A stretch of 64,000 nt of DNA from Prevotella sp. (lineage in GTDB: Bacteria > Bacteroidota > Bacteroidia > Bacteroidales > Bacteroidaceae): assembly GCA_017471465.1 (NCBI GenBank), contig JAFUTI010000004.1, forward strand, positions 28,135 to 92,134, read 5' to 3'. Below the pieces are notes generated by a model. It worked only from the letters and a program-made list of their open reading frames with translations, was not told the origin of the DNA and did no database searches. Of this stretch, positions 1-64,000 are shown one piece after another. The translations under genes and the position numbers were made by a program. Numbering within the stretch: position 1 is the first letter of the stretch; each line of letters starts with the position of its first letter.

Positions 1-542
1 ATGTCTGTCGACGTCATCTCGTAGGTCACACCCTTATACGTCTCCTTGGGGAAGTCCACCCAGTTGCTGACGTTCTTACGGTGGTTGACGACCACGTCGG
101 CAAGGGTCTTCATGCCCTTCTGCCTGAGCGTGCTGATGAGCGACCGCAACTGTTGCTCATTGCCGAACGAGCTGTTGTAGTTGCTGAACCAGTACAGGTC
201 GTCATAGCCCATCGACTGTCCGCCGCAATTGGCACTCTGCGGCAGCCACACTAGATCGAAAGTGCCACTGAGCTGGTCGGCCTGTGCCTCCAGCACCGTC
301 CATTGCGAGTCGTCGTAAGAGTCCCAGTAGAAGGCCTGGAGCATGACACCGCCATACGCTGCCGGCCATCCCTCACACACGGTGGGCGTCGCAGGCTCGC
401 TGGGCGTTTCCGGATTTGTCGGTGTCGTCGGCGTCGTCGGTGTCGTGGCCGGTTCATCATCGTCGCCGCCACAGGCCGTCAGGCTTACTGTCGCCGTTAC
501 TGTCAGCACCATCATCATCAGTTTCAGGATTGTCTGTTTCAT
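1..542 (-). CDS. Alpha-amylase (GH13) lipoprotein, N-terminal part, cut by window edge
   Basis: Only the first 180 codons are present; the gene runs off the left edge. Residues 1-22 form a lipoprotein signal with lipobox LTAC. The cysteine is followed by GGDDD, the acidic pattern associated in Bacteroidota with export to the cell surface, and then by a Thr/Pro-rich linker of TTP and TNP repeats. From about residue 55 the sequence matches the start of a GH13 barrel: GVMLQAFYWDS, then LPQSA, and the conserved region I as DVVVNH. It probably hydrolyses alpha-1,4-glucans at the cell surface. The ATG at 540-542 is the only start compatible with the signal peptide, and a promoter lies just upstream on the same strand. 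It is divergent from trpS. GH13 membership is well supported; exact specificity cannot be judged from the fragment. Confidence 0.88.
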   Translation of the reverse strand, partial: MKQTILKLMMMVLTVTATVSLTACGGDDDEPATTPTTPTTPTNPETPSEPATPTVCEGWPAAYGGVMLQAFYWDSYDDSQWTVLEAQADQLSGTFDLVWLPQSANCGGQSMGYDDLYWFSNYNSSFGNEQQLRSLISTLRQKGMKTLADVVVNHRKNVSNWVDFPKETYKGVTYEMTSTD

Positions 543-575
543 CGTTCTTTCTGTGTTATTGGTTTTTCTCTGCGG

Positions 576-607
576 CAAAGTTACGAAAAAGGTACACGTT
601 ATGGCAA
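576..607 (-). promoter_or_regulatory. Promoter of the alpha-amylase gene
   Basis: On the minus strand TAACTTTG lies at 583-576, with TTG at 607-605 and 21 bases between them. This matches the Bacteroidota -33/-7 pattern and sits about 35 bases upstream of the amylase start. Confidence 0.65.
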
Positions 608-686
608 CATATACCTTAATTATTATGCCTCCGCATTGTGCAATCGTTTGCAAAAGGAGCATGCGGGCTGACATTCTGCACCAAAC

Positions 687-719
687 TTGCCGCCGTTTAA
701 AAAAAAATGCGTAACTTTG
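687..719 (+). promoter_or_regulatory. Promoter of trpS-fur
   Basis: TAACTTTG at 712-719 is preceded by TTG at 687-689, 22 bases upstream. It is 29 bases before the trpS start and points away from the amylase promoter. Confidence 0.65.
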
Positions 720-747
720 CAGCCAGAATTGAAAAAACGAGAAAAAA

Positions 748-1815
748 ATGGGAAAAGTAATACTGACAGGCGACCGTCCTACGGGTAAGCTCCATCTGGG
801 CCACTACGTGGGTTCGCTGCGCCGCCGCGTAGAGCTGCAGAACGCAGGCGACTACGACCGCATGTTTGTTTTCATGGCTGACGTTCAGGCACTGACCGAC
901 AATGCCGACAACCCCGAGAAACTGCGCCAGAGCATCATCCAAGTGGCACTCGACTACCTCTCGGCAGGCCTCGACCCTGCCAAGTGCACCATCTTCATAC
1001 AGAGCCACATCCCCGAGCTGGCCGAGCTGACGACCTACCTGATGAACCTCATCTCGGTGAGCCGCGTACAGCGCAACCCGACGGTGAAGACCGAGATCAA
1101 GATGCGTGGCTTCGAGGGCGAGAGCATCCCCTTAGGCTTCTTCTGCTACCCCGTCTCGCAGGCTGCCGACATCACGCTGTTCAAGGCAACGACAGTGCCC
1201 GCCGGCGAAGACCAGGAACCCATGCTTGAGGTGACGCGCGAGCTGGTGAACCGCTTCAACAACATCTACGCGCCCGTCCTCGTAGAGCCCAACATCCTGC
1301 TGCCCGAGAACCTGACGGCGCGCCGACTCCCCGGCACCGACGGCAAGGAGAAGATGTCGAAGTCGCTGGGCAACTGCATCTACCTCAGCGACTCCAAGGA
1401 CGAGGTGTGGCAGAAGGTGCGCTCCATGTACACCGACCCGACGCACCTGAACGTCAGCGACCCGGGCCATGTCGAGGGCAATGCCGTGTTTACCTATCTC
1501 GACGCCTTCTCTACCGATCAGGACTTTGCCGACTTCTGGCCCGAGTACCAGAACCTTGACGAGCTGAAGGAGCACTATCAGCGCGGCGGTCTGGGCGACA
1601 TGAAGTGCAAGAAGTTCTTGAACGAGGTGCTCAACAAGTTCCTCGACCCCATGCGCCAGCGCCGTGCCGAGCTGGAGACCGACATTGCCGAAATCCAGAA
1701 CATCCTCAAGCGTGGTACGGATCAGGCCCGCGAGGTGGGTGCACAGACGATGGACGAGGTCAGAAAGGCCATGCGCATCGACTACTTCAACGACACCACC
1801 ATGTGGAAGCTATGA
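748..1815 (+). CDS. trpS: Tryptophan-tRNA ligase
   Basis: Class I aminoacyl-tRNA synthetase that charges tRNA-Trp in the cytoplasm. The N-terminus carries the ATP-binding HIGH-type motif as LHLGH (about residues 15-19), and the KMSKS loop is perfect at residues 202-206 followed by LGN. At 355 residues it is slightly longer than the common 330-residue bacterial enzyme. The region between the motifs has the expected dimer and tryptophan-pocket segments (for example GEDQ near residue 153). The start follows a promoter at 687-719. The stop overlaps the start of the next gene by four bases (ATGA), so the two are probably translationally coupled. Confidence 0.96.
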
Positions 1816-2234
1816 CAACGTCAGAGTGCGAGACGCTCCTGGCGTCTCATGATATCAAGCCGACGGCAAACCGCCTTGTCGTGGCTAAGACATTGGCCGC
1901 TGCAGAGCGGCCGATGTCGTTATCGGAACTGGAATACAAGATCCTGTCGATTGACAAGTCGGGAGTGTTCCGTGTACTGACGCTGTTCCGCGAACACCAT
2001 CTGGTGCATGTCATCGAGGACGGCGGCGACGGCGTGCGCTACGAACTGTGCCACAGCCACGACGGCCACGCCGAAGACGACGACCAGCACGTCCACTTCT
2101 ACTGCGAGCGCTGCCACCGCACTTTCTGTCTCACCGACACCCCCATCCCTGCCGTCACGCTTCCTGCCGGCTACCAACTGACCAGCATCAACTACATGGC
2201 CAAGGGCCTTTGCCCTGAATGTAGTCACGAGTAG
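1812..2234 (+). CDS. Fur-family metal-responsive regulator
   Basis: A 140-residue protein with the Fur-family layout: an N-terminal winged helix (about residues 1-75, including [12 protein letters not shown] and a recognition segment around [10 protein letters not shown]), then a metal-binding dimerisation half. Zinc-type ligands are visible as [12 protein letters not shown] and the C-terminal CPEC pair, preceded by a His/Asp-rich stretch. These features fit Fur, Zur or PerR; the short length and cysteine pairs lean toward Zur, which is not certain. The start is the ATG overlapping the trpS stop; a longer reading frame upstream only runs inside trpS. Confidence 0.85.
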
Positions 2235-2336
2235 CCGTAATAGGATTATGGATGCTATTTGATAATGGTCTTGAAAAGGTGTCTGTTTCGGGAACCGACT
2301 CTGTTGCGTATTCCACAATATTTTTTCACTGATTAT

Positions 2337-2851
2337 TACCACTTCCACCACTTTTTGGCTTATATCGCTGTAAATAAGGCGGTTAGACAGTGGTAGATAT
2401 AGTGGTAGAAGTGGTAGATATCTACCACTTCTACCACTTCTACCACTATTTAACACTTTTTTGCTCGAAATAAACGCAAAAACGGCCACCAACGCCTTGT
2501 TTTTGAACTGAAGCGACGTTCCAGCGGCCGTGGAACATCGTTCCAACGGCCGCGGAACAAACTGTCGCGGCGCAACAGAAAACTGTGGAGCAGCCGGAAA
2601 CGGAATCCCAGTAGCGAGAAATTATCCAAAATTTGATTCAAAACTAAACACATATATGGATTATCAGCAGCAAAAGCAGCAAAAAAACAGCCAAAAACAA
2701 ACGTTTTTGGGTCAAAAGTTAGCAAACATTTGTTAAAAATCGGCAAAAGTGGTAGATATCCACCACTTCTACCACTATATCTACCACTGCCTAACCGCCT
2801 TATTTACAGAAATATAACCCCAAAAGTGGTGGAAGTGGTGGAAGTGGTAAC
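2337..2851. repeat. Long inverted-repeat element built on GTGGTAGAA units
   Basis: This is a gene-free stretch. Two arms of about 95 bases in inverted orientation (about 2337-2430 and 2746-2851) are close to 90% identical by eye. They share the segment TAAATAAGGCGGTTAG and several 9-base units of the form GTGGTAGAA. The left arm ends in a perfect 18-base palindrome at 2411-2428, GTGGTAGAT followed by its complement. The spacer holds two near-identical 19-base palindromes at 2518-2536 and 2540-2558 (GTTCC...GGAAC). No convincing protein is encoded. It could be a miniature mobile element, an iteron array or a structured RNA region. Confidence 0.75.
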
Positions 2852-2969
2852 AAGTTTGAAAAATCATGGAGATGTTTCTATAGTTAGGACAGATTTTGAC
2901 TCTCTGCCTCCATTTTGTCCGAAGATTCTTGGTTTGTCGCAACAATTCTGGAAAGAAATGGGGCTTTTA

Positions 2970-3112
2970 TTTGGAATGAGGACAGAAAAGGACTTATCTT
3001 TGCATCAGAAATCTTTTTTCATACAAAACATATATTAGTTGGTTGGTTTTTAGTTATTAGTTTTTTGGTTTTGGTTATGAAATAAGGCTCGCAGTGATTG
3101 CGAGCCTTTTTT
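2970..3112 (+). ncRNA. Candidate small RNA with its own promoter and terminator
   Basis: TTTG at 2970-2973 and TATCTTTG at 2995-3002 (21 bases apart) form a complete promoter pointing right. No plus-strand gene follows, because the next gene is on the minus strand. About 80 bases later comes a strong hairpin with a T run (3084-3112). The predicted transcript is about 100 bases, starts near 3009 and is rich in G and U. No open reading frame of note is seen. This is inferred from signals only. Confidence 0.4.
3084..3112. terminator. Rho-independent terminator
   Basis: A 10-bp stem, AAGGCTCGCA paired with TGCGAGCCTT around a 5-base loop, is followed by six T on the plus strand. It can also end the minus-strand CoA-transferase transcript, whose stop lies 24 bases to the right. 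Confidence 0.8.
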
Positions 3113-3135
3113 CGATGGCGTTTCCGCTCCTTTTC

Positions 3136-4641
3136 TTATTTCACGTATTCTGCGAAGTCAGTCAGCTTCATGTCGCCCTTGCGTGCCAGCGTGTCGTGCA
3201 TGGCGAAGGCGGCAGGCAGGTTGTGACGCGTCTGTCCCATCTTCGAGATCTTCAGGTAGTCCCAGAGCAGCTGCTTGTAGTCGGGATGGGCGCAATTCTC
3301 GATGATGCACTCGGCACGCTGTGCAGGCGACTTGCCGCGCAGGTCGGCGATGCCCTGTTCCGTGACGATGATGTTCACGTCGTGCTCCGAAGAGTCCTGG
3401 TGGCTGACGAAGGGCACGATGGACGAGATGACGCCGCCCTTGGCCACCGACGGGCACGTAAAGATAGAAAGGTACGCGTTGCGGATGAAGTCGCCGCTGC
3501 CGCCGATACCATTCATCATCTTCGTACCACTGATGTGGGTGGAGTTGACATTGCCGTAGAGGTCGGCCTCGATGGCGGTGTTGATGGCGATGACGCCTAA
3601 ACGGCGGATAATCTCAGGCGAGTTCGAGATCTCGCTCTGGCGCAGCGTCAAGTGCTGCTTCATGTAGTCCATATTGTCGTAGACCTGCATCAGACACTCG
3701 TTGGAGACGGTGAGCGAACAGGCCGAAGCGTCCTTCACACGGCCGTTGAGCATCATGTCGATGACGGAGTTCTGAATCACCTCGGTATAGATGTTGAAGT
3801 CGGGCACGTGCTTGTCCTCGCCCAGGGCACCGAGGATGGCGTTGGCCGTAGAGCCGACACCGCTCTGCAGGGGCAGGAACTCACGGGGGATACGTCCCTT
3901 ATGCATCTCCTCAACCAGGAACTCCGCTGTCAGGAAGCCAATCTTGTCGGTCACTGGGTCGCTGTCCTTGAAAGCACGGGCCTCGTCGGGTATGTTACAC
4001 TCCACGACACCTACTACCTTCTCTTTGGGTATTGCGATGTAGGGCTTGCCGATACGGTCGCCGACATGCTCAATGGGAATGGCCTTGCGGTAAGGAGGGT
4101 CCAGGGGCTCATACACGTCGTGGATGAACTTCGCATTGGGGTTATGGAATGAGTTCAGCTCCAGGATGACATGCTTAGCCAGACGGGCAGCAGTCGGCGA
4201 AATACCACCGGCAGCTGTCAGGTAGACATGATAGTCGTTGCCGACCTCCTCGATGTCGCACACTTCGAGGATGGCCCAGTCCACATCGCCATAGAAGCCA
4301 TAGCGCAGTTCCTGTGCCATGTGGCTCAGGTGCAGGTCGTTGTAGGGAATCTCGCCCAGGTTGACATGCTTGCGGAAGTCGGGATTCGTCGTGTAGGGTG
4401 CACGGTAAAGGATGGCCTGGGCGTTAGCCAGGTCACCATCGGTAGACTGTCCCGTAGAGGCACCCGTAAAAATTGCCACCTTGAACTCGCGGCCAGCCTC
4501 ATGCTCAGCCACAGCAATCTTTGCCAGCTCCTTGGTCGTAGCCTTAGCCACACCGGCAGGAGTAAAACCACTCATGGCGATATGGTCGCCATTCTTGATA
4601 AGCGCTGCCGCCTCGGCAGCCGTCATACGTGTGTAAGCCAT
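3136..4641 (-). CDS. Acetyl-CoA hydrolase/transferase family, probable succinyl-CoA:acetate CoA-transferase
   Basis: A 501-residue class I CoA-transferase of the acetyl-CoA hydrolase/Cat1 type. Visible family marks are SGFTPAG near the N-terminus, LQSGVGSTANA at 258-268 and IYTEVIQ at 284-290, whose Glu287 is the probable catalytic glutamate that forms the CoA thioester. A long conserved stretch (NGIGGSGDF) follows. In Bacteroidales fermentation such enzymes move CoA from acetyl-CoA to succinate, or the reverse, releasing acetate; this role is inferred from the family. It is a single gene with its own TAnnTTTG promoter and a terminator beyond the stop. The ATG gives MAYTRMTAAE, the usual N-terminus. 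Confidence 0.9.
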   Translation of the reverse strand: MAYTRMTAAEAAALIKNGDHIAMSGFTPAGVAKATTKELAKIAVAEHEAGREFKVAIFTGASTGQSTDGDLANAQAILYRAPYTTNPDFRKHVNLGEIPYNDLHLSHMAQELRYGFYGDVDWAILEVCDIEEVGNDYHVYLTAAGGISPTAARLAKHVILELNSFHNPNAKFIHDVYEPLDPPYRKAIPIEHVGDRIGKPYIAIPKEKVVGVVECNIPDEARAFKDSDPVTDKIGFLTAEFLVEEMHKGRIPREFLPLQSGVGSTANAILGALGEDKHVPDFNIYTEVIQNSVIDMMLNGRVKDASACSLTVSNECLMQVYDNMDYMKQHLTLRQSEISNSPEIIRRLGVIAINTAIEADLYGNVNSTHISGTKMMNGIGGSGDFIRNAYLSIFTCPSVAKGGVISSIVPFVSHQDSSEHDVNIIVTEQGIADLRGKSPAQRAECIIENCAHPDYKQLLWDYLKISKMGQTRHNLPAAFAMHDTLARKGDMKLTDFAEYVK

Positions 4642-4669
4642 TTTTCAGTATAATTAAAAAATTTGGCTG

Positions 4670-4677
4670 CAAAGTTA
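4670..4677 (-). promoter_or_regulatory. Promoter -7 element of the CoA-transferase gene
   Basis: On the minus strand TAACTTTG reads 29 bases upstream of the start. No clear -33 element at the usual spacing was found. Confidence 0.55.
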
Positions 4678-4697
4678 CGAAAAATTATCAATTTTCG

Positions 4698-4727
4698 TTG
4701 TCAATTTACATTTATTTTGTATCTTTG
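4698..4727 (+). promoter_or_regulatory. Promoter of the 4774 membrane protein gene
   Basis: TTG at 4698-4700 and TATCTTTG at 4720-4727 are separated by 19 bases, an excellent match to the Bacteroidota consensus. It is divergent from the CoA-transferase promoter. Confidence 0.7.
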
Positions 4728-4773
4728 TGGCAGAATTCCATTTTTTACACTAACCTTTAAAACCTAATTTTTT

Positions 4774-5667
4774 ATGATGGACGAAGCATTAAAGAAAAAC
4801 CAATTTGTGCAACTGCAGTTCTGCGCATTGCTCTTAGCTTGTTCTCTACTGCCCGATTTCGGATCGGTCATCAGCTCGGCGCTCGGCTTAGGCGGACTAA
4901 GCGTCGTTGTCATCATCGCACGCGTCGTGGGTCTCATCGGGGCTGGCCTGGCCTGTTATAAGCTCTACGACGGCATGAACGGTCAGATACCCGTACCCTA
5001 CCTCTGCGTGATGGGCGGTGCACTGGTGCTGACACTCATCACCCTGATTCCCGGCACACCCATCTGGCTCGACTACGTGGCCATGATCCTCATGTTCGCA
5101 GCACTCTACATGGGTAAGGACAGCCTGGGTATCGTCTGGAAACTGGAGAGCACACAGGGAGCCTATCTCATCCTGCTGACAACGCTCGTACACTTCTACT
5201 ACAACATCGATGCCAAGATCTCGACGGCCATCGCCGGCCTCGTGGCTCTGATTCTCTTTATCATCGCCCTCGGCAAGTTCGGCCATTCGCTCGACGCCAA
5301 CGGAAAGAGCGGCGTGTCGAAACTGAAGATTGCCGCATGGATAGGCATCGTCGGCTTCGCCATCAAGGTGCTGCTGGGGTGGATTCCCCTTATCGGCTTC
5401 GTCCTGGGCATTATCATCGGCATTGCCAACATCGTGGCCTTCATCCTGGAGTTCATCGGCTATGGTAACATTGCACGTTCAGAGACCGTCGGACTGGAAG
5501 GGCAGGCTGGTGCCGGCAAACTGCGCACCAGCATGATCCTGGTCATCGTGGCCTTCATCATCAGCCTCATCCCGGTGATAGGCCTGGTGGGTGGTCTGCT
5601 GACCATCGTTGCCCTGTGGTTCGTCTTCAGCGGCTGGAGAATGATCCTGCGCGGACTGGAGAGCTAA
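4774..5667 (+). CDS. Multi-pass membrane protein of unknown function
   Basis: A 297-residue protein with about eight hydrophobic segments (for example SVVVIIARVVGLIGAGLA, VALILFIIALG, and a final SMILVIVAFIISLIPVIGLVGG). I do not recognise a family or catalytic motif. Short charged loops such as HSLDANGKSG and RSETVGLEG separate the helices. It stands alone between its own promoter and a terminator. Translation could begin at the first or second of two adjacent ATG codons (4774 or 4777). A transporter or membrane-organising role is possible but not shown. Confidence 0.75.
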   Translation: MMDEALKKNQFVQLQFCALLLACSLLPDFGSVISSALGLGGLSVVVIIARVVGLIGAGLACYKLYDGMNGQIPVPYLCVMGGALVLTLITLIPGTPIWLDYVAMILMFAALYMGKDSLGIVWKLESTQGAYLILLTTLVHFYYNIDAKISTAIAGLVALILFIIALGKFGHSLDANGKSGVSKLKIAAWIGIVGFAIKVLLGWIPLIGFVLGIIIGIANIVAFILEFIGYGNIARSETVGLEGQAGAGKLRTSMILVIVAFIISLIPVIGLVGGLLTIVALWFVFSGWRMILRGLES

Positions 5668-5688
5668 GAAGCGACCCTGCACATAACG

Positions 5689-5730
5689 AATTGAGGCGGC
5701 TCCGTGGGAACCGCCTCAATTTTGATTTTT
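5689..5730. terminator. Bidirectional terminator
   Basis: A 15-base arm starting AATTGAGGCGG (5689-5703) pairs with 5707-5721 with one mismatch, and T runs lie on both sides. It separates two convergent genes, the 4774 membrane protein and HU. Confidence 0.8.
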
Positions 5731-5741
5731 CTTTACAAAAA

Positions 5742-6014
5742 TTAGTTCAGAGCGTCAGCCAGCTCAGCACCAGCCTTGAACTTGGCAACCTTCTTGGCAG
5801 CGATGGTAATCTTCTGCTTGGTAGCAGGGTTGATACCCTCACGAGCGGGGCGCTCGTTAACACTGAATGTACCGAAACCAACGAGGGCAATCTTGTCGCC
5901 GGCTACGAGAGCGTCCTTGATAGCTGCTACAGTAGCGTCCAGAGCCTTCTTTGCGTCAACCTTTGAGAGACCAGCACCAGCTGCAATCTTCTCCACTAAT
6001 TCTGTTTTGTTCAT
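5742..6014 (-). CDS. HU-family DNA-binding protein
   Basis: A 90-residue histone-like protein, the normal length for HU. It starts MNKTELVEKIA, has the core VGFGTFSV and the DNA-contacting beta arm around RPAREGINPATKQ, and ends in the usual short helix. It should bind and bend DNA as a dimer and help organise the nucleoid. Its own promoter is at 6078-6108. Confidence 0.95.
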   Translation of the reverse strand: MNKTELVEKIAAGAGLSKVDAKKALDATVAAIKDALVAGDKIALVGFGTFSVNERPAREGINPATKQKITIAAKKVAKFKAGAELADALN

Positions 6015-6077
6015 AATTTGTTGTTAATTTAAATGATTTATAAATGGTAAAATTGCTTTAAGTTCAGAAATTTTCCG

Positions 6078-6108
6078 CAAATATAGGGTAAAGTATTCAG
6101 AAAAACAA
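6078..6108 (-). promoter_or_regulatory. Promoter of the HU gene
   Basis: On the minus strand TTG at 6108-6106 and TATATTTG at 6085-6078 are 20 bases apart, about 65 bases upstream of the start. Confidence 0.65.
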
Positions 6109-6164
6109 CAAAAAAACGGAAAAATTTGCTTTTTTAATGAAAAAAATTTGCTTCAGTGCTGTTT

Positions 6165-6198
6165 TTGGTCCAAAAACCGGATATTTTTCGTAATTTTG
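6165..6198 (+). promoter_or_regulatory. Promoter of the rhomboid gene pair
   Basis: TTTG at 6165-6168 and TAATTTTG at 6191-6198 lie 75 bases before the rhomboid start and face away from the HU promoter. Confidence 0.6.
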
Positions 6199-6272
6199 CA
6201 GCCGAAAACAGCAAGAAAGGCTGACGGCATAAAAAAACGAAAACAACAAACCAGTTAATAGTAAGTCAAAAC

Positions 6273-7205
6273 GTGTTTCGCAACATACCTACCATCACCA
6301 AGAACCTGCTCATTGTCAATTTCCTGACATTCGTAGCAACATGGATTCTGCAACAGCGCGGAATCAATCTGGCTAATATCGGTGGCCTTCACTTTTTCAT
6401 GGCCAGCGACTTCCATCTGTTCCAGTTTGTTACCTATATGTTCCTGCACGCCAACTTCACACACATATTCTTTAATATGTTCGCGCTGTGGATGTTTGGC
6501 TGTGTAGTAGAGAATGTATGGGGACCGAAGAAATTCCTTTTTTATTACATTTCCTGCGGCATAGGGGCCGGACTGATGCAGGAGCTGGTGCAGCTGTTCG
6601 ACTTCTACTTCCGCATCACGGCTCAGGAGCCGAGTGTCAGCTTCTCGGAACTCTTTGTCATCGGGCAGCAACTCAGCCAACAGCTGAACGGCTGGACCAC
6701 CATCGGCGCGTCAGGTGCCACTTACGCCGTCCTGTTGGCCTTCGGCATGATCTTCCCCAACGAGCGCATCTTCATCTTCCCACTACCCATACCCATCAAG
6801 GCCAAGTGGTTTGTCTGCGGCTATGCCGCCATCGAACTGTTCTCGGCCATCGGTTCGTCGGGCGACGGCGTGGCGCATATGGCACACCTGGGCGGTATGC
6901 TCTTCGGCTTCCTGATGATACGCTACTGGAACAAGCATCCCGACTCAAGCTACAACCGCTCGGGCGGCCAGGAGTTCTTCGACCGGCTGAAAAACAACTT
7001 CGAGCGGCGGCGCGGTACAGGCAGCCACATGCATGCTGAGCAAGGAGGTGCCGACGACTTAAGGGACGACATGAACTATAACGCCCGCAAGAAGCAGAAC
7101 CAGGAAGAGATAGACGCCATTCTTGACAAGATACGCAAGAGCGGCTACGACAGTCTGACCAAAGAGGAGAAGCAGAAACTCTTCGAAGCCAGCCGCAACG
7201 CATGA
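6273..7205 (+). CDS. Rhomboid family intramembrane serine protease
   Basis: A 310-residue membrane protein with six or so helices. The catalytic serine lies in GASGA (Ser147) and the catalytic histidine in MAHLGG (His205), so the protease should be active within the membrane. The loop-1 region carries the family HxxxHxxFN-type pattern as HANFTHIFFNM. A soluble C-terminal tail (about residues 240-310) ends in the helical motif KEEKQKLFEASRN seen on many Bacteroidota rhomboids. The start is a GTG; no in-frame ATG precedes it after the promoter. It overlaps the next gene by four bases (ATGA). Confidence 0.9.
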   Translation: MFRNIPTITKNLLIVNFLTFVATWILQQRGINLANIGGLHFFMASDFHLFQFVTYMFLHANFTHIFFNMFALWMFGCVVENVWGPKKFLFYYISCGIGAGLMQELVQLFDFYFRITAQEPSVSFSELFVIGQQLSQQLNGWTTIGASGATYAVLLAFGMIFPNERIFIFPLPIPIKAKWFVCGYAAIELFSAIGSSGDGVAHMAHLGGMLFGFLMIRYWNKHPDSSYNRSGGQEFFDRLKNNFERRRGTGSHMHAEQGGADDLRDDMNYNARKKQNQEEIDAILDKIRKSGYDSLTKEEKQKLFEASRNA

Positions 7206-8293
7206 TCAAGCAGTTAAAACATTTTACACTGAACCTGATAGCTGGCGCCAACGTGGCAACGGTACTGACCATGCTGGCCACCGGCTATGCCGACCGACTG
7301 TATCCGCCCGACCACCCACTGCTGTCGGTACTCGGCCTGACATTCCCTATCTTCCTGCTGCTGAACCTGCTGTTCCTGCTCTTCTGGGTGGTCTTCAAAT
7401 GGCGACGCCTGTGGATTCCCGTTGCCGGCTACCTGCTGGCATACGCCCCCATCGCCACCTACCTGCCACTTAATCCGCGCCAGGACATCCCTGACGGCTG
7501 CATCAAGGTGCTGACCTACAACGTCTGCTCATACGGAGGCAACTATAAGTACGAAGACGCCTTCGAGCGGATACTCGACTACCTGAAAGAGCAGGATGCC
7601 GACATCGTCTGTCTGCAGGAGGATGTCGACACGTGGCGACGCTATGCCTTCCTGCGCTATGAGAAAATCTACCCCTATAACGACACCACAGTCATCTGCA
7701 ACACGCCGGAATCACTCAATGCCGTCGGCATTCACAGCCGCTACCCCATCCTGCGCAAGGAACGTATCGACTACCCCTCATCCGCCAACGGCTCCGTGGC
7801 CTACTACCTGCTATGCGGCAACGACACGCTGCTGGTCATCAACAACCACCTGGAGAGTACGCACCTGACAACCGAAGACCGCACCCGCTACAAAGACATG
7901 CTTCGCGGCGACATGGACAGCGACACGGCAAGGGCGGAGTCGATGCTCATCTTCGACAAACTGGGCCAGGCTACCGTCCTGCGCGCCAAGGCCGTCGACA
8001 ACATCGTCGACTACATCAACCGCCACTGCCAATACCCCACCATCGTCTGCGGCGACTTCAACGACACGCCTGTCTCATACACCCGACGGGCACTGGCACA
8101 GCATCTCACCGACTGCTTCAAACAGTCAGGACGGGGCATCGGTTTGTCATATAATCAGAAAGGATTTTGGGTGCGTATCGACCACATTTTGTGTTCTTCC
8201 CACCTGACACCATACAACTGCGAAGTAGACTCAAAAAACGACCTTAGCGACCATTATCCGATGGTTTGTTGGTTAAAAATGAAGGATAAATGA
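7202..8293 (+). CDS. Endonuclease/exonuclease/phosphatase family protein, membrane-anchored
   Basis: 363 residues. The first 90 contain two or three transmembrane helices; the rest is an EEP (DNase I-like) domain with LTYNV, the metal-binding glutamate in CLQE, NNHLES, the GDFND motif and the final SDHYPM. The family cleaves phosphodiester or phosphomonoester bonds; the substrate here is unknown. The order in the membrane suggests that the catalytic domain faces outside, but this is not proven. It is translationally coupled to the rhomboid gene through an ATGA overlap, a pair seen in other Bacteroidota. Confidence 0.85.
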   Translation: MIKQLKHFTLNLIAGANVATVLTMLATGYADRLYPPDHPLLSVLGLTFPIFLLLNLLFLLFWVVFKWRRLWIPVAGYLLAYAPIATYLPLNPRQDIPDGCIKVLTYNVCSYGGNYKYEDAFERILDYLKEQDADIVCLQEDVDTWRRYAFLRYEKIYPYNDTTVICNTPESLNAVGIHSRYPILRKERIDYPSSANGSVAYYLLCGNDTLLVINNHLESTHLTTEDRTRYKDMLRGDMDSDTARAESMLIFDKLGQATVLRAKAVDNIVDYINRHCQYPTIVCGDFNDTPVSYTRRALAQHLTDCFKQSGRGIGLSYNQKGFWVRIDHILCSSHLTPYNCEVDSKNDLSDHYPMVCWLKMKDK

Positions 8294-8345
8294 CGTTTTT
8301 TCGCTGAAAAACGCCAATAAATTTTCCCAACCGTAAAAAAATGTG

Positions 8346-8353
8346 TATATTTG
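8346..8353 (+). promoter_or_regulatory. Promoter -7 element of secDF
   Basis: TATATTTG lies 47 bases upstream of the start; no clear -33 element is seen. Confidence 0.5.
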
Positions 8354-8400
8354 CAGGCTCAATCGCGCATATAAATAAATAATTATTATAAATAACAAAA

Positions 8401-11400
8401 ATGCAAAACAAAGGAATTGTAAAGTTTATTGCAGTGCTTCTGGTGCTCGTATGCTGCTTCTACCTCTCCTTCTCGTTTGTGACCCGCCACTACGAATCGA
8501 AGGCGGCCGCCATGGGTGAGGAGGCTGGTCAGGAGTATCTTGACAGCATCATGAACGAGAAAGTCTACATGGGCATTTACTCGCTGAAGCAGTGCCGCGA
8601 GATGGAGATTGGCCTGGGTCTTGACCTGAAAGGCGGTATGAACGTGATTCTTGAGGTGTCGGTACCCGATGTCGTCGACGTGCTGGCCGACCACAAGCAG
8701 GATGCTGCCTACAAGAAGTCGATGGAGCAGGCCAAGAAGGAGGAGGAGACCAGTCAGGACGACTTCCTCTCGCTGTTCATCAAGTATTGGAAACAGAATT
8801 CGAACGGACGTCCCCTGGCCGCCATCTTTGCTACACAGCAGATGAAGGGCAAGGTGAGCACACAGTCTACCGACTCTGAGGTGGAGAATGCCCTGCGCGC
8901 AGAGATCCAGTCGGCCGTCGACAACTCTTTCAACGTGGTCCGTAACCGTATCGACAAGTTCGGTGTCGTTCAGCCCAACATCCAGAAGCTGGAGGGACAG
9001 AGCGGCCGTATCATGGTCGAGATGCCTGGTATCAAAGAGCCTGAGCGTGTGCGTAAGCTCCTGCAGGGTTCGGCCAACCTGGAGTTCTGGGAGACCTACA
9101 ACTCACAGGAGATTGTGCCGATGCTGGCTACACTGAACCAGAAGTATGCCGCCCTGGGTGGCGATGCAGCCAACGTGAGCACCGATTCTGTCGCTGCTGA
9201 TACTGCCGCCGTTGCCGAGGCTGCTACGGTGGCTGACAGTTCGGCTGTCGGCACCGATCTGGCTGCCAAGCTGGCCAAGAAAGGAGCTACCGACAAAGCT
9301 GCTGATGCCAAGGCTAAGGAGCTGATGAAGAAGCAGAACCCGCTCTTCGCCATCTTCCAGCCCGTACAGGGTCAGGGTCTGGCCATCGTCGGCTATGCCA
9401 ATGCCCGCGATACTGCTGACGTCAACAAGGTTATCTACTCAGAGATTGCCGCTACGGTGCTGCCTGCTGAGTGCAAGCTGCGCTGGGGTGCCAAACCCGA
9501 GGACTTCGGCGGCGAGAACACCCGTGGCGACATCTTCGCGCTGTATGCCCTGAAGATTACCGAGCCCAACGGCCGTGCTCCGCTGGAGGGTGATGTTATC
9601 ACCAACTCCAAGGACGACTTCGACCAGATGGGTCACCCCTCTGTATCGATGCAGATGAACTCCGACGGCGCCCGTCGCTGGAGTCAGATTACGAAGCAGA
9701 ACATCGGCCGCGGCGTAGCCATCGTCCTCGACGACGCTGTCTACTCCGCTCCCCGTATCCTCACACAGATTGATGGCGGCAACTCGCAGATTACGGGTAA
9801 CTTCACCATCGAGGACACCAAGGACCTGGCCAACACGCTGAATAGCGGAAAAATGCCGGCTCCTACACGTATCGTACAGGAAGAGGTCGTTGGCCCGTCA
9901 CTCGGTGCTCAGTCTATCCAGCAGGGTATCATCTCGTTTGTCGTCGCTTTCGTACTGCTGATGATCTACATGATCATGCTGTACGGACCCATCCCTGGTC
10001 TGATGGCCGACTGCGCCCTGCTCTTCAACCTGTTCTTCACACTGGGTATCCTCACCTCGTTCCAGGCCGCACTGACCATGCCGGGTATCGCCGGTATCGT
10101 GCTGACACTGGGTACGGCCGTCGACGCCAACGTGCTGATTTACGAGCGTACCAAGGAGGAGCTGCGTAAGGGTCTGAAGGTGAAGGAGGCTCTGAACAAG
10201 GGTTACTCGAACGCCTTCTCGGCTATCTTCGACTCGAACGTCACGTCACTCATCACCGGTTTCATCCTGCTGTTCTTCGGTACTGGTCCTGTCAAGGGCT
10301 TCGCCACCACCTGGATTATCGGTATCTTCTGCTCGTTCTTCACCGCCGTGTTCCTGACACGTCTGGTCTATGAGAACCGTCTGAAGAAGGACAAGTGGAC
10401 CAACCTGACCTTCGTCACCGCCTACTCAAAGAACATGATGCAGAACTCGCACATCAACTTCATGGGCGCCTATAAGAAGTCGTTCATCATCTGGGCTGCC
10501 GCTGCCGTCATCTTCTGTATCTCGTTCGCTGTCCGCGGCTTAAGCCAGAGTATCGACTTCACCGGTGGCCGTAACTACGTCGTCGTGCTCGACAAGGAGA
10601 CACCCGTAGAGCAGGTGCGCCAGGCTCTCAGCGGCGCCTTCATCAACACCATCGGCGAGAAGGCCAACCAGGAGGCTAACACCAGCGTCATCGCCCTGGG
10701 TACCGACGGCAAGACCGTCCGTATCTCTACCAACTGGGACATCGAGTCGAACAATCCCGAGGTGGACGACAAGGCAGAGACCATCCTTTACAACGCATTG
10801 AAGAAGAGCGGTCTCATCAAACAGGCTGACGTCAACTCATTCAAGAACCCTGACATCCGCGAGGGTGGCTCTATCATCAGCTCGGCAAAGGTAGGCCCGT
10901 CGGTGGCTAAGGACATCACCTACGGTGCTATCATCTCGGTCATCATTGCCCTGATAGCCATCTTCCTCTATATCCTGCTGCGTTTCCGCAACGTCGCCTT
11001 CTCGGTAGGCTCTACCGTGGCCCTGTTCTTCGACGCCCTCGTTGTTATCGGCTTCTACAGCGTACTGTGGGGCTGGGTACCCATGTCACTTGAGATTGAC
11101 CAGACATTCATCGGTGCTATCCTGACGGTGATCGGTTACTCCATCAACGATAAGGTGGTGGTCTTCGACCGCGTGCGTGAGAACATCCAGCTCTTCGGCA
11201 AGCGCGACCGCCAGACGCTGTTCAACGACTCGCTGAACCAGACGCTGGCACGTACCATCAACACCTCGGTGACAACGCTCATCGTGCTGCTCTGTATCTT
11301 CATCCTCGGTGGTGACTCGATCCGCAGCTTCTCGTTCGCCATGATCCTGGGTGTCATCTTCGGTACGCTCTCCTCACTCTTCATCGCTGCTCCCGTGGCT

Positions 11401-11460
11401 TATCTCACCATGGGTCGCACCATCCGTGAAGACGAGGCTACTGCTGCTGAGGCTAAGTAA
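8401..11460 (+). CDS. secDF: Protein translocase subunit SecDF (fused)
   Basis: 1019 residues, the normal Bacteroidota fusion of SecD and SecF, which uses the proton gradient to pull exported proteins through SecYEG. The SecD half has the N-terminal helix, the LGLDLKGGMNV motif, a large periplasmic domain and the six-helix core with LGTAVDANVLIYERTKEELR. The SecF half starts around residue 690 with IDFTGGRNY and contains VIGYSINDKVVVFDRVRENI. An Ala/Asp/Lys-rich low-complexity stretch (about residues 260-305) interrupts the periplasmic part. It is a single gene with a terminator directly after it. Confidence 0.95.
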   Translation: MQNKGIVKFIAVLLVLVCCFYLSFSFVTRHYESKAAAMGEEAGQEYLDSIMNEKVYMGIYSLKQCREMEIGLGLDLKGGMNVILEVSVPDVVDVLADHKQDAAYKKSMEQAKKEEETSQDDFLSLFIKYWKQNSNGRPLAAIFATQQMKGKVSTQSTDSEVENALRAEIQSAVDNSFNVVRNRIDKFGVVQPNIQKLEGQSGRIMVEMPGIKEPERVRKLLQGSANLEFWETYNSQEIVPMLATLNQKYAALGGDAANVSTDSVAADTAAVAEAATVADSSAVGTDLAAKLAKKGATDKAADAKAKELMKKQNPLFAIFQPVQGQGLAIVGYANARDTADVNKVIYSEIAATVLPAECKLRWGAKPEDFGGENTRGDIFALYALKITEPNGRAPLEGDVITNSKDDFDQMGHPSVSMQMNSDGARRWSQITKQNIGRGVAIVLDDAVYSAPRILTQIDGGNSQITGNFTIEDTKDLANTLNSGKMPAPTRIVQEEVVGPSLGAQSIQQGIISFVVAFVLLMIYMIMLYGPIPGLMADCALLFNLFFTLGILTSFQAALTMPGIAGIVLTLGTAVDANVLIYERTKEELRKGLKVKEALNKGYSNAFSAIFDSNVTSLITGFILLFFGTGPVKGFATTWIIGIFCSFFTAVFLTRLVYENRLKKDKWTNLTFVTAYSKNMMQNSHINFMGAYKKSFIIWAAAAVIFCISFAVRGLSQSIDFTGGRNYVVVLDKETPVEQVRQALSGAFINTIGEKANQEANTSVIALGTDGKTVRISTNWDIESNNPEVDDKAETILYNALKKSGLIKQADVNSFKNPDIREGGSIISSAKVGPSVAKDITYGAIISVIIALIAIFLYILLRFRNVAFSVGSTVALFFDALVVIGFYSVLWGWVPMSLEIDQTFIGAILTVIGYSINDKVVVFDRVRENIQLFGKRDRQTLFNDSLNQTLARTINTSVTTLIVLLCIFILGGDSIRSFSFAMILGVIFGTLSSLFIAAPVAYLTMGRTIREDEATAAEAK

Positions 11461-11480
11461 CCCTTAATGCAATAAAAAAA

Positions 11481-11519
11481 ACGGCCAGGCTCTCCGGAGA
11501 GTCTGGCCGTCTTTTTTTA
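11481..11519. terminator. Bidirectional terminator after secDF
   Basis: Stem ACGGCCAGGCTCTCC (11481-11495) pairs with 11496-11510. An A run flanks it on the left and a T run on the right, so it serves both secDF and the convergent pseudouridine synthase gene. Confidence 0.85.
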
Positions 11520-11524
11520 TCTTT

Positions 11525-12874
11525 CTAAAAATCAGGGGGCTGTTCAAAGGTCATCCGTTCCTTGGTCTGGGGATGCGTAAATTCCAGACGATCGGCATGG
11601 AGATAGAGACGGTCGGCAGGACGACCATAGAGCTCGTCGCCAAGGATGGGACAGCCAAGACCATCGGGGTGAGCACAATGCATACGAAGCTGGTGGGTAC
11701 GACCGGTGTGAGGAGAGAGGCGCACGCGGTCGGGGCCAATCATCTCGAAGTCGGTGACAGCCGCTTTGCCATGCTCATAGTCAACAACTTGGCGGGGCCG
11801 GTTCAGCGGGTCGCCGGACAGAGGCAGCGAGAGAGTGCCCTTGGTGGTGCGTGGTGCGCCTAACGTGACGTCCAACAGTGCCACGTAGGTCTTACGGATA
11901 CTACGGTCGGCGAACTGTTGCTGCAAGTCGCGGTAGACGTCACGGGAGCGGCCGGCGACCATCAGTCCGCTGGTGCCCATGTCGAGCCGATGGGCCAACA
12001 AGGCGCCGGGGTAGCGCTGACTCAGGATGGTGGCTACCGAATAACTGCCGATACGCCCAGGGACGCTGAGCAGGCCCGACGGTTTGTTGACGACAATAAC
12101 GGTCTCATCCTCATAGACTATCTCTATAGTCTGCCGTGGTGCTTCCGTCTGTTCCTCAGGGTTGGCGTCGACGGCCAGTCCTTGAAGCATCCACGTCAGT
12201 ACGGGCTTGCACTTGCCACGACAGGCAGGATAGAACTGCCCGTGCTGACGGACTTCGGTCCTGGGTGACGGCCCCCACCAGAACTCAGCCATACACAGTG
12301 GTCTCATACGGTGCTCATAGGCATACTGAAGCAACTTGGGAGCACAGCAGTCGCCGGTGCCGCCCGGTGGAAACGGAAACCGGCGGCGTATCCGCTCCGA
12401 ACTATGATAGTCCTGCCATACATCGACCAGCTGGCGGCGCTCGCCACGGGCATTGAGGAACCGGTATTGGTCGAAGAGCCACAGCTGCAGCTGTTGTGAC
12501 CGGCGGCGGCGCTCCTCTTTCTGACTGTCATCGCGCATGGCTGAGATCAGACGCTCCTCTTGCTTGAAATGTCCGTCGGGCTGCTGGGCATCGTAGACGG
12601 GCGGTACGAAATAAGGCCAGTCGTTGCGACCTTCCAGCAGTCCTGAATAGGCGGCAACGAAGCCCAACCGGCCGTCGGCATCGGTAACAACCAGGACACC
12701 GAACATCTTTCCCTCTGTGAGCACCATGCGCCCTAATTCCTGCTGCACCTCCTTCGCTGCCAACAGGCAGAGGGGATGAGGCTCGTAGCAGAAGGGCCAG
12801 GTGAACCTGGCCGGCCGCTCCACATCAGTCTGCAAAGGGTGAAACACTGTTGACGTCATATCGTCTTCCATCAT
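11525..12874 (-). CDS. RluA-family RNA pseudouridine synthase with N-terminal extension
   Basis: About 449 residues. The C-terminal 230 are a pseudouridine synthase: NKPSGLLSVPG, the catalytic HRLDMGTSG (Asp298 from this start), and RTHQLRMH. It should isomerise uridine in rRNA or tRNA. The N-terminal 210 residues, with QEERLISAMRDDSQKEERRRRS and a possible zinc pair CRGKC, are an extension I recognise from Bacteroidota homologues but whose role I do not know. The open frame extends upstream to 12907, but those codons lie inside the tsf terminator hairpin, so a start at one of the tandem ATGs (12874 or 12871) or at 12859 is preferred. Confidence 0.85.
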   Translation of the reverse strand: MMEDDMTSTVFHPLQTDVERPARFTWPFCYEPHPLCLLAAKEVQQELGRMVLTEGKMFGVLVVTDADGRLGFVAAYSGLLEGRNDWPYFVPPVYDAQQPDGHFKQEERLISAMRDDSQKEERRRRSQQLQLWLFDQYRFLNARGERRQLVDVWQDYHSSERIRRRFPFPPGGTGDCCAPKLLQYAYEHRMRPLCMAEFWWGPSPRTEVRQHGQFYPACRGKCKPVLTWMLQGLAVDANPEEQTEAPRQTIEIVYEDETVIVVNKPSGLLSVPGRIGSYSVATILSQRYPGALLAHRLDMGTSGLMVAGRSRDVYRDLQQQFADRSIRKTYVALLDVTLGAPRTTKGTLSLPLSGDPLNRPRQVVDYEHGKAAVTDFEMIGPDRVRLSPHTGRTHQLRMHCAHPDGLGCPILGDELYGRPADRLYLHADRLEFTHPQTKERMTFEQPPDF

Positions 12875-12914
12875 AAAAAAATATGAGGGACGTGCCGACA
12901 GGCGCATCCCTCAT
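12875..12914 (-). terminator. Terminator of the rplM-rpsI-rpsB-tsf transcript
   Basis: On the minus strand a 14-base arm beginning ATGAGGGATG pairs across a 4-base loop, followed by seven T. The T run directly abuts the ATG of the pseudouridine synthase gene. Confidence 0.75.
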
Positions 12915-12939
12915 GAATAGTGTATTGAGAAAATTCAAA

Positions 12940-13935
12940 TTAGTCGGCAACGAGCGTGAAGCGCTTGAAAGCGACAATCTTCAGCTCCTTGTCCTGCTTG
13001 GCCAGCCACTGCTCGACAGTAGCCTTGTCACCGTCGCCGAACTGGAACTCCTGGTCGACGAGGCAGTTCTCCTTGAGGAACTTCTGCACACGACCCTTGG
13101 CGATGTTCTCAATCATAGGCATCTTCAGCTGAGCCTCACCCTCGACCTTTGCCTCGGCAATGATCTTGCGAGCCTCGTCGGCCTGAGCCTGTGTCAGCCA
13201 GCCCTTAGCCATGTTCGACTCGATGTGGTCTTCGCTATCAACGAGGTTGGGGTTGATACCTGCCTTCTTAATCTTCATCTCCACGAACTTCTCCACCTGC
13301 TCGAGCTTCGTCTTCTCAACAGCAGTCTTGTACTCCTCGTCGAGAATCTTCTGCTCAACACTCTCCTTGTCGAGAGCTACAGGCTTCATGGCTGCAACCT
13401 GCATAGCCACGAGGTGACCCTGCTCGGCAGCGGGCTTGTTAGTCTGTACCATGGTGCACAGGGTGTGCTTGCCCATGTGGTCGTAAACCTCAACATTCTC
13501 ACCCTCAAGCGTCAGGTAGCCGTCAAGCTCCATCTTCTCACCGGTGATACCACTGCGCTGAGTGACAGCCTCCTGAGCGGTCTGACCACCCAGGTCGAGA
13601 GCCTTCACAGCCTCGATGTCCTGAGCCTTGGCAGCGATGGCAGCGTCGAGAATGCTCTGAGTCAGAGCGATGAAGTCGGCACCGTTAGCCACGAAGTCGG
13701 TCTCGCACTTCAGAGCTATCATAGCAGCAAAGCCATCCACCTTCTTCACGAGTACACAACCATTAGATGTCTCACGGTCGCTACGCTTGGCAGCGATAGC
13801 CAGGCCACGCTCGCGGAGCAGCTCCTTAGCCTTGTCGAAGTCGCCCTCAGCCTCAGTCAGAGCCTTCTTAACGTCAGCCAGACCAGCGCCGGTCATAGCG
13901 CGAAGCTTCTTGATATCGTCAATTGAAATTGCCAT
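12940..13935 (-). CDS. tsf: Elongation factor Ts
   Basis: 331 residues. The N-terminal UBA-like segment MAISIDDIKKLRAMTGAG is diagnostic, followed by the core domains with CETDFVA. It exchanges GDP for GTP on EF-Tu. The open frame begins 14 codons earlier, but those codons are repeat sequence; the true start is the ATG at 13935. It lies 38 bases after rpsB in the same transcript. Confidence 0.95.
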   Translation of the reverse strand: MAISIDDIKKLRAMTGAGLADVKKALTEAEGDFDKAKELLRERGLAIAAKRSDRETSNGCVLVKKVDGFAAMIALKCETDFVANGADFIALTQSILDAAIAAKAQDIEAVKALDLGGQTAQEAVTQRSGITGEKMELDGYLTLEGENVEVYDHMGKHTLCTMVQTNKPAAEQGHLVAMQVAAMKPVALDKESVEQKILDEEYKTAVEKTKLEQVEKFVEMKIKKAGINPNLVDSEDHIESNMAKGWLTQAQADEARKIIAEAKVEGEAQLKMPMIENIAKGRVQKFLKENCLVDQEFQFGDGDKATVEQWLAKQDKELKIVAFKRFTLVAD

Positions 13936-13943
13936 AATTCTAT

Positions 13944-13971
13944 AAACTATAAACTTTAAACTATAAACTAA
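13944..13971. repeat. Heptanucleotide array between rpsB and tsf
   Basis: Four consecutive 7-base units of the form AAACTAT, AAACTTT, AAACTAT, AAACTAA fill most of the spacer. Confidence 0.75.
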
Positions 13972-13973
13972 AA

Positions 13974-14846
13974 TCACTCAGCGGCGGGAGCCTCTTCCTC
14001 AGCGGGGGCAGCAGCCTCCTCAGCAGCAGGGGCCTCCTCAGCAGCAGGAGCCTCGGCGGGAGCCTCTTCCTTGCGAGCCTTACGAGCGCGCTTGGGCTTT
14101 GCCTCTTCAGCCTCAGCCTCTTCCTGAGCGTCGGCAGCCTTCTCGTCGGCCTTCTCCACCTTGCGCTCCTCGATGCCCTCGGCGATAGCGGTGCAGCAGG
14201 CGTTGAGTATCATCTCAACACTGTCCTTAGCGTCGTCGTTAGCAGGAATAACGAAGTCGATATTCTTAGGGTCGCTGTTGGTGTCGACGATGGCAAACAC
14301 GGGGATACCCAGGCGGTTAGCCTCCTTGACGGCAATCTGCTCCTTCAGCACGTCGATGACGAACAGTGCGCTGGGCAGACGGGTCAGGTCGGCGATAGAA
14401 CCGAGGTTCTTCTCGAGCTTGGCACGCTGACGGGTCACCTGAAGCAACTCACGCTTCGACAGGTTACCGTACGTACCGTCATTCATCAGCTTGTCGATAT
14501 TGGCCATTTTCTTCACAGCCTTACGGATGGTGGGGAAGTTGGTGAGCATACCGCCCGGCCAACGCTCGATGACGTAAGGCATATTGACGCTGGCTGCCTT
14601 CTCGGCAATCACGTCCTTAGTCTGTTTCTTAGTACCTACGAAGAGGATTTTCTTGCCGCTCTTGGCAATCTGCTTCAGAGCCTCGGCAGCCTCGTCAATC
14701 TTGGCTACCGTCTTATGCAGGTCGATGATATGGATGCCGTTACGCTCGGTGTAGATGTAAGGAGCCATAGCGGGGTTCCACTTACGCTTCAGGTGGCCGA
14801 AGTGGCAGCCAGCCTGCAGCAACTGATCAAAATTTGTTCTTGACAT
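13974..14846 (-). CDS. rpsB: 30S ribosomal protein S2
   Basis: 290 residues. Residues 1-225 are a standard S2, beginning MSRTNFDQLLQAGCHFGHLKRKWNP and including RWPGGMLTNF and the conserved PVFAIVDTN. From about residue 230 there is an unusual 60-residue tail made almost only of Ala, Glu, Lys and Pro; such tails occur in some Bacteroidales S2 proteins. It is paired with tsf as in most bacteria. Confidence 0.96.
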   Translation of the reverse strand: MSRTNFDQLLQAGCHFGHLKRKWNPAMAPYIYTERNGIHIIDLHKTVAKIDEAAEALKQIAKSGKKILFVGTKKQTKDVIAEKAASVNMPYVIERWPGGMLTNFPTIRKAVKKMANIDKLMNDGTYGNLSKRELLQVTRQRAKLEKNLGSIADLTRLPSALFVIDVLKEQIAVKEANRLGIPVFAIVDTNSDPKNIDFVIPANDDAKDSVEMILNACCTAIAEGIEERKVEKADEKAADAQEEAEAEEAKPKRARKARKEEAPAEAPAAEEAPAAEEAAAPAEEEAPAAE

Positions 14847-14960
14847 TGTCTTTTCTGTTTTAATTGTTTACTTTCTTTTTTAATTCTTCTTAGAATCAGC
14901 CCGATGGTAATCCGTAGGAGTCCAACGGGTTTAGATGCTAAACCGTTCAGTATCGGTTGT

Positions 14961-14995
14961 GGCCAATAGCCAACAGCTAAAAGCCAACAGCCAAT
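14961..14995. repeat. Heptanucleotide array between rpsI and rpsB
   Basis: Five 7-base units: GGCCAAT, AGCCAAC, AGCTAAA, AGCCAAC, AGCCAAT. The array abuts the rpsI stop codon, and the rest of the 150-base spacer shows no other clear signal. Confidence 0.75.
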
Positions 14996-14996
14996 A

Positions 14997-15383
14997 TTAA
15001 CGCTTACTGAACTGGAAGCGACGACGAGCCTTCGGCTGACCCGGCTTCTTACGCTCAACCTCACGGCTGTCACGTGTCAGGAAACCAGCGTCCTTCAGCT
15101 TCTTCTTATCCTCTTCGTTCACCTTGACGAGGGCACGGGCGATAGCCATGCGGAGAGCCTGGCTCTGGCCAGTGAAACCACCACCATCGAGGTTCACCTT
15201 GATGTCATACTTCTCAGCCACCTCGAGCAGGTTCAGCGGCTGCTTAACCACGTACTGCAGGATGGCAGAGGGGAAATAAACTTCGAGATCCTTCTTGTTG
15301 ATCGTAATCTTACCAGAACCTTCCTGGAGATACACACGAGCTACAGAGCTCTTGCGACGACCGATTGCATTTATTACTTCCAT
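14997..15383 (-). CDS. rpsI: 30S ribosomal protein S9
   Basis: 128 residues, full length. It starts MEVINAIGRRKSSVARVY, has GGGFTGQSQALRMAIARAL and ends in the basic KKPGQPKARRRFQFSKR, whose tail reaches the ribosomal P site. It lies 15 bases behind rplM, the universal L13-S9 pair. Confidence 0.97.
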   Translation of the reverse strand: MEVINAIGRRKSSVARVYLQEGSGKITINKKDLEVYFPSAILQYVVKQPLNLLEVAEKYDIKVNLDGGGFTGQSQALRMAIARALVKVNEEDKKKLKDAGFLTRDSREVERKKPGQPKARRRFQFSKR

Positions 15384-15398
15384 TGCTTTCCTTATCTA

Positions 15399-15860
15399 TT
15401 ATTTATACTGGTTAATATCAATTGCCTTGGGCTTCTGAGCCTCATGGGGATGCTCGGTACCCTCATAGATGTAGAGGTTGTTCATCAGCGAACGGCCGAG
15501 GGGACCCTTCGGCAGCATACCCTTCACAGCGTGACGCAGGATCTTGTCAATACCGTCCTTGCGCTGACGCAGCTGGGCAGGCGTGTTGAAACGCTGGCCA
15601 CCGGGATAGCCTGTGTAACGGGTGTAGACCTTGTCGGTCTCCTTCTTACCAGTGAATACCACCTTATCGGCGTTGATAAGGATAACATTGTCACCGCAGT
15701 CAACGTGCGGCGTAAAAGTTGGCTTGTACTTTCCGCGAATCAGCTTGGCAACCTTTGAGCAGAGACGGCCCACCACCTGATCGGTAGCGTCGATGACCAC
15801 CCACTCTTTCTTAGCGGTCTCCTTGTTGACGGAAAGCGTCTTGTAACTTAAAGTGTTCAT
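15399..15860 (-). CDS. rplM: 50S ribosomal protein L13
   Basis: 153 residues with the family marks GRLCSKVAKLIRGK, YTRYTGYPGG and KGMLPKGPLGR. It is the first gene of the rplM-rpsI-rpsB-tsf cluster and is preceded by a long, hairpin-rich leader. Confidence 0.97.
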   Translation of the reverse strand: MNTLSYKTLSVNKETAKKEWVVIDATDQVVGRLCSKVAKLIRGKYKPTFTPHVDCGDNVILINADKVVFTGKKETDKVYTRYTGYPGGQRFNTPAQLRQRKDGIDKILRHAVKGMLPKGPLGRSLMNNLYIYEGTEHPHEAQKPKAIDINQYK

Positions 15861-16065
15861 TTCTCTTTTTGGTTTACTAAAAAACAGTTATACATTATTA
15901 ATTACGCACACATAGTCCCACATCCGAGGTTAGTCACTCGGCTGCAAGTCTAACTCGTGCTGAAACACTGATTCCCGAACCGCTTCGTCCGGCCAAAGAC
16001 GCCGCTATTCACACAGCATTTCCGGGGATTCTAAGTCTCTCCCCAATAATCGGACTGCAAAGGTA
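15861..16065 (-). promoter_or_regulatory. Promoter and long structured leader of the rplM operon
   Basis: The -7 element TACCTTTG lies at 16065-16058 on the minus strand, so transcription should start about 190 bases before the rplM codons. The leader is GC-rich compared with the short AT-rich leaders of neighbouring genes. It shows several hairpins on the minus strand: GGGGAGAG...CCCC, GCCGGACGAAGCGGTTCGGG, and nested GTTAG...CTAAC with CCGAG...CTCGG. This fits a ribosomal-protein autoregulatory leader, but the class is not recognised. Confidence 0.5.
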
Positions 16066-16148
16066 CTGCTTTTTCTTCTTTTAGACGACATACTTAGAGC
16101 CAACAGTCCCATATTTACGATTATTTAACATTTTAACACGTCGCTTTC

Positions 16149-16179
16149 TTGGCCATTTCAATTTTTCTTCCTATCTTTG
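16149..16179 (+). promoter_or_regulatory. Promoter of the 16203 gene
   Basis: TTG at 16149-16151 and TATCTTTG at 16172-16179 are 20 bases apart. This places the transcript start near 16186 and favours the ATG at 16203 over an upstream one. Confidence 0.65.
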
Positions 16180-16202
16180 CCCAAAAGAAAAAACGTTTTT
16201 AT

Positions 16203-16682
16203 ATGGTTAATATAGCGAACCCGATTTACGACATCGTATTCAAGTATCTCATGGAGGACGATGCCGATATGAAACACATCGTCCACCGCCTGTTAATGGC
16301 TTCTACTGATGCCGACGTACGTCAGGATATGAATGTCGAAGACGAATATTTCGCAGCCATTGAGAAACGTGACACGGAAATTATGCTTCGTGACCGCAAA
16401 CTCGCTGAACAGCAGGTCCAGCTGAGTGAACAGCAGGTCCAGCTGAATGAACAGCAGGTCCAGCTGAGTGAACAGCAGGTCCAGCTGAGTGAACAGCAGG
16501 TCCAGCTGAGTGAACAGCAAGTCCAATTGAGTGAACAGCAGGTCCAGCTGAGTGAACAGCAAAAACTATTAGGCTATTCTATTCAGATAATGCAGGATAA
16601 TGGATTGTCGTTAGAGGCCATTTCAGCAAAATTGGGGAAAAGCGTTGAAGAATTGAAGGAACTCTTACAACATCTTTCGTGA
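16203..16682 (+). CDS. Internally deleted PD-(D/E)XK nuclease/transposase-family protein with QVQLSEQ repeats
   Basis: 159 residues. The N-terminus (MVNIANPIYDIVFKYLMED) is the start of a widespread Bacteroidales PD-(D/E)XK nuclease family, and the segment DVRQDMNVEDEYFAAIEKRD with the helical end EAISAKLGKSVEELKELL is its C-terminal region. The roughly 200 residues that carry the nuclease core are missing; the two ends are joined near residue 22. In their place lies a coiled-coil of seven to eight EQQVQLS heptads. It keeps a good promoter and an open frame, so it may be expressed, but nuclease activity is not expected. This could be decay or a surviving regulatory derivative. Confidence 0.7.
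   Translation: MVNIANPIYDIVFKYLMEDDADMKHIVHRLLMASTDADVRQDMNVEDEYFAAIEKRDTEIMLRDRKLAEQQVQLSEQQVQLNEQQVQLSEQQVQLSEQQVQLSEQQVQLSEQQVQLSEQQKLLGYSIQIMQDNGLSLEAISAKLGKSVEELKELLQHLS
16407..16562 (+). repeat. 21-base tandem repeat inside the 16203 gene
   Basis: Seven full copies and part of an eighth of a 21-base unit (GAACAGCAGGTCCAGCTGAG plus T) encode EQQVQLS. Copies are nearly identical, so copy number could change in frame. Confidence 0.9.
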
Positions 16683-16721
16683 GGAAGCACACACCGTCCT
16701 GAGATTTCCCATCAACAAAAC

Positions 16722-17744
16722 TTATCCAAACTTCTCCGCGCCCCTCCATTTTCGGACACGCCGCTTGACAGAATTCATGATGAACGACCAGTTGCCGTAG
16801 CGGATATTCAGAACCAGTTCTTCGAAGGAGCGTCCGACCTTCGTCAGTGGATAGCCCCAGCCCTGAGCCTTATAGAAGCGCTTCCAATAGCCCACTTCCT
16901 CAATCACGTACCTGGGATGACGCAGAGGAAAATCGATGTCATAGCGTTTCATAGTAAACAGCTGTTTTAGGCGACGGGGTAAGGTGCGGAAGGCCGAATA
17001 GTGTGTAGAGTCCTCCGAGGCACCAACATTATTAATCATATTCTTACAGGGCACAATGGCCATGGCCGAGTTGAAAAGCATAGTCGCCCAGAAGACGCTC
17101 TCGAATTGAGGGTGCCCCGTCTCGCGATGGTCGCGACACATTTTGACAAAGCTCTTCCTATAGCCGCGCTGCTTGATGAGCGCCTCAAGCTGTCGCATAC
17201 TGAACGCATCGTCAAGGAATGCGTATTCCTTATCCCATTGGTTAACGACCCTGCGCCACGACGCCCAGCCCCAGATGCTGAAGGCAGAAGTGAAGAAGTA
17301 GTCGTAGGGAATGTCGGGCGTCACCTCGTCGACGTTGAAGCCCGCCACCATCGAGATGCGCTCGTCGTGCTCGTAGCGGTCGAGCATCTCCTTACAGAAC
17401 GGGAAGAACGACTGCGACGGTACCACGTCGTCCTCAAGCACCATACACTTGTCGGCCAGCGAGAAAGCCCACTGATGGGACGTATATCCAGCTATCATAC
17501 AGCCTAAGTTACGCTCCTGATAGTTTCGGTGTACCTCACACTCCCAGTCGATGTTCTCGTCGCTGGCAATCTGTCGGCAGGCTTCTATACCCGCCATATC
17601 GCGCTCGCCACGGGGACCGTCCTGAAAGAGGAACAACCGCGAGGGACGCGCCTTCCTTACTTCGTCGAATACCTGCTGAAACGTATCAGAACGGGTGAAG
17701 AACAACATCAATACTGCGATATCAACTTGAGCTGCTTTTTTCAT
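16722..17744 (-). CDS. Glycosyltransferase (GT-A fold, HlpA-like)
   Basis: 340 residues. The first half resembles nucleotide-sugar transferases: VLMLFFTRSDTFQQVF, then RNLGC and the metal-binding LEDDVVPS. The middle has WGWASWRRV, which I associate with the Bacteroidota 'hemolytic protein HlpA-like' glycosyltransferases. Sugar and acceptor are unknown. It is the last gene of the phosphonate-glycan operon, 13 bases behind the preceding glycosyltransferase. Confidence 0.75.
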   Translation of the reverse strand: MKKAAQVDIAVLMLFFTRSDTFQQVFDEVRKARPSRLFLFQDGPRGERDMAGIEACRQIASDENIDWECEVHRNYQERNLGCMIAGYTSHQWAFSLADKCMVLEDDVVPSQSFFPFCKEMLDRYEHDERISMVAGFNVDEVTPDIPYDYFFTSAFSIWGWASWRRVVNQWDKEYAFLDDAFSMRQLEALIKQRGYRKSFVKMCRDHRETGHPQFESVFWATMLFNSAMAIVPCKNMINNVGASEDSTHYSAFRTLPRRLKQLFTMKRYDIDFPLRHPRYVIEEVGYWKRFYKAQGWGYPLTKVGRSFEELVLNIRYGNWSFIMNSVKRRVRKWRGAEKFG

Positions 17745-17757
17745 GTTTTCTTTTTTA

Positions 17758-18594
17758 TTAGTTTTGCTTTGGTGCTATAGAGGGAAAGAATGTGTATAGG
17801 TAGGAACTGATCCAATAGCGTAAAGCGCTGTTCCAACCTTTGTAAGTCCGCAGATAGCGGAAACCATAGCGGGGCGAGTTCTTTGGGCTATGCAAGTTCT
17901 TCCACCGCTTCTTAAAACTCGCAATACCAGAGTAAGGTGTTTCGGTATGATTGTCAACCACGCCCACGTAGCGAGGCGTCAACAGCACACTGAAGCCCTG
18001 CTTCTGGACTCTGTAACCGTAATCATGGTCACCGAATGCATGACGATACCCTCGGTCAATCATTCCTACGGCCTTGTAGACCTGATAGGGGATAAGCACC
18101 AAGTTGCCGTTCATCGTCACCACCTTCTGATAACTGCCATCCGGGACTAACCCCTTGTTGTTTTCATCCCCGCCGCCGTATGAACAGCAACCCTGATGGT
18201 CACAGAAGGCGCCCGTCACGACGCAGCGTTCGCCATTGTCATCCATCGACTTGAATAGCGTCTGTAAGGCATCGGGGTACAACTCGGAATCATCATTATA
18301 CCAGAGGAAATAGTCGTAGCCGACACCCGACTCAACAGCCTTCTCCCACGCCATCAGCATACCATGTCCCCAATAGAGACCGCCATCACCCTTGAACAGT
18401 CTGACAGCCGGGAACTCACTACCCACGCTTTCAGACGTCCCGTCCGTAGAACCGTCGTCTACCAGATAGACATCAAACGCATAGCCCGGACCTAACCTGT
18501 CGATGGCTGCATACAATGTGCGCAGGCTGACAAGCGTCATCTCTCTCCTGTTGAACACCGTCAGTAAGACGGCTGTCTTCGTCACTTCCGCCAT
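17758..18594 (-). CDS. Family 2 glycosyltransferase
   Basis: 278 residues with a classic GT2 N-terminus: VFNRREMTLVSLRTL, VDDGSTDGT, and the DXD-type YNDDS near residue 110. The later FGDHDYGYR resembles rhamnosyl/galactofuranosyl transferase-like members. It probably adds a sugar to a lipid-linked glycan on the inner face of the membrane. It overlaps licD by 13 bases. Confidence 0.88.
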   Translation of the reverse strand: MAEVTKTAVLLTVFNRREMTLVSLRTLYAAIDRLGPGYAFDVYLVDDGSTDGTSESVGSEFPAVRLFKGDGGLYWGHGMLMAWEKAVESGVGYDYFLWYNDDSELYPDALQTLFKSMDDNGERCVVTGAFCDHQGCCSYGGGDENNKGLVPDGSYQKVVTMNGNLVLIPYQVYKAVGMIDRGYRHAFGDHDYGYRVQKQGFSVLLTPRYVGVVDNHTETPYSGIASFKKRWKNLHSPKNSPRYGFRYLRTYKGWNSALRYWISSYLYTFFPSIAPKQN

Positions 18595-19520
18595 GAATCC
18601 TTTTTCTGTTTGAAATAATCGGTATAAGCCATATCGGGGTCGAAGTAAATGTCATTGGAATGCCATTTGCCCCGCTCCTCAACAGGCGGGAAGGCCATAT
18701 AGTCGCCATATATGTTTCTGAGCACCTTGTCGTAGTTTGCCGGAACAGGAACCGTCATGTTCTCGAAAGGCAGATAGACCGTCTCGTCCAAATCAGCAGC
18801 CTCACACCAGTAGCGTGTGATGAAATACATAGGATGTGTCAGAATCGTCAGCCGCTTAGCGGTAGCACTATACTTCCTGAGGTTCTTGTCATACCAGCCT
18901 ACCACGGTCTCGTAGGGTACCAGTTTGCAGAACGTATGGGCCATCACGCTACGATACAGGCGCCGCAACAGATTGTTCTGCTGTTTAGGGCGGTATAGTG
19001 ACACCAGACTGACGAGGGTTTCCTTAACCAGCATCTGGCGCTTGAACGCTGCGCCATCCACATAGCCGTCCATCACAAAGACGTCAATATAAATGCCGTG
19101 ATTGTAGTCTGGCGACTCGTGAGCCAGGATGTGCCCCGTTGTCAACGAGTTTCGCAAGCGGGCATAGCCCTGGCAGAAGTAGCGTCTGTCAGACAAATCC
19201 GTCTGTAGGAAATACGGATGGCGGAACTCTGTGGCGGCTATGGCACGAAGCTTCTCAAACTCCGGCCGCGTCATACACACGTCAATGTCGTCATCCCAGG
19301 GAATAAAGCCACGGTGCCTGACGGCTCCCAATAATGTACCAGCAAAGGCAAAGACCTTGATGTCGTGCTTCTTGCATACCGCCAGCAACTGGTAAAGCAG
19401 ATCCATCTCAATGGCCCATATCCGTTTCTGCCTTGACGACACTGTATACTCGCACCTGACCTCTTCCTGAAGGAAGCTATCGTCAAGCGGCATGGTTATC
19501 TTCTCTTTAATACTGTTCAT
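18582..19520 (-). CDS. LicD family phosphotransferase
   Basis: 312 residues. Residues 61-80 carry the LicD nucleotidyltransferase-fold core (GTLLGAVRH, then PWDDDID). The family transfers phosphocholine, or in phosphonate clusters a phosphonate, from its CMP-activated form onto a sugar. Here it directly follows the phosphonate genes (4-base overlap), so transfer of CMP-activated hydroxyethylphosphonate is the best guess. It could instead attach another phospho-group. Confidence 0.88.
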   Translation of the reverse strand: MNSIKEKITMPLDDSFLQEEVRCEYTVSSRQKRIWAIEMDLLYQLLAVCKKHDIKVFAFAGTLLGAVRHRGFIPWDDDIDVCMTRPEFEKLRAIAATEFRHPYFLQTDLSDRRYFCQGYARLRNSLTTGHILAHESPDYNHGIYIDVFVMDGYVDGAAFKRQMLVKETLVSLVSLYRPKQQNNLLRRLYRSVMAHTFCKLVPYETVVGWYDKNLRKYSATAKRLTILTHPMYFITRYWCEAADLDETVYLPFENMTVPVPANYDKVLRNIYGDYMAFPPVEERGKWHSNDIYFDPDMAYTDYFKQKKDSWRK

Positions 19521-20623
19521 AGCGGTTTGTCAATGATGGTATGGTACAATCCCATGATGGCCTCTGCGTCGAGTTCTACGGGGTTGTTACGCAGACGGAT
19601 AGGGTTGACGGAAGTGCTCAGCGTGTGTAATTCTTCATCCCGCTTTTCCGACGATACAGGATTCTGCAGGCCCAGCACTTTCATCATTTCGCGGAAACAG
19701 CCGATGGCCGACGGAACGTCGGCTACCTGCATAGCCTGTGCTATTTCTTTGAAAGTAGCCTGTAGATAGCCGGTTCCCCGACGGTCGATACAACGGTCGG
19801 GATGACTCTGCATATACTGCCAGATTTCTGGTAAACAGACTGCTACGGCATGGCCGTGTGGCAATTTGTAGAGCGACGTAATCTTATAGCTGAAAGCGTG
19901 GGGCGCCGTCGTCTGCGTGATACAGATGGCACGGCCGGCCAGGTTGGCTGCGGCCATCACTTGCCAGGCTGCCTCATCGGAATTATCGAAGATGTAGTCG
20001 CGCCACCAGTGCATAATGGTTGTCACGGCTTTTTCCGAAAGACATCTGCTTTCGTCCGTACTGTTCACCGACCACCACGACTCTATGCCCTGACATAAGG
20101 CATCCATCATCGTACACTTTTTCTGATAGACCGGCAGCGTCTTCAGCACCTGTGGTTCCAAGATGGCCACGTTGGGTATGATGCTCTCATGCGTCACACT
20201 TTGTTTCTTTCCACCATAATATATTACGGCGAAGCGGGTCGACTCACTGCCCGTGCCGGCTGTGGTAGGAATAGCAATGAGCTGCACGCCCGTGTCGTGG
20301 TATTCTTGTTCCAGGAAAAGCTTGTCTGCCGGCATCCGGCAATACAGCTTGATACACTTTGCCACGTCGATAGTACTTCCGCCTCCAACGGCGAGAATGG
20401 TGTCACACTGCTCTTGATTGAACAGTTCAACACCCTTACAGACGTCCTCGTACAGCGGATTGGGAGTAAACTGGTCGAACTTGACAAAAGGCACGCCTAT
20501 GCTCTCGACGGTCGTCTTAATACTTAGGAACGGGAATGAGCCGTCGCAAACCAGCATAACCTTCCTGCTGTCTGCCACTACGCCGTTCAGGTGCTCTATA
20601 CCGTTCAAAATCTGTTGTGCCAT
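19517..20623 (-). CDS. Iron-containing alcohol dehydrogenase, probable phosphonoacetaldehyde reductase
   Basis: 368 residues of the group III Fe-alcohol dehydrogenase fold: GGGSTIDVAK (80-89) binds NAD(P), IPTTAGTGSE follows, and metal ligands are likely Asp174 (MMDALCQ), His242 (APHAF) and His256 (LPHGH). In phosphonate clusters this type reduces phosphonoacetaldehyde to 2-hydroxyethylphosphonate. No aminotransferase for 2-aminoethylphosphonate is present, which supports that assignment. It starts one base after the decarboxylase stop. Confidence 0.82.
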   Translation of the reverse strand: MAQQILNGIEHLNGVVADSRKVMLVCDGSFPFLSIKTTVESIGVPFVKFDQFTPNPLYEDVCKGVELFNQEQCDTILAVGGGSTIDVAKCIKLYCRMPADKLFLEQEYHDTGVQLIAIPTTAGTGSESTRFAVIYYGGKKQSVTHESIIPNVAILEPQVLKTLPVYQKKCTMMDALCQGIESWWSVNSTDESRCLSEKAVTTIMHWWRDYIFDNSDEAAWQVMAAANLAGRAICITQTTAPHAFSYKITSLYKLPHGHAVAVCLPEIWQYMQSHPDRCIDRRGTGYLQATFKEIAQAMQVADVPSAIGCFREMMKVLGLQNPVSSEKRDEELHTLSTSVNPIRLRNNPVELDAEAIMGLYHTIIDKPL

Positions 20624-20624
20624 A

Positions 20625-21752
20625 TCAGTCCTCCAAAAAATCCATCAGGGCTTCCTTGTTCTGTACAGGCGTGGTCGTGGGACGGCCCAAATCCTTGCGG
20701 TTGCCCTTCTTCACACACACCTGTAGCAGCATCGGCCCTGCCTGTTGCTTTACGTCGTCCAACCGTGCCGTCAGTTCCTCCAGTGTACTGACGCTATAGG
20801 CATGGGCATAGCCCACGGCCTTGGCTATGGCGGGCAAGTCGATGTCGAGACCTACCGTCGGCTGGCCGCCAACAGAGTCGTGAGCACCATTATTAAAGAC
20901 GACGTGAACATAATTCCGAGGGCGCTTGCTGGCCACGATAGCCAAACCGCCCATGTGCATAATGGCTGCACCGTCGCCGTCGAAGCACCAGACGCGGCGC
21001 TCTGGCTTCTCCATAGCGATACCCAATGCTATCTGACTGGCGTGACCCATGGAGCCAACCGTCAGGAAGTCGCGCTCGTGACCTTCGCCTTTCGCCGTAC
21101 GGTATTCGAAGAGTTCGCGGCTGATCATGCCCGTTGTTGACACTATCACGTCCCGTGGGGCTAATGCCGCCGCCACGGTCTGAATGGCGTCTTCACGTGT
21201 CATCGTCAAGTCGTTAAGCACGACATTCTGTAGCGCATAGCTATCGAACGTGTCCTTTTCAACGACTAGCGCAAAAACCTCACCTGTCTCGTGCATATAG
21301 TCGACGGCCGCCTTGACCTGCGCTGCCGCCTGAACCTCGTCCTTGCTAAGCACCTCATACCTGACGCCCATCGTCTCCAGCAGTGTCAGCGTCACCTTCC
21401 CCTGTTTCACGTGCTGCGGCTCGTCGTGTACGCCGGGACGTCCGCGCCAGCCTATCAGCAGCAGGACGGGAATGTTGTACACATCCTTGTCGGTCAGCGA
21501 AGCCAGCGGGTTAATGATGTTTCCCTCGCCTGAGTTCTGCATATAGACGACGGGAATCTGGCGCGTGGCCAGATAGTGCCCTGCGGCCACACCCAGTGCA
21601 CCGCCCTCGTTGGCAGCGATAATGTTATGCGTGGCATCGGCATGGTCTGTGATGTAGGCACAGAGTTGCTTCAACAGGGAGTCGGGCACGCCGGCATAGA
21701 AGTTTATGCCGTTGGATGCCAGGGTATCGTAGAAGAATGAAGGACGTATCAT
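20625..21752 (-). CDS. ppd: Phosphonopyruvate decarboxylase
   Basis: 375 residues, thiamine diphosphate-dependent. Conserved points are the catalytic-type ANEGGA (Glu49), QNSGEGN, and the cofactor motif [11 protein letters not shown] (259-269) ending at FNNGAHDS. It converts phosphonopyruvate to phosphonoacetaldehyde, pulling the unfavourable PEP mutase step forward. The long upstream open frame belongs to the previous gene's other frame; the ATG at 21752 overlaps the pepM stop by four bases. Confidence 0.93.
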
Positions 21753-23056
21753 TTCGTGCCGGGAATAAGTTCTAAGATTTCCTTGATGGGCATACATAGA
21801 CTGTTGGCTTCGTATGAGCGGCCGTTGGCCAGGATAGACTCGGCACACTGTACCATTGCCGGGTAGGCAGCGCGCAGCAAGTGGTTGGCATAGATGACGA
21901 CGTTGACGCCCCAAGATGCCAGTTCGTCCTCGGTAATCTGGTTGTAAGTCGTAGGCACTACCACAATGGGCACAGAGGCGTTCTTAGCTCGCAATCGCTG
22001 GCAGAACTCCTTGATGTCCTCGCCCGTCTGTTCTTTGCTGTGAATCATGATGCCGTCGGCCCCTGCCTCGATATAGGCCAAGGCGCGCTCCATAGCATCG
22101 TCAATGCCCTTGCCGGCAATGAGGCTCTCAATACGGGCTATCAGCATGAAGTCGCTGGTTATCTGTGCCCGTTTGCCTGAACGTATTTTCTCGCAGAAAC
22201 CCTCTATGGTGTCTTGTTCCTGTTTCACCTCCGTGCCGAAGAGAGAGTTCTTCTTCAGTCCTACTTTGTCCTCGATGATAATCGCCGAGATGCCCAGTCG
22301 TTCCAGCGTGCGCACGGTAAAGGCCAGATGTTCTGGCTTGCCCCCCGTATCGCCGTCGAAGATGACGGGCTTGGTGGTCACCTCCAAAGCATCGTTCAGG
22401 TCGTGCAGTCGTGTTGTCAGGTCAACGGCCTCGATGTCGGGCTTGCCTTTTGACGTCGAGTCGGTTAGCGAACTGGCCCACATACCGTCGAACTCGTGTT
22501 TCATATTGTTAATCATTACCGATGTATTCTCGATAATCAGACCTGTCAGTCCGCTGTGCGACTCGCAGAATCGCACAATCTTCTTGGCACCGATGAGCCG
22601 GCGGAGACGCTTCAGACGGACGTCGGGCGTCGTGCCGATTTCCTTCAGACGCTCATTCAGCATCGTCGAGGATATACCTTTGGTGTAGGGCACGTCTATG
22701 ACCTTGCCGCCCCATTCCGCCAGCTTCTCGATAATCTGCTGACGGGTCTTTGCCTGTACACCCTGTTTCCAGTCGTCGCCGTGAACCACGTAGTCTGGTT
22801 TGATTTTCTCCAGATTCGGGCGGTAGTCAAGCGTCGTCTGGGGTATCACCTCTGAAACGCCTTTCAGGTCACTGACTATCAGTGAGCGCTGTTCGTAGTT
22901 CAAGTAGGGCAGCCGCTTGTAGCTGGCAATGGCCGCGTCGGTCAGTACGCCCACGATGACGCGTCCGTATTTCTGGGCTTCATGCAGGATGTTGAGATGT
23001 CCCGGGTGTATGATGTCGGCACTCATGCCGACGTAAACTATCTTTTCTTTTTCCAT
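21749..23056 (-). CDS. pepM: Bifunctional cytidylyltransferase-phosphoenolpyruvate mutase
   Basis: 435 residues in two parts. Residues 1-140 are a nucleotidyltransferase of the CTP-transfer type with HPGH (17-20) and later GISSTM. Residues 150-435 are PEP mutase with the magnesium-binding DGDTGG (234-239) and the hallmark EDK-x5-NS (262-271), which distinguishes true PEP mutases from isocitrate-lyase relatives. The mutase makes the carbon-phosphorus bond of phosphonopyruvate; the front domain may make the CMP-phosphonate. The layout resembles AepX in the Bacteroides fragilis polysaccharide B locus. Confidence 0.93.
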
Positions 23057-23075
23057 TTATATTCTGTTCTTACTG

Positions 23076-24242
23076 TTATTTGTTCTTCTTCAAGCTTTTT
23101 AACCAGCGCTTCTTCTCCTTCAGAAAGTTGTAGACGTCGCAGCCTTTCAGATAGAGGAGGTCCCCAAGTTTATCCCATAGGCTGTAGCGTCGTGGTTTCA
23201 TCTGCTGCTTGATGTTGAGACAGTTGCGCAGCGACTCAACGGGCGTCTCGAAGAACAGGTGGTGGAGCGCCTGCCTCTGCTTCTCCAACAGACGCTCGTA
23301 AAGGGCGTCGTCGGCATCGAGGCGGCGCATCAGCTGAAGCACTTCCTCTGACGTACCGACATTACACTCGTCGATAATCAGTTCGCCGTGGGTCACCTCG
23401 TCGCGGTTCATAATGGCCAATGTACCTAACGACACGGCCTCTGCCACGGAGTTGCCACGGATGGGGCGTCCGCCAATCTTTACGAAGTATTTTGAGTCGT
23501 AGATGGCCATCAGGTTGTCACTGATTTTCGGCTTGTGCAGGTGGATGGCGTAGCCTGCTTCCTGAATAGGTAGGAACTGAGGCGGCACCTTGTCACGGTC
23601 CTTGGCCACGGAGTTGATTTCCACAAACACGCCATCGCGCTTCGAAGCGCGTCTTACCTTGGAATGAATGATGCGCTCCAGGGTGTCACGCCCCACGAAG
23701 GTATAGGGGAAGTCCACCTCACCTAAGCCGTTGGCCACTATACCGCGTGCCATTTGGTTCAGCGTGATGTCGTAGCCGAAGCGTGCCTTGCCCATAGCCA
23801 TATTTGCCTCACCAATCATATAGGCAAAGAGGGTCTTAGGGTACTGCTTCACCACCTCCGTAGGCAGACAGACATTGACGGAAATGACGACATCATACTG
23901 CCCCCAGTCTACGTCATGGCAGTCGACGGAGAAGTCGCCATTGGCATGGTCGGTCTCCAACTGCCATTTTTCATAGCCCGGCACCTGGTTCAGCGGCTTC
24001 GTCTTCAGCAGCGGCAGCATCCAGACGATATGAGGGATTACCTTTTTGTAAATCTGCGTTTCGGGGGCTGGCTCTTCCTTGACAATATAGAAGTCGGCTC
24101 CCAGCTCGCTCACCAGACCAATAGGTCCCACCCGCATCATTGAGCTGAACAGTACGTTGGCTGCCGATTTCTCGGTGACAGGACAAACGTACAAATCCTG
24201 ATAGACATCCTGCTTCAGAAGCGCTATTCTCAAATCCTCCAT
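23076..24242 (-). CDS. Glycosyltransferase-like protein heading the phosphonate operon
   Basis: 388 residues, no signal peptide. The C-terminal half shows a pattern like GT-B enzymes: RPIRGNSVAEAVSLGTLAIMNRDE, where a glycine-rich turn and Glu precede a nucleotide-sugar pocket. The front half (MRVGPIGLVSELGADFYIVKE) could be the acceptor domain. I do not recognise a named family, so the call rests on this motif and the neighbourhood. The ATG at 24242 follows a TACCTTTG promoter. pepM starts 19 bases after its stop. Confidence 0.6.
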   Translation of the reverse strand: MEDLRIALLKQDVYQDLYVCPVTEKSAANVLFSSMMRVGPIGLVSELGADFYIVKEEPAPETQIYKKVIPHIVWMLPLLKTKPLNQVPGYEKWQLETDHANGDFSVDCHDVDWGQYDVVISVNVCLPTEVVKQYPKTLFAYMIGEANMAMGKARFGYDITLNQMARGIVANGLGEVDFPYTFVGRDTLERIIHSKVRRASKRDGVFVEINSVAKDRDKVPPQFLPIQEAGYAIHLHKPKISDNLMAIYDSKYFVKIGGRPIRGNSVAEAVSLGTLAIMNRDEVTHGELIIDECNVGTSEEVLQLMRRLDADDALYERLLEKQRQALHHLFFETPVESLRNCLNIKQQMKPRRYSLWDKLGDLLYLKGCDVYNFLKEKKRWLKSLKKNK

Positions 24243-24264
24243 GAGCTTTTTCGCATTTTTGCTG

Positions 24265-24303
24265 CAAAGGTATAAATTTATTATGAAATATTTTGTATCT
24301 TTG
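24265..24303. promoter_or_regulatory. Divergent promoters of the glycan operon and the acyltransferase
   Basis: The minus-strand TACCTTTG (24272-24265) faces the glycosyltransferase-like gene at 24242. The plus-strand TATCTTTG (24296-24303) faces the acyltransferase gene at 24337. The two -7 elements lie about 30 bases apart and share one short AT-rich control region. Confidence 0.6.
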
Positions 24304-24336
24304 CACCAAAAATACTTAAAAACAGAATACATACGT

Positions 24337-25431
24337 ATGGAAACAGTAGCAAAGAAGCCCCGGTTGGAATGGTTGGACGCTCTCAGAGGGTTCACGATGA
24401 TTCTTGTTGTAGCCTATCACGTAGCACTTATCGGATTCTCCGAGCAGCACAATTTGTCGTCTTCAATGCGCTTCCTCGTCCTTTTCCGTATGCCGCTGTT
24501 CTTCTTCGTCAGTGGTTTCCTGGCTTACAAGGCAGGGCTGGTGTGGAATATGGGCACGCTCAAAAGTCTGCTGCTGAAGAAAATCAGGGTGCAGACCATA
24601 CCAACCGTCGTCTTCTTCTTCTTTGGCGTAGCTATCCTGGGCGGCTATTTTCTGCCCACGACACTGAAATGGTTAGCACTGCCGACGAAGGGCGGCTACT
24701 GGTTCACCATTGTGCTGCTTTATATGTTCATCGTCTACTACCTGTTCTGCTACGTTGAGGAGTTACTGAAGAAGCATTTCCCGAAGATGCCTTCGTGGCT
24801 GCCCATAGCCGTGCTCTTCGTCATCTCGCTGGTCTGCTACGACACCTGCTACCAGCCTCATTACTTCAGTTGGGCCCAGGGGAGAAAGGGGCCTGGCAAT
24901 GAGTTCATGAACTACAGCAGCTTCGGGCAGCTCTTCATGTACTTCCCTTATTTCGTCTATGGCAACGCCGTGCGCCGCTACTGGGACCAGGCCCAGCGCC
25001 TCATGGACTCCAAATGGTTTTATCCTGCACTTGTCATGCTGGCCATGTATGCTTGGCTCGACTCACAGAAATGGCATTGGCTACACGCTGCCTGGGCCGT
25101 CATACCACTGACGTTGGCACGCATCTCGCTGTTGACGATAGTCTTTATGTACTTCCGCCACTACCACCAGTACTTTACGCAGCGGACGGTCATCGGCGCC
25201 AGCTTGCAGTATATCGGCCGACGTACGCTCGACATCTACCTTATCCACTTCCTTTTCATGCCCAACCTGCCTACCATCGGCACCTACTTCAACCAGTATC
25301 GCCACAATTTCGCCATTGACACCACGCTCTCCCTGCTGATAGCCCTCATCGTCATTGGCTTCAGCATCATAGCGTCGAACATCCTTCGCGTCAGTCCGTT
25401 CTTCAAGAAGTGGCTCTTCGGAAGGGGATAA
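24337..25431 (+). CDS. Acyltransferase 3 family membrane protein
   Basis: 364 residues with about ten transmembrane helices. The N-terminal signature LEWLDALRGFTMILVVAYH contains the family's catalytic-type His, and later come FVSGFLAYKAG and IGRRTLDIYLIH. The family O-acylates (often O-acetylates) sugars of surface polysaccharides. The ATG at 24337 follows the promoter; longer frames upstream overlap the promoter. It sits inside the glycan locus on the opposite strand. Confidence 0.88.
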   Translation: METVAKKPRLEWLDALRGFTMILVVAYHVALIGFSEQHNLSSSMRFLVLFRMPLFFFVSGFLAYKAGLVWNMGTLKSLLLKKIRVQTIPTVVFFFFGVAILGGYFLPTTLKWLALPTKGGYWFTIVLLYMFIVYYLFCYVEELLKKHFPKMPSWLPIAVLFVISLVCYDTCYQPHYFSWAQGRKGPGNEFMNYSSFGQLFMYFPYFVYGNAVRRYWDQAQRLMDSKWFYPALVMLAMYAWLDSQKWHWLHAAWAVIPLTLARISLLTIVFMYFRHYHQYFTQRTVIGASLQYIGRRTLDIYLIHFLFMPNLPTIGTYFNQYRHNFAIDTTLSLLIALIVIGFSIIASNILRVSPFFKKWLFGRG

Positions 25432-25438
25432 GCAGCCC

Positions 25439-26429
25439 TCACCAATAGCAGTTCCCCTCCACCTTGTCGGAGTCCTTGGGTTTGGTGGTGGCGTCAGGTC
25501 TTATCCAATGCTCGTTCATCAGGTTGACGTAGAAGCCCTTGGGCAGTCCCCATCGCTCTACACCGTGCATCGGATTAAGCCAGCGATGGCCTGTGATGCC
25601 AAACAGCAACTGGCTGACGCCACCAAGATGGATGGCCTGCTTACCTTGGCGCTTGGCATAGGCTGCTAACGGAAAACCATAGGCTCCGCATCCTAATATG
25701 CAGACGTCGTACTCGATCTTGTCCATTTCTTGCTCCATCCAATGTAAGGCAGAAAACCAGTCGTCATATCCACATGATTCACTATTATTCCCATAGCTTT
25801 GTACGGCTTTGATGACATGGAGCTCTTTAAAAGTAGGAAGCACATTGTCGGAGAACAACAACCGCCGCTTTTCATATTGCCGGCGTATCAGTTCATCAAA
25901 AGGATGAACGACAAGCACCTTCCTGCCTTCCAAAGCCCTGCTCCAAGGCTTTTTGGCAAGCCAGGGTTCTAAACAGGGGAGGGCTACCTTGTAGGCATTC
26001 TTTAATAGATGGCTGACGGCAATCTCTTCATTCAGCCAGCTTCCCAGGATGTCTACCTGCTGCGAGTCTTCAAGCATCATCTCGCTGAAGCGGTATAGAT
26101 GTTCATTGTCTATGGGGAAGAAACCTGCTGCATGCTTCATCTGCATCAATATGTGCTTGTTCCACCACCAGGGACCATTCTTTCGCGTCATATACCCATG
26201 CATCTCCCCGATGTTCCGTAATGCCCAAATAGTTGAACACGGTCGTCAGTTCGTTGGCACCGTATCTGGCTATCATGCAAGGTTTGCCACTTGCCAGCAG
26301 TTCGTAGATTCTGTCTCCAGCCCTGTCAGGGTCTGACTCAAAGGTGAGCAACGATGTCTTCGGGTACCAGTATTTAGTATAAATACGACGTCCTGCCGTT
26401 AGGGCCTTATGGTAGAAATTCAAACTCAT
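25439..26429 (-). pseudogene. Frameshifted probable GT-D-like glycosyltransferase
   Basis: Two overlapping frames together make one protein. The first (26429 to about 26220) gives GKPCMIARYGANEL and then NYLGI. The second (from about 26220 to 25439) continues GEMHGYMTRKNGPWWWN, AGFFPID, MLEDSQQVDILGSWL and GRKVLVVHPF. The order matches a polysaccharide-locus family with a GT-D-like start that I recognise only loosely. A one-base indel, perhaps in the G run near 26208-26211, breaks it. Decay, phase variation or a sequencing error are all possible. It overlaps the flippase stop by four bases. Confidence 0.7.
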
Positions 26430-27886
26430 TGTGCGTGCTTTTTAAAAGGGAATTTTACTTTGCTTTCGAAGAAATCGAGACTCTCACGGAATATGGCCGA
26501 ACCTAAGAGCCACAGTACCAGAACGTAGAGCGATGCCACAAACAGCACCTTGGCAGCAAACCTGATGTAGATGTTCGCTATGGGCTCCGTAATGACCTGC
26601 GCCGAAAGCACCAATGCTACAGTAATGAAAAAATAGGGCGAAATGTCCTTCACGACTTCATATAGCGTAAGACCTATCCAGCTTCGCGACAGCCGATACC
26701 ACACCCAAAACCAGCCGACAGCTATTCCTACATACACCTTAATCATCATCCCCATCCCGTAGGGCGCTGAGACGAAGACCGCCGCCAACTGAACCGCTCC
26801 TAAAACGGTGTGACACCACATGAAGCGTGAAGACTGGCCATGGCTGACCATGTAATAGGAAAACAGGTTGGATAGCGGGTAGAAAGCCCCCATCACGCAC
26901 AGCCACTGCAGGATGATGGCACTGTCAAGCCACTTCTCGCCAAGCAGGATGACAATAAACTCGTGTGACACCAGTGCCAGGCCAAGCATAGCGGGGAAAC
27001 TGACAAAGGCGGTGAAGCGCAGCAGTTTCCTGAAGATACGTTTCTGGCGTTCGGGTTCGTCGTCGGTTTTAGCCAGTACTGGCTGAGCTATGCCGCTGAG
27101 CATGTTGTTGATGAGCGACCACCCCATATTGTTCCACTTGCTGGCTTGTGTGTAATTGCCAACCACACTAGCCGGGAATTTACGTCCCAGAATGACGGAA
27201 AACATATTCGTGTTGAATATCACCACCAGACTGGTGACCATCAGCTTGCTGCTGAAGCCTATCATCTCGCGTACCGGAGAGAAATCCACAGGCAGCGTGG
27301 GATGCCAGCGGGCATACCAGAAGTTAAGACCCGTCGTGACGCCTACATATACAAGAGACTGGGTCGCTATGCCCCAGTAGGCAAAGTCCGCTGCGGCCAT
27401 ACACACCCCCACGATTCCCGACAGTAGAAGACCGACGAAGTTCACGATGGCCGTCTCGCGAACCTTCATGTTCCGGAAGAGGATGGCCCGTGGCGCAATG
27501 CCAAGACTTGAGATGAAAAAGCCAAGAAAGATAAAGCGCGCCAAGGGCACAAGCCGTGGCTCGTGATAGAAGCGCGCTATAAGTGGGGTACAGAGAGCGA
27601 AAATGACATAAAGGAGAAGGCTCGTCAGCGTGCAAGTCCAGAACACGGCGTTATAATCCTTGTGACTCGCCTCCTTGCGCCTGTTCAGAGCTGAGATGAA
27701 CCCGCCCTCCTGCAGTGAGTTTGCCACAAGGGAGAAGATGGTGAGCATACCCACCAGACCATAATCCTCGGTGCTCAGCAACCGTGCCAGAAAGATGCCA
27801 AATACAAGGTTCAGCATCTGCTGCAACACGTTGCTTAGTCCACCCCAGAACAGACCTTTAGCGGTCTTCTCCTTCAATGTGTCCAT
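26426..27886 (-). CDS. Wzx-type oligosaccharide flippase (WzxC-like)
   Basis: 486 residues, about 12-14 helices, of the MOP superfamily. The start KGLFWGGLSNVLQQMLNLV, then LSTEDYGLVGM and later FSVILGRKFPASVVGNY fit the lipopolysaccharide/colanic acid exporter branch. It would flip lipid-linked glycan repeat units across the inner membrane. It lies directly downstream of metG and upstream of the broken glycosyltransferase. Confidence 0.9.
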   Translation of the reverse strand: MDTLKEKTAKGLFWGGLSNVLQQMLNLVFGIFLARLLSTEDYGLVGMLTIFSLVANSLQEGGFISALNRRKEASHKDYNAVFWTCTLTSLLLYVIFALCTPLIARFYHEPRLVPLARFIFLGFFISSLGIAPRAILFRNMKVRETAIVNFVGLLLSGIVGVCMAAADFAYWGIATQSLVYVGVTTGLNFWYARWHPTLPVDFSPVREMIGFSSKLMVTSLVVIFNTNMFSVILGRKFPASVVGNYTQASKWNNMGWSLINNMLSGIAQPVLAKTDDEPERQKRIFRKLLRFTAFVSFPAMLGLALVSHEFIVILLGEKWLDSAIILQWLCVMGAFYPLSNLFSYYMVSHGQSSRFMWCHTVLGAVQLAAVFVSAPYGMGMMIKVYVGIAVGWFWVWYRLSRSWIGLTLYEVVKDISPYFFITVALVLSAQVITEPIANIYIRFAAKVLFVASLYVLVLWLLGSAIFRESLDFFESKVKFPFKKHAQ

Positions 27887-27926
27887 CCGTTTCTGACTTT
27901 TCAGAGCGCTTGTCCGTCAGAACGGA

Positions 27927-30032
27927 TCATCCCACCTGACAGCCGGGCTTGACGTCCTTCGTCGTGGTGACTACGCTCAGGCTCTCGTCGGCATCGACGG
28001 CCGAGAGAATCATGCCCTGGCTCTCGATGCCCATCATCGTGCGCGGCGCGAAGTTGGCCACGAAGAGGATGCGCTTGCCCACGAGCGCCGACGGGTCGTC
28101 GTAGAACTGGGCGATGCCCGAGCAGATGGTGCGGTCGGTGCCTGAACCGTCATCGATGGTGAACTGCAGGAGCTTCTTCGACTTCTTCACCTTTTGGCAG
28201 TCCTTCACCAAGCCCACACGGATGTCGAGCTTCTCAAAGTCCTCGAAGCTAACCGTTTCCTTGATGTCAGCAGGCTTGAAGGCGGCAGCCTCATTGGCTT
28301 TCTTGGTGGCTTCCAGCTTGTCGAGCTGCTTCTGTATGACGTCGTCCTCAATCTTCTCGAACAGCAGCTGCGGCTCGCCTAACTGGTGGCCAGCCTGCAA
28401 CAGGTCGGTGCTGCCCAGCTGCTCCCACTCAAAGCTGTCGATGTTAAGCATCTCGCGGAGTTTTTTACTCGAGAACGGCAGGAACGGCTCGAAGGCAATA
28501 GCGAGGTTGGCCGTCAGCTGCAGACAGATGTTCAGGATGGTTTCGCAGCGCTTCGGGTCGGTCTTCCACACTTTCCACGGCTCGCAGTCGGTGATGTACT
28601 TGTTGCCGATGCGGGCCAGGTTCATGGCCTCAAACTGTGCGTCGCGGAACTTGAACTGCTCCAGCAGGTTTTCCACCTTGGCCTTCACGTCCTTGAACTC
28701 CTCCAGGGCTTGACGGTCAACGTCGGTCAGTTCGCCGCAGGCGGGAACGACGCCGTTCCAGTATTTCTTCGTCAGCTGCAGGGCACGGTTGACAAAATTG
28801 CCATAGACGGCCACCAGCTCGTTGTTGTTGCGGTCCTGGAAGTCCTTCCACGTGAAGTTGTTGTCCTTGGTCTCAGGGGCATTGGCGGTCAGCACGTAGC
28901 GCAGCACATCCTGCTTGCCGGGCATGTCCTCCAGGTATTCGTGCAGCCAGACGGCCCAGTTCCTTGAGGTCGAAATCTTGTCGTTCTCCAGGTTCAGGAA
29001 CTCGTTGGCGGGCACGTTGTCGGGCATGATGAAGCCTCTCCCGGCCCCTCCGAGGGAGGGGAGCTTGTTTGCGTCGTTCCAGGCCTTCATCATCGTGGGG
29101 AAGATGATGCAGTGGAACACGATGTTGTCCTTGCCGATGAAGTGTACCAGACGGGTGTCCTCGTCCTGCCACCACTTGCGCCAGTCACCCCATTTCTCTG
29201 GCTCCTTCTCACACAGTTCTACCGTGTTCGACACATAGCCGATGGGGGCGTCGAACCATACGTAGAGCACCTTGCCGTCGGCTCCTTCCACGGGCACGGG
29301 GATACCCCAGTCCAGGTCGCGAGTCATGGCGCGGGGCTGCAGGTCCATGTCGAGCCACGACTTGCACTGGCCGTAGACGTTAGGACGCCACTCTTTGTGC
29401 TCCTCCAAGATCCACTTCTTCAACCAGTCCTGATACTCGTTCAGAGGCAGATACCAGTTCTTGGTCTTCTTCAGTACTGGAGTAGAACCGCTGATAGTAG
29501 ACTTCGGGTTGATGAGCTCTGTAGGACTCAAGTCACGTCCGCACTTCTCACACTGGTCGCCATAGGCTCCCTCATTGTGGCAGTAAGGACACTCACCTAC
29601 GACATAACGGTCGGCCAAAAACTGTTTGGCTTCCTCGTCGTAGAGCTGCTCGGTGGTCTCCTCAGTCAGTTTGCCCTCGTCGTAGAGTTTCTTAAACCAC
29701 TCTGCAGCAAACTTATGGTGAGTCTCGGAGGTGGTGCGGCTATAGATATCAAAAGATATTCCAAACTCCTCGAAAGAGTCCTTGATCATCTTGTGATAAC
29801 GGTCAACTACATCCTGCGGAGTGATACCCTCCTTACGGGCACGAACCGTAATGGGCACACCGTGCTCGTCGGAACCGCCAATGAACATGACGTCGCGCTT
29901 CTTCAGACGCAGATATCTCACGTAAATGTCTGCCGGTACGTAGACGCCGGCCAGATGTCCGATGTGCACACCACCGTTGGCGTATGGTAGAGCCGACGTA
30001 ACGGTTATTCTCTTGTATTTTTTCTCTTCCAT
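27927..30032 (-). CDS. metG: Methionine-tRNA ligase
   Basis: 701 residues. The N-terminal part has HIGH as HIGHLAG, a zinc module with two cysteine pairs (CPYC, CEKC) and the KMSKS loop as KISTS. The C-terminal EMAP/tRNA-binding domain (about 595-701) has KLDIRVGLV. It charges tRNA-Met. Between MMKAWND and [11 protein letters not shown] there is an extra stretch ([10 protein letters not shown]) encoded by a GC-rich hairpin. The ATG at 30032 follows a TAACTTTG promoter at 30064-30057. Confidence 0.96.
29034..29080. repeat. GC-rich hairpin insertion inside metG
   Basis: On the minus strand CCCCTCC and GGAGGGG pair across a CTC loop, followed by CCGGGAGAGG. The segment adds about ten residues in frame at a position where MetG proteins normally have a short turn. 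It resembles the small GC-rich repeats scattered in Prevotella genomes; that link is from memory. Confidence 0.5.
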
Positions 30033-30056
30033 GATATATTTATGTGAATTGGGGTG

Positions 30057-30064
30057 CAAAGTTA
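30057..30064 (-). promoter_or_regulatory. Promoter -7 element of metG
   Basis: The minus strand reads TAACTTTG 24 bases before the metG ATG, inside the short gap after the HAD gene. Confidence 0.55.
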
Positions 30065-30075
30065 CAACTTTTTCT

Positions 30076-30750
30076 CTAAATAAACTTGAGAATATCACTG
30101 AATTTCTCAATTTTTATCAGTCGCTCGTGGTCAAAATCGTCGAAATGCTCCAGCTGCCACGTCACATGGAACGGTATGTGTATGGCCCAGGCACCGATGG
30201 CCAAGGCGGGAGCGATATCACTTTTCAGAGAGTTGCCCACCATCAGCAGCTCAGAGGGATGTATGTGCTGGTGGTCGCAGAGGGCCTCAAACTCCTTCTG
30301 GCTCTTGTCGCTGGTAATCTCTACATCGTCGAAGTAGCGGAGCAGCCCTGAGCGGCGCAACTTGTTCTCCTGGTCCTGCAGCTCGCCCTTGGTGAAGCAC
30401 ACCTTACGGTAGCCGTCAATGGCGGCCAGCGTCTGTTCCACCTCCGGCAATGGTGTGGCCGGCAACTGCAACAGCCTCTTACACTGACGGAGCAATTCCG
30501 ACAACGTCTCGCTGTCGAGATGGGCACCGCCTACCCTTAGAGCTGTCTCTATGACAGATATGGTGAAAGCCTTACAGCCATAGCCCAGGTCGGCCATATT
30601 GCCACTCTCTGTCTTGAACAGCTCGCGTGCAGGATCATCGCAATAGGGGGCGATGAGTTCGTAGAGACGGTTCTCCACCGTCTCGAAAAACGACTGACAG
30701 TCCCACAGCGTGTCGTCAGCGTCGAACGCAATAACCTCCCACTTCTTCAC
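30076..30750 (-). CDS. HAD family hydrolase
   Basis: 224 residues. Motif I is DADDTLWD (nucleophile Asp10), motif II is FTKG, and motif III/IV is SDKSQ with [11 protein letters not shown]. This is a complete phosphatase-type active site with a helical cap of about 80 residues. The substrate is unknown; related small HADs act on phosphoglycolate or nucleotide monophosphates. It overlaps the upstream alkaline phosphatase gene by four bases. Confidence 0.88.
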
Positions 30751-32258
30751 CTCTTCACCTCTTCTATAGCCTCACCGATACAGGCATTGGGCTGCTGGAT
30801 ATGCAACATCTGACAAACGGTGGGTGCTATGTCGGTAATATGGACCTCACGCGAGGTGGCGCCATGACTCACTTTCCAGCCATAGAACAGCAGGGGGATA
30901 TGGGCGTCGTAGGGATTCCACTCACCATGAGTAGTACCTACTGACGACGACCACGGACCATAGGTATAATAACCGGGATCTGTCACCACCAAGATATCGC
31001 CCGACCGACGATAATGATAGCCCATGAGGGCACGGTCGCGGATGATGGGCGGCAGAGTCTGCTGAGCAGCGCGCTCATAGTCGACGACGAAGCAGACATG
31101 AGGCTGCTGCCGAAGGTGATTGATGGCGACGGTCTTCACCTGTTCAAAGTCCAGTCCCTGCTCATCGATAGCCTGACGATTGAGGAAATAGCGGTAGTCG
31201 ATCTCAGCAGCCACTACCGCCTTTTGGTTACCGAAACGCTTGGCGATGGCCTCTTCCACACCCTTGCGCATGGCGGGGTCCTGCCACTTGCCGGCGGGCA
31301 GTCGGTGGTCTTGCATAAACTGGAAGTTGTGGGCGCCACCATGGTCGGCCGTCAGGAACAACAGATAATTACCAGCCCCCACCTGCTCGTCAAGTGCCTT
31401 CAACAATCGGGCTAAGTCGCGGTCCAGCTGCAAATAGGCAGCGTCGGTATGCTCACCTCGGGTGGCCCACTTGTGGCCGATGACGTCGGTCTGAGAATAG
31501 CTGACACATAGCATATCGGTCGCCTTGCCCTTGCCGAGACTCTCGCCTTTGAGGGCGGCAATGGCCATGTCGGTAGTGATGGTGCCACACTCAGGATAGA
31601 GCCCAATATCCTTACCCACCCGCTTGAAGAGGTCGTTCTTCTCTACCTGTCTGTTCTGCTCAACGACCCATGACGGTAACTCTTTCATATAATAGGTAGA
31701 GGTGATGAAGCGGCGATTCTTCAAGTCGAGCCAGTAGGCTGCTGTGGCCGAGTGGCCGGCAGGCAGGATGGCAGCACGGTCCTTGTAGCTGACGCCAACG
31801 ACCTTTGACACGAAGTCAGTGTGCAGGCGCAACTGGTCACCTATCGTAGTAGCCAGCATATTGCGAGGCGACATGCAGCCTTTCTCACGGTTGTCGGATC
31901 CAACGACGTCGACGGTTGTGTCGGTCGTACAATAGGTCTTACGCCCGTCAATATAGAAGTTGTTGCCACAGATGCCGTGAAAGGCGGGCGTTGTCCCCGT
32001 ATACACCGACGTATGGCCGATAGCCGTCACCGTCGGCACGTAATTAATCAAGCAGTTGTCACACGAAAAGCCCTGGTCTATCAGTCGGCGGAAGCCGTCG
32101 GCCGTAAACTTTTCATAATAACGCGACAGGTAGTCCCAGCGCATCTGGTCTACCACGATTCCTACTACTAACTTTGGCCGTTCGCCAAACTGCGGCTGAG
32201 CAAAGACAGACGTCAGACAGGTCAGCACCAGTGCGAAAAGCATCTGTTTTCTTTTCAT
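30747..32258 (-). CDS. Secreted alkaline phosphatase superfamily protein (PafA-like)
   Basis: 503 residues with a signal peptide (residues 1-20, ending SVFA). The active site is the PafA/NPP type: VVDQMRWDYL binds metal, YVPTVTAIGH holds the threonine nucleophile (probably Thr78), and LTADHGG and HGEWNPYDAH give further metal ligands. It probably removes phosphate from esters in the periplasm, a phosphate-scavenging role in Bacteroidota. The ATG at 32258 is chosen because it gives the signal peptide. Confidence 0.9.
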   Translation of the reverse strand: MKRKQMLFALVLTCLTSVFAQPQFGERPKLVVGIVVDQMRWDYLSRYYEKFTADGFRRLIDQGFSCDNCLINYVPTVTAIGHTSVYTGTTPAFHGICGNNFYIDGRKTYCTTDTTVDVVGSDNREKGCMSPRNMLATTIGDQLRLHTDFVSKVVGVSYKDRAAILPAGHSATAAYWLDLKNRRFITSTYYMKELPSWVVEQNRQVEKNDLFKRVGKDIGLYPECGTITTDMAIAALKGESLGKGKATDMLCVSYSQTDVIGHKWATRGEHTDAAYLQLDRDLARLLKALDEQVGAGNYLLFLTADHGGAHNFQFMQDHRLPAGKWQDPAMRKGVEEAIAKRFGNQKAVVAAEIDYRYFLNRQAIDEQGLDFEQVKTVAINHLRQQPHVCFVVDYERAAQQTLPPIIRDRALMGYHYRRSGDILVVTDPGYYTYGPWSSSVGTTHGEWNPYDAHIPLLFYGWKVSHGATSREVHITDIAPTVCQMLHIQQPNACIGEAIEEVKR

Positions 32259-32385
32259 TCTTCTGCTTATTTTTGATGGTTGCGGTTGCAAATATAGCTT
32301 TTTTTCCTGACATCTGCAACTTTTTTCCCGTCATTCGGCCCAACGCATGGATATTTTATTCACAAAACGTAAAACAATGTTAAGA

Positions 32386-32419
32386 TTTGTCGCTTTCAAG
32401 CAAGTTTTTCATACTTTTG
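32386..32419 (+). promoter_or_regulatory. Promoter of the TonB receptor operon
   Basis: TTTG at 32386-32389 and TACTTTTG at 32412-32419 are 22 bases apart. The predicted transcript start falls just before the ATGs at 32428 and 32434, which would leave a very short leader. Confidence 0.45.
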
Positions 32420-32433
32420 TAATTTATATGGTT

Positions 32434-35364
32434 ATGAGAAGGAAATTGGCAGTTTTCTGTATGATGGCAGTCGTACAGTTTGTTGGAGCCCAGAAGCATC
32501 TTTCCGATGCTTCTGATTTTGCCCGTCTCTATGTTGGGGCTCTTGAACCTCAGTACCCGACTTGGCAATGGCACGACATTCCTTATTATAAAGGCAGCAC
32601 TGACATGTATAAAGGCCGCATCTGCTATTATGGCGTGGTCTATGATGAAGTCCTGTTGCGTTTTGACCAGCTGAAGCAGCGGGTAGTGGTCCTTTCTCCT
32701 GTAGGGCAACGATATTGCCTGCCCATACAGCAGCACATTGACTGGTTTGAGATGGATGGCCACAGATATGTGCACGACCCGGAGGACAGCTTGCGTTATG
32801 CTTCCCTACTTGCCGACGGCAGTACAAACGGCATCCGCCTTTATCATAGTGTATGGAAGACGGCTAGCGGAGAAAACACTTTCGGAGGAAAGACGTACCA
32901 GAAGGTTCTGGCTACCAAAGAGCAGTATACGGTGGCAACACCCGACGGAGAGATGCAGCACGTCAAGCGAGCATCGGATGTAGCCAAACTCTTCCCTGAA
33001 CAGAAAAAGCTGATTAGTCAGTTTGTTCGAGAGAATCATCTCTCCTTTTCGAAGAGAGAGCGTGAGCAAAGCCTTGTGAAAGTGGTGGAGGCTTTGAAAG
33101 GGGAAGTTAAAGAAGTTAAAGAAGTTAGAGTAGATAGGGAAGTCAGTACTCAAAAACTTCAAACATCAAACGCCAAACTTCAAACGACAGATCTTATCAC
33201 CGGCATTCCCGTCCTCGACAGCGACACCGTTTCGACCACTCCGTCCAGGACAAAAGTCTATGTGGTACCTGGCGTAAAGGAAGCAAAGGCAAGTATTGCC
33301 GACGACCAGAATCTTGCTGAGATTGTCGTTGTCGGCGGACGACAGTCGGCAGTGGACAACATCATGATAGGGTCAGAGAAGTTCAAGCCGCAGATCCTGA
33401 AGAACATCCCGTCGGCCTTTGGCGAGTCCGACATTATGAAGATTGTGCTCACACTGCCTGGTGTCACTACCGTCGGCGAGGCTTCCAGCGGATACAATGT
33501 GCGAGGTGGTGCCACTGACCAGAACCTCATTCTCTTCAACGGCGGCACCGTGTACAATCCGTCACACTTGTTCGGGCTGTTCACCTCGTTCAATTCCGAT
33601 GCCGTAGAGGATGTGGAGCTCTACAAGTCGAGTATCCCCGTAGAATACGGCGGCAGAATCAGCAGTGTGCTAAGGGTGACATCGAAGGAGGCCAACATGC
33701 AGAAGCTGACGGGACAGGCAAGCATCGGTGTGCTCACCAGCAAGGCGAACATCGAGCTGCCGATTGTCAAGAATCATCTGTCGCTGCTATTGAACGGTCG
33801 AACGACCTATAGCGACTGGCTTTTAAAGCAGTTGCCAGAGAAGAGCGGCTACAAGAACGGCACTGCTAACTTCTACGACTTCGGGGGAGCACTGACCTGG
33901 AAGCTCAACAGCATGCACCGTCTCAGGATATACGGCTATTGGAGCAACGACAAGTTCTCGTTCAGTTCAAAGGACAATTACGGCTACCGAAACCGTAATG
34001 TCTCTGCCGAGTGGCGCTCCATCCTGAATGACAGGGTGACGGCAACGCTGTCTGCCGGACAAGACCACTACGACTATTTCAACGAAGACAGGAACACACC
34101 GTCGATGGCGGCACGTCTGAGTTTCGGTATCGACCAGCTGTGGGGAAAACTACATCTTCGCCATCGGCTGTCGGAGAGGCACTCCCTCACATACGGACTC
34201 TCCATGCAGCATTATCATGTGCAGCCAGGCAGGTATGAACCTGTGGGTGAACTGTCGTGTGTCAAGGAAGACGAGTTACAGGAAGAAAAGGCCCTGGAGA
34301 GTGCTGCATACATTGACTACGAACGCCAACTGACGGAGAAGCTGTCGGTTTCCGCCGGTTTGCGCTATTCGCTGTTCAATGCACTGGGTCCTCGCAACGT
34401 GAACCACTATGACGACAGAGACCTTCCGTCAGAGGGGACATTGCTGGAGACGGGTCATGAGACCGGTATCATCAAGACCTATCATGCGCCGGAGCTGCGT
34501 CTGTCGGCTCGCTACGCCCTCCGGGAAAGCATGTCGCTGAAGGTCGGCTTCAACACCATGCACCAATATATCCATAAAGTGTCGAACACATTGATTATGT
34601 CGCCTACCGACATCTGGAAACTGTCTGACTCGAACATCAAGCCACAGAGTGGCTGGCAGTTGGCGGGTGGCATCTATCACGAGACCGCCGGAAAGAGATA
34701 TGAGTTCTCAGCAGAGGTGTACTACAAACACATCAGCGACTACCTCAATTATCGTAGTTCGGCAGTCCTGCTGATGAACCCCCACCTTGAGACCGACGTC
34801 ATACCGACCAAGGGAAAAGCCTACGGCATAGAACTGCAGGCGAAGAAACCGACAGGACGATTGAACGGATGGGTGAGCTACACCTTCTCACGCTCCCTGC
34901 TCCGTCAGGATGACCAGCGTGTGGCAATGCCCCTGAACGACGGCGACTGGTATCCGGCTGAGTACGACAGGCCGCATGAGGTGAAAGCTGTGTTCAACTG
35001 CAAGTTTACTGAGCGGTATAGCCTTTCCAGCAACTTCAACTATGCCACAGGCCGACCGGCGACCATTCCCGCCGGCCGGTATTACGACTCGCGGAATCAG
35101 AAATACATGCCGTACTATACCGGCCGCAACACATACCGTATCCCTGACTATATGCGACTGGACGTTGCGTTTAACATAGAGCCGACCCACAAGCTGACAA
35201 ATTTTCTGCACGGGTCGTTCTCCATCGGTGTCTATAATGCCCTGGCACGGCGAAATGCCTATACCGTCTACTATGTGACTGAAGGAGAGAATGTCAAGGG
35301 GTATAAGCTGTCGGTATTTGGCACTGCCATTCCTTACGTCTCACTCAATTTACGATTCAACTAA
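32434..35364 (+). CDS. TonB-dependent outer membrane receptor
   Basis: About 976 residues. After a signal peptide ending FVGAQ comes an N-terminal domain of roughly 200 residues that is not the usual carboxypeptidase-like module. A low-complexity linker of GEVKEVK-type repeats follows. The plug region starts about residue 290 with EIVVVGGRQSAVDN, then LPGVTTVGEASSGYNVRGG and LFNGGTVYNPSHLFG. The rest is a 22-strand-type barrel ending YVSLNLRFN with the usual terminal aromatic. It imports an unknown substrate with its partner lipoprotein downstream. Starts at 32428 and 32434 are both possible. Confidence 0.9.
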   Translation: MRRKLAVFCMMAVVQFVGAQKHLSDASDFARLYVGALEPQYPTWQWHDIPYYKGSTDMYKGRICYYGVVYDEVLLRFDQLKQRVVVLSPVGQRYCLPIQQHIDWFEMDGHRYVHDPEDSLRYASLLADGSTNGIRLYHSVWKTASGENTFGGKTYQKVLATKEQYTVATPDGEMQHVKRASDVAKLFPEQKKLISQFVRENHLSFSKREREQSLVKVVEALKGEVKEVKEVRVDREVSTQKLQTSNAKLQTTDLITGIPVLDSDTVSTTPSRTKVYVVPGVKEAKASIADDQNLAEIVVVGGRQSAVDNIMIGSEKFKPQILKNIPSAFGESDIMKIVLTLPGVTTVGEASSGYNVRGGATDQNLILFNGGTVYNPSHLFGLFTSFNSDAVEDVELYKSSIPVEYGGRISSVLRVTSKEANMQKLTGQASIGVLTSKANIELPIVKNHLSLLLNGRTTYSDWLLKQLPEKSGYKNGTANFYDFGGALTWKLNSMHRLRIYGYWSNDKFSFSSKDNYGYRNRNVSAEWRSILNDRVTATLSAGQDHYDYFNEDRNTPSMAARLSFGIDQLWGKLHLRHRLSERHSLTYGLSMQHYHVQPGRYEPVGELSCVKEDELQEEKALESAAYIDYERQLTEKLSVSAGLRYSLFNALGPRNVNHYDDRDLPSEGTLLETGHETGIIKTYHAPELRLSARYALRESMSLKVGFNTMHQYIHKVSNTLIMSPTDIWKLSDSNIKPQSGWQLAGGIYHETAGKRYEFSAEVYYKHISDYLNYRSSAVLLMNPHLETDVIPTKGKAYGIELQAKKPTGRLNGWVSYTFSRSLLRQDDQRVAMPLNDGDWYPAEYDRPHEVKAVFNCKFTERYSLSSNFNYATGRPATIPAGRYYDSRNQKYMPYYTGRNTYRIPDYMRLDVAFNIEPTHKLTNFLHGSFSIGVYNALARRNAYTVYYVTEGENVKGYKLSVFGTAIPYVSLNLRFN
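33103..33184 (+). repeat. 9-base and 7-base tandem repeats inside the TonB receptor gene
   Basis: Three units of GAAGTTAAA-type (33103-33129) are followed at 33157-33184 by four 7-base units: CTTCAAA, CATCAAA, CGCCAAA, CTTCAAA. They encode the linker before the plug. Confidence 0.75.
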
Positions 35365-35370
35365 GAGATC

Positions 35371-36567
35371 ATGAAACTGACAAAAACGCTCTATCTCATG
35401 TTATGCCTCTGGGTTGGCGTCAGCACACTGGCGGGCTGTATCGAGGAATACGAGGCTGACATTCCTGAAGACGACTCCAACCTGCTCGTCGTCGAAGGCG
35501 CGATATGCTCTGGAAAGACAAATAAGTTCATCCTGTCGCGCACACAGCCTCTTAACTCTACGTTCAGCCCCGGCAGTACACCACGGATGGTAACAGGAGC
35601 TACGGTCTCTGTGCGCGGCAGCGACGGCTCTGAATACAGGATGCAGGAAGCCGGTGGGTGTTACACCTGCCTGATAGTCGACCTCGCTCCTGACGTTGAC
35701 TATTATCTGCATATCGAGACCGGTGGTGATGTCTACGAATCAGTCCCACAGAAGCCCATACGTACTGAGGCGATAGAAGAGGTTGTTGCCGTTCAGGACA
35801 CGCCGGAGAGCAACATCGACATACTCGTTACTCCTGCTGAACCTTCAGAGCCTACTCAGCCTTATTACTACTCGTGGACGTACGACGAGACATGGGAAGT
35901 GCATCCTGAATACACAACGAACCTGTTTTATGACACGGTGGAGAAGAAACCAGTCTTCAAGCTTTATCAGTTTCCAGAACGCGGATGGAAAGATATGGCA
36001 AGTTCGACCATCATGGTTGGCGCCAGCCAGAATTATGAAGGACAGCACATACGCCGTCTCAAGCTGTACGACATTGACAGAGGCAGCAGTCGTGTGTATT
36101 ACAGGTATAGCGGCTTAGTGCATCAGCGTGCCATTTCGAAGGCTGAATACGAGTATGAGCTGGCGCGTCGTCAGGCGAGTTCGGAGATGGGGGGCCTGTT
36201 CACGCCTCAGCCGTCGGCCCTGCCTACCAATATCCGTTGCCTCACGTCAAAGAAACACGTGATTGGGTTTGTGGGATGTGCGTTGAACACAAGCGAATAC
36301 CGATTCTTCCTCAGTCCCGATGACTTCTCTATCTACCATCCCCGCCAACCAGACGCCCGTATATGGATTGAGGATCCTTCCGAAGCGGTTTGCCGCCAAC
36401 AGGTTGAAAGGGGGTTGTATCTGTGCGAATGGATTACGCCCATGAACTCACCTACGGGCACACTGCGAACGGCATGGGCATCCAGGAGTCAACTCGACGT
36501 CAGGAGTCAGGGAGCCTATATTGAGGAGCCTCCTTTCTGGTCGTTGGAAGAAAACACAAGTTATTAA
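35371..36567 (+). CDS. DUF4249 family lipoprotein
   Basis: 398 residues with lipobox LAGC, followed by acidic residues (EEYEAD) suggesting surface export. The body matches DUF4249: LLVVEGAICSGKTNKFILSRTQPLNS near the start, a beta-rich middle, and a C-terminal half with HQRAISKAEYEYE. These proteins are partners of TonB receptors in Bacteroidota; their biochemical role is unknown. It lies six bases after the receptor gene. Confidence 0.85.
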   Translation: MKLTKTLYLMLCLWVGVSTLAGCIEEYEADIPEDDSNLLVVEGAICSGKTNKFILSRTQPLNSTFSPGSTPRMVTGATVSVRGSDGSEYRMQEAGGCYTCLIVDLAPDVDYYLHIETGGDVYESVPQKPIRTEAIEEVVAVQDTPESNIDILVTPAEPSEPTQPYYYSWTYDETWEVHPEYTTNLFYDTVEKKPVFKLYQFPERGWKDMASSTIMVGASQNYEGQHIRRLKLYDIDRGSSRVYYRYSGLVHQRAISKAEYEYELARRQASSEMGGLFTPQPSALPTNIRCLTSKKHVIGFVGCALNTSEYRFFLSPDDFSIYHPRQPDARIWIEDPSEAVCRQQVERGLYLCEWITPMNSPTGTLRTAWASRSQLDVRSQGAYIEEPPFWSLEENTSY

Positions 36568-36568
36568 G

Positions 36569-37768
36569 ATGAAACTGAAAGTATTATCACTCATAACCGC
36601 TATCGTGCTGACACACAGCACCTATGCCGTCACCATAGAGACCGACCACCCGTGGTATCTGGCCGGAGAGGCGATGAGGGTCAGCGTGAAGGCCGACGAA
36701 GTCTCGACAGTCTACGCAGAGCTGTGCGACACTTACGGAATGGTTGCCGGCATTGTCATAAGCCTTCAAGAGGGATTGGGAAGGGGAGTCATCGAACTGC
36801 CTGCCGACCTCCATAGCGGCTACTATGTCTTGTCGGCTTATACACGCGACAACACGCTGGTATCCCACCGTCTTGTTGCTGTCGTCAATGCACTCCGCAA
36901 GAGTGTCGATGACGACATTGAATGGCTTCCGGCTGACAGTTGCTGGACAGCTGCTGACGGAACAGCCGCTTTAGTGAGCGAGAAGACTGCCGACATACGT
37001 GAGACAGACGGGCATATCGTCAAGGCCCATATTCAGAATGTCTATGACGGCCAAACTTTCAAGGGGAGCCAGATTTGTCCTTCCCTGAGTATCGTAGGCA
37101 AACAGATACACTATTTTGAGGGAGAGATGACCAACGACTCTACGGCAGTCTTCCGCACATACGGCATACATGGCAAGCTGCCGTTAGTGCTCTCTGCCAA
37201 GTCGTCATCGGGTGTGAACCTGCCTGTCAGGATTATCAGTCCTTTCGCCGTCCTGCTTCCCAAGCGGCTGCCGCATCTTGTGTTCCACTACGAGCGCAGC
37301 GAGGTAGAAGCCCGGTCGATAGCTATGCAGCGCCATCAGATGACAATGCCTTCTGCTACGCTATTGGAATATGACGAGACTGTGCTTGGCACTGAACCCG
37401 ACCTGAGCTATAATCTCGACGAGTACCGTCAGTTCCTCACTGTCAGGGAGGTGCTCGTGGAATATGTGAGCTACGTCAAAAACGCGAAAGTCAATGGTGT
37501 GCCTCAGCTGTTCGTCAGTAAAGAGCAAGGCGACTACATGACCTTTCTGCCAACATTGGTGCTCATCGACGGCATGCCCGTCAGCGACATAGAACGTCTG
37601 TTGAACTATGATGCCCGCCGTATTCACCATATTAATATCTATGGCAATCAATATAGCTTTGGCCACGGCTTATACAATGGTATCTTGTCGTTTGTGTCAC
37701 GCTCAGGACAACTCACCAACTACGCGACAGAGCAGGGCATGCAGTATCTGGAGTATGTTTTTCCCTAA
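36569..37768 (+). CDS. Secreted protein with TonB-plug-like C-terminus, third gene of receptor operon
   Basis: 399 residues with a signal peptide (1-19, ending TYA). Residues 20-115 look like a macroglobulin-type MG2 beta domain (DHPWYLAGEAMRVSVKA, then SGYYVLSAYT). The C-terminal 60 residues carry plug-like signatures (LVLIDGMPVSDIE, then YGNQYSFGHGLYNGILSF) without a barrel. I know this trio (receptor, DUF4249, MG2/plug protein) only as a recurrent Bacteroidota arrangement of unknown function. The start at 36569 lies one base after the previous stop. Confidence 0.72.
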   Translation: MKLKVLSLITAIVLTHSTYAVTIETDHPWYLAGEAMRVSVKADEVSTVYAELCDTYGMVAGIVISLQEGLGRGVIELPADLHSGYYVLSAYTRDNTLVSHRLVAVVNALRKSVDDDIEWLPADSCWTAADGTAALVSEKTADIRETDGHIVKAHIQNVYDGQTFKGSQICPSLSIVGKQIHYFEGEMTNDSTAVFRTYGIHGKLPLVLSAKSSSGVNLPVRIISPFAVLLPKRLPHLVFHYERSEVEARSIAMQRHQMTMPSATLLEYDETVLGTEPDLSYNLDEYRQFLTVREVLVEYVSYVKNAKVNGVPQLFVSKEQGDYMTFLPTLVLIDGMPVSDIERLLNYDARRIHHINIYGNQYSFGHGLYNGILSFVSRSGQLTNYATEQGMQYLEYVFP

Positions 37769-37820
37769 TCAGGCACGATAAAATTTGTCGAGGTGAGCAC
37801 TGAGTTCCGAAAATAATTTG

Positions 37821-37828
37821 TATCTTTG
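37821..37828 (+). promoter_or_regulatory. Promoter -7 element of yifB
   Basis: TATCTTTG lies 21 bases before the ATG; no clear -33 element is visible. Confidence 0.5.
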
Positions 37829-37848
37829 CCGGAAAAACCTAAGACACT

Positions 37849-39396
37849 ATGCTTGTTAAGACTTACTGTGCAGCCGTCAACGGACTGGAGGTGACAACCG
37901 TCACGGTCGAAGTCAGCATGTCACGCGGCGTGCAGTTCCACCTGACGGGACTGGCCGACACCGCCGTCCGTGAAAGTTACGACCGTATCAAGGCTGCCCT
38001 GACGAACAACGGCTTGAAGATGCCGTCAATGGACATCACCGTCAACCTGTCGCCGGCCGACATCAAGAAGGAGGGGTCGGGGTACGACCTGCCTCTGGCC
38101 ATCGGCATCCTTGCCGCCAACAGCAAGGTGGAGAGCGAACGACTTGACAAGTATATGCTGGTAGGCGAACTGGGGCTCGACGGACGCCTGCAGCCCATCC
38201 GAGGTGCCCTGCCCATTGCCATCCGTGCTCGCAAGGAGAAGTTCAAGGGGCTGATTGTTCCCCAGCAGAACATCCGCGAGGCTGCCGTTGTGAACCAACT
38301 GGAGGTCTACGGCATGGACAACCTGATGGACGTCATCAAGTTTATGAATGGCGACACCTCCTACGAGCCCACCATCATCGACACCCGCCGAGAGTTCTAC
38401 GCGCGACAGACCCTGTTCGACCTTGACTTCTGCGACGTGAAGGGTCAGGAGAGTGTGAAACGTGCCCTTGAGGTGGCGGCCGCGGGTGGACATAACCTTA
38501 TCATGATAGGTCCGCCTGGCAGCGGCAAGTCGATGCTCGCCAAGCGTCTGCCTGGCATTCTGCCCCCGTTGTCGCTGGCGGAAAGCTTAGAGACCACTCA
38601 GATACACAGTGTCGCCGGCAAGCTGAGCCGTGACACCAGCCTCATCAGCCAGCGTCCCTTCCGTGCTCCTCACCACACGATATCCCAAGTAGGGCTAGCT
38701 GGCGGAACTTCTAAGGCGATGCCTGGAGAGGTGTCATTGGCCCATAATGGAGTCCTCTTTCTTGATGAATTAACAGAGTTCAATCGGGCTACTTTGGAAA
38801 TCCTCAGACAGCCCTTAGAAGATCGTAAAATCACGATAACCAGGGCAAATTACACAGTGGAATATCCCTGCTCATTTATGCTTGTGGCATCAATGAATCC
38901 ATGTCCTTGCGGCTACTATGGCGACCCTTTACACAAGTGTACCTGTACGCCCGGACAAATCAGCCGTTATCTCTCGAAAATCAGCGGTCCGCTTCTCGAC
39001 AGAATTGACATACACTGTGAAATTCAGGCTGTTCCGTTCGCTCAACTGTCCAAAATGCAGCCAGGAGAACCGTCCGCATCACACCGTCAACGAGTCATCA
39101 AGGCAAGGCTCATCCAAGAAGAGCGTTTCAAGGACTATAAGAACGTTCATTGCAATGCCCAAATGACGGAACGGATGCTGCATAAATTTGCTGAACCCAA
39201 CGATGCAAGCCTAGAAATGCTACGGTTGGCTATGGAGAAACTGAGCCTGTCAGCCAGAGCATATAGCAGAATCCTGAAGGTAGCCAGAACGATTGCCGAC
39301 TTAGAGGGGTCAGATAAAGTCCAAAGTCAACATATCGCCGAGGCCATCGGCTATCGGAACCTTGACCGTAGTGACTGGGCAGAGAGAGGTGGATGA
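37849..39396 (+). CDS. yifB: YifB family Mg chelatase-like AAA ATPase (ComM-like)
   Basis: 515 residues. An N-terminal Lon-like/ChlI domain (VNLSPADIKKEGSGYDLPLA) is followed by an AAA+ module with Walker A GPPGSGKS, Walker B LFLDEL, and the zinc-type CPCGYYGDP...CTC pattern, then the C-terminal helical domain (SARAYSRILKVARTIADL). The family includes ComM, a helicase that promotes branch migration in natural transformation. Base usage changes near 38690, from GC-rich codons to AT-rich ones, though the protein stays intact. Confidence 0.92.
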   Translation: MLVKTYCAAVNGLEVTTVTVEVSMSRGVQFHLTGLADTAVRESYDRIKAALTNNGLKMPSMDITVNLSPADIKKEGSGYDLPLAIGILAANSKVESERLDKYMLVGELGLDGRLQPIRGALPIAIRARKEKFKGLIVPQQNIREAAVVNQLEVYGMDNLMDVIKFMNGDTSYEPTIIDTRREFYARQTLFDLDFCDVKGQESVKRALEVAAAGGHNLIMIGPPGSGKSMLAKRLPGILPPLSLAESLETTQIHSVAGKLSRDTSLISQRPFRAPHHTISQVGLAGGTSKAMPGEVSLAHNGVLFLDELTEFNRATLEILRQPLEDRKITITRANYTVEYPCSFMLVASMNPCPCGYYGDPLHKCTCTPGQISRYLSKISGPLLDRIDIHCEIQAVPFAQLSKMQPGEPSASHRQRVIKARLIQEERFKDYKNVHCNAQMTERMLHKFAEPNDASLEMLRLAMEKLSLSARAYSRILKVARTIADLEGSDKVQSQHIAEAIGYRNLDRSDWAERGG

Positions 39397-39399
39397 TAG

Positions 39400-39738
39400 C
39401 TATTTCTTTTGCCTGTATTCCCCAGGTGTCATACCCGTCTCGTTTTTGAAAAACTTCGAGAAAAACGAGGGATTGGCAAAGTTCATACGTTCGGCGACTT
39501 CCCAGATAGGGAGGTCGCTGTATCATAACAGCAACTTGGCTTTCTGAATGGCGTGGCGGTTGAGCCACTGCATGATGGTCAGTCCGCTGGCCTTCTTGAT
39601 GACAGCCCCGAGATGATTGGGCGTCACGCAGAGTTTGTCGGCATAGAATTCTATCTTTCGCTCTCGCAGGCCATACATATTAACAAGGTGCAGGAACTGA
39701 TGGAATGTCTTGTCCATAAATTCCCGAATTTCATTCGC
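39400..39738 (-). pseudogene. Remnant of an AraC-family regulator
   Basis: Only the HTH end survives. It reads NEIREFMDKTFHQFL, then YADKLCVTPNHLG, HAIQKAKLLL, an in-frame TGA, and continues YSDLPIWEVAERMNFANP and FFKNETGMTPGEYR to a stop. The TGA sits where an arginine (CGA) would fit, so one C-to-T change explains it. Upstream another in-frame TAG (39741-39739) and no start remain; the sensor half is gone. It is divergent from the amidohydrolase remnant. Confidence 0.75.
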
Positions 39739-39847
39739 CTACCCGTAGCCTTTCGTTGAATCAGAACTTTTCTACTTTTTATCAGATAACGGATTTTTGG
39801 CAAAATCATTGTAATTTTGTAGCAGATTGTTTAAAACAATTACAATT

Positions 39848-40140
39848 ATGGCAACAACAATTAAGAATGTACGGGTGTTCGACGGTGAGAAGTTGACTGC
39901 ACCCACCAACGTGAGTTTTGAGAATGGGTATATTACGGCTATCGGTGGCGACGTGCCTACCGACGGCGAGTTGTTCGACCTGGTGGTCTGTTGCCCAAGG
40001 TGGTGATTATCCGCGACGAGGATGTCATCCACGGCACCGACCCGCAGGAGGGCATCAGGGAGGGCGACCCCACACAGAACATCTCCGTCTGTCGCAACAT
40101 CAAGAAGGTGTGGGTGAAAGGTGTAGAAGCAGCGAACTAA
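39848..40140 (+). pseudogene. Amidohydrolase remnant with internal deletion
   Basis: The first 45 codons (MATTIKNVRVFDGEKL, then ENGYITAIGG) are the beta-sandwich start of an imidazolonepropionase-like amidohydrolase. After LFDLVV the frame shifts to LPKVVIIRDEDVIHG and ends WVKGVEAAN with a stop at 40140, the usual C-terminus of such enzymes. About 300 residues with all metal ligands are missing. A TAATTTTG promoter element is at 39812-39819. Confidence 0.75.
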
Positions 40141-40181
40141 ATCGACACGTCTTTTCGAGAAACGGCAGCGATAGGAACAAA

Positions 40182-40226
40182 TCAGCGGGCTAGGATGCGA
40201 AAACGATGCATCTTGGCCCGCTTTTG
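40182..40226 (+). terminator. Hairpin terminator
   Basis: AGCGGGC(T/A)-type arms of about 15 bases pair around a GAAAAC loop and end in TTTTG. It follows the amidohydrolase remnant. Confidence 0.6.
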
Positions 40227-40281
40227 CCTTAATATTATTAAAAAGGTGGGGGCGATTGAACAATAAATCACAAAAAAGTTG

Positions 40282-40289
40282 TAACTTTG
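40282..40289 (+). promoter_or_regulatory. Promoter -7 element of the toxin-antitoxin remnant
   Basis: TAACTTTG is followed at about 40312-40348 by a hairpin (GCGC...GCATC paired with GATGC...GCGC) in the leader before the ATG at 40355. Confidence 0.5.
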
Positions 40290-40354
40290 CAACCAGAAAC
40301 ATATAAACAACAAGCGCTCGGCATCCAAAAGGGGGTGATGCTTGCGCAATAAAA

Positions 40355-40523
40355 TGGAGCAAGAATTATGGAATCAACAACGACTTTCAGAACCCCGAAG
40401 AAAGGTATTTCAAAAACAGCAAGGTGGGCAAGAGCCCACAAGTGGGTAATCGAAGTGGTTGACCCTGAACTGCAGAAGCAGTGCAAGGCATACAAGGACG
40501 GACAAAGAATCATACGGCCATGA
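40355..40523 (+). pseudogene. Probable antitoxin remnant
   Basis: A short frame, MEQELWNQHDFQNPEERYF, ends at 40462. In another frame ELQKQCKAYKDGQRII runs to a TGA at 40521-40523 that overlaps the ATG of the PIN remnant. The position, size and overlap fit the antitoxin of a PIN-toxin pair, broken by a frameshift. I do not recognise the antitoxin family. Confidence 0.45.
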
Positions 40524-40645
40524 GACTGATGCTCGACACCTGTGTCATCATCTCGCACGCCATTACCGAGCGCATGGCTCTAATGTCGAGCGACACGAAA
40601 TTCCCCTTCTACCGCAACCAAGGACTCGAATTGATAGAATACTAA
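40520..40645 (+). pseudogene. PIN-domain toxin remnant with internal deletion
   Basis: 41 codons. MRLMLDTCVII is the start of a PIN ribonuclease with its first catalytic Asp. It is joined at HAITERM to LMSSDTKFPFY, which contains the C-terminal catalytic Asp, and ends GLELIEY. The middle, about 80 residues, is absent. The open frame is intact, but no active fold is expected. Confidence 0.75.
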
Positions 40646-40653
40646 TTTCCCCC

Positions 40654-42183
40654 ATGCCCCCGACCGCGCTCCCATATCGCCCCTTGTCGCTGCGCTGCCT
40701 GACCCTTGGCGGCTTTATTTTTGCGGTTCTCTTTCTTTTGCTGGCATTCGTGTCCTGCACGAAAAGTTCATCGGACTGGCAGGCTTTGCGCGAGGAGGCC
40801 AATGAACTATTCAACGGCCAGCAGTATCAGGAGGCTCTTGACGTGTACGAGAAAGCGCTGTCGAAAGCACAGGGGAAAGACCGGCTGGTGCTGCGGCAGG
40901 ACATCATCGACTGCCATCAGGCGCTGGGCAACCAGACGAAGGCACGTGAACTGCTGAAGACGCAGTTGGAGGAGGCTCATGCTGCCGGTGACGAACAGAT
41001 GAAAGCCGAGGCGATGCGCACTCTGGGCATGCAAATATACGATACTGGCGACAAGCAGACGGCTTACGACTATATGACGCAGGCAGTCAGTTTGATGGAG
41101 GAAAGTGACGCTGCCGATGCCCCCTATCTGCTGGCCTATTATCACTACGAGCTGATGAAGCGCAGGGCGGTGGATGAAGACTACGCACAGGCCCTCATCG
41201 ACTCGAAGGCGGTAGAGGCCAATTTGCTAAAGTCCGAAGAGCCTGAAAAAGGTGAGAACATGCTGGTCCGTACCTTGGCTACGAGGGCCTACCTCTATTA
41301 CATGACGGACAGCACCTCGAAAGCCGACAGCACTTACAGCCTCTGGCAGCAGCATCATCCCATGACCGTATCCAACGAGCGCGACATCTGTCCTTACCTG
41401 ACCAGTCGCGGACGGTATCAGGAGGTTGTGGAAATTCAAAGACGATATGTGGAATGGGTACGCGAGAAGAAAGGCCAGTGGACGGCTTCTGAGCGCACGT
41501 CGAAATACCAGATGGCCGAGGCGGAGGCTGCCTTGGGGCATGGCGACGAGGCTTTCCGGCTGTTGAAGGAGTCATACGAGATCAACGACACCCTGCTGGC
41601 CCGTCAGGCGGAGGAAAACGCACAGGAGTTGGAGGCCGTCTATCAGAACCAGTTGAAGACGGAGCAGATCAGCCGTCAGCGTCTGTGGATCATCATACTT
41701 GGCGGAATAGCGGCCGTACTGACCGTCCTGCTGTTGGTTTACAGAATTCAGGCCGTCCGCCAGCGGAAGAACAAGGCCATTGTTGATGTTGTGAGAAACA
41801 TGACACAACTTGAAACTACGGCTGATGATGCACCTGCGGAAGATGCCGAGACCAGCCGCTTCGCCGCCTTCGACCGCACCGTAGAGCAGGGCCGCCTATA
41901 CACCCAGAGCGACCTCTCACGCGAGATGCTGGCCGACCTGATGGGCGTCGACCGCACCACCTTCAGCCGCATCATTCAGGAGCAGAGTGGCTGCAAGAAC
42001 CTGAAGGACTATCTGAACCAGAAACGAATGCGCCATGCCGAGCAGCTGCTTCGCCAGCATCCCGACTACACCATCGAGGCCATTGCTGGCGACTGCGGCC
42101 TCACCCTGACCACCTTCAAGCGGCTATGTAAGGATATGCACGGAATGTCGCCCTCCGACTACCGCAAATCGCTGCTGCAATAG
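40654..42183 (+). CDS. TPR membrane protein with C-terminal AraC-type DNA-binding domain
   Basis: About 509 residues. Near the N-terminus is a hydrophobic segment ending FVSC (a lipobox-like or membrane start), then TPR helices (residues 40-310, e.g. ALDVYEKALSKAQGKDR), one transmembrane helix (LWIIILGGIAAVLTVLLLVY), and a C-terminal HTH_18 domain with YLNQKRMRHAEQLLRQHP and MSPSDYRKSL. Such hybrids in Bacteroidota sense something outside and bind DNA inside. It is followed by a terminator, then the BspA-like operon on the same strand, its likeliest target. The start at 40654 is chosen because upstream codons belong to the PIN remnant. Confidence 0.85.
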   Translation: MPPTALPYRPLSLRCLTLGGFIFAVLFLLLAFVSCTKSSSDWQALREEANELFNGQQYQEALDVYEKALSKAQGKDRLVLRQDIIDCHQALGNQTKARELLKTQLEEAHAAGDEQMKAEAMRTLGMQIYDTGDKQTAYDYMTQAVSLMEESDAADAPYLLAYYHYELMKRRAVDEDYAQALIDSKAVEANLLKSEEPEKGENMLVRTLATRAYLYYMTDSTSKADSTYSLWQQHHPMTVSNERDICPYLTSRGRYQEVVEIQRRYVEWVREKKGQWTASERTSKYQMAEAEAALGHGDEAFRLLKESYEINDTLLARQAEENAQELEAVYQNQLKTEQISRQRLWIIILGGIAAVLTVLLLVYRIQAVRQRKNKAIVDVVRNMTQLETTADDAPAEDAETSRFAAFDRTVEQGRLYTQSDLSREMLADLMGVDRTTFSRIIQEQSGCKNLKDYLNQKRMRHAEQLLRQHPDYTIEAIAGDCGLTLTTFKRLCKDMHGMSPSDYRKSLLQ

Positions 42184-42235
42184 CCTGCTTTTGCCAAAAT
42201 GGACGGTGCTTTTTGCCGTTTTGGACTGACAACAG

Positions 42236-42268
42236 GCGGACTTCCCATGACGGAAGTCCGCTTTTTTT
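42236..42268 (+). terminator. Rho-independent terminator
   Basis: GCGGACTTCC (42236-42245) pairs with 42252-42261 across a 6-base loop and is followed by seven T. It separates the regulator from the BspA-like operon. Confidence 0.85.
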
Positions 42269-42356
42269 CGTACCTTCGCAGCGTTAAATCAGGGAGCAGT
42301 GTAATAACCGTTAGTTATATAGAAGACAGTTTGAACACAATAAAATAATAACTACA

Positions 42357-44975
42357 ATGAAAAAGAAACTCATGCTGCTGCTCATGGTGATGCTCGCCAT
42401 GACGGCAAAGGCGGATGTGTACTACCTCTATGCCGTCGTCGACGGAACGGAACTGACCATCAAGGCTGCTCGGATTGGGTATACGTTTGTCCCTAAAGGT
42501 GGCGTACTCTTTCAGAAAGAGAACTCATGGAACAGCACCTTCCGCGATAATGTCACTACTGCCGTCATAGACGCAAGCTGTAAAAATTATGACGGCTCGA
42601 AGCTGGATTACTTGTTCTATCGCTGCTCGAAGCTGGAAACCATCAGCGGCCTCAGCAACCTTAATACCAGCAATGTTACCACCATGGAATATATGTTTTA
42701 CATGTGCGATAGTTTGAAGTCCATCGACCTTAGCAACTTCAATACCAGCAAGGTGACAAGCATGAAGTATATGTTCGGCAACTGCCAAAGTCTGACTTCG
42801 CTGGATGTCAGCACGTTCAATACGTCCAAAGTCACCAACATGTCCAATATGTTCTTAAGCTGCAAAGGCCTGACTTCGCTCAACATCAGCAACTTCAACA
42901 CGGAGAAGGTCACCAGTATGTCTGACATGTTTTGCGGCTGCCGCGCCCTGACCTCGCTCGACCTGAGCCATTTCAACACCTCCAACGTCACCACGATGGT
43001 AGGGATGTTTCAGAGTTGCCAAAATCTGACCGCGCTCGATATCTCGACGTTCAACACGGAGAAAGTCACCAGTATGTATGACATGTTCCATCTCTGCAAA
43101 AGTCTGACCTCAATTGATGTCACCAAGTTTAACACCGACAACGTCACCAACATGAGCGGCATGTTCGAAGGCTGCGCGGAGCTGACCTCAATCGACGTCA
43201 CGAACTTCAACACCGCCAAGGTCACCCAGATGAACGGTATGTTCAACCGCTGCAGTAAGCTGACCTCGCTCGATGTCACGGGATTCAACACCGAGAACGT
43301 CACCAGCATGAGCAGTATGTTCGGCCGCTGCACCGGCCTGAAGGTACTCAACCTCAGCAGTTTCAACACCGCCAAGGTCACTAATATGACGGACATGTTC
43401 TATGGCTGCAGCAGTCTGAAAACCATCCACGTCGGCGACGACTGGACGGTGGAGAGCGTTACGTCGGGTGACGGTATGTTCTTAGGTTGCACGGCCATCG
43501 GCGGCGAGCAAGACACGTCGTACAACAAAGACAAAGCCGACCACACCTACGCCCGCATCGACGGCCTCGCGTCGCTTCCCGGCTATCTGTGGGGCACACA
43601 CGTACTCTACGCCGTGGTCAGCGGCAACGTTATGACGCTGAAGTGCGGTATGGTGGAGCCAGAAGCATACGCTTACAATACCTATGAAGGCTGGGCCTCG
43701 CACTTCCGCAGCTCCGTAAAACACATCATCGTCGACGAAAGCTGCCGCAATTTCAAGAACACCTCGCTGAAATGCCTGTTCTACGGGTACTACAATCTGG
43801 AGGACATCAGCGGTATCGAGAACCTCAACACCGAGAATGTCACCGTCATAAACCGCCTCTTCGAAAACTGCGAGAAACTGCCATCGCTCGATGTCAGCTC
43901 GCTCAACACCTCCAAGGTCACCGCAATGAGGTCGGTGTTCGAAGAGTGCTTTAAGCTGACCTCCCTCGACCTCCGCACGTTCAACACCTCCCAAGTCACC
44001 GACATGACAGCGATGTTCAAAGACTGCACCAGCCTGAAGCATCTTGACATCAGGACATGGAACACAGAGAATGTCACCACAATAGACGATATGTTCAGTC
44101 ATTGTACAGCCCTGACCACCCTCAACCTCAGCAATTTCAACACCCGAAAGGTTCGGTGGCCTTGGAGGTTGTTTAGTGGCTGCACCAACCTCACCACCAT
44201 CATCGTTGGGCCTGACTGGTCGACAGACGCTTTCTATTCCAGCAAAGAAATGTTCAAAGACTGTACCAGCCTCGTGGGGCAGGACGGTACCAAGGTAGGT
44301 ACTACCATCGATGCCACCTACGCACACACTGGCACAGGTGGCTATTTGACCGGCTTGACACGCTCGCTGACGGCCAATGCCGCCAACGACAAGCGGTGGA
44401 CCACGTTCTACACCGACAATGTGGGATACACGTTTGACGATGGTGAGGAGGCCTGCGCCTATACCGCCACCTACAACGGGGGTGCAGGCACGCTGACGCT
44501 GCACAAACTGGGTACCGACGGACGCAACATCCCTGCCAACACGGCAGTCATCGTCGTGGCCAGCGAAGGCAATGCCAAAGTGAACATGACGGTTGATAAC
44601 ACGCTCGACGCATACGATGGCGAGAACGATCTGCACGGTGTAGATATAGACACACCCACCAGCACCATCCTGACGAACCTTGGCAATGGGACGTTCTATG
44701 TGCTGGGCAACAAGAACGCCCACTTCGGCTTCCATCAGTACGAGGGTTCCACCATGGCCGGCCACAAGGCGTTCCTGCTGGTGGACAGCGGCGTGGCACA
44801 GAGCCACAGTCTGACGATGATGTTCGACGAGGCCACGGGCATAACGACTACGAATTATACGAATTTCACGAATTCTGATGATGCGTGGAATAGCCTCGAT
44901 GGTCGCCGCCTCCAAGGCAAGCCCACCAAGAGCGGTCTGTATATAAACAACGGAAAGAAGGTAATAATAAAATAA
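42357..44975 (+). CDS. BspA-like leucine-rich repeat surface protein (DUF285)
   Basis: 872 residues with a signal peptide (1-19, ending AKA). Two blocks of about 23-residue repeats of the form LTSLDVSxFNTxKVTxMxxMF (about residues 85-370 and 480-620) are the bacterial surface (BspA) type, linked to adhesion in oral Bacteroidota. Each block is preceded by a copy of the same cap (YAVVxG...VIDxSC). A beta domain (700-830) and a short C-terminal LDGRRLQGKPTKSGLYINN plus a KKVIIK-type end follow; similar ends in Prevotella may mark export by type IX secretion, which is inference. First gene of a five-gene cluster. Confidence 0.9.
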   Translation: MKKKLMLLLMVMLAMTAKADVYYLYAVVDGTELTIKAARIGYTFVPKGGVLFQKENSWNSTFRDNVTTAVIDASCKNYDGSKLDYLFYRCSKLETISGLSNLNTSNVTTMEYMFYMCDSLKSIDLSNFNTSKVTSMKYMFGNCQSLTSLDVSTFNTSKVTNMSNMFLSCKGLTSLNISNFNTEKVTSMSDMFCGCRALTSLDLSHFNTSNVTTMVGMFQSCQNLTALDISTFNTEKVTSMYDMFHLCKSLTSIDVTKFNTDNVTNMSGMFEGCAELTSIDVTNFNTAKVTQMNGMFNRCSKLTSLDVTGFNTENVTSMSSMFGRCTGLKVLNLSSFNTAKVTNMTDMFYGCSSLKTIHVGDDWTVESVTSGDGMFLGCTAIGGEQDTSYNKDKADHTYARIDGLASLPGYLWGTHVLYAVVSGNVMTLKCGMVEPEAYAYNTYEGWASHFRSSVKHIIVDESCRNFKNTSLKCLFYGYYNLEDISGIENLNTENVTVINRLFENCEKLPSLDVSSLNTSKVTAMRSVFEECFKLTSLDLRTFNTSQVTDMTAMFKDCTSLKHLDIRTWNTENVTTIDDMFSHCTALTTLNLSNFNTRKVRWPWRLFSGCTNLTTIIVGPDWSTDAFYSSKEMFKDCTSLVGQDGTKVGTTIDATYAHTGTGGYLTGLTRSLTANAANDKRWTTFYTDNVGYTFDDGEEACAYTATYNGGAGTLTLHKLGTDGRNIPANTAVIVVASEGNAKVNMTVDNTLDAYDGENDLHGVDIDTPTSTILTNLGNGTFYVLGNKNAHFGFHQYEGSTMAGHKAFLLVDSGVAQSHSLTMMFDEATGITTTNYTNFTNSDDAWNSLDGRRLQGKPTKSGLYINNGKKVIIK

Positions 44976-44990
44976 ACGGAGGACACGGCA

Positions 44991-45170
44991 ATGAAGCAAG
45001 TAATCGATTTTAATCGCTTGCCTAAGCAAGAATATATGAAGCCCACGATGCGCGTGGTCAAGATACAGCAAACACAGATGCTGTGCAGCAGTCCCTACGA
45101 CGATGTAAAATCGCTCCACACCTACGACGATGACGATGATGTGATCAGCAACAAGAACGATATATGGTAG
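44991..45170 (+). CDS. Small protein with KPTMxVVKxQQ...CxSP motif
   Basis: 59 residues, 15 bases after the BspA-like gene. It contains EYMKPTMRVVKIQQ, then MLCSSP, and an acidic tail with five consecutive Asp. A close relative lies at 45384. I recall similar tiny proteins beside surface-protein genes in Prevotella, with no known function. A single central Cys and the SP motif could be a processing or lipidation-type site. Confidence 0.6.
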   Translation: MKQVIDFNRLPKQEYMKPTMRVVKIQQTQMLCSSPYDDVKSLHTYDDDDDVISNKNDIW

Positions 45171-45183
45171 AAAGTATAAGCCT

Positions 45184-45387
45184 ATGGAACTGCTCATCAT
45201 CATCCTCGTACTGTTGCTCGTAGCCGTCGTCGCCGGCCTCGGCCTGTTGCTCTATCAGACCATCAGCCGTCGTAACGTGGCCATGCTGCAGATGGCCCAG
45301 GCCGTACACGACCTTGTGGAGCGCCTGCCCGAACGAGAAAAGACTGAGAACACAATAGAAACAGTATCTAAAACAACAAAAGAATGA
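45184..45387 (+). CDS. Small single-pass membrane protein
   Basis: 67 residues. Residues 3-24 are one strongly hydrophobic helix, followed by a basic stop (SRRN) and a charged, probably cytoplasmic tail ending in a Lys/Glu/Thr-rich stretch. The family is not recognised. It lies between two related small proteins, 13 bases after the first. Confidence 0.6.
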   Translation: MELLIIILVLLLVAVVAGLGLLLYQTISRRNVAMLQMAQAVHDLVERLPEREKTENTIETVSKTTKE

Positions 45388-45512
45388 AAAAGAAACTTTA
45401 TGAGAAACCGACGATGCAAGTCGTCAAGTTGCAACAATAAAGCTTCATCTGCACCAGTCCAGGACAGGCCGAAGTACAGAACTACAATTGGAACGACGTA
45501 GATGAAGAGTAA
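45384..45512 (+). pseudogene. Second KPTMxVVK small protein with premature stop
   Basis: It reads MKKKLYEKPTMQVVKLQQ, then TAA, then SFICTSPGQAEVQ and NWNDVDEE to a second stop. Aligned with the 44991 protein the stop falls on one residue between QQ and the xxxCxSP motif, so a single C-to-T change (CAA to TAA) would explain it. Both halves are otherwise conserved. It overlaps the preceding stop by four bases (ATGA). Confidence 0.6.
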
Positions 45513-45537
45513 TGAACCCACTAAAACGAAGAGCAAA

Positions 45538-46980
45538 ATGGATAAGACAATGAGATTTCTTAGCATGGCCACCCTCGCACTGGTGGGTACGGTATTGACT
45601 GGCTGCACCATGGACGACAATATCATCGAACAGCCCCAGCAGCCCGAGAACAAGACAAATGTAGTAACCCTGACCACCACCGTCAGTTTCGACGATGGAA
45701 CGGAAGCAGGTGGCACCACTCGCGCACTTGCAATTGACTTCGAGAAAAAAACAGCCGAGAAGACCTTTGCCGTTGGCGAGGCGATGGCCATCGTTTACAA
45801 GAACAACAAAGGCAATACTGTGAAGGCCGTGAGCGTGGCCCTGACCGATGGCGACATTACCAACGAAGGCAAGTCGGCCACATTCACCTTCGAACTTGAG
45901 AACCCCAACAAAACGCAGAACGTAACCTACGTCTATCCCGCCGTGATGGCAAATGCCGACGGTACGGTAAACTACGATGCTCTCTCTACGCAGGACGGTA
46001 CAGAAGAGACGCTCTCCAGTTCGCTCGATCTCGCCACCTACACTGGAGCATGGACGGACGGCACCTCACTGCCTGCCGCCACGCTGGATAATCAGCTCGC
46101 TATCCTCGCCTTGACGCTGAAGAACAGTACGGGATCGAGCACCATCACCAGCAGTCTCACTCAGGTGACCGTCAGCGACGGTGTAAACAACTATACTGTG
46201 TCGGCCGCCTATGGTATCTTCGGCGATGACAGAATCTTTGTTGCCATCCGCCCCGTCACTGCCGCCCTCAGTTACACCGCTACTAACGGCACCATCAGCT
46301 ACACGAAAACCGCAACGAGCCGCGAGTATGCCGTCGGAAACTTATATAACCTCGGACTGAGGATGGTGCAGGACTTTGCCCCCGCCACAGCCGAGGCCGT
46401 TGACCTGGGTTTGAGCGTGAAGTGGGCGAACATGAACGTCGGTGCCGAGAGCGTTACCGACTACGGCAAGTACTACGCTTGGGGTGCAACTACCGATAAC
46501 TATAGCGAGAGTAAGAACTACTCTTGGGCTAATACCCCTTATTATAATGGTGACGGCACCACGCACAGCTGGACGAAGTACACTGGCTCTGACAGCAAGC
46601 CGACTCTTGAGGCTGCTGACGACGCTGCCCGTGCCAATTGGGGTGGCTCATGGCGCATGCCTACCGAGACCGAGATGAAGGAACTGCTGGATAATACCAC
46701 GCGCACGTGGCAGACCAACTACAACGGAAGCGGCGTAAATGGTTTACTGTTCACCTCAAAAAAGGAAGGTTATACCGACAAGTCCATTTTCCTGCCCGCC
46801 GCTGGCGTCCGACTTAGTTCGACGAGCCTCGCTGGGACTGCAGGCTACTACTGGTCGTCGACACTTAGCTCGAGCGATGCGAATAACTGCCGCTACCTCT
46901 ACCTCCTCTCGACGGGTGCCCAAATGAACCCCGAAAACCGCCGCTACGGCATGACCGTGCGCGCGGTTCAAGATAAGTAG
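45538..46980 (+). CDS. Fimbrillin-like lipoprotein with C-terminal FISUMP-type domain
   Basis: About 480 residues with lipobox LTGC. The first 280 residues are beta-rich, beginning with VVTLTTTVSFD and TRAL, as in fimbrillin/Mfa-like proteins that are cleaved and assembled outside. The last 180 residues (VDLGLSVKWANMNVG, then GGSWRMPTETEM, YYWSST and MTVRAVQ) are a domain common on Bacteroidota surface proteins, perhaps lectin-like. The frame opens at 45502, but the ATG at 45538 gives the proper signal. It is the last intact gene of the BspA-like cluster. Confidence 0.75.
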   Translation: MDKTMRFLSMATLALVGTVLTGCTMDDNIIEQPQQPENKTNVVTLTTTVSFDDGTEAGGTTRALAIDFEKKTAEKTFAVGEAMAIVYKNNKGNTVKAVSVALTDGDITNEGKSATFTFELENPNKTQNVTYVYPAVMANADGTVNYDALSTQDGTEETLSSSLDLATYTGAWTDGTSLPAATLDNQLAILALTLKNSTGSSTITSSLTQVTVSDGVNNYTVSAAYGIFGDDRIFVAIRPVTAALSYTATNGTISYTKTATSREYAVGNLYNLGLRMVQDFAPATAEAVDLGLSVKWANMNVGAESVTDYGKYYAWGATTDNYSESKNYSWANTPYYNGDGTTHSWTKYTGSDSKPTLEAADDAARANWGGSWRMPTETEMKELLDNTTRTWQTNYNGSGVNGLLFTSKKEGYTDKSIFLPAAGVRLSSTSLAGTAGYYWSSTLSSSDANNCRYLYLLSTGAQMNPENRRYGMTVRAVQDK

Positions 46981-47073
46981 AGTCCACACAGTGCCGCAGG
47001 AAGCTCGACTGGAGATCATGGGGACAGGTCTTTGATTCGCAAACAATAAAAAGGGGAGAATTCACGCTTCTAA

Positions 47074-47187
47074 GGTATAATTAACGGTGGTCCCATTGAT
47101 GACAGTGGCCTGCCTATGCGATACGAGATAGACTACGTCCGCATTTACCAAGAAGCGAATGGCTCAGGAAAAAAGGACAAGGAGTAA
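47074..47187 (+). pseudogene. C-terminal fragment of a GH16-like glycosidase
   Basis: An open stretch without a start reads NGGPIDDSGLPMRYEIDYVRIYQE and ends at 47187. The DYVRIYQ end is typical of family 16 glucanases. The catalytic part is absent, and an in-frame stop at 47071-47073 precedes it. Confidence 0.55.
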
Positions 47188-47458
47188 AAAAAAGGACCGG
47201 CATCCATAAGGAATGTCGGTCTCTTTTTTTTGTTCTTATCAAAAAGACGGTTTGCTTCAATCCCAGCTTGGCCTTCATCTGTACGGTGACGTCGGTAGAG
47301 AGGGTGGTGCTGATGTAGGGGATGTCGGCACGTGCAGCGGCAAACTCAGGCATGGCCTGGATAATTTCCTGTGTGTTCACGAGGCCGAACTTAGCCTGTG
47401 CGTTGGCGGTGGTGAAACCGCAGATTGCGCAGAGTGCGCAGATAATCAATTTTTTCAT
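47114..47458 (-). pseudogene. OmpH/Skp-like periplasmic chaperone remnant with internal deletion
   Basis: Residues 1-46 are the signal peptide and start of an OmpH protein (MKKLIICALCAICGFTTANA, then KFGLVNTQEIIQAMPEF). The frame then jumps to TDVTVQMKAKLGLK, which resembles the last strand of this family. About 90 residues of helical arm are missing and the natural stop is lost, so the frame reads on through the terminator. No functional chaperone is expected. Confidence 0.65.
47194..47231. terminator. Rho-independent terminator
   Basis: GACCGGCATCC pairs with GGAATGTCGGTC (one bulge) around ATAA, followed by a long T run on the plus strand, with an A run before the stem. Confidence 0.75.
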
Positions 47459-47501
47459 TTTCTTCTTTTTTTATTGAGTGATATTGTTATTGGGCAAATG
47501 G

Positions 47502-47537
47502 GGCCTATACGGCCTATAGGGCTTATAGGCCCTATGG
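47502..47537. repeat. 9-base tandem repeat upstream of the OmpH remnant
   Basis: Four units: GGCCTATAC, GGCCTATAG, GGCTTATAG, GCCCTATGG. Confidence 0.75.
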
Positions 47538-47542
47538 GACGA

Positions 47543-47602
47543 CTAATAAGAGTAGCCGAGCTTGCGGAGCACCTCGTCGCTGATATCAATCTTAGGCGAG
47601 CC
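47543..47602 (-). pseudogene. 3' end of a second OmpH-like gene
   Basis: On the minus strand KIDISDEVLRKLGYSY runs to a TAG at 47545-47543, like the end of the OmpH paralogue that normally precedes ompH in Bacteroidota. The rest of the gene is replaced by unrelated sequence from about 47606 onward. Confidence 0.45.
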
Positions 47603-47605
47603 GAA

Positions 47606-47962
47606 GATGATGACGGCGTACTTTTCAACAAGGACAAGACCGTGGTACTGAAGGCTACTTCTGGTGGCACGCTCGACATGGAGCTGACGCCGACCACCAC
47701 GGAAAGCGACTTTTCGGGCAACGAACTGAAGGGAACTACAGCCTCGATGACGGGAGCTGCAGGAAACATCTACGTGCTGAATGCGAAATCTGGTACAGGT
47801 GCTGGCTTCTACAAACTCAGTCCATCGGGAACACTCGGTGCCAACAAGGCCTACCTGACTTATACCGTTCCGGCAGGTGCAGCCGCTCGCGAGTTCTTCG
47901 GATTCGGTGAGACAACGGGCATCTATGCGCCGACAGCTCGTCACGCTGCTCTATGTTGTTGA
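47606..47962 (+). pseudogene. C-terminal fragment of a surface protein
   Basis: No start codon fits. The reading (DKTVVLKATSGGTL, then GNIYVLNAKSGTGAGFYKL and ANKAYLTYTVPAGA) matches the beta domain before the C-terminus of many large Prevotella surface proteins, including the 42357 protein (compare its GTFYVLGNKNAHFGF). It is a severed piece whose 5' part is missing. Confidence 0.6.
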
Positions 47963-47990
47963 AATACAACATGATACAGCGTGACGACAA
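47939..47990. repeat. Large hairpin and left boundary repeat of the VirE cassette
   Basis: CGTCACGCTG and CAGCGTGACG pair as the outer stem, TATGTTGT and ACAACAT as the inner one. The right arm continues as GCGTGACGACAA (47979-47990), whose exact inverse occurs beyond the DUF6078 gene. Confidence 0.8.
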
Positions 47991-48023
47991 CTGTGATGAG
48001 TGACGGTAACAACGGTGCCGCTT

Positions 48024-49679
48024 TTATTTGCTTCGCACCAGATAGCGCTTGCCGATGTTCGAGCGCCTCTGGCTGAGTCCTCTCATATTGTTGAGCACGC
48101 GCCCGAAGTGGTTGAGACTGCCCTTGAAGCCGCTGCCGGCATAGCGCTTCAGCCGGTTGAAGATGGCGGCACACGTCAGCCATTCGCCGTCGCTCTCGTC
48201 GGTGGCAATGTCGAAACACTCGTTGAACCACTGCTCGGCAGGCGAGAGTATCTGGAACTGGCGGTTGTGCGCCATGATGTCTCTCACCTCGCTCTCGCCG
48301 AACCAGTATTGCTCGCCGCGTTTCAGCAGGTTGACGGCCTGTCCGTAGAGTCCCTCATAGTCGATGGGCCGCGAGAGGTCGATGCTGCCGGTCAGCTCAA
48401 TGCCGATGAACCGGCGGTTGCCGCTGGGGTCGGCCAGCACCGAGTGTTCATTGGTGGTGGCGATGAACGAGGCCAGTCGCGGAAAGTCCTCCACATGCTT
48501 GCCGTAGGGCCGCTTGATTTTCACGCGGGCCAGCTGGATGACGTTCTTCAGGAATCCCTCCTGGATGGTAGCCGGAATCTGGTTGAACTCATCGAGGTTG
48601 ATGAGCAGAAACTGCGACATGGCCTGCAGGGTGGCCTTTTTCTCCGTGATGAGCAGGTTGTCGTTGTATCCCCACTGCAGACACTCGGGTAGCAGTCGCC
48701 GGCAGAATGTCGACTTGTTGTTGCCCTGTTCCGAGATGAGCAGCGGCACCACGCTGTTGCCGTATTGTCGGGTCATGCCCAGCCACTGTGCCACCATATA
48801 GAGCAGCCACTTGCGGAACCACCCTTCCCACTGGGGCACCTGGCACGGCACCGTGCGGGCCAGCCGTCCGATGTGGTCGGTATGTCCGTCCCAGGCCTGC
48901 TCCGCCCGTTCCAGAAAGTCCTGGATGGGGTTGAAGGCCTTCACCATGTCGGACATCACATAGCGCCGGATGTCCTTGTCCCACGCGTCCAGCCCCGAGA
49001 GCCGCGCCTCGATGGTCAGGCTGTTGATCATTCGGTCGTCCACGGGCTTCCATTCCTGGCTCACCGACCGTTTCGAGCAGCACTCGGTGAACCCCATCAG
49101 GGTGTTGAAGCGGAACAGATAGCGTGTGTTCAGCAACTTGATGATACGCAAGGTCTCTTCGCCGTTGACGTTCCTGTCGAGCGGTATGGCCTCCGCATGG
49201 CAGAGCGGCTGCGCGTCGTGCGGCAGGGTGAAGTGCATGCGTGCCGACGGCTCCTCGCGGCGCACATCGGCTCCAGTGACACGCGAATACATCACGACGG
49301 CATCCTCGTAGGCCGAGTCGGCCAGCGTGTCGGCCAGGCTGAAGTCCTGACTGCCCACCTGATACCGCACCAGCACGACGACACTCTCGCCATCGGCACC
49401 GTTGAAGGCGGCCAGCGTGGTGGGCAGCGTCATGGCGGTCTCTTTCACCTGATCACGACGCCTGGTCTCCGGCAGGTTGCCGAAGGTCAGCACCACCACT
49501 CCGTTCAGCTCGCGCGGCACGGGTGTACCTGCCGAGTCTCTTCGCATCTCCACGTTGGGATACACCTCGTAGGCGGCCTGCTTGGCTGTGGCGGTCATGC
49601 GAGCCATGACCTGCTCAATAGTTCTGGTACTGATGTGCAACTGGTTGTTCTTGTCTCTCCTGAAAAGTGTAAATTTCAT
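48024..49679 (-). CDS. VirE-family primase/helicase-like protein (VirE_N + P-loop + DUF3874-like)
   Basis: 551 residues. Residues 15-150 resemble the BT4734/VirE N-terminal domain. The middle holds a P-loop NTPase with Walker A EQGNNKST (317-324) and Walker B LLINLDEFN (358-366), then TTNEHSVLADPSGNRRFIGIEL. The C-terminus (LNHFGRVLNNMRGLSQRR) fits DUF3874. Members are linked to mobile-element replication, but many stand alone in Bacteroidales with a DUF6078 gene, as here. The true role is unknown. Confidence 0.85.
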   Translation of the reverse strand: MKFTLFRRDKNNQLHISTRTIEQVMARMTATAKQAAYEVYPNVEMRRDSAGTPVPRELNGVVVLTFGNLPETRRRDQVKETAMTLPTTLAAFNGADGESVVVLVRYQVGSQDFSLADTLADSAYEDAVVMYSRVTGADVRREEPSARMHFTLPHDAQPLCHAEAIPLDRNVNGEETLRIIKLLNTRYLFRFNTLMGFTECCSKRSVSQEWKPVDDRMINSLTIEARLSGLDAWDKDIRRYVMSDMVKAFNPIQDFLERAEQAWDGHTDHIGRLARTVPCQVPQWEGWFRKWLLYMVAQWLGMTRQYGNSVVPLLISEQGNNKSTFCRRLLPECLQWGYNDNLLITEKKATLQAMSQFLLINLDEFNQIPATIQEGFLKNVIQLARVKIKRPYGKHVEDFPRLASFIATTNEHSVLADPSGNRRFIGIELTGSIDLSRPIDYEGLYGQAVNLLKRGEQYWFGESEVRDIMAHNRQFQILSPAEQWFNECFDIATDESDGEWLTCAAIFNRLKRYAGSGFKGSLNHFGRVLNNMRGLSQRRSNIGKRYLVRSK

Positions 49680-49732
49680 AGCTCTTGTTCTCCTTTTTGT
49701 TAATAAATCATTGATAAAAATTCTACAGTATG

Positions 49733-49795
49733 GGATGTTTGTGCCAGTGCTTGGGACTTTTGTCCCACGCCCTGGGAATATGTTCCCGAGGCCGG
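49733..49795. promoter_or_regulatory. Paired palindromes between the DUF6078 and VirE genes
   Basis: TGGGACTTTTGTCCCA (49752-49767) and GGGAATATGTTCCC (49774-49787) are two adjacent inverted repeats in the spacer. They could be operators or RNA hairpins that set the ratio of the two proteins. Confidence 0.5.
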
Positions 49796-50233
49796 TTATT
49801 CGTAGCAGTAGTCGAGAATGTGCTCGTCGAAGACCTCCGGCTGCTGATAGCCGTAGCGGCGGAACAGCGATCCCACTGTCTGCTGTCGGTCGGGAGTGAG
49901 CAGGCGTTCTCCGTGCTTATGGCGATAGTAGCTGCCCCGGCTGCCAAAATACTCGGTGAGCGCCAGCCGCAGCTCATGGCGGGCGTCGCGACTGTGCAGG
50001 CACAGGAAGGCACGGTCGAAGCCACGGGCCAGACTGACCGGCGTTGCTTCAACAAACTGGCTGCACATTCCGTCGGCCCATGCCGCCGGTGTCACACATA
50101 CCGCCTGTTGCACCGTATGGGGAGCCTTGGCGCCCGCCAGCTGCCGCAGACAGCAGTTTTTCTTCTCACACTGCTGGTTGAAACACAGTGCCCATCCTTG
50201 GGGAACGTCACTGAAAAGGATTTCTTTTTCCAT
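49796..50233 (-). CDS. DUF6078 family protein
   Basis: 145 residues. It matches my memory of the DUF6078 start: EILFSDVPQGWALCFNQQC, then CCLRQLA, a cysteine-rich, probably metal-binding front. The rest is helical and basic (RDARHELRLALTEYFGSR, DRQQTVGSLFRRYGY). It accompanies VirE/DUF3874 genes in other Bacteroidales; function unknown. The ATG at 50233 is preferred over one four codons upstream. Confidence 0.7.
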   Translation of the reverse strand: MEKEILFSDVPQGWALCFNQQCEKKNCCLRQLAGAKAPHTVQQAVCVTPAAWADGMCSQFVEATPVSLARGFDRAFLCLHSRDARHELRLALTEYFGSRGSYYRHKHGERLLTPDRQQTVGSLFRRYGYQQPEVFDEHILDYCYE

Positions 50234-50380
50234 CTTTACATACATTTTCTGATTGTTGTGTCTGAAATTGTCGGCAAAGATACGACATCAGCGTCTTGGT
50301 TCCAAGGAAAAGGCAGGTGCCAGGATAATCCTAAAAACAAAATCCACTGACTGTCAACTACTTACAAGTCGCTATGCCCG

Positions 50381-50458
50381 TTTGTCGTCACGCCCTCACT
50401 TTGTCGTCACGCCGTAACCTCCTGGTTTTCAGTAGCTTGCGTGCAACGTGACGATAAA
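50381..50458. repeat. Right boundary repeats of the VirE cassette
   Basis: Two direct copies of TTTGTCGTCACGCC (50381-50394, 50400-50413) and an inverted near-copy CGTGACGATAAA (about 50447-50458). The 12-base core is the exact inverse of 47979-47990. The remainder of 50246-50516 shows no gene. Confidence 0.75.
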
Positions 50459-50516
50459 CAGACCTGCTAGTGGCGGCTCATCGTACTGGCAGAAACAAAA
50501 GAAAAAAAAGAATTTC

Positions 50517-50548
50517 TTTGTTTTTCTCTCAGTTATTTTGTATATTTG
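50517..50548 (+). promoter_or_regulatory. Promoter of pfkA
   Basis: TTTG at 50517-50520 and TATATTTG at 50541-50548 are 20 bases apart, 31 bases before the ATG. Confidence 0.7.
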
Positions 50549-50578
50549 CGGCAGAATCGAATTTAAAAACAACTGACT

Positions 50579-51556
50579 ATGACAAAGATTAAGACTATCG
50601 GTATCCTGACCTCTGGAGGCGATGCCCCCGGCATGAACGCCGCCATCCGCGCCGTGACACGCGCCGGCATTTACAATGGTTTCAACATCAAGGGTATCTA
50701 CCGCGGCTACGACGGCCTTATCAAAGGCGAGGTGAAGCAGTTTACGACGGAAGACGTGAGCGGCATCATCACCCGTGGCGGCACCATCCTGAAGACAGCC
50801 CGTTCGAAGGAGTTTATGACCAAGGAAGGCATGGAAAAGGCCTACGAGACCTGTCAGAAGGAGGCTATCGACGCATTGGTCGTCATCGGCGGCAACGGTT
50901 CGCTCACCGGTGCCCGTAACTTCGGCATGGAGTTCGACTTCCCCTGCATCGGTCTGCCCGGCACCATCGACAACGACCTCTACGGCACCGACTCCACCAT
51001 TGGCTACGACACGACGATGAACACCATCATGGAGTGTGTCGACCGCATCCGCGACACGGCCAACTCCCACGAGCGCATCTTCTTTGTCGAGGTGATGGGC
51101 CGCGACGCCGGTTTCCTGGCTCAGAACTCAGCCATTGCCTGTGGTGCTGAGGCAGCCATCATCCCCGAGGAGATGATGGAGGAAGACCAGCTGGCACACT
51201 TCATGGCTCGCGGCATCCGCAAGTCGAAGAAGTCGTGTATCGTTATCGTGTCGGAGAGTCCCAAGTGCGGTGCCCTCTACTATGCCGACCGTGTGAAAAA
51301 GGAGTTCCCGGAGTTCGACGTACGTGTCTCCATCCTTGGCCACCTGCAGCGCGGCGGCAGTCCCTCGGCCCACGACCGCATCCTGGCCTCGCGCACGGGT
51401 GTCGGTGCCATCGAAGCCATCAAGCAGGGGCAGCGCAACGTCATGGTGGGTGTGCGTAACAACGAGGTGGTCTACGTACCCTTCTCGGAGTGCATCCGTA
51501 CCGACAAGCCTTTCAACAAGAAGCTCATCAAGGTGCTCGACGAGCTGAGCATATAG
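50579..51556 (+). CDS. pfkA: ATP-dependent 6-phosphofructokinase
   Basis: 325 residues, the usual length. GGDAPGMN (13-20) binds [12 protein letters not shown] and [13 protein letters not shown] form the active site with the catalytic Asp, and later [14 protein letters not shown] completes the substrate pocket. The glycine in GGNGS and the GGDAPG form suggest ATP rather than pyrophosphate use. It commits fructose 6-phosphate to glycolysis. Single gene. Confidence 0.95.
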
Positions 51557-51568
51557 TCGCCGGCACGC

Positions 51569-51690
51569 TTACTTGCCGAATTGCTGCACGTATTTCACAG
51601 GCTCACCCTCACCCTTCAGTACATCAGCAAGATCGATTTTACACTGTGAAGCAGCTACATAGTCCTGCCAGTTGTCCTCGTCATTCCTAT
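51569..51690 (-). pseudogene. C-terminal gene fragment
   Basis: A minus-strand stretch NDEDNWQDYVAASQCKIDL, then ADVLKGEGEPVKYVQQFGK, ends in a TAA at 51571-51569. It looks like natural protein but has no start and no recognisable family. A chance open stretch cannot be excluded. Confidence 0.3.
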
Positions 51691-51730
51691 AAGATAAGGA
51701 CAATATAAAGACAAAAAAAGGAGAAAAAGA

Positions 51731-52726
51731 TTATTTAAGCCGTTTCTCAATTTCGTCGTAGAGAGCGGTGCCTGTCAACTGACGGGCTGTGACGCGGCCA
51801 CTACGATCGGCGATGATGGCGTCGGGGACGGCAAAGAAGCCCAACTGTCTGACAAGCGGTGTGTCCCACATCTGACCACTGCAGACAACGGGCCACGAGA
51901 GTGAGTCGCGACGGACGGTCTGGCGGCTGTCGGCAGGGTTCCCGTCAAGACTGATGCTAAGGAGTTGGAGACGCTGCCCATATTTGTTCTTCAGACGGTG
52001 GAGCTGTCGCTGGACACTCTGCGACTCGTAGTTCCAGGTAGACCAGAGAGTGATGACGTTGACATCGCCCTTCAAGTCGGCCGTGCTGACAGAAGTCCCC
52101 GTAAGCGTTCTTGCCGTGACCTTCGGCAGACGGTCGCCGACCTTGACGGCCTTGACGGGCGCCAGCTGCTCGTAGAGCCGTGTGGTGAGACGGCGGGGAG
52201 CCGCCTTCTGCATCTTTTTCAGCAGGCTATAGGCCTTGCCGTATGGCGCCTTGGTCTTCAGCAGGAAGTACTTGTTGAGGACATAGAGGCTGGCCTGCGA
52301 CTCAGGATGGGCCTCGATGAAGTCGGAGGCCGTCTTCTCCACCTCTGGCGGCATGGCCTCGTTGATTTTCAGGCGGAACTCCGTGAGCAGGTCGTTCTCA
52401 TCGTCGCCCTCGACCTTCACTTCACGCAGGTGCGAAGCATCGCCCTGCATGGTCAGCGTCAGCCCCGGCGCTGCTATAACGGGAATCTCGGAATAGTTGG
52501 GGAAGACGACCGACAGCAGCAGTGTGTCATCGATGGGCACTTCGTAATTGAAGCGGCCCTCGGTGAGCTTGACGGTGTCGATGCGCCCCTTGCCCATGAG
52601 GCTGTAGACAAGAAGTTCACCCTGATTGAAGTTCTTGAACTTCCCCTTCATGCGGAACGTGCCGCCCGAAGTGGAGCAAGAGGCTACAATCAGGGTGAAC
52701 AGAAAGTATCCGAGTATTCTCTTCAT
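51731..52726 (-). CDS. Lipoprotein with DUF4369 and thioredoxin-like domain lacking the CxxC
   Basis: 331 residues with lipobox VASC. Residues 25-130 fit DUF4369 (FRMKGKFKNFNQGELLVYSL). The C-terminal half is a TlpA/redoxin fold (VITLWSTWNYESQSVQRQL, then LQLLSISLDGN, FFAVPDAIIADRSGRV). The active-site CxxC of WASWCGPC-type relatives is replaced by WNYES, so redox catalysis is unlikely. It starts just after the 52734 gene on the same strand. Confidence 0.82.
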   Translation of the reverse strand: MKRILGYFLFTLIVASCSTSGGTFRMKGKFKNFNQGELLVYSLMGKGRIDTVKLTEGRFNYEVPIDDTLLLSVVFPNYSEIPVIAAPGLTLTMQGDASHLREVKVEGDDENDLLTEFRLKINEAMPPEVEKTASDFIEAHPESQASLYVLNKYFLLKTKAPYGKAYSLLKKMQKAAPRRLTTRLYEQLAPVKAVKVGDRLPKVTARTLTGTSVSTADLKGDVNVITLWSTWNYESQSVQRQLHRLKNKYGQRLQLLSISLDGNPADSRQTVRRDSLSWPVVCSGQMWDTPLVRQLGFFAVPDAIIADRSGRVTARQLTGTALYDEIEKRLK

Positions 52727-52733
52727 CAGGCTC

Positions 52734-54413
52734 TTACTTGGCCACCTTGAGGAGTTCCAGATCGTTGGCTGCGTACTTGGCGTAGCTGCCGTCCTTGGCG
52801 ATGGCGGCACGCAGTGCCTCGGCGGCTTCGCTGTTGTGTCCCATACGTGCGGCGAGGATGGCTTTCAGATAGTCGGTCGTGGCATCGGCATTCTTGACAT
52901 ACTTCAGCGTGACGGCTGCCGACGCATAGTTCTTATTGAGAATCTGTGCCAGGGCAGCACTGTTGGAGTAGACATCCTTGAAGTCCTGCTCTGCCTGGGC
53001 GTAGTTGCCCTTAGCCAGATTGAGGTTACCCAGCACCTCAGACAGTCCGTTGGCACCCGTAGCCTGGCTGATATAGTTCTCTGCAGCCTGCAGGTCGCCC
53101 TTGGCCAGTGCTATCATACCGAGGTTGGCGGCTGTCTCAGGCAGCTTTGCACCAACCTTCTGGGCCTGCTCGACATACTTCTGGGCTGCCTCGATGTTAC
53201 GCTTGGCATACTCCATGGCAGCGATATTGTTATAGGCGCGGGCATCGCTGGGGTAAAGCTCTGTCGTCAGTTTGTAGGCATCCTCCTTGGCATTGGCGTC
53301 ATTGGTGATGGCTGCTGCATAGAGCATCTCCTCGACACTGAGCTTTGTAGCGTCGTCCTTCAGCTGCTGCTGAATCTGCTCGTCGCTACGGCCCACAGTC
53401 TCGTAGTTGATGATCATACGGGCACGGCGCAACTGAGGCAGGATACCGTCGGCCAGCTCGCGGAAGGCGCTAGAGATATTCTTAATCTGCTGCTCGCGCT
53501 CCTGCGGGTCCTTATACATAGAGAGGACACGCAGGATAACGTCCTTGTCCTGGATGTTAGAAGCCTTGACAAGCTCCTGGAAACCGTCCCAGTCCTCGGC
53601 AGTGTACTTGGCATCGACGGCAGCGTCGGTCAGCTTGGCCTTCTTCAGCTGCTGCTGAACGTACTGCTCAGTAGCCTTCTGGCGCTGGGCGGCCAGCTTG
53701 TCGTTGAGGTCATAGCCACCGTCAGGTGAAGCGTAAGCCGACACCTCGACGTCCTTCAGGTTCAGACCCTCGCGGTCGTTGTTGATCTTCTCAAGCAACT
53801 TCACGAACTCCTGTACAGAGTTGTTCTTCAGCTCGCTCTGGCGCAGGGTAGCCTGCTGAATGAGGAACTTGATATCGGCCTGCTGCTTCTGGGCGTTGAT
53901 ACGCTGGAAGGCATCGGGAGCAATGGCGGCCTGAGCCGACTTGAGAGTCTGCTTATAGAGCTCGCTGGTAGCGAGAATTCCATCGGCCACCTTGACGGCA
54001 GGCACTTCAACGGTCTTCTTGCCAACCTTGGCATCGAAGGTCAGGTACATATCAGCTTTGTTGCAGTCCAGATAGTCGAAAGCAGTCTTCAGGTTATAGC
54101 GGCCACCGACCTGATAGAGGATGGTCTGATCGTTACCCTGCACCTTCTCACCCTGGAAGGTAGCACTCTGACCCTTGGCCACCTGGCCGTCGGCATAGCG
54201 CAGTTCCGGCGTGACAGTCACGACGGCCTTTTTCTTCATATACTTCTCGGGGAAGGTACCATTGATGGTGGCGGTCACTTTTCCGGCCTGAGTCTCCAGC
54301 GGGTTAGGAGTCACCGTAAAATTATCGGCTGAGAGGGCTCCCAGCTTGCCGGAGCACGATGTCATAAGCAGGAGTGCTGCTGCTGACATAAGAACAAAAT
54401 AATGTTTTTGCAT
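52734..54413 (-). CDS. Lipoprotein with OmpA-like region and TPR repeats
   Basis: 559 residues with lipobox MTSC. The N-terminal 170 residues are beta-rich. An OmpA-like middle follows (VEVSAYASPDGGYDLNDKLAAQRQKATE), usually peptidoglycan-facing. The C-terminal 200 residues are TPR helices (AYNNIAAMEYAKRNIEAAQKY). It probably belongs to the outer envelope, anchoring or scaffolding; no exact role is known. The open frame upstream simply reads through the tRNA gene, so the ATG at 54413 is used. Confidence 0.85.
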   Translation of the reverse strand: MQKHYFVLMSAAALLLMTSCSGKLGALSADNFTVTPNPLETQAGKVTATINGTFPEKYMKKKAVVTVTPELRYADGQVAKGQSATFQGEKVQGNDQTILYQVGGRYNLKTAFDYLDCNKADMYLTFDAKVGKKTVEVPAVKVADGILATSELYKQTLKSAQAAIAPDAFQRINAQKQQADIKFLIQQATLRQSELKNNSVQEFVKLLEKINNDREGLNLKDVEVSAYASPDGGYDLNDKLAAQRQKATEQYVQQQLKKAKLTDAAVDAKYTAEDWDGFQELVKASNIQDKDVILRVLSMYKDPQEREQQIKNISSAFRELADGILPQLRRARMIINYETVGRSDEQIQQQLKDDATKLSVEEMLYAAAITNDANAKEDAYKLTTELYPSDARAYNNIAAMEYAKRNIEAAQKYVEQAQKVGAKLPETAANLGMIALAKGDLQAAENYISQATGANGLSEVLGNLNLAKGNYAQAEQDFKDVYSNSAALAQILNKNYASAAVTLKYVKNADATTDYLKAILAARMGHNSEAAEALRAAIAKDGSYAKYAANDLELLKVAK

Positions 54414-54449
54414 CTTTCTTGAAAATGATTTTTGGATATTATTTTTGTG

Positions 54450-54535
54450 TGCCGCGAGCGGGACTCGAACCCGCACAGCCATTACTGGCCAAGGGATTTT
54501 AAGTCCCTCGTGTCTACCAATTCCACCATTGCGGC
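54450..54535 (-). tRNA. tRNA-Leu (UAA)
   Basis: 86 bases on the minus strand with a 7-bp acceptor, D loop, anticodon loop CTTAAAA (anticodon TAA), long class II variable arm and T loop GGTTCGAGTCC. The acceptor has an A-C mismatch at pair 6-67. CCA is not encoded. Its promoter is 54608-54577. Confidence 0.93.
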
Positions 54536-54576
54536 AAGGGTTACAGACAAGCACCCCCAGTACTGTAAATGCGGCA

Positions 54577-54608
54577 CAAAGGTACGCTTATTTCCTGTAA
54601 CCTCCAAA
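54577..54608 (-). promoter_or_regulatory. Promoter of tRNA-Leu and probably the downstream lipoprotein
   Basis: On the minus strand TTTG (54608-54605) and TACCTTTG (54584-54577) are 20 bases apart, upstream of the tRNA. Confidence 0.65.
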
Positions 54609-54636
54609 GGTTTTGCAGAATTTAACCTTTAACGCC

Positions 54637-55188
54637 TCAGTTCCACGCACGCAGGACAGAGCCATCGTAGGCAGCATTATAGGTGTAGAGCTGCCGACCG
54701 CCATCGCCAGAAGCGACAATGCCGTTGTTCACATCGTAGCAGCGATGGCAGCGGCTGCAGGTGAGTTGCTGTCCGTTGGCGGTCCACGTCAAGGGGTAGC
54801 TGGTACCGCCGTAACTGTCCATACAGTTCGAGCATTGGCCATCGTAGCAGACGAGGACGCTCGTATAGCTGCTACGGCCGATGATGACGGCGCCGCCAGC
54901 ACCCAGCTGGCAGGATGTCTGGTTCTCCTTGGCTGTCGTCAGCCGGACATCCTCCTCGGCATGGTCATAGTTTCTGGTTGTCATGATATGACGAACGCCC
55001 TGTTCCAGGCGCGTCTTGACAATGAGGAAATGACCCGGGTTGCCCAGCGCCCCCGTCAGGTGGCAGGGGGCCGGGTGCAGTGTGGTGTCGAAAATGAAAT
55101 AACACCTATGACCGTGGTAGATGCTGTCCTCCTCGTCGCAGGCGACCAGCAGCAGTGCACACAGCAGTAACAGCGAGAGGCGCTTCAT
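54637..55188 (-). CDS. Cysteine-rich lipoprotein of unknown function
   Basis: 183 residues with lipobox LVAC. The C-terminal half contains CSNC, then LTCSRCHRCYDVNNG and RQLYTYNAAYDG. This echoes the end of Rieske-like domains but lacks the Cys-x-His pairs needed for the iron-sulfur cluster. A metal- or structural-cysteine role is possible. It overlaps argH by four bases. Confidence 0.7.
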   Translation of the reverse strand: MKRLSLLLLCALLLVACDEEDSIYHGHRCYFIFDTTLHPAPCHLTGALGNPGHFLIVKTRLEQGVRHIMTTRNYDHAEEDVRLTTAKENQTSCQLGAGGAVIIGRSSYTSVLVCYDGQCSNCMDSYGGTSYPLTWTANGQQLTCSRCHRCYDVNNGIVASGDGGRQLYTYNAAYDGSVLRAWN

Positions 55189-56519
55189 CGGCCAAGGAGT
55201 GCTTTCTCGGCCTCCGTGACACGCTCGAAGGCAAAACCTTCGAGTACACTGTCCATAAGTGCCTGTATGCGGTCGTTGCAGAGGTTGCCGATACTGCCCT
55301 CGTGGGTATGGTGGATGTTCTTGTCGGGGGCAAACCGGCCGGCCTCGATGTCGAGGCCCACCTTCTTATAAGCATCACGGAAGGGCATGCCTTCAGCAGC
55401 AAGGCGGTTCACCTCCTCGACACTGAATATCGGGTCGTACATCGGGTTGTCCAGGATGTGGTCGTTCACCTCTATCTTATTGATGATGTATGCCGTCATC
55501 TGGAGACAGTCCTTCAGTTCGTCGAAGGCGGGCAGGAACACCTCTTTGATAATCTGCAGGTCGCGGAAGTAGCCCACAGGCAAATTGTTCATGATGAGCA
55601 TCACCTGCTGCGGCAGCGACTGCAGCTTGTTAGACTTGGCACGGATCAGTTCGAAAACATCGGGGTTCTTCTTGTGTGGCATGATGCTCGACCCCGTGGT
55701 ACACTCCTTCGGCAACTTGACGAACGAGAAGTTCTGCGAGTTGAACATACAGGCGTCGAAGGCCAGCTTTGCCAGCGTGCCGGCGATGGTGGCGATGGCG
55801 AAGCCCACGTTGCGCTCCATCTTGCCACGACCCATCTGGGCGTAGACGACGTTGTAGTCCATGGAGTCGAAGCCGAGCAGATCGGTGGTCATCTGGCGGT
55901 TCAGGGGGAACGAGCTGCCGTAGCCGGCAGCCGAGCCTAGAGGATTACGGTTGGTCATCTTATAGGCGGCCTGCAGGAAGAGCATGTCATCGCAGAGGCT
56001 CTCGGCGTAGGCCCCGAACCAGAGACCGAACGACGAGGGCATAGCCACCTGCAGGTGGGTGTAGCCGGGCATTAGCACGTCCTTGTACTGGTTGCTCTTT
56101 GCTATCAGCTCATCGAACAGTGTCTTCACCTCTTCGGCAATCTCCATCAGCTGGTGACGGGTAAAGAGCTTCAGGTCGACCAGCACCTGGTCGTTGCGTG
56201 AACGTCCGGAGTGAATCTTCTTGCCCATGTCGCCGAGACGGCGCGTCAGCAGCATCTCCACCTGTGAGTGTACGTCCTCCACGTCGTTCTCTATCTGAAA
56301 CTCGCCACGCTCACACAACTCGTAGATGCTCTTCAGCTCGCGCAGCAGCACCGGCAGTTCGTCCTTGCCTATCAGGCCGATTGACTCAAGCATGGTGATG
56401 TGGGCCATCGAGCCCAGCACGTCGTATTTGGCCAGATAGAGGTCCATCTCGCGGTCACGACCTACGGTGAACCGCTCTATCTCCTTGTTTATCTCAAAGT
56501 TCTTCTCCCAGAGTTTCAT
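55185..56519 (-). CDS. argH: Argininosuccinate lyase
   Basis: 444 residues. The fumarase/aspartase superfamily signature GSSIMPHKKNPD is intact, with HSGRSRNDQ and the conserved PGYTHLQ. It splits argininosuccinate into arginine and fumarate, the last step of arginine synthesis. No other arg genes are nearby. The ATG at 56519 gives MKLWEKNFEINKEIERFTVG, the usual start. Confidence 0.96.
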   Translation of the reverse strand: MKLWEKNFEINKEIERFTVGRDREMDLYLAKYDVLGSMAHITMLESIGLIGKDELPVLLRELKSIYELCERGEFQIENDVEDVHSQVEMLLTRRLGDMGKKIHSGRSRNDQVLVDLKLFTRHQLMEIAEEVKTLFDELIAKSNQYKDVLMPGYTHLQVAMPSSFGLWFGAYAESLCDDMLFLQAAYKMTNRNPLGSAAGYGSSFPLNRQMTTDLLGFDSMDYNVVYAQMGRGKMERNVGFAIATIAGTLAKLAFDACMFNSQNFSFVKLPKECTTGSSIMPHKKNPDVFELIRAKSNKLQSLPQQVMLIMNNLPVGYFRDLQIIKEVFLPAFDELKDCLQMTAYIINKIEVNDHILDNPMYDPIFSVEEVNRLAAEGMPFRDAYKKVGLDIEAGRFAPDKNIHHTHEGSIGNLCNDRIQALMDSVLEGFAFERVTEAEKALLGR

Positions 56520-56547
56520 CGCCTTTTTTCGTTATAACGTTATTTCG

Positions 56548-56979
56548 TTATACATATTCTATTTTGGAAAGGGCGTCGGCAATCTTCTCGACACCATCCT
56601 GCAACGGACCGCTGACCATGCCCTTGATGAACGGGTTCAGCTCGGCCTTCACCGTGACCTTCATCTTAGAGGTCGTCTCGGTGACGGGGAGCACCTGAAT
56701 CCACACGTTGAAGGGCACGGGCGATTGCGCCGTCTCAAACTTCACACACTTAGGCTCGTCGCGCTCAATGATTCGCAATTTCAGTTCGCCAACGGGGGCC
56801 ACGTTCAGCGACACGGTATCCGCATCGAAGGAGAAGTCGCTGACCTTGTCAGCAGGCACACGGTCGCGTACCTTTTCCAAATTACTCAGGTCGCTGATAT
56901 TGCGATAGACGGCCTCCTGTGAGTAGGGAATCTGCTTCACGCTACTCTCAAACTTCGTTGTACTGTCAAAGAGTCCCAT
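56548..56979 (-). CDS. SRPBCC family protein
   Basis: 143 residues. Helix-grip pattern: SVKQIPYSQEAVYRNISDL near the start, VKFETAQSPVPFNVWIQVL in the sheet, and a long C-terminal helix (GPLQDGVEKIADALSKIEYV). The family binds lipids or other hydrophobic ligands; the ligand here is unknown. It starts four bases after pyrE. The upstream frame overlaps pyrE and is rejected. Confidence 0.8.
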   Translation of the reverse strand: MGLFDSTTKFESSVKQIPYSQEAVYRNISDLSNLEKVRDRVPADKVSDFSFDADTVSLNVAPVGELKLRIIERDEPKCVKFETAQSPVPFNVWIQVLPVTETTSKMKVTVKAELNPFIKGMVSGPLQDGVEKIADALSKIEYV

Positions 56980-56983
56980 AAGC

Positions 56984-57616
56984 CTATTCCTGTTTCCACG
57001 TTGACGGCGACTTGCGCCACTCGGCCAGCACAGCCTTCTCATCATCTTTAATATAACCATTGGTGGCAGCCACCTCAACGACAGCCTCGTAGTTGCTCAG
57101 CGTCACGAGCTTCACACCGGCAGCGGCAAAAGCTTCCTCAGCAACGGGGAAACCGTAGGTGAACGACGCCACCATGCCAATCACCTCGACGCCATACTGG
57201 CGCAGCGCCTCGACAGCCTTCAGCGACGAGCCGCCGGTAGAGATAAGGTCCTCGACGACCACCACCTTACAGCCCTGCGGCAGTTCGCCCTCTACCTGGT
57301 TGCCCATACCGTGGTCCTTCGGCTTCGGACGGACGTAGCAATACGGCAGTCCCAGCTCCTCGGCCACCAGTGCTCCCTGTGCAATAGCACCCGTAGCCAC
57401 ACCGGCCACAGCCTCAGCCTCGGGGAACTGCTCCTGGATGACGTGGCACAGCTCTAACTTCACGAACGAGCGCAGACGGGGGAACCCCAACGTCTTGCGG
57501 TTGTCGGTATAGATGGGCGACTTCCAGCCGCTGGCCCATGTGAACGGCTCCTGCGGCTGCAACTTGATGGCTTGAATCTCCATCAGCTTTCGTGCAAATT
57601 GATGCTTTACTTCCAT
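56984..57616 (-). CDS. pyrE: Orotate phosphoribosyltransferase
   Basis: 210 residues. The PRPP-binding loop is VVVVEDLISTGGSS and the N-terminal TWASGWKSPIYTDNR binds orotate. It makes orotidine 5'-phosphate in pyrimidine synthesis. The open frame reaches 57712, but the ATG at 57616, just after the TAACTTTG promoter (57647-57640), is the natural start. Confidence 0.95.
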   Translation of the reverse strand: MEVKHQFARKLMEIQAIKLQPQEPFTWASGWKSPIYTDNRKTLGFPRLRSFVKLELCHVIQEQFPEAEAVAGVATGAIAQGALVAEELGLPYCYVRPKPKDHGMGNQVEGELPQGCKVVVVEDLISTGGSSLKAVEALRQYGVEVIGMVASFTYGFPVAEEAFAAAGVKLVTLSNYEAVVEVAATNGYIKDDEKAVLAEWRKSPSTWKQE

Positions 57617-57639
57617 AGTTTCAATCGTTAATTTGGCTG

Positions 57640-57647
57640 CAAAGTTA
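57640..57647 (-). promoter_or_regulatory. Promoter -7 element of pyrE
   Basis: The minus strand reads TAACTTTG 24 bases before the pyrE ATG. Confidence 0.55.
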
Positions 57648-57666
57648 CAAAAAAATTCCTTTTCCC

Positions 57667-57697
57667 TTGACAGAAAGAGAAAAAAAACGTAATTTTG
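57667..57697 (+). promoter_or_regulatory. Promoter of the 57729 outer membrane protein gene
   Basis: TTG at 57667-57669 and TAATTTTG at 57690-57697 are 20 bases apart; divergent from pyrE. Confidence 0.65.
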
Positions 57698-57728
57698 CGG
57701 CAGATTTGACACATATAATTATATTGAC

Positions 57729-58484
57729 ATGAAAAGAAAAGTATTTGTAATGGCTCTTCTGGCCTTGATGACGGTCACGACAGCCAGTGCCCAGAGTGAT
57801 GACAGCCAATGGACACTGAACACCCGTGCATGGAGTACGAACTATTTCACGACGATGATTGGCGCTGCCGCCAATTTCCTGATTACCGGCGTCATCCTCG
57901 ACTCAAACGGTCCCGACTCAGTGACCATCGACCGCATTGTCCCCCTTCCCGCCCTGGTGTTCCCTGTCGGTATGAAGAAGGAGGGCTTCGATGAGCCGTA
58001 CAACATTTACGGTCCCTACCACCGCGCTTTCAGCAATCCGTTCAAGCACATCGGCGACTATGCTGTCGGTCTCGACATCTCATATCAGCCTTCAGTCATC
58101 GGGTTCTATGCCGGTGCCTATTTCAAGAGTCAGGAGATTGTCTACAAGAACGAGCCCCGCGACGGCGACAACATCCGCGGTTTCTACTTCCAGCCACGTG
58201 CCGGCCTCAGCTTTGGAGGTGCGAAGAGTACGTTCGAGGCGGGCATCTTCTACGACATTCCCACAGGCTGCACGTCAACAGGCCCTGTCAACCCCGACAA
58301 GGACATCCTCAAGGAAGGCTTAGGCCTCGACTTCGCCTTTACCAATTTCGACAAGAACGACCCCTCGTCGCTCACCCTGCAGTTCTCCATGCCGCTCCAC
58401 GATATGTTCAAGGAGAATTGCGGCCCCGGCTTCGGCAAGCGTCGCGTTGGCTACATCATGCTGACCCGCCGCATCAAGCTGTAA
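57729..58484 (+). CDS. Probable outer membrane beta-barrel protein
   Basis: 251 residues with a signal peptide (1-21, ending ASAQ). The mature part alternates in a beta-barrel way (YAVGLDISYQPSVIGFYAGAYF, RGFYFQPRAGLSFGG) and closes with a short strand RRVGYIMLTRRIKL. Family not recognised. Single gene with its own promoter, convergent with comF. Confidence 0.7.
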   Translation: MKRKVFVMALLALMTVTTASAQSDDSQWTLNTRAWSTNYFTTMIGAAANFLITGVILDSNGPDSVTIDRIVPLPALVFPVGMKKEGFDEPYNIYGPYHRAFSNPFKHIGDYAVGLDISYQPSVIGFYAGAYFKSQEIVYKNEPRDGDNIRGFYFQPRAGLSFGGAKSTFEAGIFYDIPTGCTSTGPVNPDKDILKEGLGLDFAFTNFDKNDPSSLTLQFSMPLHDMFKENCGPGFGKRRVGYIMLTRRIKL

Positions 58485-58496
58485 GGCGTTCAGGCG

Positions 58497-59195
58497 TCAA
58501 GACTTTGTGAAGCCGAGGGCGAGGAGACTGACTCTGACGCCCTCGGTTTTCAGTATCTCACGGGCACAGGCCATCATCGTGGCACCCGTCGTGATGACGT
58601 CGTCTACCAACAAGACATGACGGCCACGGACAGCACGCAGGTCCTCCACCTTGAAGACGTGGGCGACATTCTCCTGTCGCTCCCAGTGGTGCATCTGCGT
58701 CTGGCTCTTCTCAAAACGCGTGCGGCAGACCACCTTGTTGCATATCGTCAAACCGGTGACACTACTGATGCCACGGGCCAGCTCCATACTCTGGTTATAG
58801 CCACGCTGCCGCTGTCGCCTCTTGGCCAATGGCAGGGGGATGATGAGGTCTATGCCCTCGAAAAAGCCGGCAGCCATGAACTCGCTGGCCATGAGTCGTC
58901 CCATCACATACCCGATCTCGGGATGGTCATGATACTTCAGATCATACAGGATGTTGCTGGTGCGCGAACCTGCCTCATAATAGAAGAGGGCCGCCACACG
59001 CTCCACGGGAATAAGCCCCCAGAAGAGGCGCGCCATAGGATTGTCGAGAGGCGACGACTGAAAGCCGGTACGCGGCAGGTGCATGTTACAGGCAACACAA
59101 AGGACCTCTTCCGTCGGCGACAGTCGCCGGCCGCAGACCACACAGAGCCGTGGGGCTATCAGGTCCAGCAGTCGGTGCCAGAAGCTAATCTTCAT
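58497..59195 (-). CDS. comF: ComF family protein (phosphoribosyltransferase-like)
   Basis: 232 residues. Two cysteine pairs near the start (CVVCGRR, CVACN) form the zinc finger. The rest is a phosphoribosyltransferase fold with the LVDDVITTGAT loop. ComF-type proteins act in DNA uptake for transformation in some bacteria. The start at 59195 lies 11 bases inside recX; earlier codons are in another frame of recX. Confidence 0.88.
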   Translation of the reverse strand: MKISFWHRLLDLIAPRLCVVCGRRLSPTEEVLCVACNMHLPRTGFQSSPLDNPMARLFWGLIPVERVAALFYYEAGSRTSNILYDLKYHDHPEIGYVMGRLMASEFMAAGFFEGIDLIIPLPLAKRRQRQRGYNQSMELARGISSVTGLTICNKVVCRTRFEKSQTQMHHWERQENVAHVFKVEDLRAVRGRHVLLVDDVITTGATMMACAREILKTEGVRVSLLALGFTKS

Positions 59196-59667
59196 CGTAC
59201 TCTTCGTCAATGTCGCCGTCGACACACTGGCGGATGATGTTATATGTAAAGCCACGCCCCAAGGCAAACTTCACCAGCTTCTGATTCAGTTCGTAGTCGG
59301 TGGCGGCCTTGATACTGCGGCGTTTCTGCTTGAGCAGAGGGCGGAGCACACTGAGATACTGCTCGTCGGCAACCTCGGAAAGCACCTCAGCACAGACATC
59401 GTCGCTGATGCGCTTCGTCCACAGTGCCTGCTCCACCTTGCGCCGACCCCATTTGTTATAGAGAATCTTGTCCTTGACAAAGGCACGGGCAAAGCGCAAG
59501 TCATCGACATAGCGCTCGCTGACGAGACGCTGCATGACGCGGGCCTGAGCCTCGTTGGTCATGCCCCAGCGCCGCATCTTCTCCGTCAGTTCGTGCTGGC
59601 AGTGCTCACTGCGGGCGCAGAGCTGTGCTAATTGCAGGTAGGCTCCTTGTTCGGTAACTTCTTTCAT
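59185..59667 (-). CDS. recX: Regulatory protein RecX
   Basis: 160 residues of helical repeats: YLQLAQLCARSEHCQHELTEKM, RLVSERYVDDLRFARAFVKDK and KWGRRKVEQALW are the RecX signature. It modulates RecA filaments. It overlaps prmC by four bases and comF by eleven, so the three genes are probably one transcript. Confidence 0.9.
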   Translation of the reverse strand: MKEVTEQGAYLQLAQLCARSEHCQHELTEKMRRWGMTNEAQARVMQRLVSERYVDDLRFARAFVKDKILYNKWGRRKVEQALWTKRISDDVCAEVLSEVADEQYLSVLRPLLKQKRRSIKAATDYELNQKLVKFALGRGFTYNIIRQCVDGDIDEEYDED

Positions 59668-60512
59668 CGTGTGGCTTTTATCATTCGTGGTTTGCCGAAT
59701 TGGTCATTCTTGAGTGCGATGTCGTGGTACGACATCGCACTGAGCAAGGCAGACAACTCGGTGGCGTAGAGAGGGTTGATTTCAAAATACAGGCTGCCGC
59801 CAGGGGTGAGCGACAGGCTGGCATACCGGGCGATGGCACGGTAGAACAGCAGCGGGTCGTCGTCGGGCACGAAGAGGGCCAGGTGCGGCTCGTGGTCGAG
59901 CACGTGGCGCTCCATCGTCGCCTGCTCCTTCTGACAGATGTAGGGCGGGTTGCTGACGATAACCTGATACCGGTTCTGGGGTGAAGCGGCAATGAGACGA
60001 GGGTCAAGGATGTCCGCCTGTTCGAACAACACATGGACATGGGTGCGCCGGGCGTTCTCACGGGCGATGGCCAACGCCTCCTCGGAGATGTCCCACGCCG
60101 TCACCTCAGCCTCAGGCAGTTCGGCAGCCAGGGTGCAGGCTATACAGCCGCTCCCCGTGCCTATATCGAGAATTCTCTCCTCGTACCTCGTACCTCGTAC
60201 CTCGCACCTCGACATCACCTCTCTCACCCACTGGCACAGCTCGTAGGTCTCCGGTCGTGGTATGAGCACGCCGGGTGCTACCCGGAAGCGCCGCCCGCCA
60301 AACTCCGCCTCGCCGATGACATACTGCACGGGCTCGCCAGCCAGCAGCCGTTGCTGTATCGGCCGCAGGTCGCATTCGTCGGGCATCTGTCCGCAGAGCA
60401 CGTCGGCCAGCGTCAGGCCGAAGCGCATCTCCAACACCATCCGCGCCAAGGATTGCGCCTCACGCTGGTCGTAGACCGCCGTCAGCGGTCGCCATAGTTC
60501 CTGATAGGTCAT
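59664..60512 (-). CDS. prmC: Peptide chain release factor N5-glutamine methyltransferase
   Basis: 282 residues. An N-terminal helical domain precedes a SAM-binding Rossmann fold with ILDIGTGSGCIA and the substrate motif NPPY. It methylates the GGQ glutamine of release factors. Between WVREVMSR and ILDIG a stretch CEVRGTRYEE is encoded by heptamer repeats, an insertion not seen in typical PrmC. The ATG at 60512 gives the usual start MTYQELW. Confidence 0.92.
   Translation of the reverse strand: MTYQELWRPLTAVYDQREAQSLARMVLEMRFGLTLADVLCGQMPDECDLRPIQQRLLAGEPVQYVIGEAEFGGRRFRVAPGVLIPRPETYELCQWVREVMSRCEVRGTRYEERILDIGTGSGCIACTLAAELPEAEVTAWDISEEALAIARENARRTHVHVLFEQADILDPRLIAASPQNRYQVIVSNPPYICQKEQATMERHVLDHEPHLALFVPDDDPLLFYRAIARYASLSLTPGGSLYFEINPLYATELSALLSAMSYHDIALKNDQFGKPRMIKATR
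60182..60209. repeat. Heptanucleotide array inside prmC
   Basis: Four units of CGTACCT-type (three CGTACCT, one CGCACCT). A change of one unit would shift the prmC frame. Confidence 0.85.
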
Positions 60513-60715
60513 TGTGTTATGCCGTGTTTCTTCGTAATTCGAGCGCAAAGATACAAATTTTTATGCACAGACAGCACGGATTACACAGATTTTTCGTTTA
60601 ACTTTTAAAACAAAAACTTATGGAAAAAGTAATTTATGGAGTGGCGCATTGTTCCACGCAGCCAAAGAAAGCCAAAAGAAAAATCCTAAAAATCAGTAAA
60701 ATTGAGCGATATTCT

Positions 60716-60745
60716 TTTGAATTTCAAAATTATTTCGTAAATTTG
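60716..60745 (+). promoter_or_regulatory. Promoter of the higBA pair
   Basis: TTTG at 60716-60719 and TAAATTTG at 60738-60745 are 18 bases apart, just before the higB ATG. Confidence 0.6.
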
Positions 60746-60753
60746 CACTCAAT

Positions 60754-61053
60754 ATGAGGATAGTATCACATAGGCGATTAGTTGAGTTCTATAGTTCAGA
60801 AGGACATGGAGATGCTCAGGCTGCACTTGAACGATGGTATAACATCGCAGAAAAGGCAGAGTGGAAGAACCTGTCGGATATAAAGGCAGACTTCCCCACA
60901 ACAGACTACGTTGGAAACCAACATTATGTCTTTGACATCAGAGGCAACAAATATCGTCTGGTGGTGGTCGTAAAATTCACAATCGGGCATATCTTCATCC
61001 GGTTTGTGGGTACTCATAGTGAATACGATAAGATAGACGTTTCAACGATATAA
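60754..61053 (+). CDS. higB: HigB-type mRNA interferase toxin
   Basis: 99 residues with the HigB/RelE-like pattern: MRIVSHRRLVEFYSSEGHGDAQAALERWY, then DIRGNKYRLVVVVKF and FVGTHSEYDK. The toxin cleaves mRNA on the ribosome when not bound by HigA. It is toxin-first, as is usual for HigBA, and starts with its own promoter. Confidence 0.92.
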   Translation: MRIVSHRRLVEFYSSEGHGDAQAALERWYNIAEKAEWKNLSDIKADFPTTDYVGNQHYVFDIRGNKYRLVVVVKFTIGHIFIRFVGTHSEYDKIDVSTI

Positions 61054-61070
61054 TATAAGGATGTACGAAT

Positions 61071-61433
61071 ATGGCAAAGATTACTAAAGAACAATACGAG
61101 TTCGCATTGGCACGGATTGAGGAACTGTTGCCAATGGTAGATGACAACACCCCCGCCAACAATCGCAATGCTGTGGAGTTGACAATGATGTCGGATGTTG
61201 TTATTGACTATGAGAAGGAGCACTACCCCATAGGCAAACCTACCGTAGCCCAGTTGATACAGCTTTCGTTGGACGAAAAGAATATGAGCCAGAAGCAGTT
61301 GGCTTCAGAGATTGGGGTTAGTCCTTCACGCATAAGCGACTATGTCTCAGGTAGGGCAGAGCCTACGCTGAAAATTGCCCGTCTGCTCTGTGCCACTTTA
61401 GGAATAACGCCAGCCGCAATGTTGCGATATTAA
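61071..61433 (+). CDS. higA: HigA-type antitoxin with HTH domain
   Basis: 120 residues. The C-terminal XRE helix-turn-helix (MSQKQLASEIGVSPSRISDYVSGRAEPTLK) binds the operator; the N-terminal half should bind HigB. It lies 17 bases after higB. Confidence 0.92.
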   Translation: MAKITKEQYEFALARIEELLPMVDDNTPANNRNAVELTMMSDVVIDYEKEHYPIGKPTVAQLIQLSLDEKNMSQKQLASEIGVSPSRISDYVSGRAEPTLKIARLLCATLGITPAAMLRY

Positions 61434-61566
61434 ACACAACACAGAAGGGTCGGTTCCGCTGTGCAACACGCTGTTGTAATGATGCAGGTGTTTGGCGATA
61501 CCGTGATGCGACAACAGGGTTAGTTCACACCTTTCTTTTGCCAAATAACCAAAGCAAATAAGAATT

Positions 61567-61974
61567 ATGGAAACAAAAAACTTAGGAACTTCGAATACGA
61601 TTTATGCATGCGCGGTAATCTCTTTTGTATTAATTCTTTCAGGAAGTAGTGCGGCTATGCTCGCTTTCCTCTTAATTATTGTCATGAACGTGTTAGGTTA
61701 TAACCTTGTGAAGAAAAAATATGAGAAACATCCGGAGCTTAGTGTCTTGATGAGCACCAATGACACGTGGCTTCTATATCTCTGCAAGCTTGGAGGTTGT
61801 TTCTGCATTGCCTTCCTGCTGAGTTTTATTTATTATAGTCAGCAAAGTGAATTCCATACAAGTTCTCTAAGAGGGATGATTATTTTGCTCCTCATTATTC
61901 TTTTTAATGTTACTCCCAGCGTTAAAGATGGAGTGAAGAGAGTTCAAGACAAATACAGATACTCGCAAAAGTAA
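61567..61974 (+). CDS. Small membrane protein, island gene 1
   Basis: 135 residues with four hydrophobic segments, two near the N-terminus (about 10-48), one in the middle (about 72-95) and one near 102-118, and a charged C-terminus (VKDGVKRVQDKYRY). Family not recognised. AT-rich relative to the core genes. It opens a tight run with the next three genes (gaps of 6, 9 and 22 bases). Confidence 0.7.
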   Translation: METKNLGTSNTIYACAVISFVLILSGSSAAMLAFLLIIVMNVLGYNLVKKKYEKHPELSVLMSTNDTWLLYLCKLGGCFCIAFLLSFIYYSQQSEFHTSSLRGMIILLLIILFNVTPSVKDGVKRVQDKYRYSQK

Positions 61975-61980
61975 GCAAGA

Positions 61981-62328
61981 ATGGAGAACAAAGAGAAGAT
62001 GGACAAGACTGATAAGTACATGTTAGTGCTTATGGGGCTGTTCTACGTGTATATGTATGGAAAGAATGTCATAGGTTCTGCCATGCATGTAACTGGTTGG
62101 GATTGGTTTTTCTTTATCATATTGGCTGTGATTGCATTGGTCGTTTGTCTAATTGCTTGGTTGTTGTCTTATGCTTTGGCCTCCGAAGCAATCAAGTATT
62201 TCGGTCTGCCTAAGAACTATGTCTGGGCAACCATATTGGCAGTTGTAATAGCCCCTTTGACTATTATTTTTCTCTCTTTAGTTTTATCTGGTGTTATACC
62301 CTCTATATTCGACCCGCGTTTTTTATAA
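61981..62328 (+). CDS. Small membrane protein, island gene 2
   Basis: 115 residues with three hydrophobic helices (about 13-33, 42-66, 80-105) and a charged N-terminal tail (MENKEKMDKTDK). Family not recognised. Six bases after gene 1, so co-transcription is likely. Confidence 0.7.
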   Translation: MENKEKMDKTDKYMLVLMGLFYVYMYGKNVIGSAMHVTGWDWFFFIILAVIALVVCLIAWLLSYALASEAIKYFGLPKNYVWATILAVVIAPLTIIFLSLVLSGVIPSIFDPRFL

Positions 62329-62337
62329 GCAACTATT

Positions 62338-62871
62338 ATGGCTGACAGCAAAGAAAACTTTGAACCTTTCGATTTCTATCGCACTGGGATGGGATTTACA
62401 TGGAGCGAAAGTAGCTTCTTGTGGAGAAACAACAATGAGGAATTCCTTAAACTTTCGGATTATGGTATCACAAAGCAGGATGTCTATAGTTACGAACAAC
62501 TGATAAAACAACGTCGTCAGGAAGCTGCAGAAAGACATAAGATATATGTGCATCGGAGCAATTTCTTCAAGGTAATGGCGGTCTTACTCCTTGTCTTTAT
62601 TTTCTTTTTTATTGTAGGACATTTCAATGATTTCATGAGAGGATACGGCAAACTTTTTGATATTCTATGCTATCCTGTTTATATAGGACTTATATGGGTT
62701 TCTTACAAATACGCTTATCCTTACTTAGCTTTTGTCATAGAGAGTGCACAAGAGAAGTTTGAGGAGGCGCGTAACTATCCTAACAATGGGCATCCAGATG
62801 GATATGACCCACGGATTGAGAAATATTTCAATGACCTTTTGTGGAAATTGAGGGAGCATCCTTTAGTCTGA
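62338..62871 (+). CDS. Membrane protein, island gene 3
   Basis: 177 residues. A soluble N-terminal part (NFEPFDFYRTGMGFTWSE, then YEQLIKQRRQEAAER) precedes two transmembrane helices (about 78-100 and 112-130) and a C-terminal tail. No known domain recognised. Confidence 0.7.
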   Translation: MADSKENFEPFDFYRTGMGFTWSESSFLWRNNNEEFLKLSDYGITKQDVYSYEQLIKQRRQEAAERHKIYVHRSNFFKVMAVLLLVFIFFFIVGHFNDFMRGYGKLFDILCYPVYIGLIWVSYKYAYPYLAFVIESAQEKFEEARNYPNNGHPDGYDPRIEKYFNDLLWKLREHPLV

Positions 62872-62893
62872 ATACTTTTAACTAATAAGCGAA

Positions 62894-63739
62894 ATGACTA
62901 TGTTCAAAGATTACTATTCCATTTTGAAATTGTCTTATCCTGCACGTGATGAAGATATCAAAACTGCATATACTACTTTAGTTAACACCCTTGGAGCCGA
63001 TTCAGCCAATCCATCAAACCCAAAATATCAAGTTCGGGTTGACGTAGAAGAAGCATATCGAGTGTTAGGAGCTTCATATATTTTGAAAACGGCATATGAT
63101 AAAGAATACCAAAAGGCGATAACAGAAGGTTTTGAGACATACAAGACAGGGGACGATTGGCTGTTGTCGGGTATTGAACGTGAGCGTGCCTTTGTTGTTA
63201 ATACGATATTAAGTCCAGGATATAAGCCCCCCAAGCCATTTGTGCCCAAAAAGAAAAGCAAGGGAATGAAGGCTCTTGGTTGTATTGGCAAAGCCTTTCT
63301 TTTGTATATTGTGTTAATGTCTTTCGTCTATATCTCAAAGTGTTCTAGAGAAAAAGCAAGGGGATCCTACGAATTATCAAACACGATGAATTCTAGTGAA
63401 AGTGCTGAAAATCAGTTGAGACGATTCATAATTGAGAAGAATATCAAACTTCCACAGGACATGGACAAGAACATCACGACAGAAGAAGTCTTGCTGGAAC
63501 GTGATGCTTTGGTCTACGTATATAAAGTCGACGATGATTTCTTTTCTGAATTCAAAGAACATGCTATGTCAAGGGATATTCAGTTGAAAAATCTCAAAAT
63601 AGTATATCACGAAATGCAACCCATGATTGATTTACTGGTTGAAACTCATAGAGGAATCTACTACAGATACATCTGTAGAGAATCGGGGGAGATTTCTGAA
63701 TTCAAAATATACTATAGCGACCTGTCAAGATTGGAGTAG
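62894..63739 (+). CDS. J-domain-like membrane protein without HPD, island gene 4
   Basis: 281 residues. Residues 5-75 look like a J domain (FKDYYSILKLS, then EDIKTAYTTL and VEEAYRVLGAS...TAYDKEY), but the loop that should carry HPD reads VNTLGADS. Without HPD it should not stimulate Hsp70. One transmembrane helix (132-149) is followed by a 130-residue polar domain of unknown type. A start at the third codon (62900) is also possible. Confidence 0.75.
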   Translation: MTMFKDYYSILKLSYPARDEDIKTAYTTLVNTLGADSANPSNPKYQVRVDVEEAYRVLGASYILKTAYDKEYQKAITEGFETYKTGDDWLLSGIERERAFVVNTILSPGYKPPKPFVPKKKSKGMKALGCIGKAFLLYIVLMSFVYISKCSREKARGSYELSNTMNSSESAENQLRRFIIEKNIKLPQDMDKNITTEEVLLERDALVYVYKVDDDFFSEFKEHAMSRDIQLKNLKIVYHEMQPMIDLLVETHRGIYYRYICRESGEISEFKIYYSDLSRLE

Positions 63740-63761
63740 ACCAATAAAATATTTTGAGCAT

Positions 63762-63878
63762 ATGAAGAAAGTATTTGTTTCCATCTTTATTCTTTTTTCC
63801 ATGTTTGGATGCAAAGAAAGAATTCCTTCTGAAATTGAGTTATATGGGAATACTTTTATTAACCTAAAAGTGAGATAA
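63762..63878 (+). CDS. Very short lipoprotein
   Basis: 38 residues: a lipoprotein signal with lipobox MFGC, then KERIPSEIELYGNTFINL and a stop. It looks like the start of a longer lipoprotein cut short. It begins 22 bases after island gene 4. Confidence 0.5.
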   Translation: MKKVFVSIFILFSMFGCKERIPSEIELYGNTFINLKVR

Positions 63879-63890
63879 TATGTACTCAAA

Positions 63891-64000
63891 TCAGACGGTC
63901 AGCTTGACCCCAAGCTTTTCGAGGTACAGTGCATCTCTTGACGTGATTTCCGTTGTCCACCGTTTATTGGCCAGTATACTTGATACTTTGACGTTCTCGA
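63891..64000 (-). CDS. C-terminal end of an unknown protein, cut by window edge
   Basis: Reading leftward from the window edge, the minus strand gives ENVKVSSILANKRWTTEI, then TSRDALYLEKLGVKLTV and a stop at 63893-63891. The amino-acid pattern looks like real protein; family unknown. Confidence 0.45.
   Translation of the reverse strand, partial: ENVKVSSILANKRWTTEITSRDALYLEKLGVKLTV

What the first reader, a model, noticed from the sequence alone, without database searches (positions are those of the whole stretch)
16722..27886. Glycan locus predicted to carry 2-hydroxyethylphosphonate
Seen: pepM with EDK-x5-NS, phosphonopyruvate decarboxylase, an Fe-alcohol dehydrogenase, LicD and two or three glycosyltransferases follow each other with overlaps or short gaps; acyltransferase and Wzx genes are next to them. 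Known: PepM and decarboxylase give phosphonoacetaldehyde; Fe-ADHs in such clusters reduce it to 2-hydroxyethylphosphonate, whereas the B. fragilis polysaccharide B locus uses an aminotransferase to make 2-aminoethylphosphonate. Inference: this strain decorates a surface glycan with hydroxyethylphosphonate rather than aminoethylphosphonate.
Basis: partly seen in the sequence, partly recalled or inferred. Interest (0 to 1): 0.78.

Follow-up and report, generated by a model that had tools for sequence, protein, structure and literature searches.

The report
Hydroxyethylphosphonate genes in protein-glycan locus
A Prevotella-like bacterium carries a set of genes that should make hydroxyethylphosphonate, activate it with CTP and attach it to a sugar chain, and these genes sit in what looks like the locus that builds sugar chains for the bacterium's own exported proteins.

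Summary
pepM, phosphonopyruvate decarboxylase, Fe-type alcohol dehydrogenase, licD and a GT2 gene form a tightly coupled minus-strand operon (23056-17758).

In two-domain CyTase-PepM loci, 60 of 60 with a dehydrogenase keep the HxGH motif and show no PntC cytidylyltransferase nearby; 58 of 62 with AEP transaminase have lost the second His, and in the first set all 42 such loci have PntC, separate or fused. B. fragilis S82 is of that type.

The dehydrogenase has the metal and substrate residues of a crystallised sulfoacetaldehyde reductase. No AEP transaminase above cut-off was found in the (63% complete) genome. HEP rather than AEP is well supported.

The glycan is most likely the protein O-glycan: metG-wzx synteny and a Wzx scoring near the O-glycosylation flippase match LFG loci; a relative carries another PepM lineage between the same flanking genes. 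Phosphonate on the glycan itself is inferred, not shown.

The parts
27927..30032 (-). metG (methionyl-tRNA synthetase), flanking marker of LFG loci
   Evidence: about 40 nt from wzx; same neighbour at the B. fragilis wzx, 72% identity; LFG organisation described in PMC12871550 (passages)
26426..27886 (-). wzx, O-glycosylation-type flippase
   Evidence: NF058658 664 bits, cut-off 720; B. fragilis homologue beside metG 783; five flippases from other pepM loci 287-340, a second B. fragilis one 362, that of L138 604
25439..26429 (-). GT-D-like glycosyltransferase gene, split over two frames (26429-26103 and 26203-25439)
   Evidence: PF22882 23.2 bits, below the cut-off of 27, on the C-terminal piece; N-terminal piece without family
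24241..25431 (+). acyltransferase (PF01757)
   Evidence: 80 bits; relatives of 69-83% identity in the HEP loci L137, L138, L171
23076..24245 (-). GT_B: conserved protein without family match, probably a glycosyltransferase
   Evidence: relatives in 15 other genomes of 301; no Pfam above cut-off, no PDB sequence match; the glycosyltransferase label is by context
21749..23056 (-). CyTase-PepM fusion: N-terminal cytidylyltransferase (residues 5-140, HPGH and GISST intact) and C-terminal PEP mutase ([10 protein letters not shown])
20625..21752 (-). phosphonopyruvate decarboxylase
   Evidence: TIGR03297 515.5 bits (scanned from 21746); start from sequence
19517..20623 (-). Fe/Zn-type dehydrogenase, predicted phosphonoacetaldehyde reductase (D174, Q178, H242, H256; T238, Y246)
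   Evidence: PF00465; closest PDB chain 6jko = sulfoacetaldehyde reductase BkTauF
18582..19520 (-). LicD-family transferase, predicted HEP-phosphonotransferase
   Evidence: PF04991 132.6 bits; DDDID motif (sequence)
17758..18594 (-). GT2 glycosyltransferase
   Evidence: PF00535 45.9 bits; relative 56% in L137
16722..17744 (-). GT_A: conserved last protein of the locus, probably a glycosyltransferase
   Evidence: in 31 of 60 genus genomes, within 12 kb of wzx in 24 of these 31; no Pfam family above cut-off

Best explanation
The locus makes CMP-activated 2-hydroxyethylphosphonate and puts it on the outer part of the protein O-glycan (LFG-type locus). Steps: (1) the PepM domain turns phosphoenolpyruvate into phosphonopyruvate; (2) the decarboxylase gives phosphonoacetaldehyde; (3) the Fe/Zn dehydrogenase reduces it to HEP; (4) the CyTase domain fused to PepM makes CMP-HEP, as in Fom1; (5) LicD transfers HEP from CMP-HEP to a sugar of the lipid-linked glycan built by the locus's glycosyltransferases; (6) the O-glycosylation-type Wzx flips the glycan, which is joined to exported proteins. 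Enzyme identities for steps 1 and 2 are shown at family level. Steps 3 and 4 rest on family, residue and co-occurrence evidence. Steps 5 and 6 are inferred from gene content and synteny.
For: Families and operon coupling. CyTase domain: best PDB match 5x3d, E 2.3e-56, 62% identical to that segment. HEP CyTase function of the Fom1 domain: PMC6697681 (passages and section 6). Motif rule: HxGH intact in 60 of 60 dehydrogenase loci, broken in 58 of 62 AEPT loci; the 4 exceptions, all from one other family of the phylum, show no PntC. No PntC within the distance tested (4.5 to 5 kb, same strand) in 24 of 24 dehydrogenase loci of the first set and 36 of 36 of the named set. Genome level: AEP transaminase above cut-off in 1 of 24 two-domain dehydrogenase genomes, and there beside a second, HPGL-type pepM; none in the window genome. 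Dehydrogenase: metal and substrate residues of BkTauF. LFG: metG-wzx neighbourhood, Wzx score, best B. fragilis match (47%) next to its own metG. A second genome (G1124) has a different PepM lineage with ADH and LicD between the same rplM-rpsI and wzx-metG flanks.
Against: The dehydrogenase scores 141 bits with the phosphonate-cluster model TIGR03405, below its cut-off of 424. The Wzx score 664 is below the strict cut-off of 720. LicD is found in only 16 of 60 HEP-type stretches, against 40 of 58 AEP-type ones with broken motif, so LicD as HEP transferase is not a general rule. The genome is only 63% complete, so absence of a transaminase is weak for it alone. In the genus metG lies within 15 kb of wzx in only 16 of 53 genomes that have both. 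The last two proteins of the locus had no match (tblastn, E 1e-4) in the 19.9 kb fetched around B. fragilis wzx. In L138, one of the supporting LFG-type loci, no ppd was found. The GT-D-like gene is split. Triple fusions keep HxGH although a PntC domain is fused. No chemistry was measured.
Confidence: 0.72

Rival explanations
1. HEP is made and CMP-activated as proposed, but is placed on a capsule, exopolysaccharide or lipid and not on protein O-glycans.
For: Phosphonates are known on B. fragilis polysaccharide B and on actinobacterial phosphonoglycans (recalled; cited in PMC8931226, passages and reference list). Of 15 other pepM stretches in which a flippase was found, 13 have one of only 22-32% identity to this Wzx; the two others are L138 (43%) and L171 (30% over a cut-off piece of a 44% one).
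Against: This wzx scores 664 with the O-glycosylation flippase model, against 287-362 for six flippases of other loci, and is directly preceded by metG as in B. fragilis. No polymerase family was hit among the ten proteins scanned.
Confidence: 0.22
2. The product is AEP: an unlinked transaminase converts phosphonoacetaldehyde and the dehydrogenase does something else.
For: One dehydrogenase-type genome with a triple-fusion PepM (G290) also has a transaminase above cut-off, 80 kb away; the window genome is 63% complete.
Against: Best transaminase match in the window genome is 41.6 bits against a cut-off of 360.8. 23 of 24 two-domain dehydrogenase genomes have none above cut-off. All 42 AEPT loci of the first set with broken HxGH have PntC: 38 separate, 3 fused to the decarboxylase and 1 to the transaminase; none is seen here. 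The dehydrogenase gene is coupled to ppd and licD.
Confidence: 0.05
3. HEP is only an intermediate and is oxidised further (hydroxymethyl- or methylphosphonate) before attachment.
For: HEP is the precursor of methylphosphonate in marine microbes (PMC9381506, passages).
Against: No oxygenase family was hit among the ten proteins of the locus scanned; HepD and MpnS use oxygen (recalled), while the closest named relatives are mostly rumen and gut MAGs (titles); the intact CyTase would activate HEP itself. The rest of the genome was not searched for these enzymes.
Confidence: 0.03
4. The dehydrogenase acts on an unrelated aldehyde and the pathway stops at phosphonoacetaldehyde or a free phosphonate.
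For: Fe-ADHs are broad (recalled); the score with the dedicated model is below its cut-off.
Against: The dehydrogenase follows pepM and ppd in 40 of 41 dehydrogenase loci of the first set and carries sulfoacetaldehyde-reductase residues.
Confidence: 0.05

Closest known systems
Fom1 of fosfomycin biosynthesis (CyTase-PepM fusion that makes CMP-HEP)
   Same: Domain order, 62% identity of the CyTase segment, HPGH and GISST motifs, a reductase step to HEP
   Different: Here the next genes are LicD and glycosyltransferases, not the methylation and epoxidation enzymes of fosfomycin (recalled)
B. fragilis polysaccharide B-type AEP loci (pepM, ppd, AEPT, PntC; S82 locus L240; that L240 is the polysaccharide B locus was not checked)
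   Same: CyTase-PepM fusion, decarboxylase
   Different: There AEPT and a separate PntC, and HxGH reads HPGL; here dehydrogenase, no PntC, HPGH
PntC phosphonyl-tailoring pathway (PMC6697681)
   Same: Logic of CMP-activation followed by LicD-like transfer to a glycan
   Different: Uses a PF12804 CyTase for AEP; here a PF01467 domain, predicted for HEP
LFG protein O-glycosylation loci of Bacteroides and Tannerella
   Same: metG-wzx start, variable glycosyltransferase genes, Wzx family
   Different: Modifications listed in the passages read do not include phosphonate (PMC12871550); phosphonate genes are part of the locus here
Proposed phosphonylated glycoproteins of marine Prochlorococcus (PMC8931226, abstract and passages)
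   Same: Phosphonate genes linked to protein O-glycosylation
   Different: Different phylum; a hypothesis there too
BkTauF sulfoacetaldehyde reductase (6jko, PMC6616044, passages)
   Same: Metal ligands D-Q-H-H and substrate residues T257/F265 (T238/Y246 here)
   Different: Its substrate is the sulfonate analogue

Membership tests
Fom1-type CyTase-PepM fusion | PF01467 domain N-terminal to a PEP mutase with EDKxxxxxNS | tested here: met
Fom1-type CyTase-PepM fusion | Intact HxGH and GISST motifs and Fom1-like neighbouring positions | tested here: met
   HPGH, GISST; S32, S65, Y66, Q121, W135 as in the 5x3d segment; that the motif is catalytic, and that 5x3d is Fom1, is recalled
Fom1-type CyTase-PepM fusion | CMP-HEP formed in vitro | not testable with these tools
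   needs assay
Phosphonoacetaldehyde reductase (PhpC/FomC type) | NCBIfam phosphonate Fe-ADH model TIGR03405 above cut-off | tested here: not met
   141.4 bits, cut-off 423.7; filed as 'works like', not as a member of that model's family
Phosphonoacetaldehyde reductase (PhpC/FomC type) | Active-site residues known for a C2 aldehyde with an anionic group | tested here: met
   D174, Q178, H242, H256, T238, Y246 match BkTauF (F265 is Y here, as in a number of its homologues); BkTauF F252 is I233 here
AEP (polysaccharide B-type) locus | AEP transaminase next to pepM-ppd or in the genome | tested here: not met
   genome 63% complete
AEP (polysaccharide B-type) locus | PF12804 PntC near or fused | tested here: not met
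LFG protein O-glycosylation locus | metG followed by wzx on the same strand | tested here: met
   about 40 nt apart
LFG protein O-glycosylation locus | Wzx of the O-glycosylation family | tested here: inconclusive
   664 bits against a cut-off of 720; six flippases of other loci 287-362, B. fragilis homologue 783
LFG protein O-glycosylation locus | Two terminal glycosyltransferases homologous across species | tested here: inconclusive
   GT_A is within 12 kb of wzx in 24 of 31 genus genomes that have it, but neither GT2 nor GT_A matched the B. fragilis stretch fetched
LFG protein O-glycosylation locus | Loss of the locus truncates the protein glycan | not testable with these tools
   needs a mutant
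LicD family | PF04991 above cut-off | tested here: met
   132.6 bits, cut-off 22.6

The most novel reading that the evidence does not exclude
The CyTase domain fused to PepM is a pathway switch that can be read from sequence. In two-domain fusions an intact HxGH beside a dehydrogenase means HEP is made and activated by the fusion itself. A leucine, isoleucine or tyrosine in place of the second His marks a domain that no longer activates and is kept for another role (for example structure or CTP sensing), while a separate or fused PntC activates AEP; this includes B. fragilis. In Prevotella-like bacteria the HEP version has been recruited, by at least two PepM lineages, into the protein O-glycosylation locus, so these bacteria would carry hydroxyethylphosphonate on their exported glycoproteins.
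Probability: 0.55. Interest if true: 0.75.

Novelty: new variant of a known kind. Interest (0 to 1): 0.6.

Why it matters
Bacteroidota O-glycans decorate exported proteins, yet in the passages read the reported modifications do not include phosphonate. If true, a C-P bond sits on glycoproteins of gut or rumen bacteria, where it should resist phosphatases. The HxGH rule would let anyone predict HEP or AEP from one gene and would explain why AEP loci of the Bacteroides type carry two cytidylyltransferases. It also raises a testable question: what does a PepM-fused CyTase without its second histidine do?

Tried and rejected
CyTase similarity to Fom1 alone does not prove HEP: AEP loci carry the same fusion (broken-motif AEPT rows 46-59% identical to the Fom1 segment, dehydrogenase rows 60-72%); it becomes informative only with the motif and the PntC pattern. 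The triple fusions (PntC-CyTase-PepM, 19 rows, 17 with dehydrogenase) do not fit the simple rule: 17 read HSGH, 1 HFGH, 1 LGAH, although PntC is fused, and GISST is lost. Independent-pair test: only 3 independent pairs on supported branches (2 agree, 1 does not differ), not significant. Recombination between the two halves of pepM: in a CyTase-only tree (HxGH columns removed) the 61 broken rows are one clade, while in the mutase tree the ADH and AEPT labels each need at least 3 changes (4 in the best tree, the AEPT/ADH contrast of L133-L136 and the triple fusions included); forcing the 61 rows into one clade there is only just rejected (p 0.044), so this stays a suggestion. Rows with neither gene found were not used in the ADH/AEPT counts: 24 of 111 (22 two-domain, 2 triple) and 11 of 63. 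GT_A and GT_B gave no Pfam family above cut-off and no PDB sequence match; their folds were not searched. Promoter and terminator scan no better than shuffles. Literature: no paper stating the motif rule, or phosphonate on LFG glycans, showed in the listings or in the passages; the library lacks most subscription journals.
Full report
WHAT IS THERE. The window lies in a 2.4-Mb draft genome, 63% complete. From 30032 down to 16722 run metG, wzx, a GT-D-like gene split over two frames, an acyltransferase (on the plus strand), a conserved protein without family (GT_B), CyTase-PepM, phosphonopyruvate decarboxylase, an Fe/Zn-type dehydrogenase, LicD, GT2 and a second protein without family (GT_A); all but the acyltransferase are on the minus strand. 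From pepM to the GT2 gene, neighbouring genes overlap by 4 to 13 nt or, between ppd and the dehydrogenase, lie one base apart. Beyond lie rplM and rpsI (named from their translations).

PepM is 435 aa, and residues 12-135 match the cytidylyltransferase family PF01467. The best PDB match of this part is 5x3d (E 2.3e-56), which I recall as the CyTase domain of Fom1; the tool names the chain only as a phosphoenolpyruvate phosphomutase. Rice et al. (PMC6697681, passages and section 6) report that Fom1's fused CyTase turns HEP into CMP-HEP, that 23.6% of 1485 PEP mutases carry a PF01467 fusion, 33% a PF12804 fusion and 2.9% both, and that two PF12804 enzymes (PntC) prefer AEP.

A RULE ACROSS LOCI. 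pepM relatives were found in 50 of 301 family genomes, 18 of 393 order genomes, 7 of 395 phylum genomes and 38 of 299 genus genomes (the window genome is in each). I fetched the neighbourhoods of the full-length matches (four partial matches were left out). 111 loci gave a full PepM: 24 two-domain with dehydrogenase, 46 two-domain with AEP transaminase, 22 two-domain with neither found, and 19 triple fusions (17 with dehydrogenase). Dehydrogenase two-domain loci: 24 of 24 keep both His of HxGH and none has a PntC within 4.5 kb on the same strand. AEPT two-domain loci: 42 of 46 have HPGL, HPGI or HPGY, and all 42 have PntC: 38 as a separate gene, 3 fused to the decarboxylase (L066, L164, L167; PF12804) and 1 fused to the transaminase (L129). 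The 4 AEPT loci with intact HHGH (L133-L136, one other family of the phylum) show no PntC. Of the 22 rows with neither gene, 19 have HPGL and 3 an intact motif. A second set from a named collection (80 loci, 17 dropped as duplicates of the first) agrees: 36 dehydrogenase loci all HPGH or HHGH without PntC, 16 AEPT loci all HPGL or HPGI, 11 with neither (10 HPGL or HPGI, 1 HPGH). Three of those 16 AEPT loci showed no PntC in the stretch (L224, L235, L245), two of them close to a contig end. Bacteroides fragilis S82 (L240) is AEPT, PntC, HPGL. Together: intact in 60 of 60 dehydrogenase loci and in 4 of 62 AEPT loci (Fisher p 1.7e-30). The rows are related, so the p-value overstates independence. 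Positions that are Fom1-like in 59 or 60 of 60 dehydrogenase loci (S32, S65, Y66, L96, Q121, W135) are changed in most of the 58 broken-motif AEPT loci.

HOW INDEPENDENT IT IS. On a tree of the mutase part alone the ADH and AEPT labels each need at least 3 changes. On a tree of the CyTase part without the HxGH columns, the broken type is one clade. Holding the 61 broken rows together in the mutase tree is rejected only just (p 0.044). Independent pairs: 3, of which 2 agree and 1 does not differ. I read this as mutase halves being exchanged between AEP and HEP loci while the CyTase stays with its pathway, but the support is thin.

THE DEHYDROGENASE. Its closest PDB chain by sequence is 6jko, listed under the molecule name methanol dehydrogenase. 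PMC6616044 (passages) identifies 6JKO as the sulfoacetaldehyde reductase BkTauF, with zinc ligands D192, Q196, H261, H275; T257A and F265A almost abolish activity, and F265 is Tyr in a number of homologues. By the alignment these are D174, Q178, H242, H256, T238 and Y246 here; the third residue studied, F252 (28% activity when changed to Ala), is I233. Among 76 dehydrogenases of HEP-type and triple-fusion loci D174, H242, H256 and Y246 are in all, T238 is in at least 97%, Q178 is Q in 65 and H in 11. Sulfoacetaldehyde is the sulfonate analogue of phosphonoacetaldehyde. Against: the dedicated model TIGR03405 is met at 141 bits only (cut-off 424).

NO TRANSAMINASE. In the window genome the AEPT model gives 41.6 bits at best (cut-off 360.8). 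Of 24 two-domain dehydrogenase genomes one (G1330) has an AEPT above cut-off, beside its second, HPGL-type pepM; one more (G421) has a 127-bit match below cut-off. In the 50 genomes, 31 have an AEPT above cut-off; by my reading of that table these are 30 of the 33 two-domain broken-motif genomes and one triple-fusion genome (G290).

WHICH GLYCAN. PMC12871550 (passages) describes LFG loci of Bacteroides and related genera as metG, then wzx, then variable genes, ending in two conserved glycosyltransferases; the rare modifications listed there include phosphate but not phosphonate. Here metG is about 40 nt from wzx. Wzx scores 664 with the O-glycosylation flippase model (cut-off 720); the B. fragilis homologue beside its metG scores 783, five flippases of other pepM loci 287-340, and another B. 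fragilis one 362. Wzx relatives occur in 57 of 60 genus genomes and GT_A in 31 of 60, within 12 kb of each other in 24 of those 31 (19 on the same strand); metG lies within 15 kb of wzx in 16 of 53 genomes that have both. GT2 and GT_A had no match in the B. fragilis stretch. In G1124 a triple-fusion PepM (54% identical) with dehydrogenase and LicD lies between rplM-rpsI and wzx-metG, the same flanks as in the window; G1096 has a 93% PepM with dehydrogenase, but no ppd found, beside a Wzx of 604 bits and GT_A. Phosphonate on protein O-glycans has been proposed for marine bacteria (PMC8931226, abstract and passages).

WHAT IS NOT SHOWN. No chemistry. LicD as transferase is by family and coupling only; LicD is in 16 of 60 HEP-type and 40 of 58 broken-motif AEP-type stretches, whose lengths differ. 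That HxGH loss stops activity is recalled family knowledge, not tested.

Noticed in passing
window 25439-26429 (-): A GT-D-like glycosyltransferase gene between wzx and the acyltransferase is split over two reading frames: a frameshift or an assembly error.
   Followed up: partly
window 16149-16682 (+), repeat 16406-16561: Short ORF with 7.4 copies of a 21-bp tandem repeat coding for EQQVQLS heptads, between the ribosomal operon and the glycan locus.
   Followed up: no
L080:10538-12034 and L081:7627-9090: A Fom1-type CyTase domain follows a radical SAM-SPASM domain in one protein (Pfam checked for L080 only), next to CyTase-PepM and ppd, with neither ADH nor AEPT found: a possible third branch of the pathway.
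   Followed up: no
L067, L074 and 17 other triple fusions: PntC-CyTase-PepM triple fusions, 17 of 19 with ADH, mostly keep HSGH but have lost the GISST motif, so which of the two domains activates the phosphonate is unclear.
   Followed up: partly
L137 and L152 (genome G1330): One genome carries both an HEP-type and an AEP-type locus.
   Followed up: no
L133-L136: AEP-type loci with an intact HHGH CyTase and no PntC found, which suggests that this CyTase may act on AEP.
   Followed up: no
L138 (genome G1096): A 93% identical CyTase-PepM directly next to the dehydrogenase, with no ppd found in the fetched stretch.
   Followed up: no
L261: A two-domain CyTase-PepM locus with ADH on a contig labelled Woesearchaeota archaeon (67% identity): recent transfer or a mis-binned contig.
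   Followed up: no
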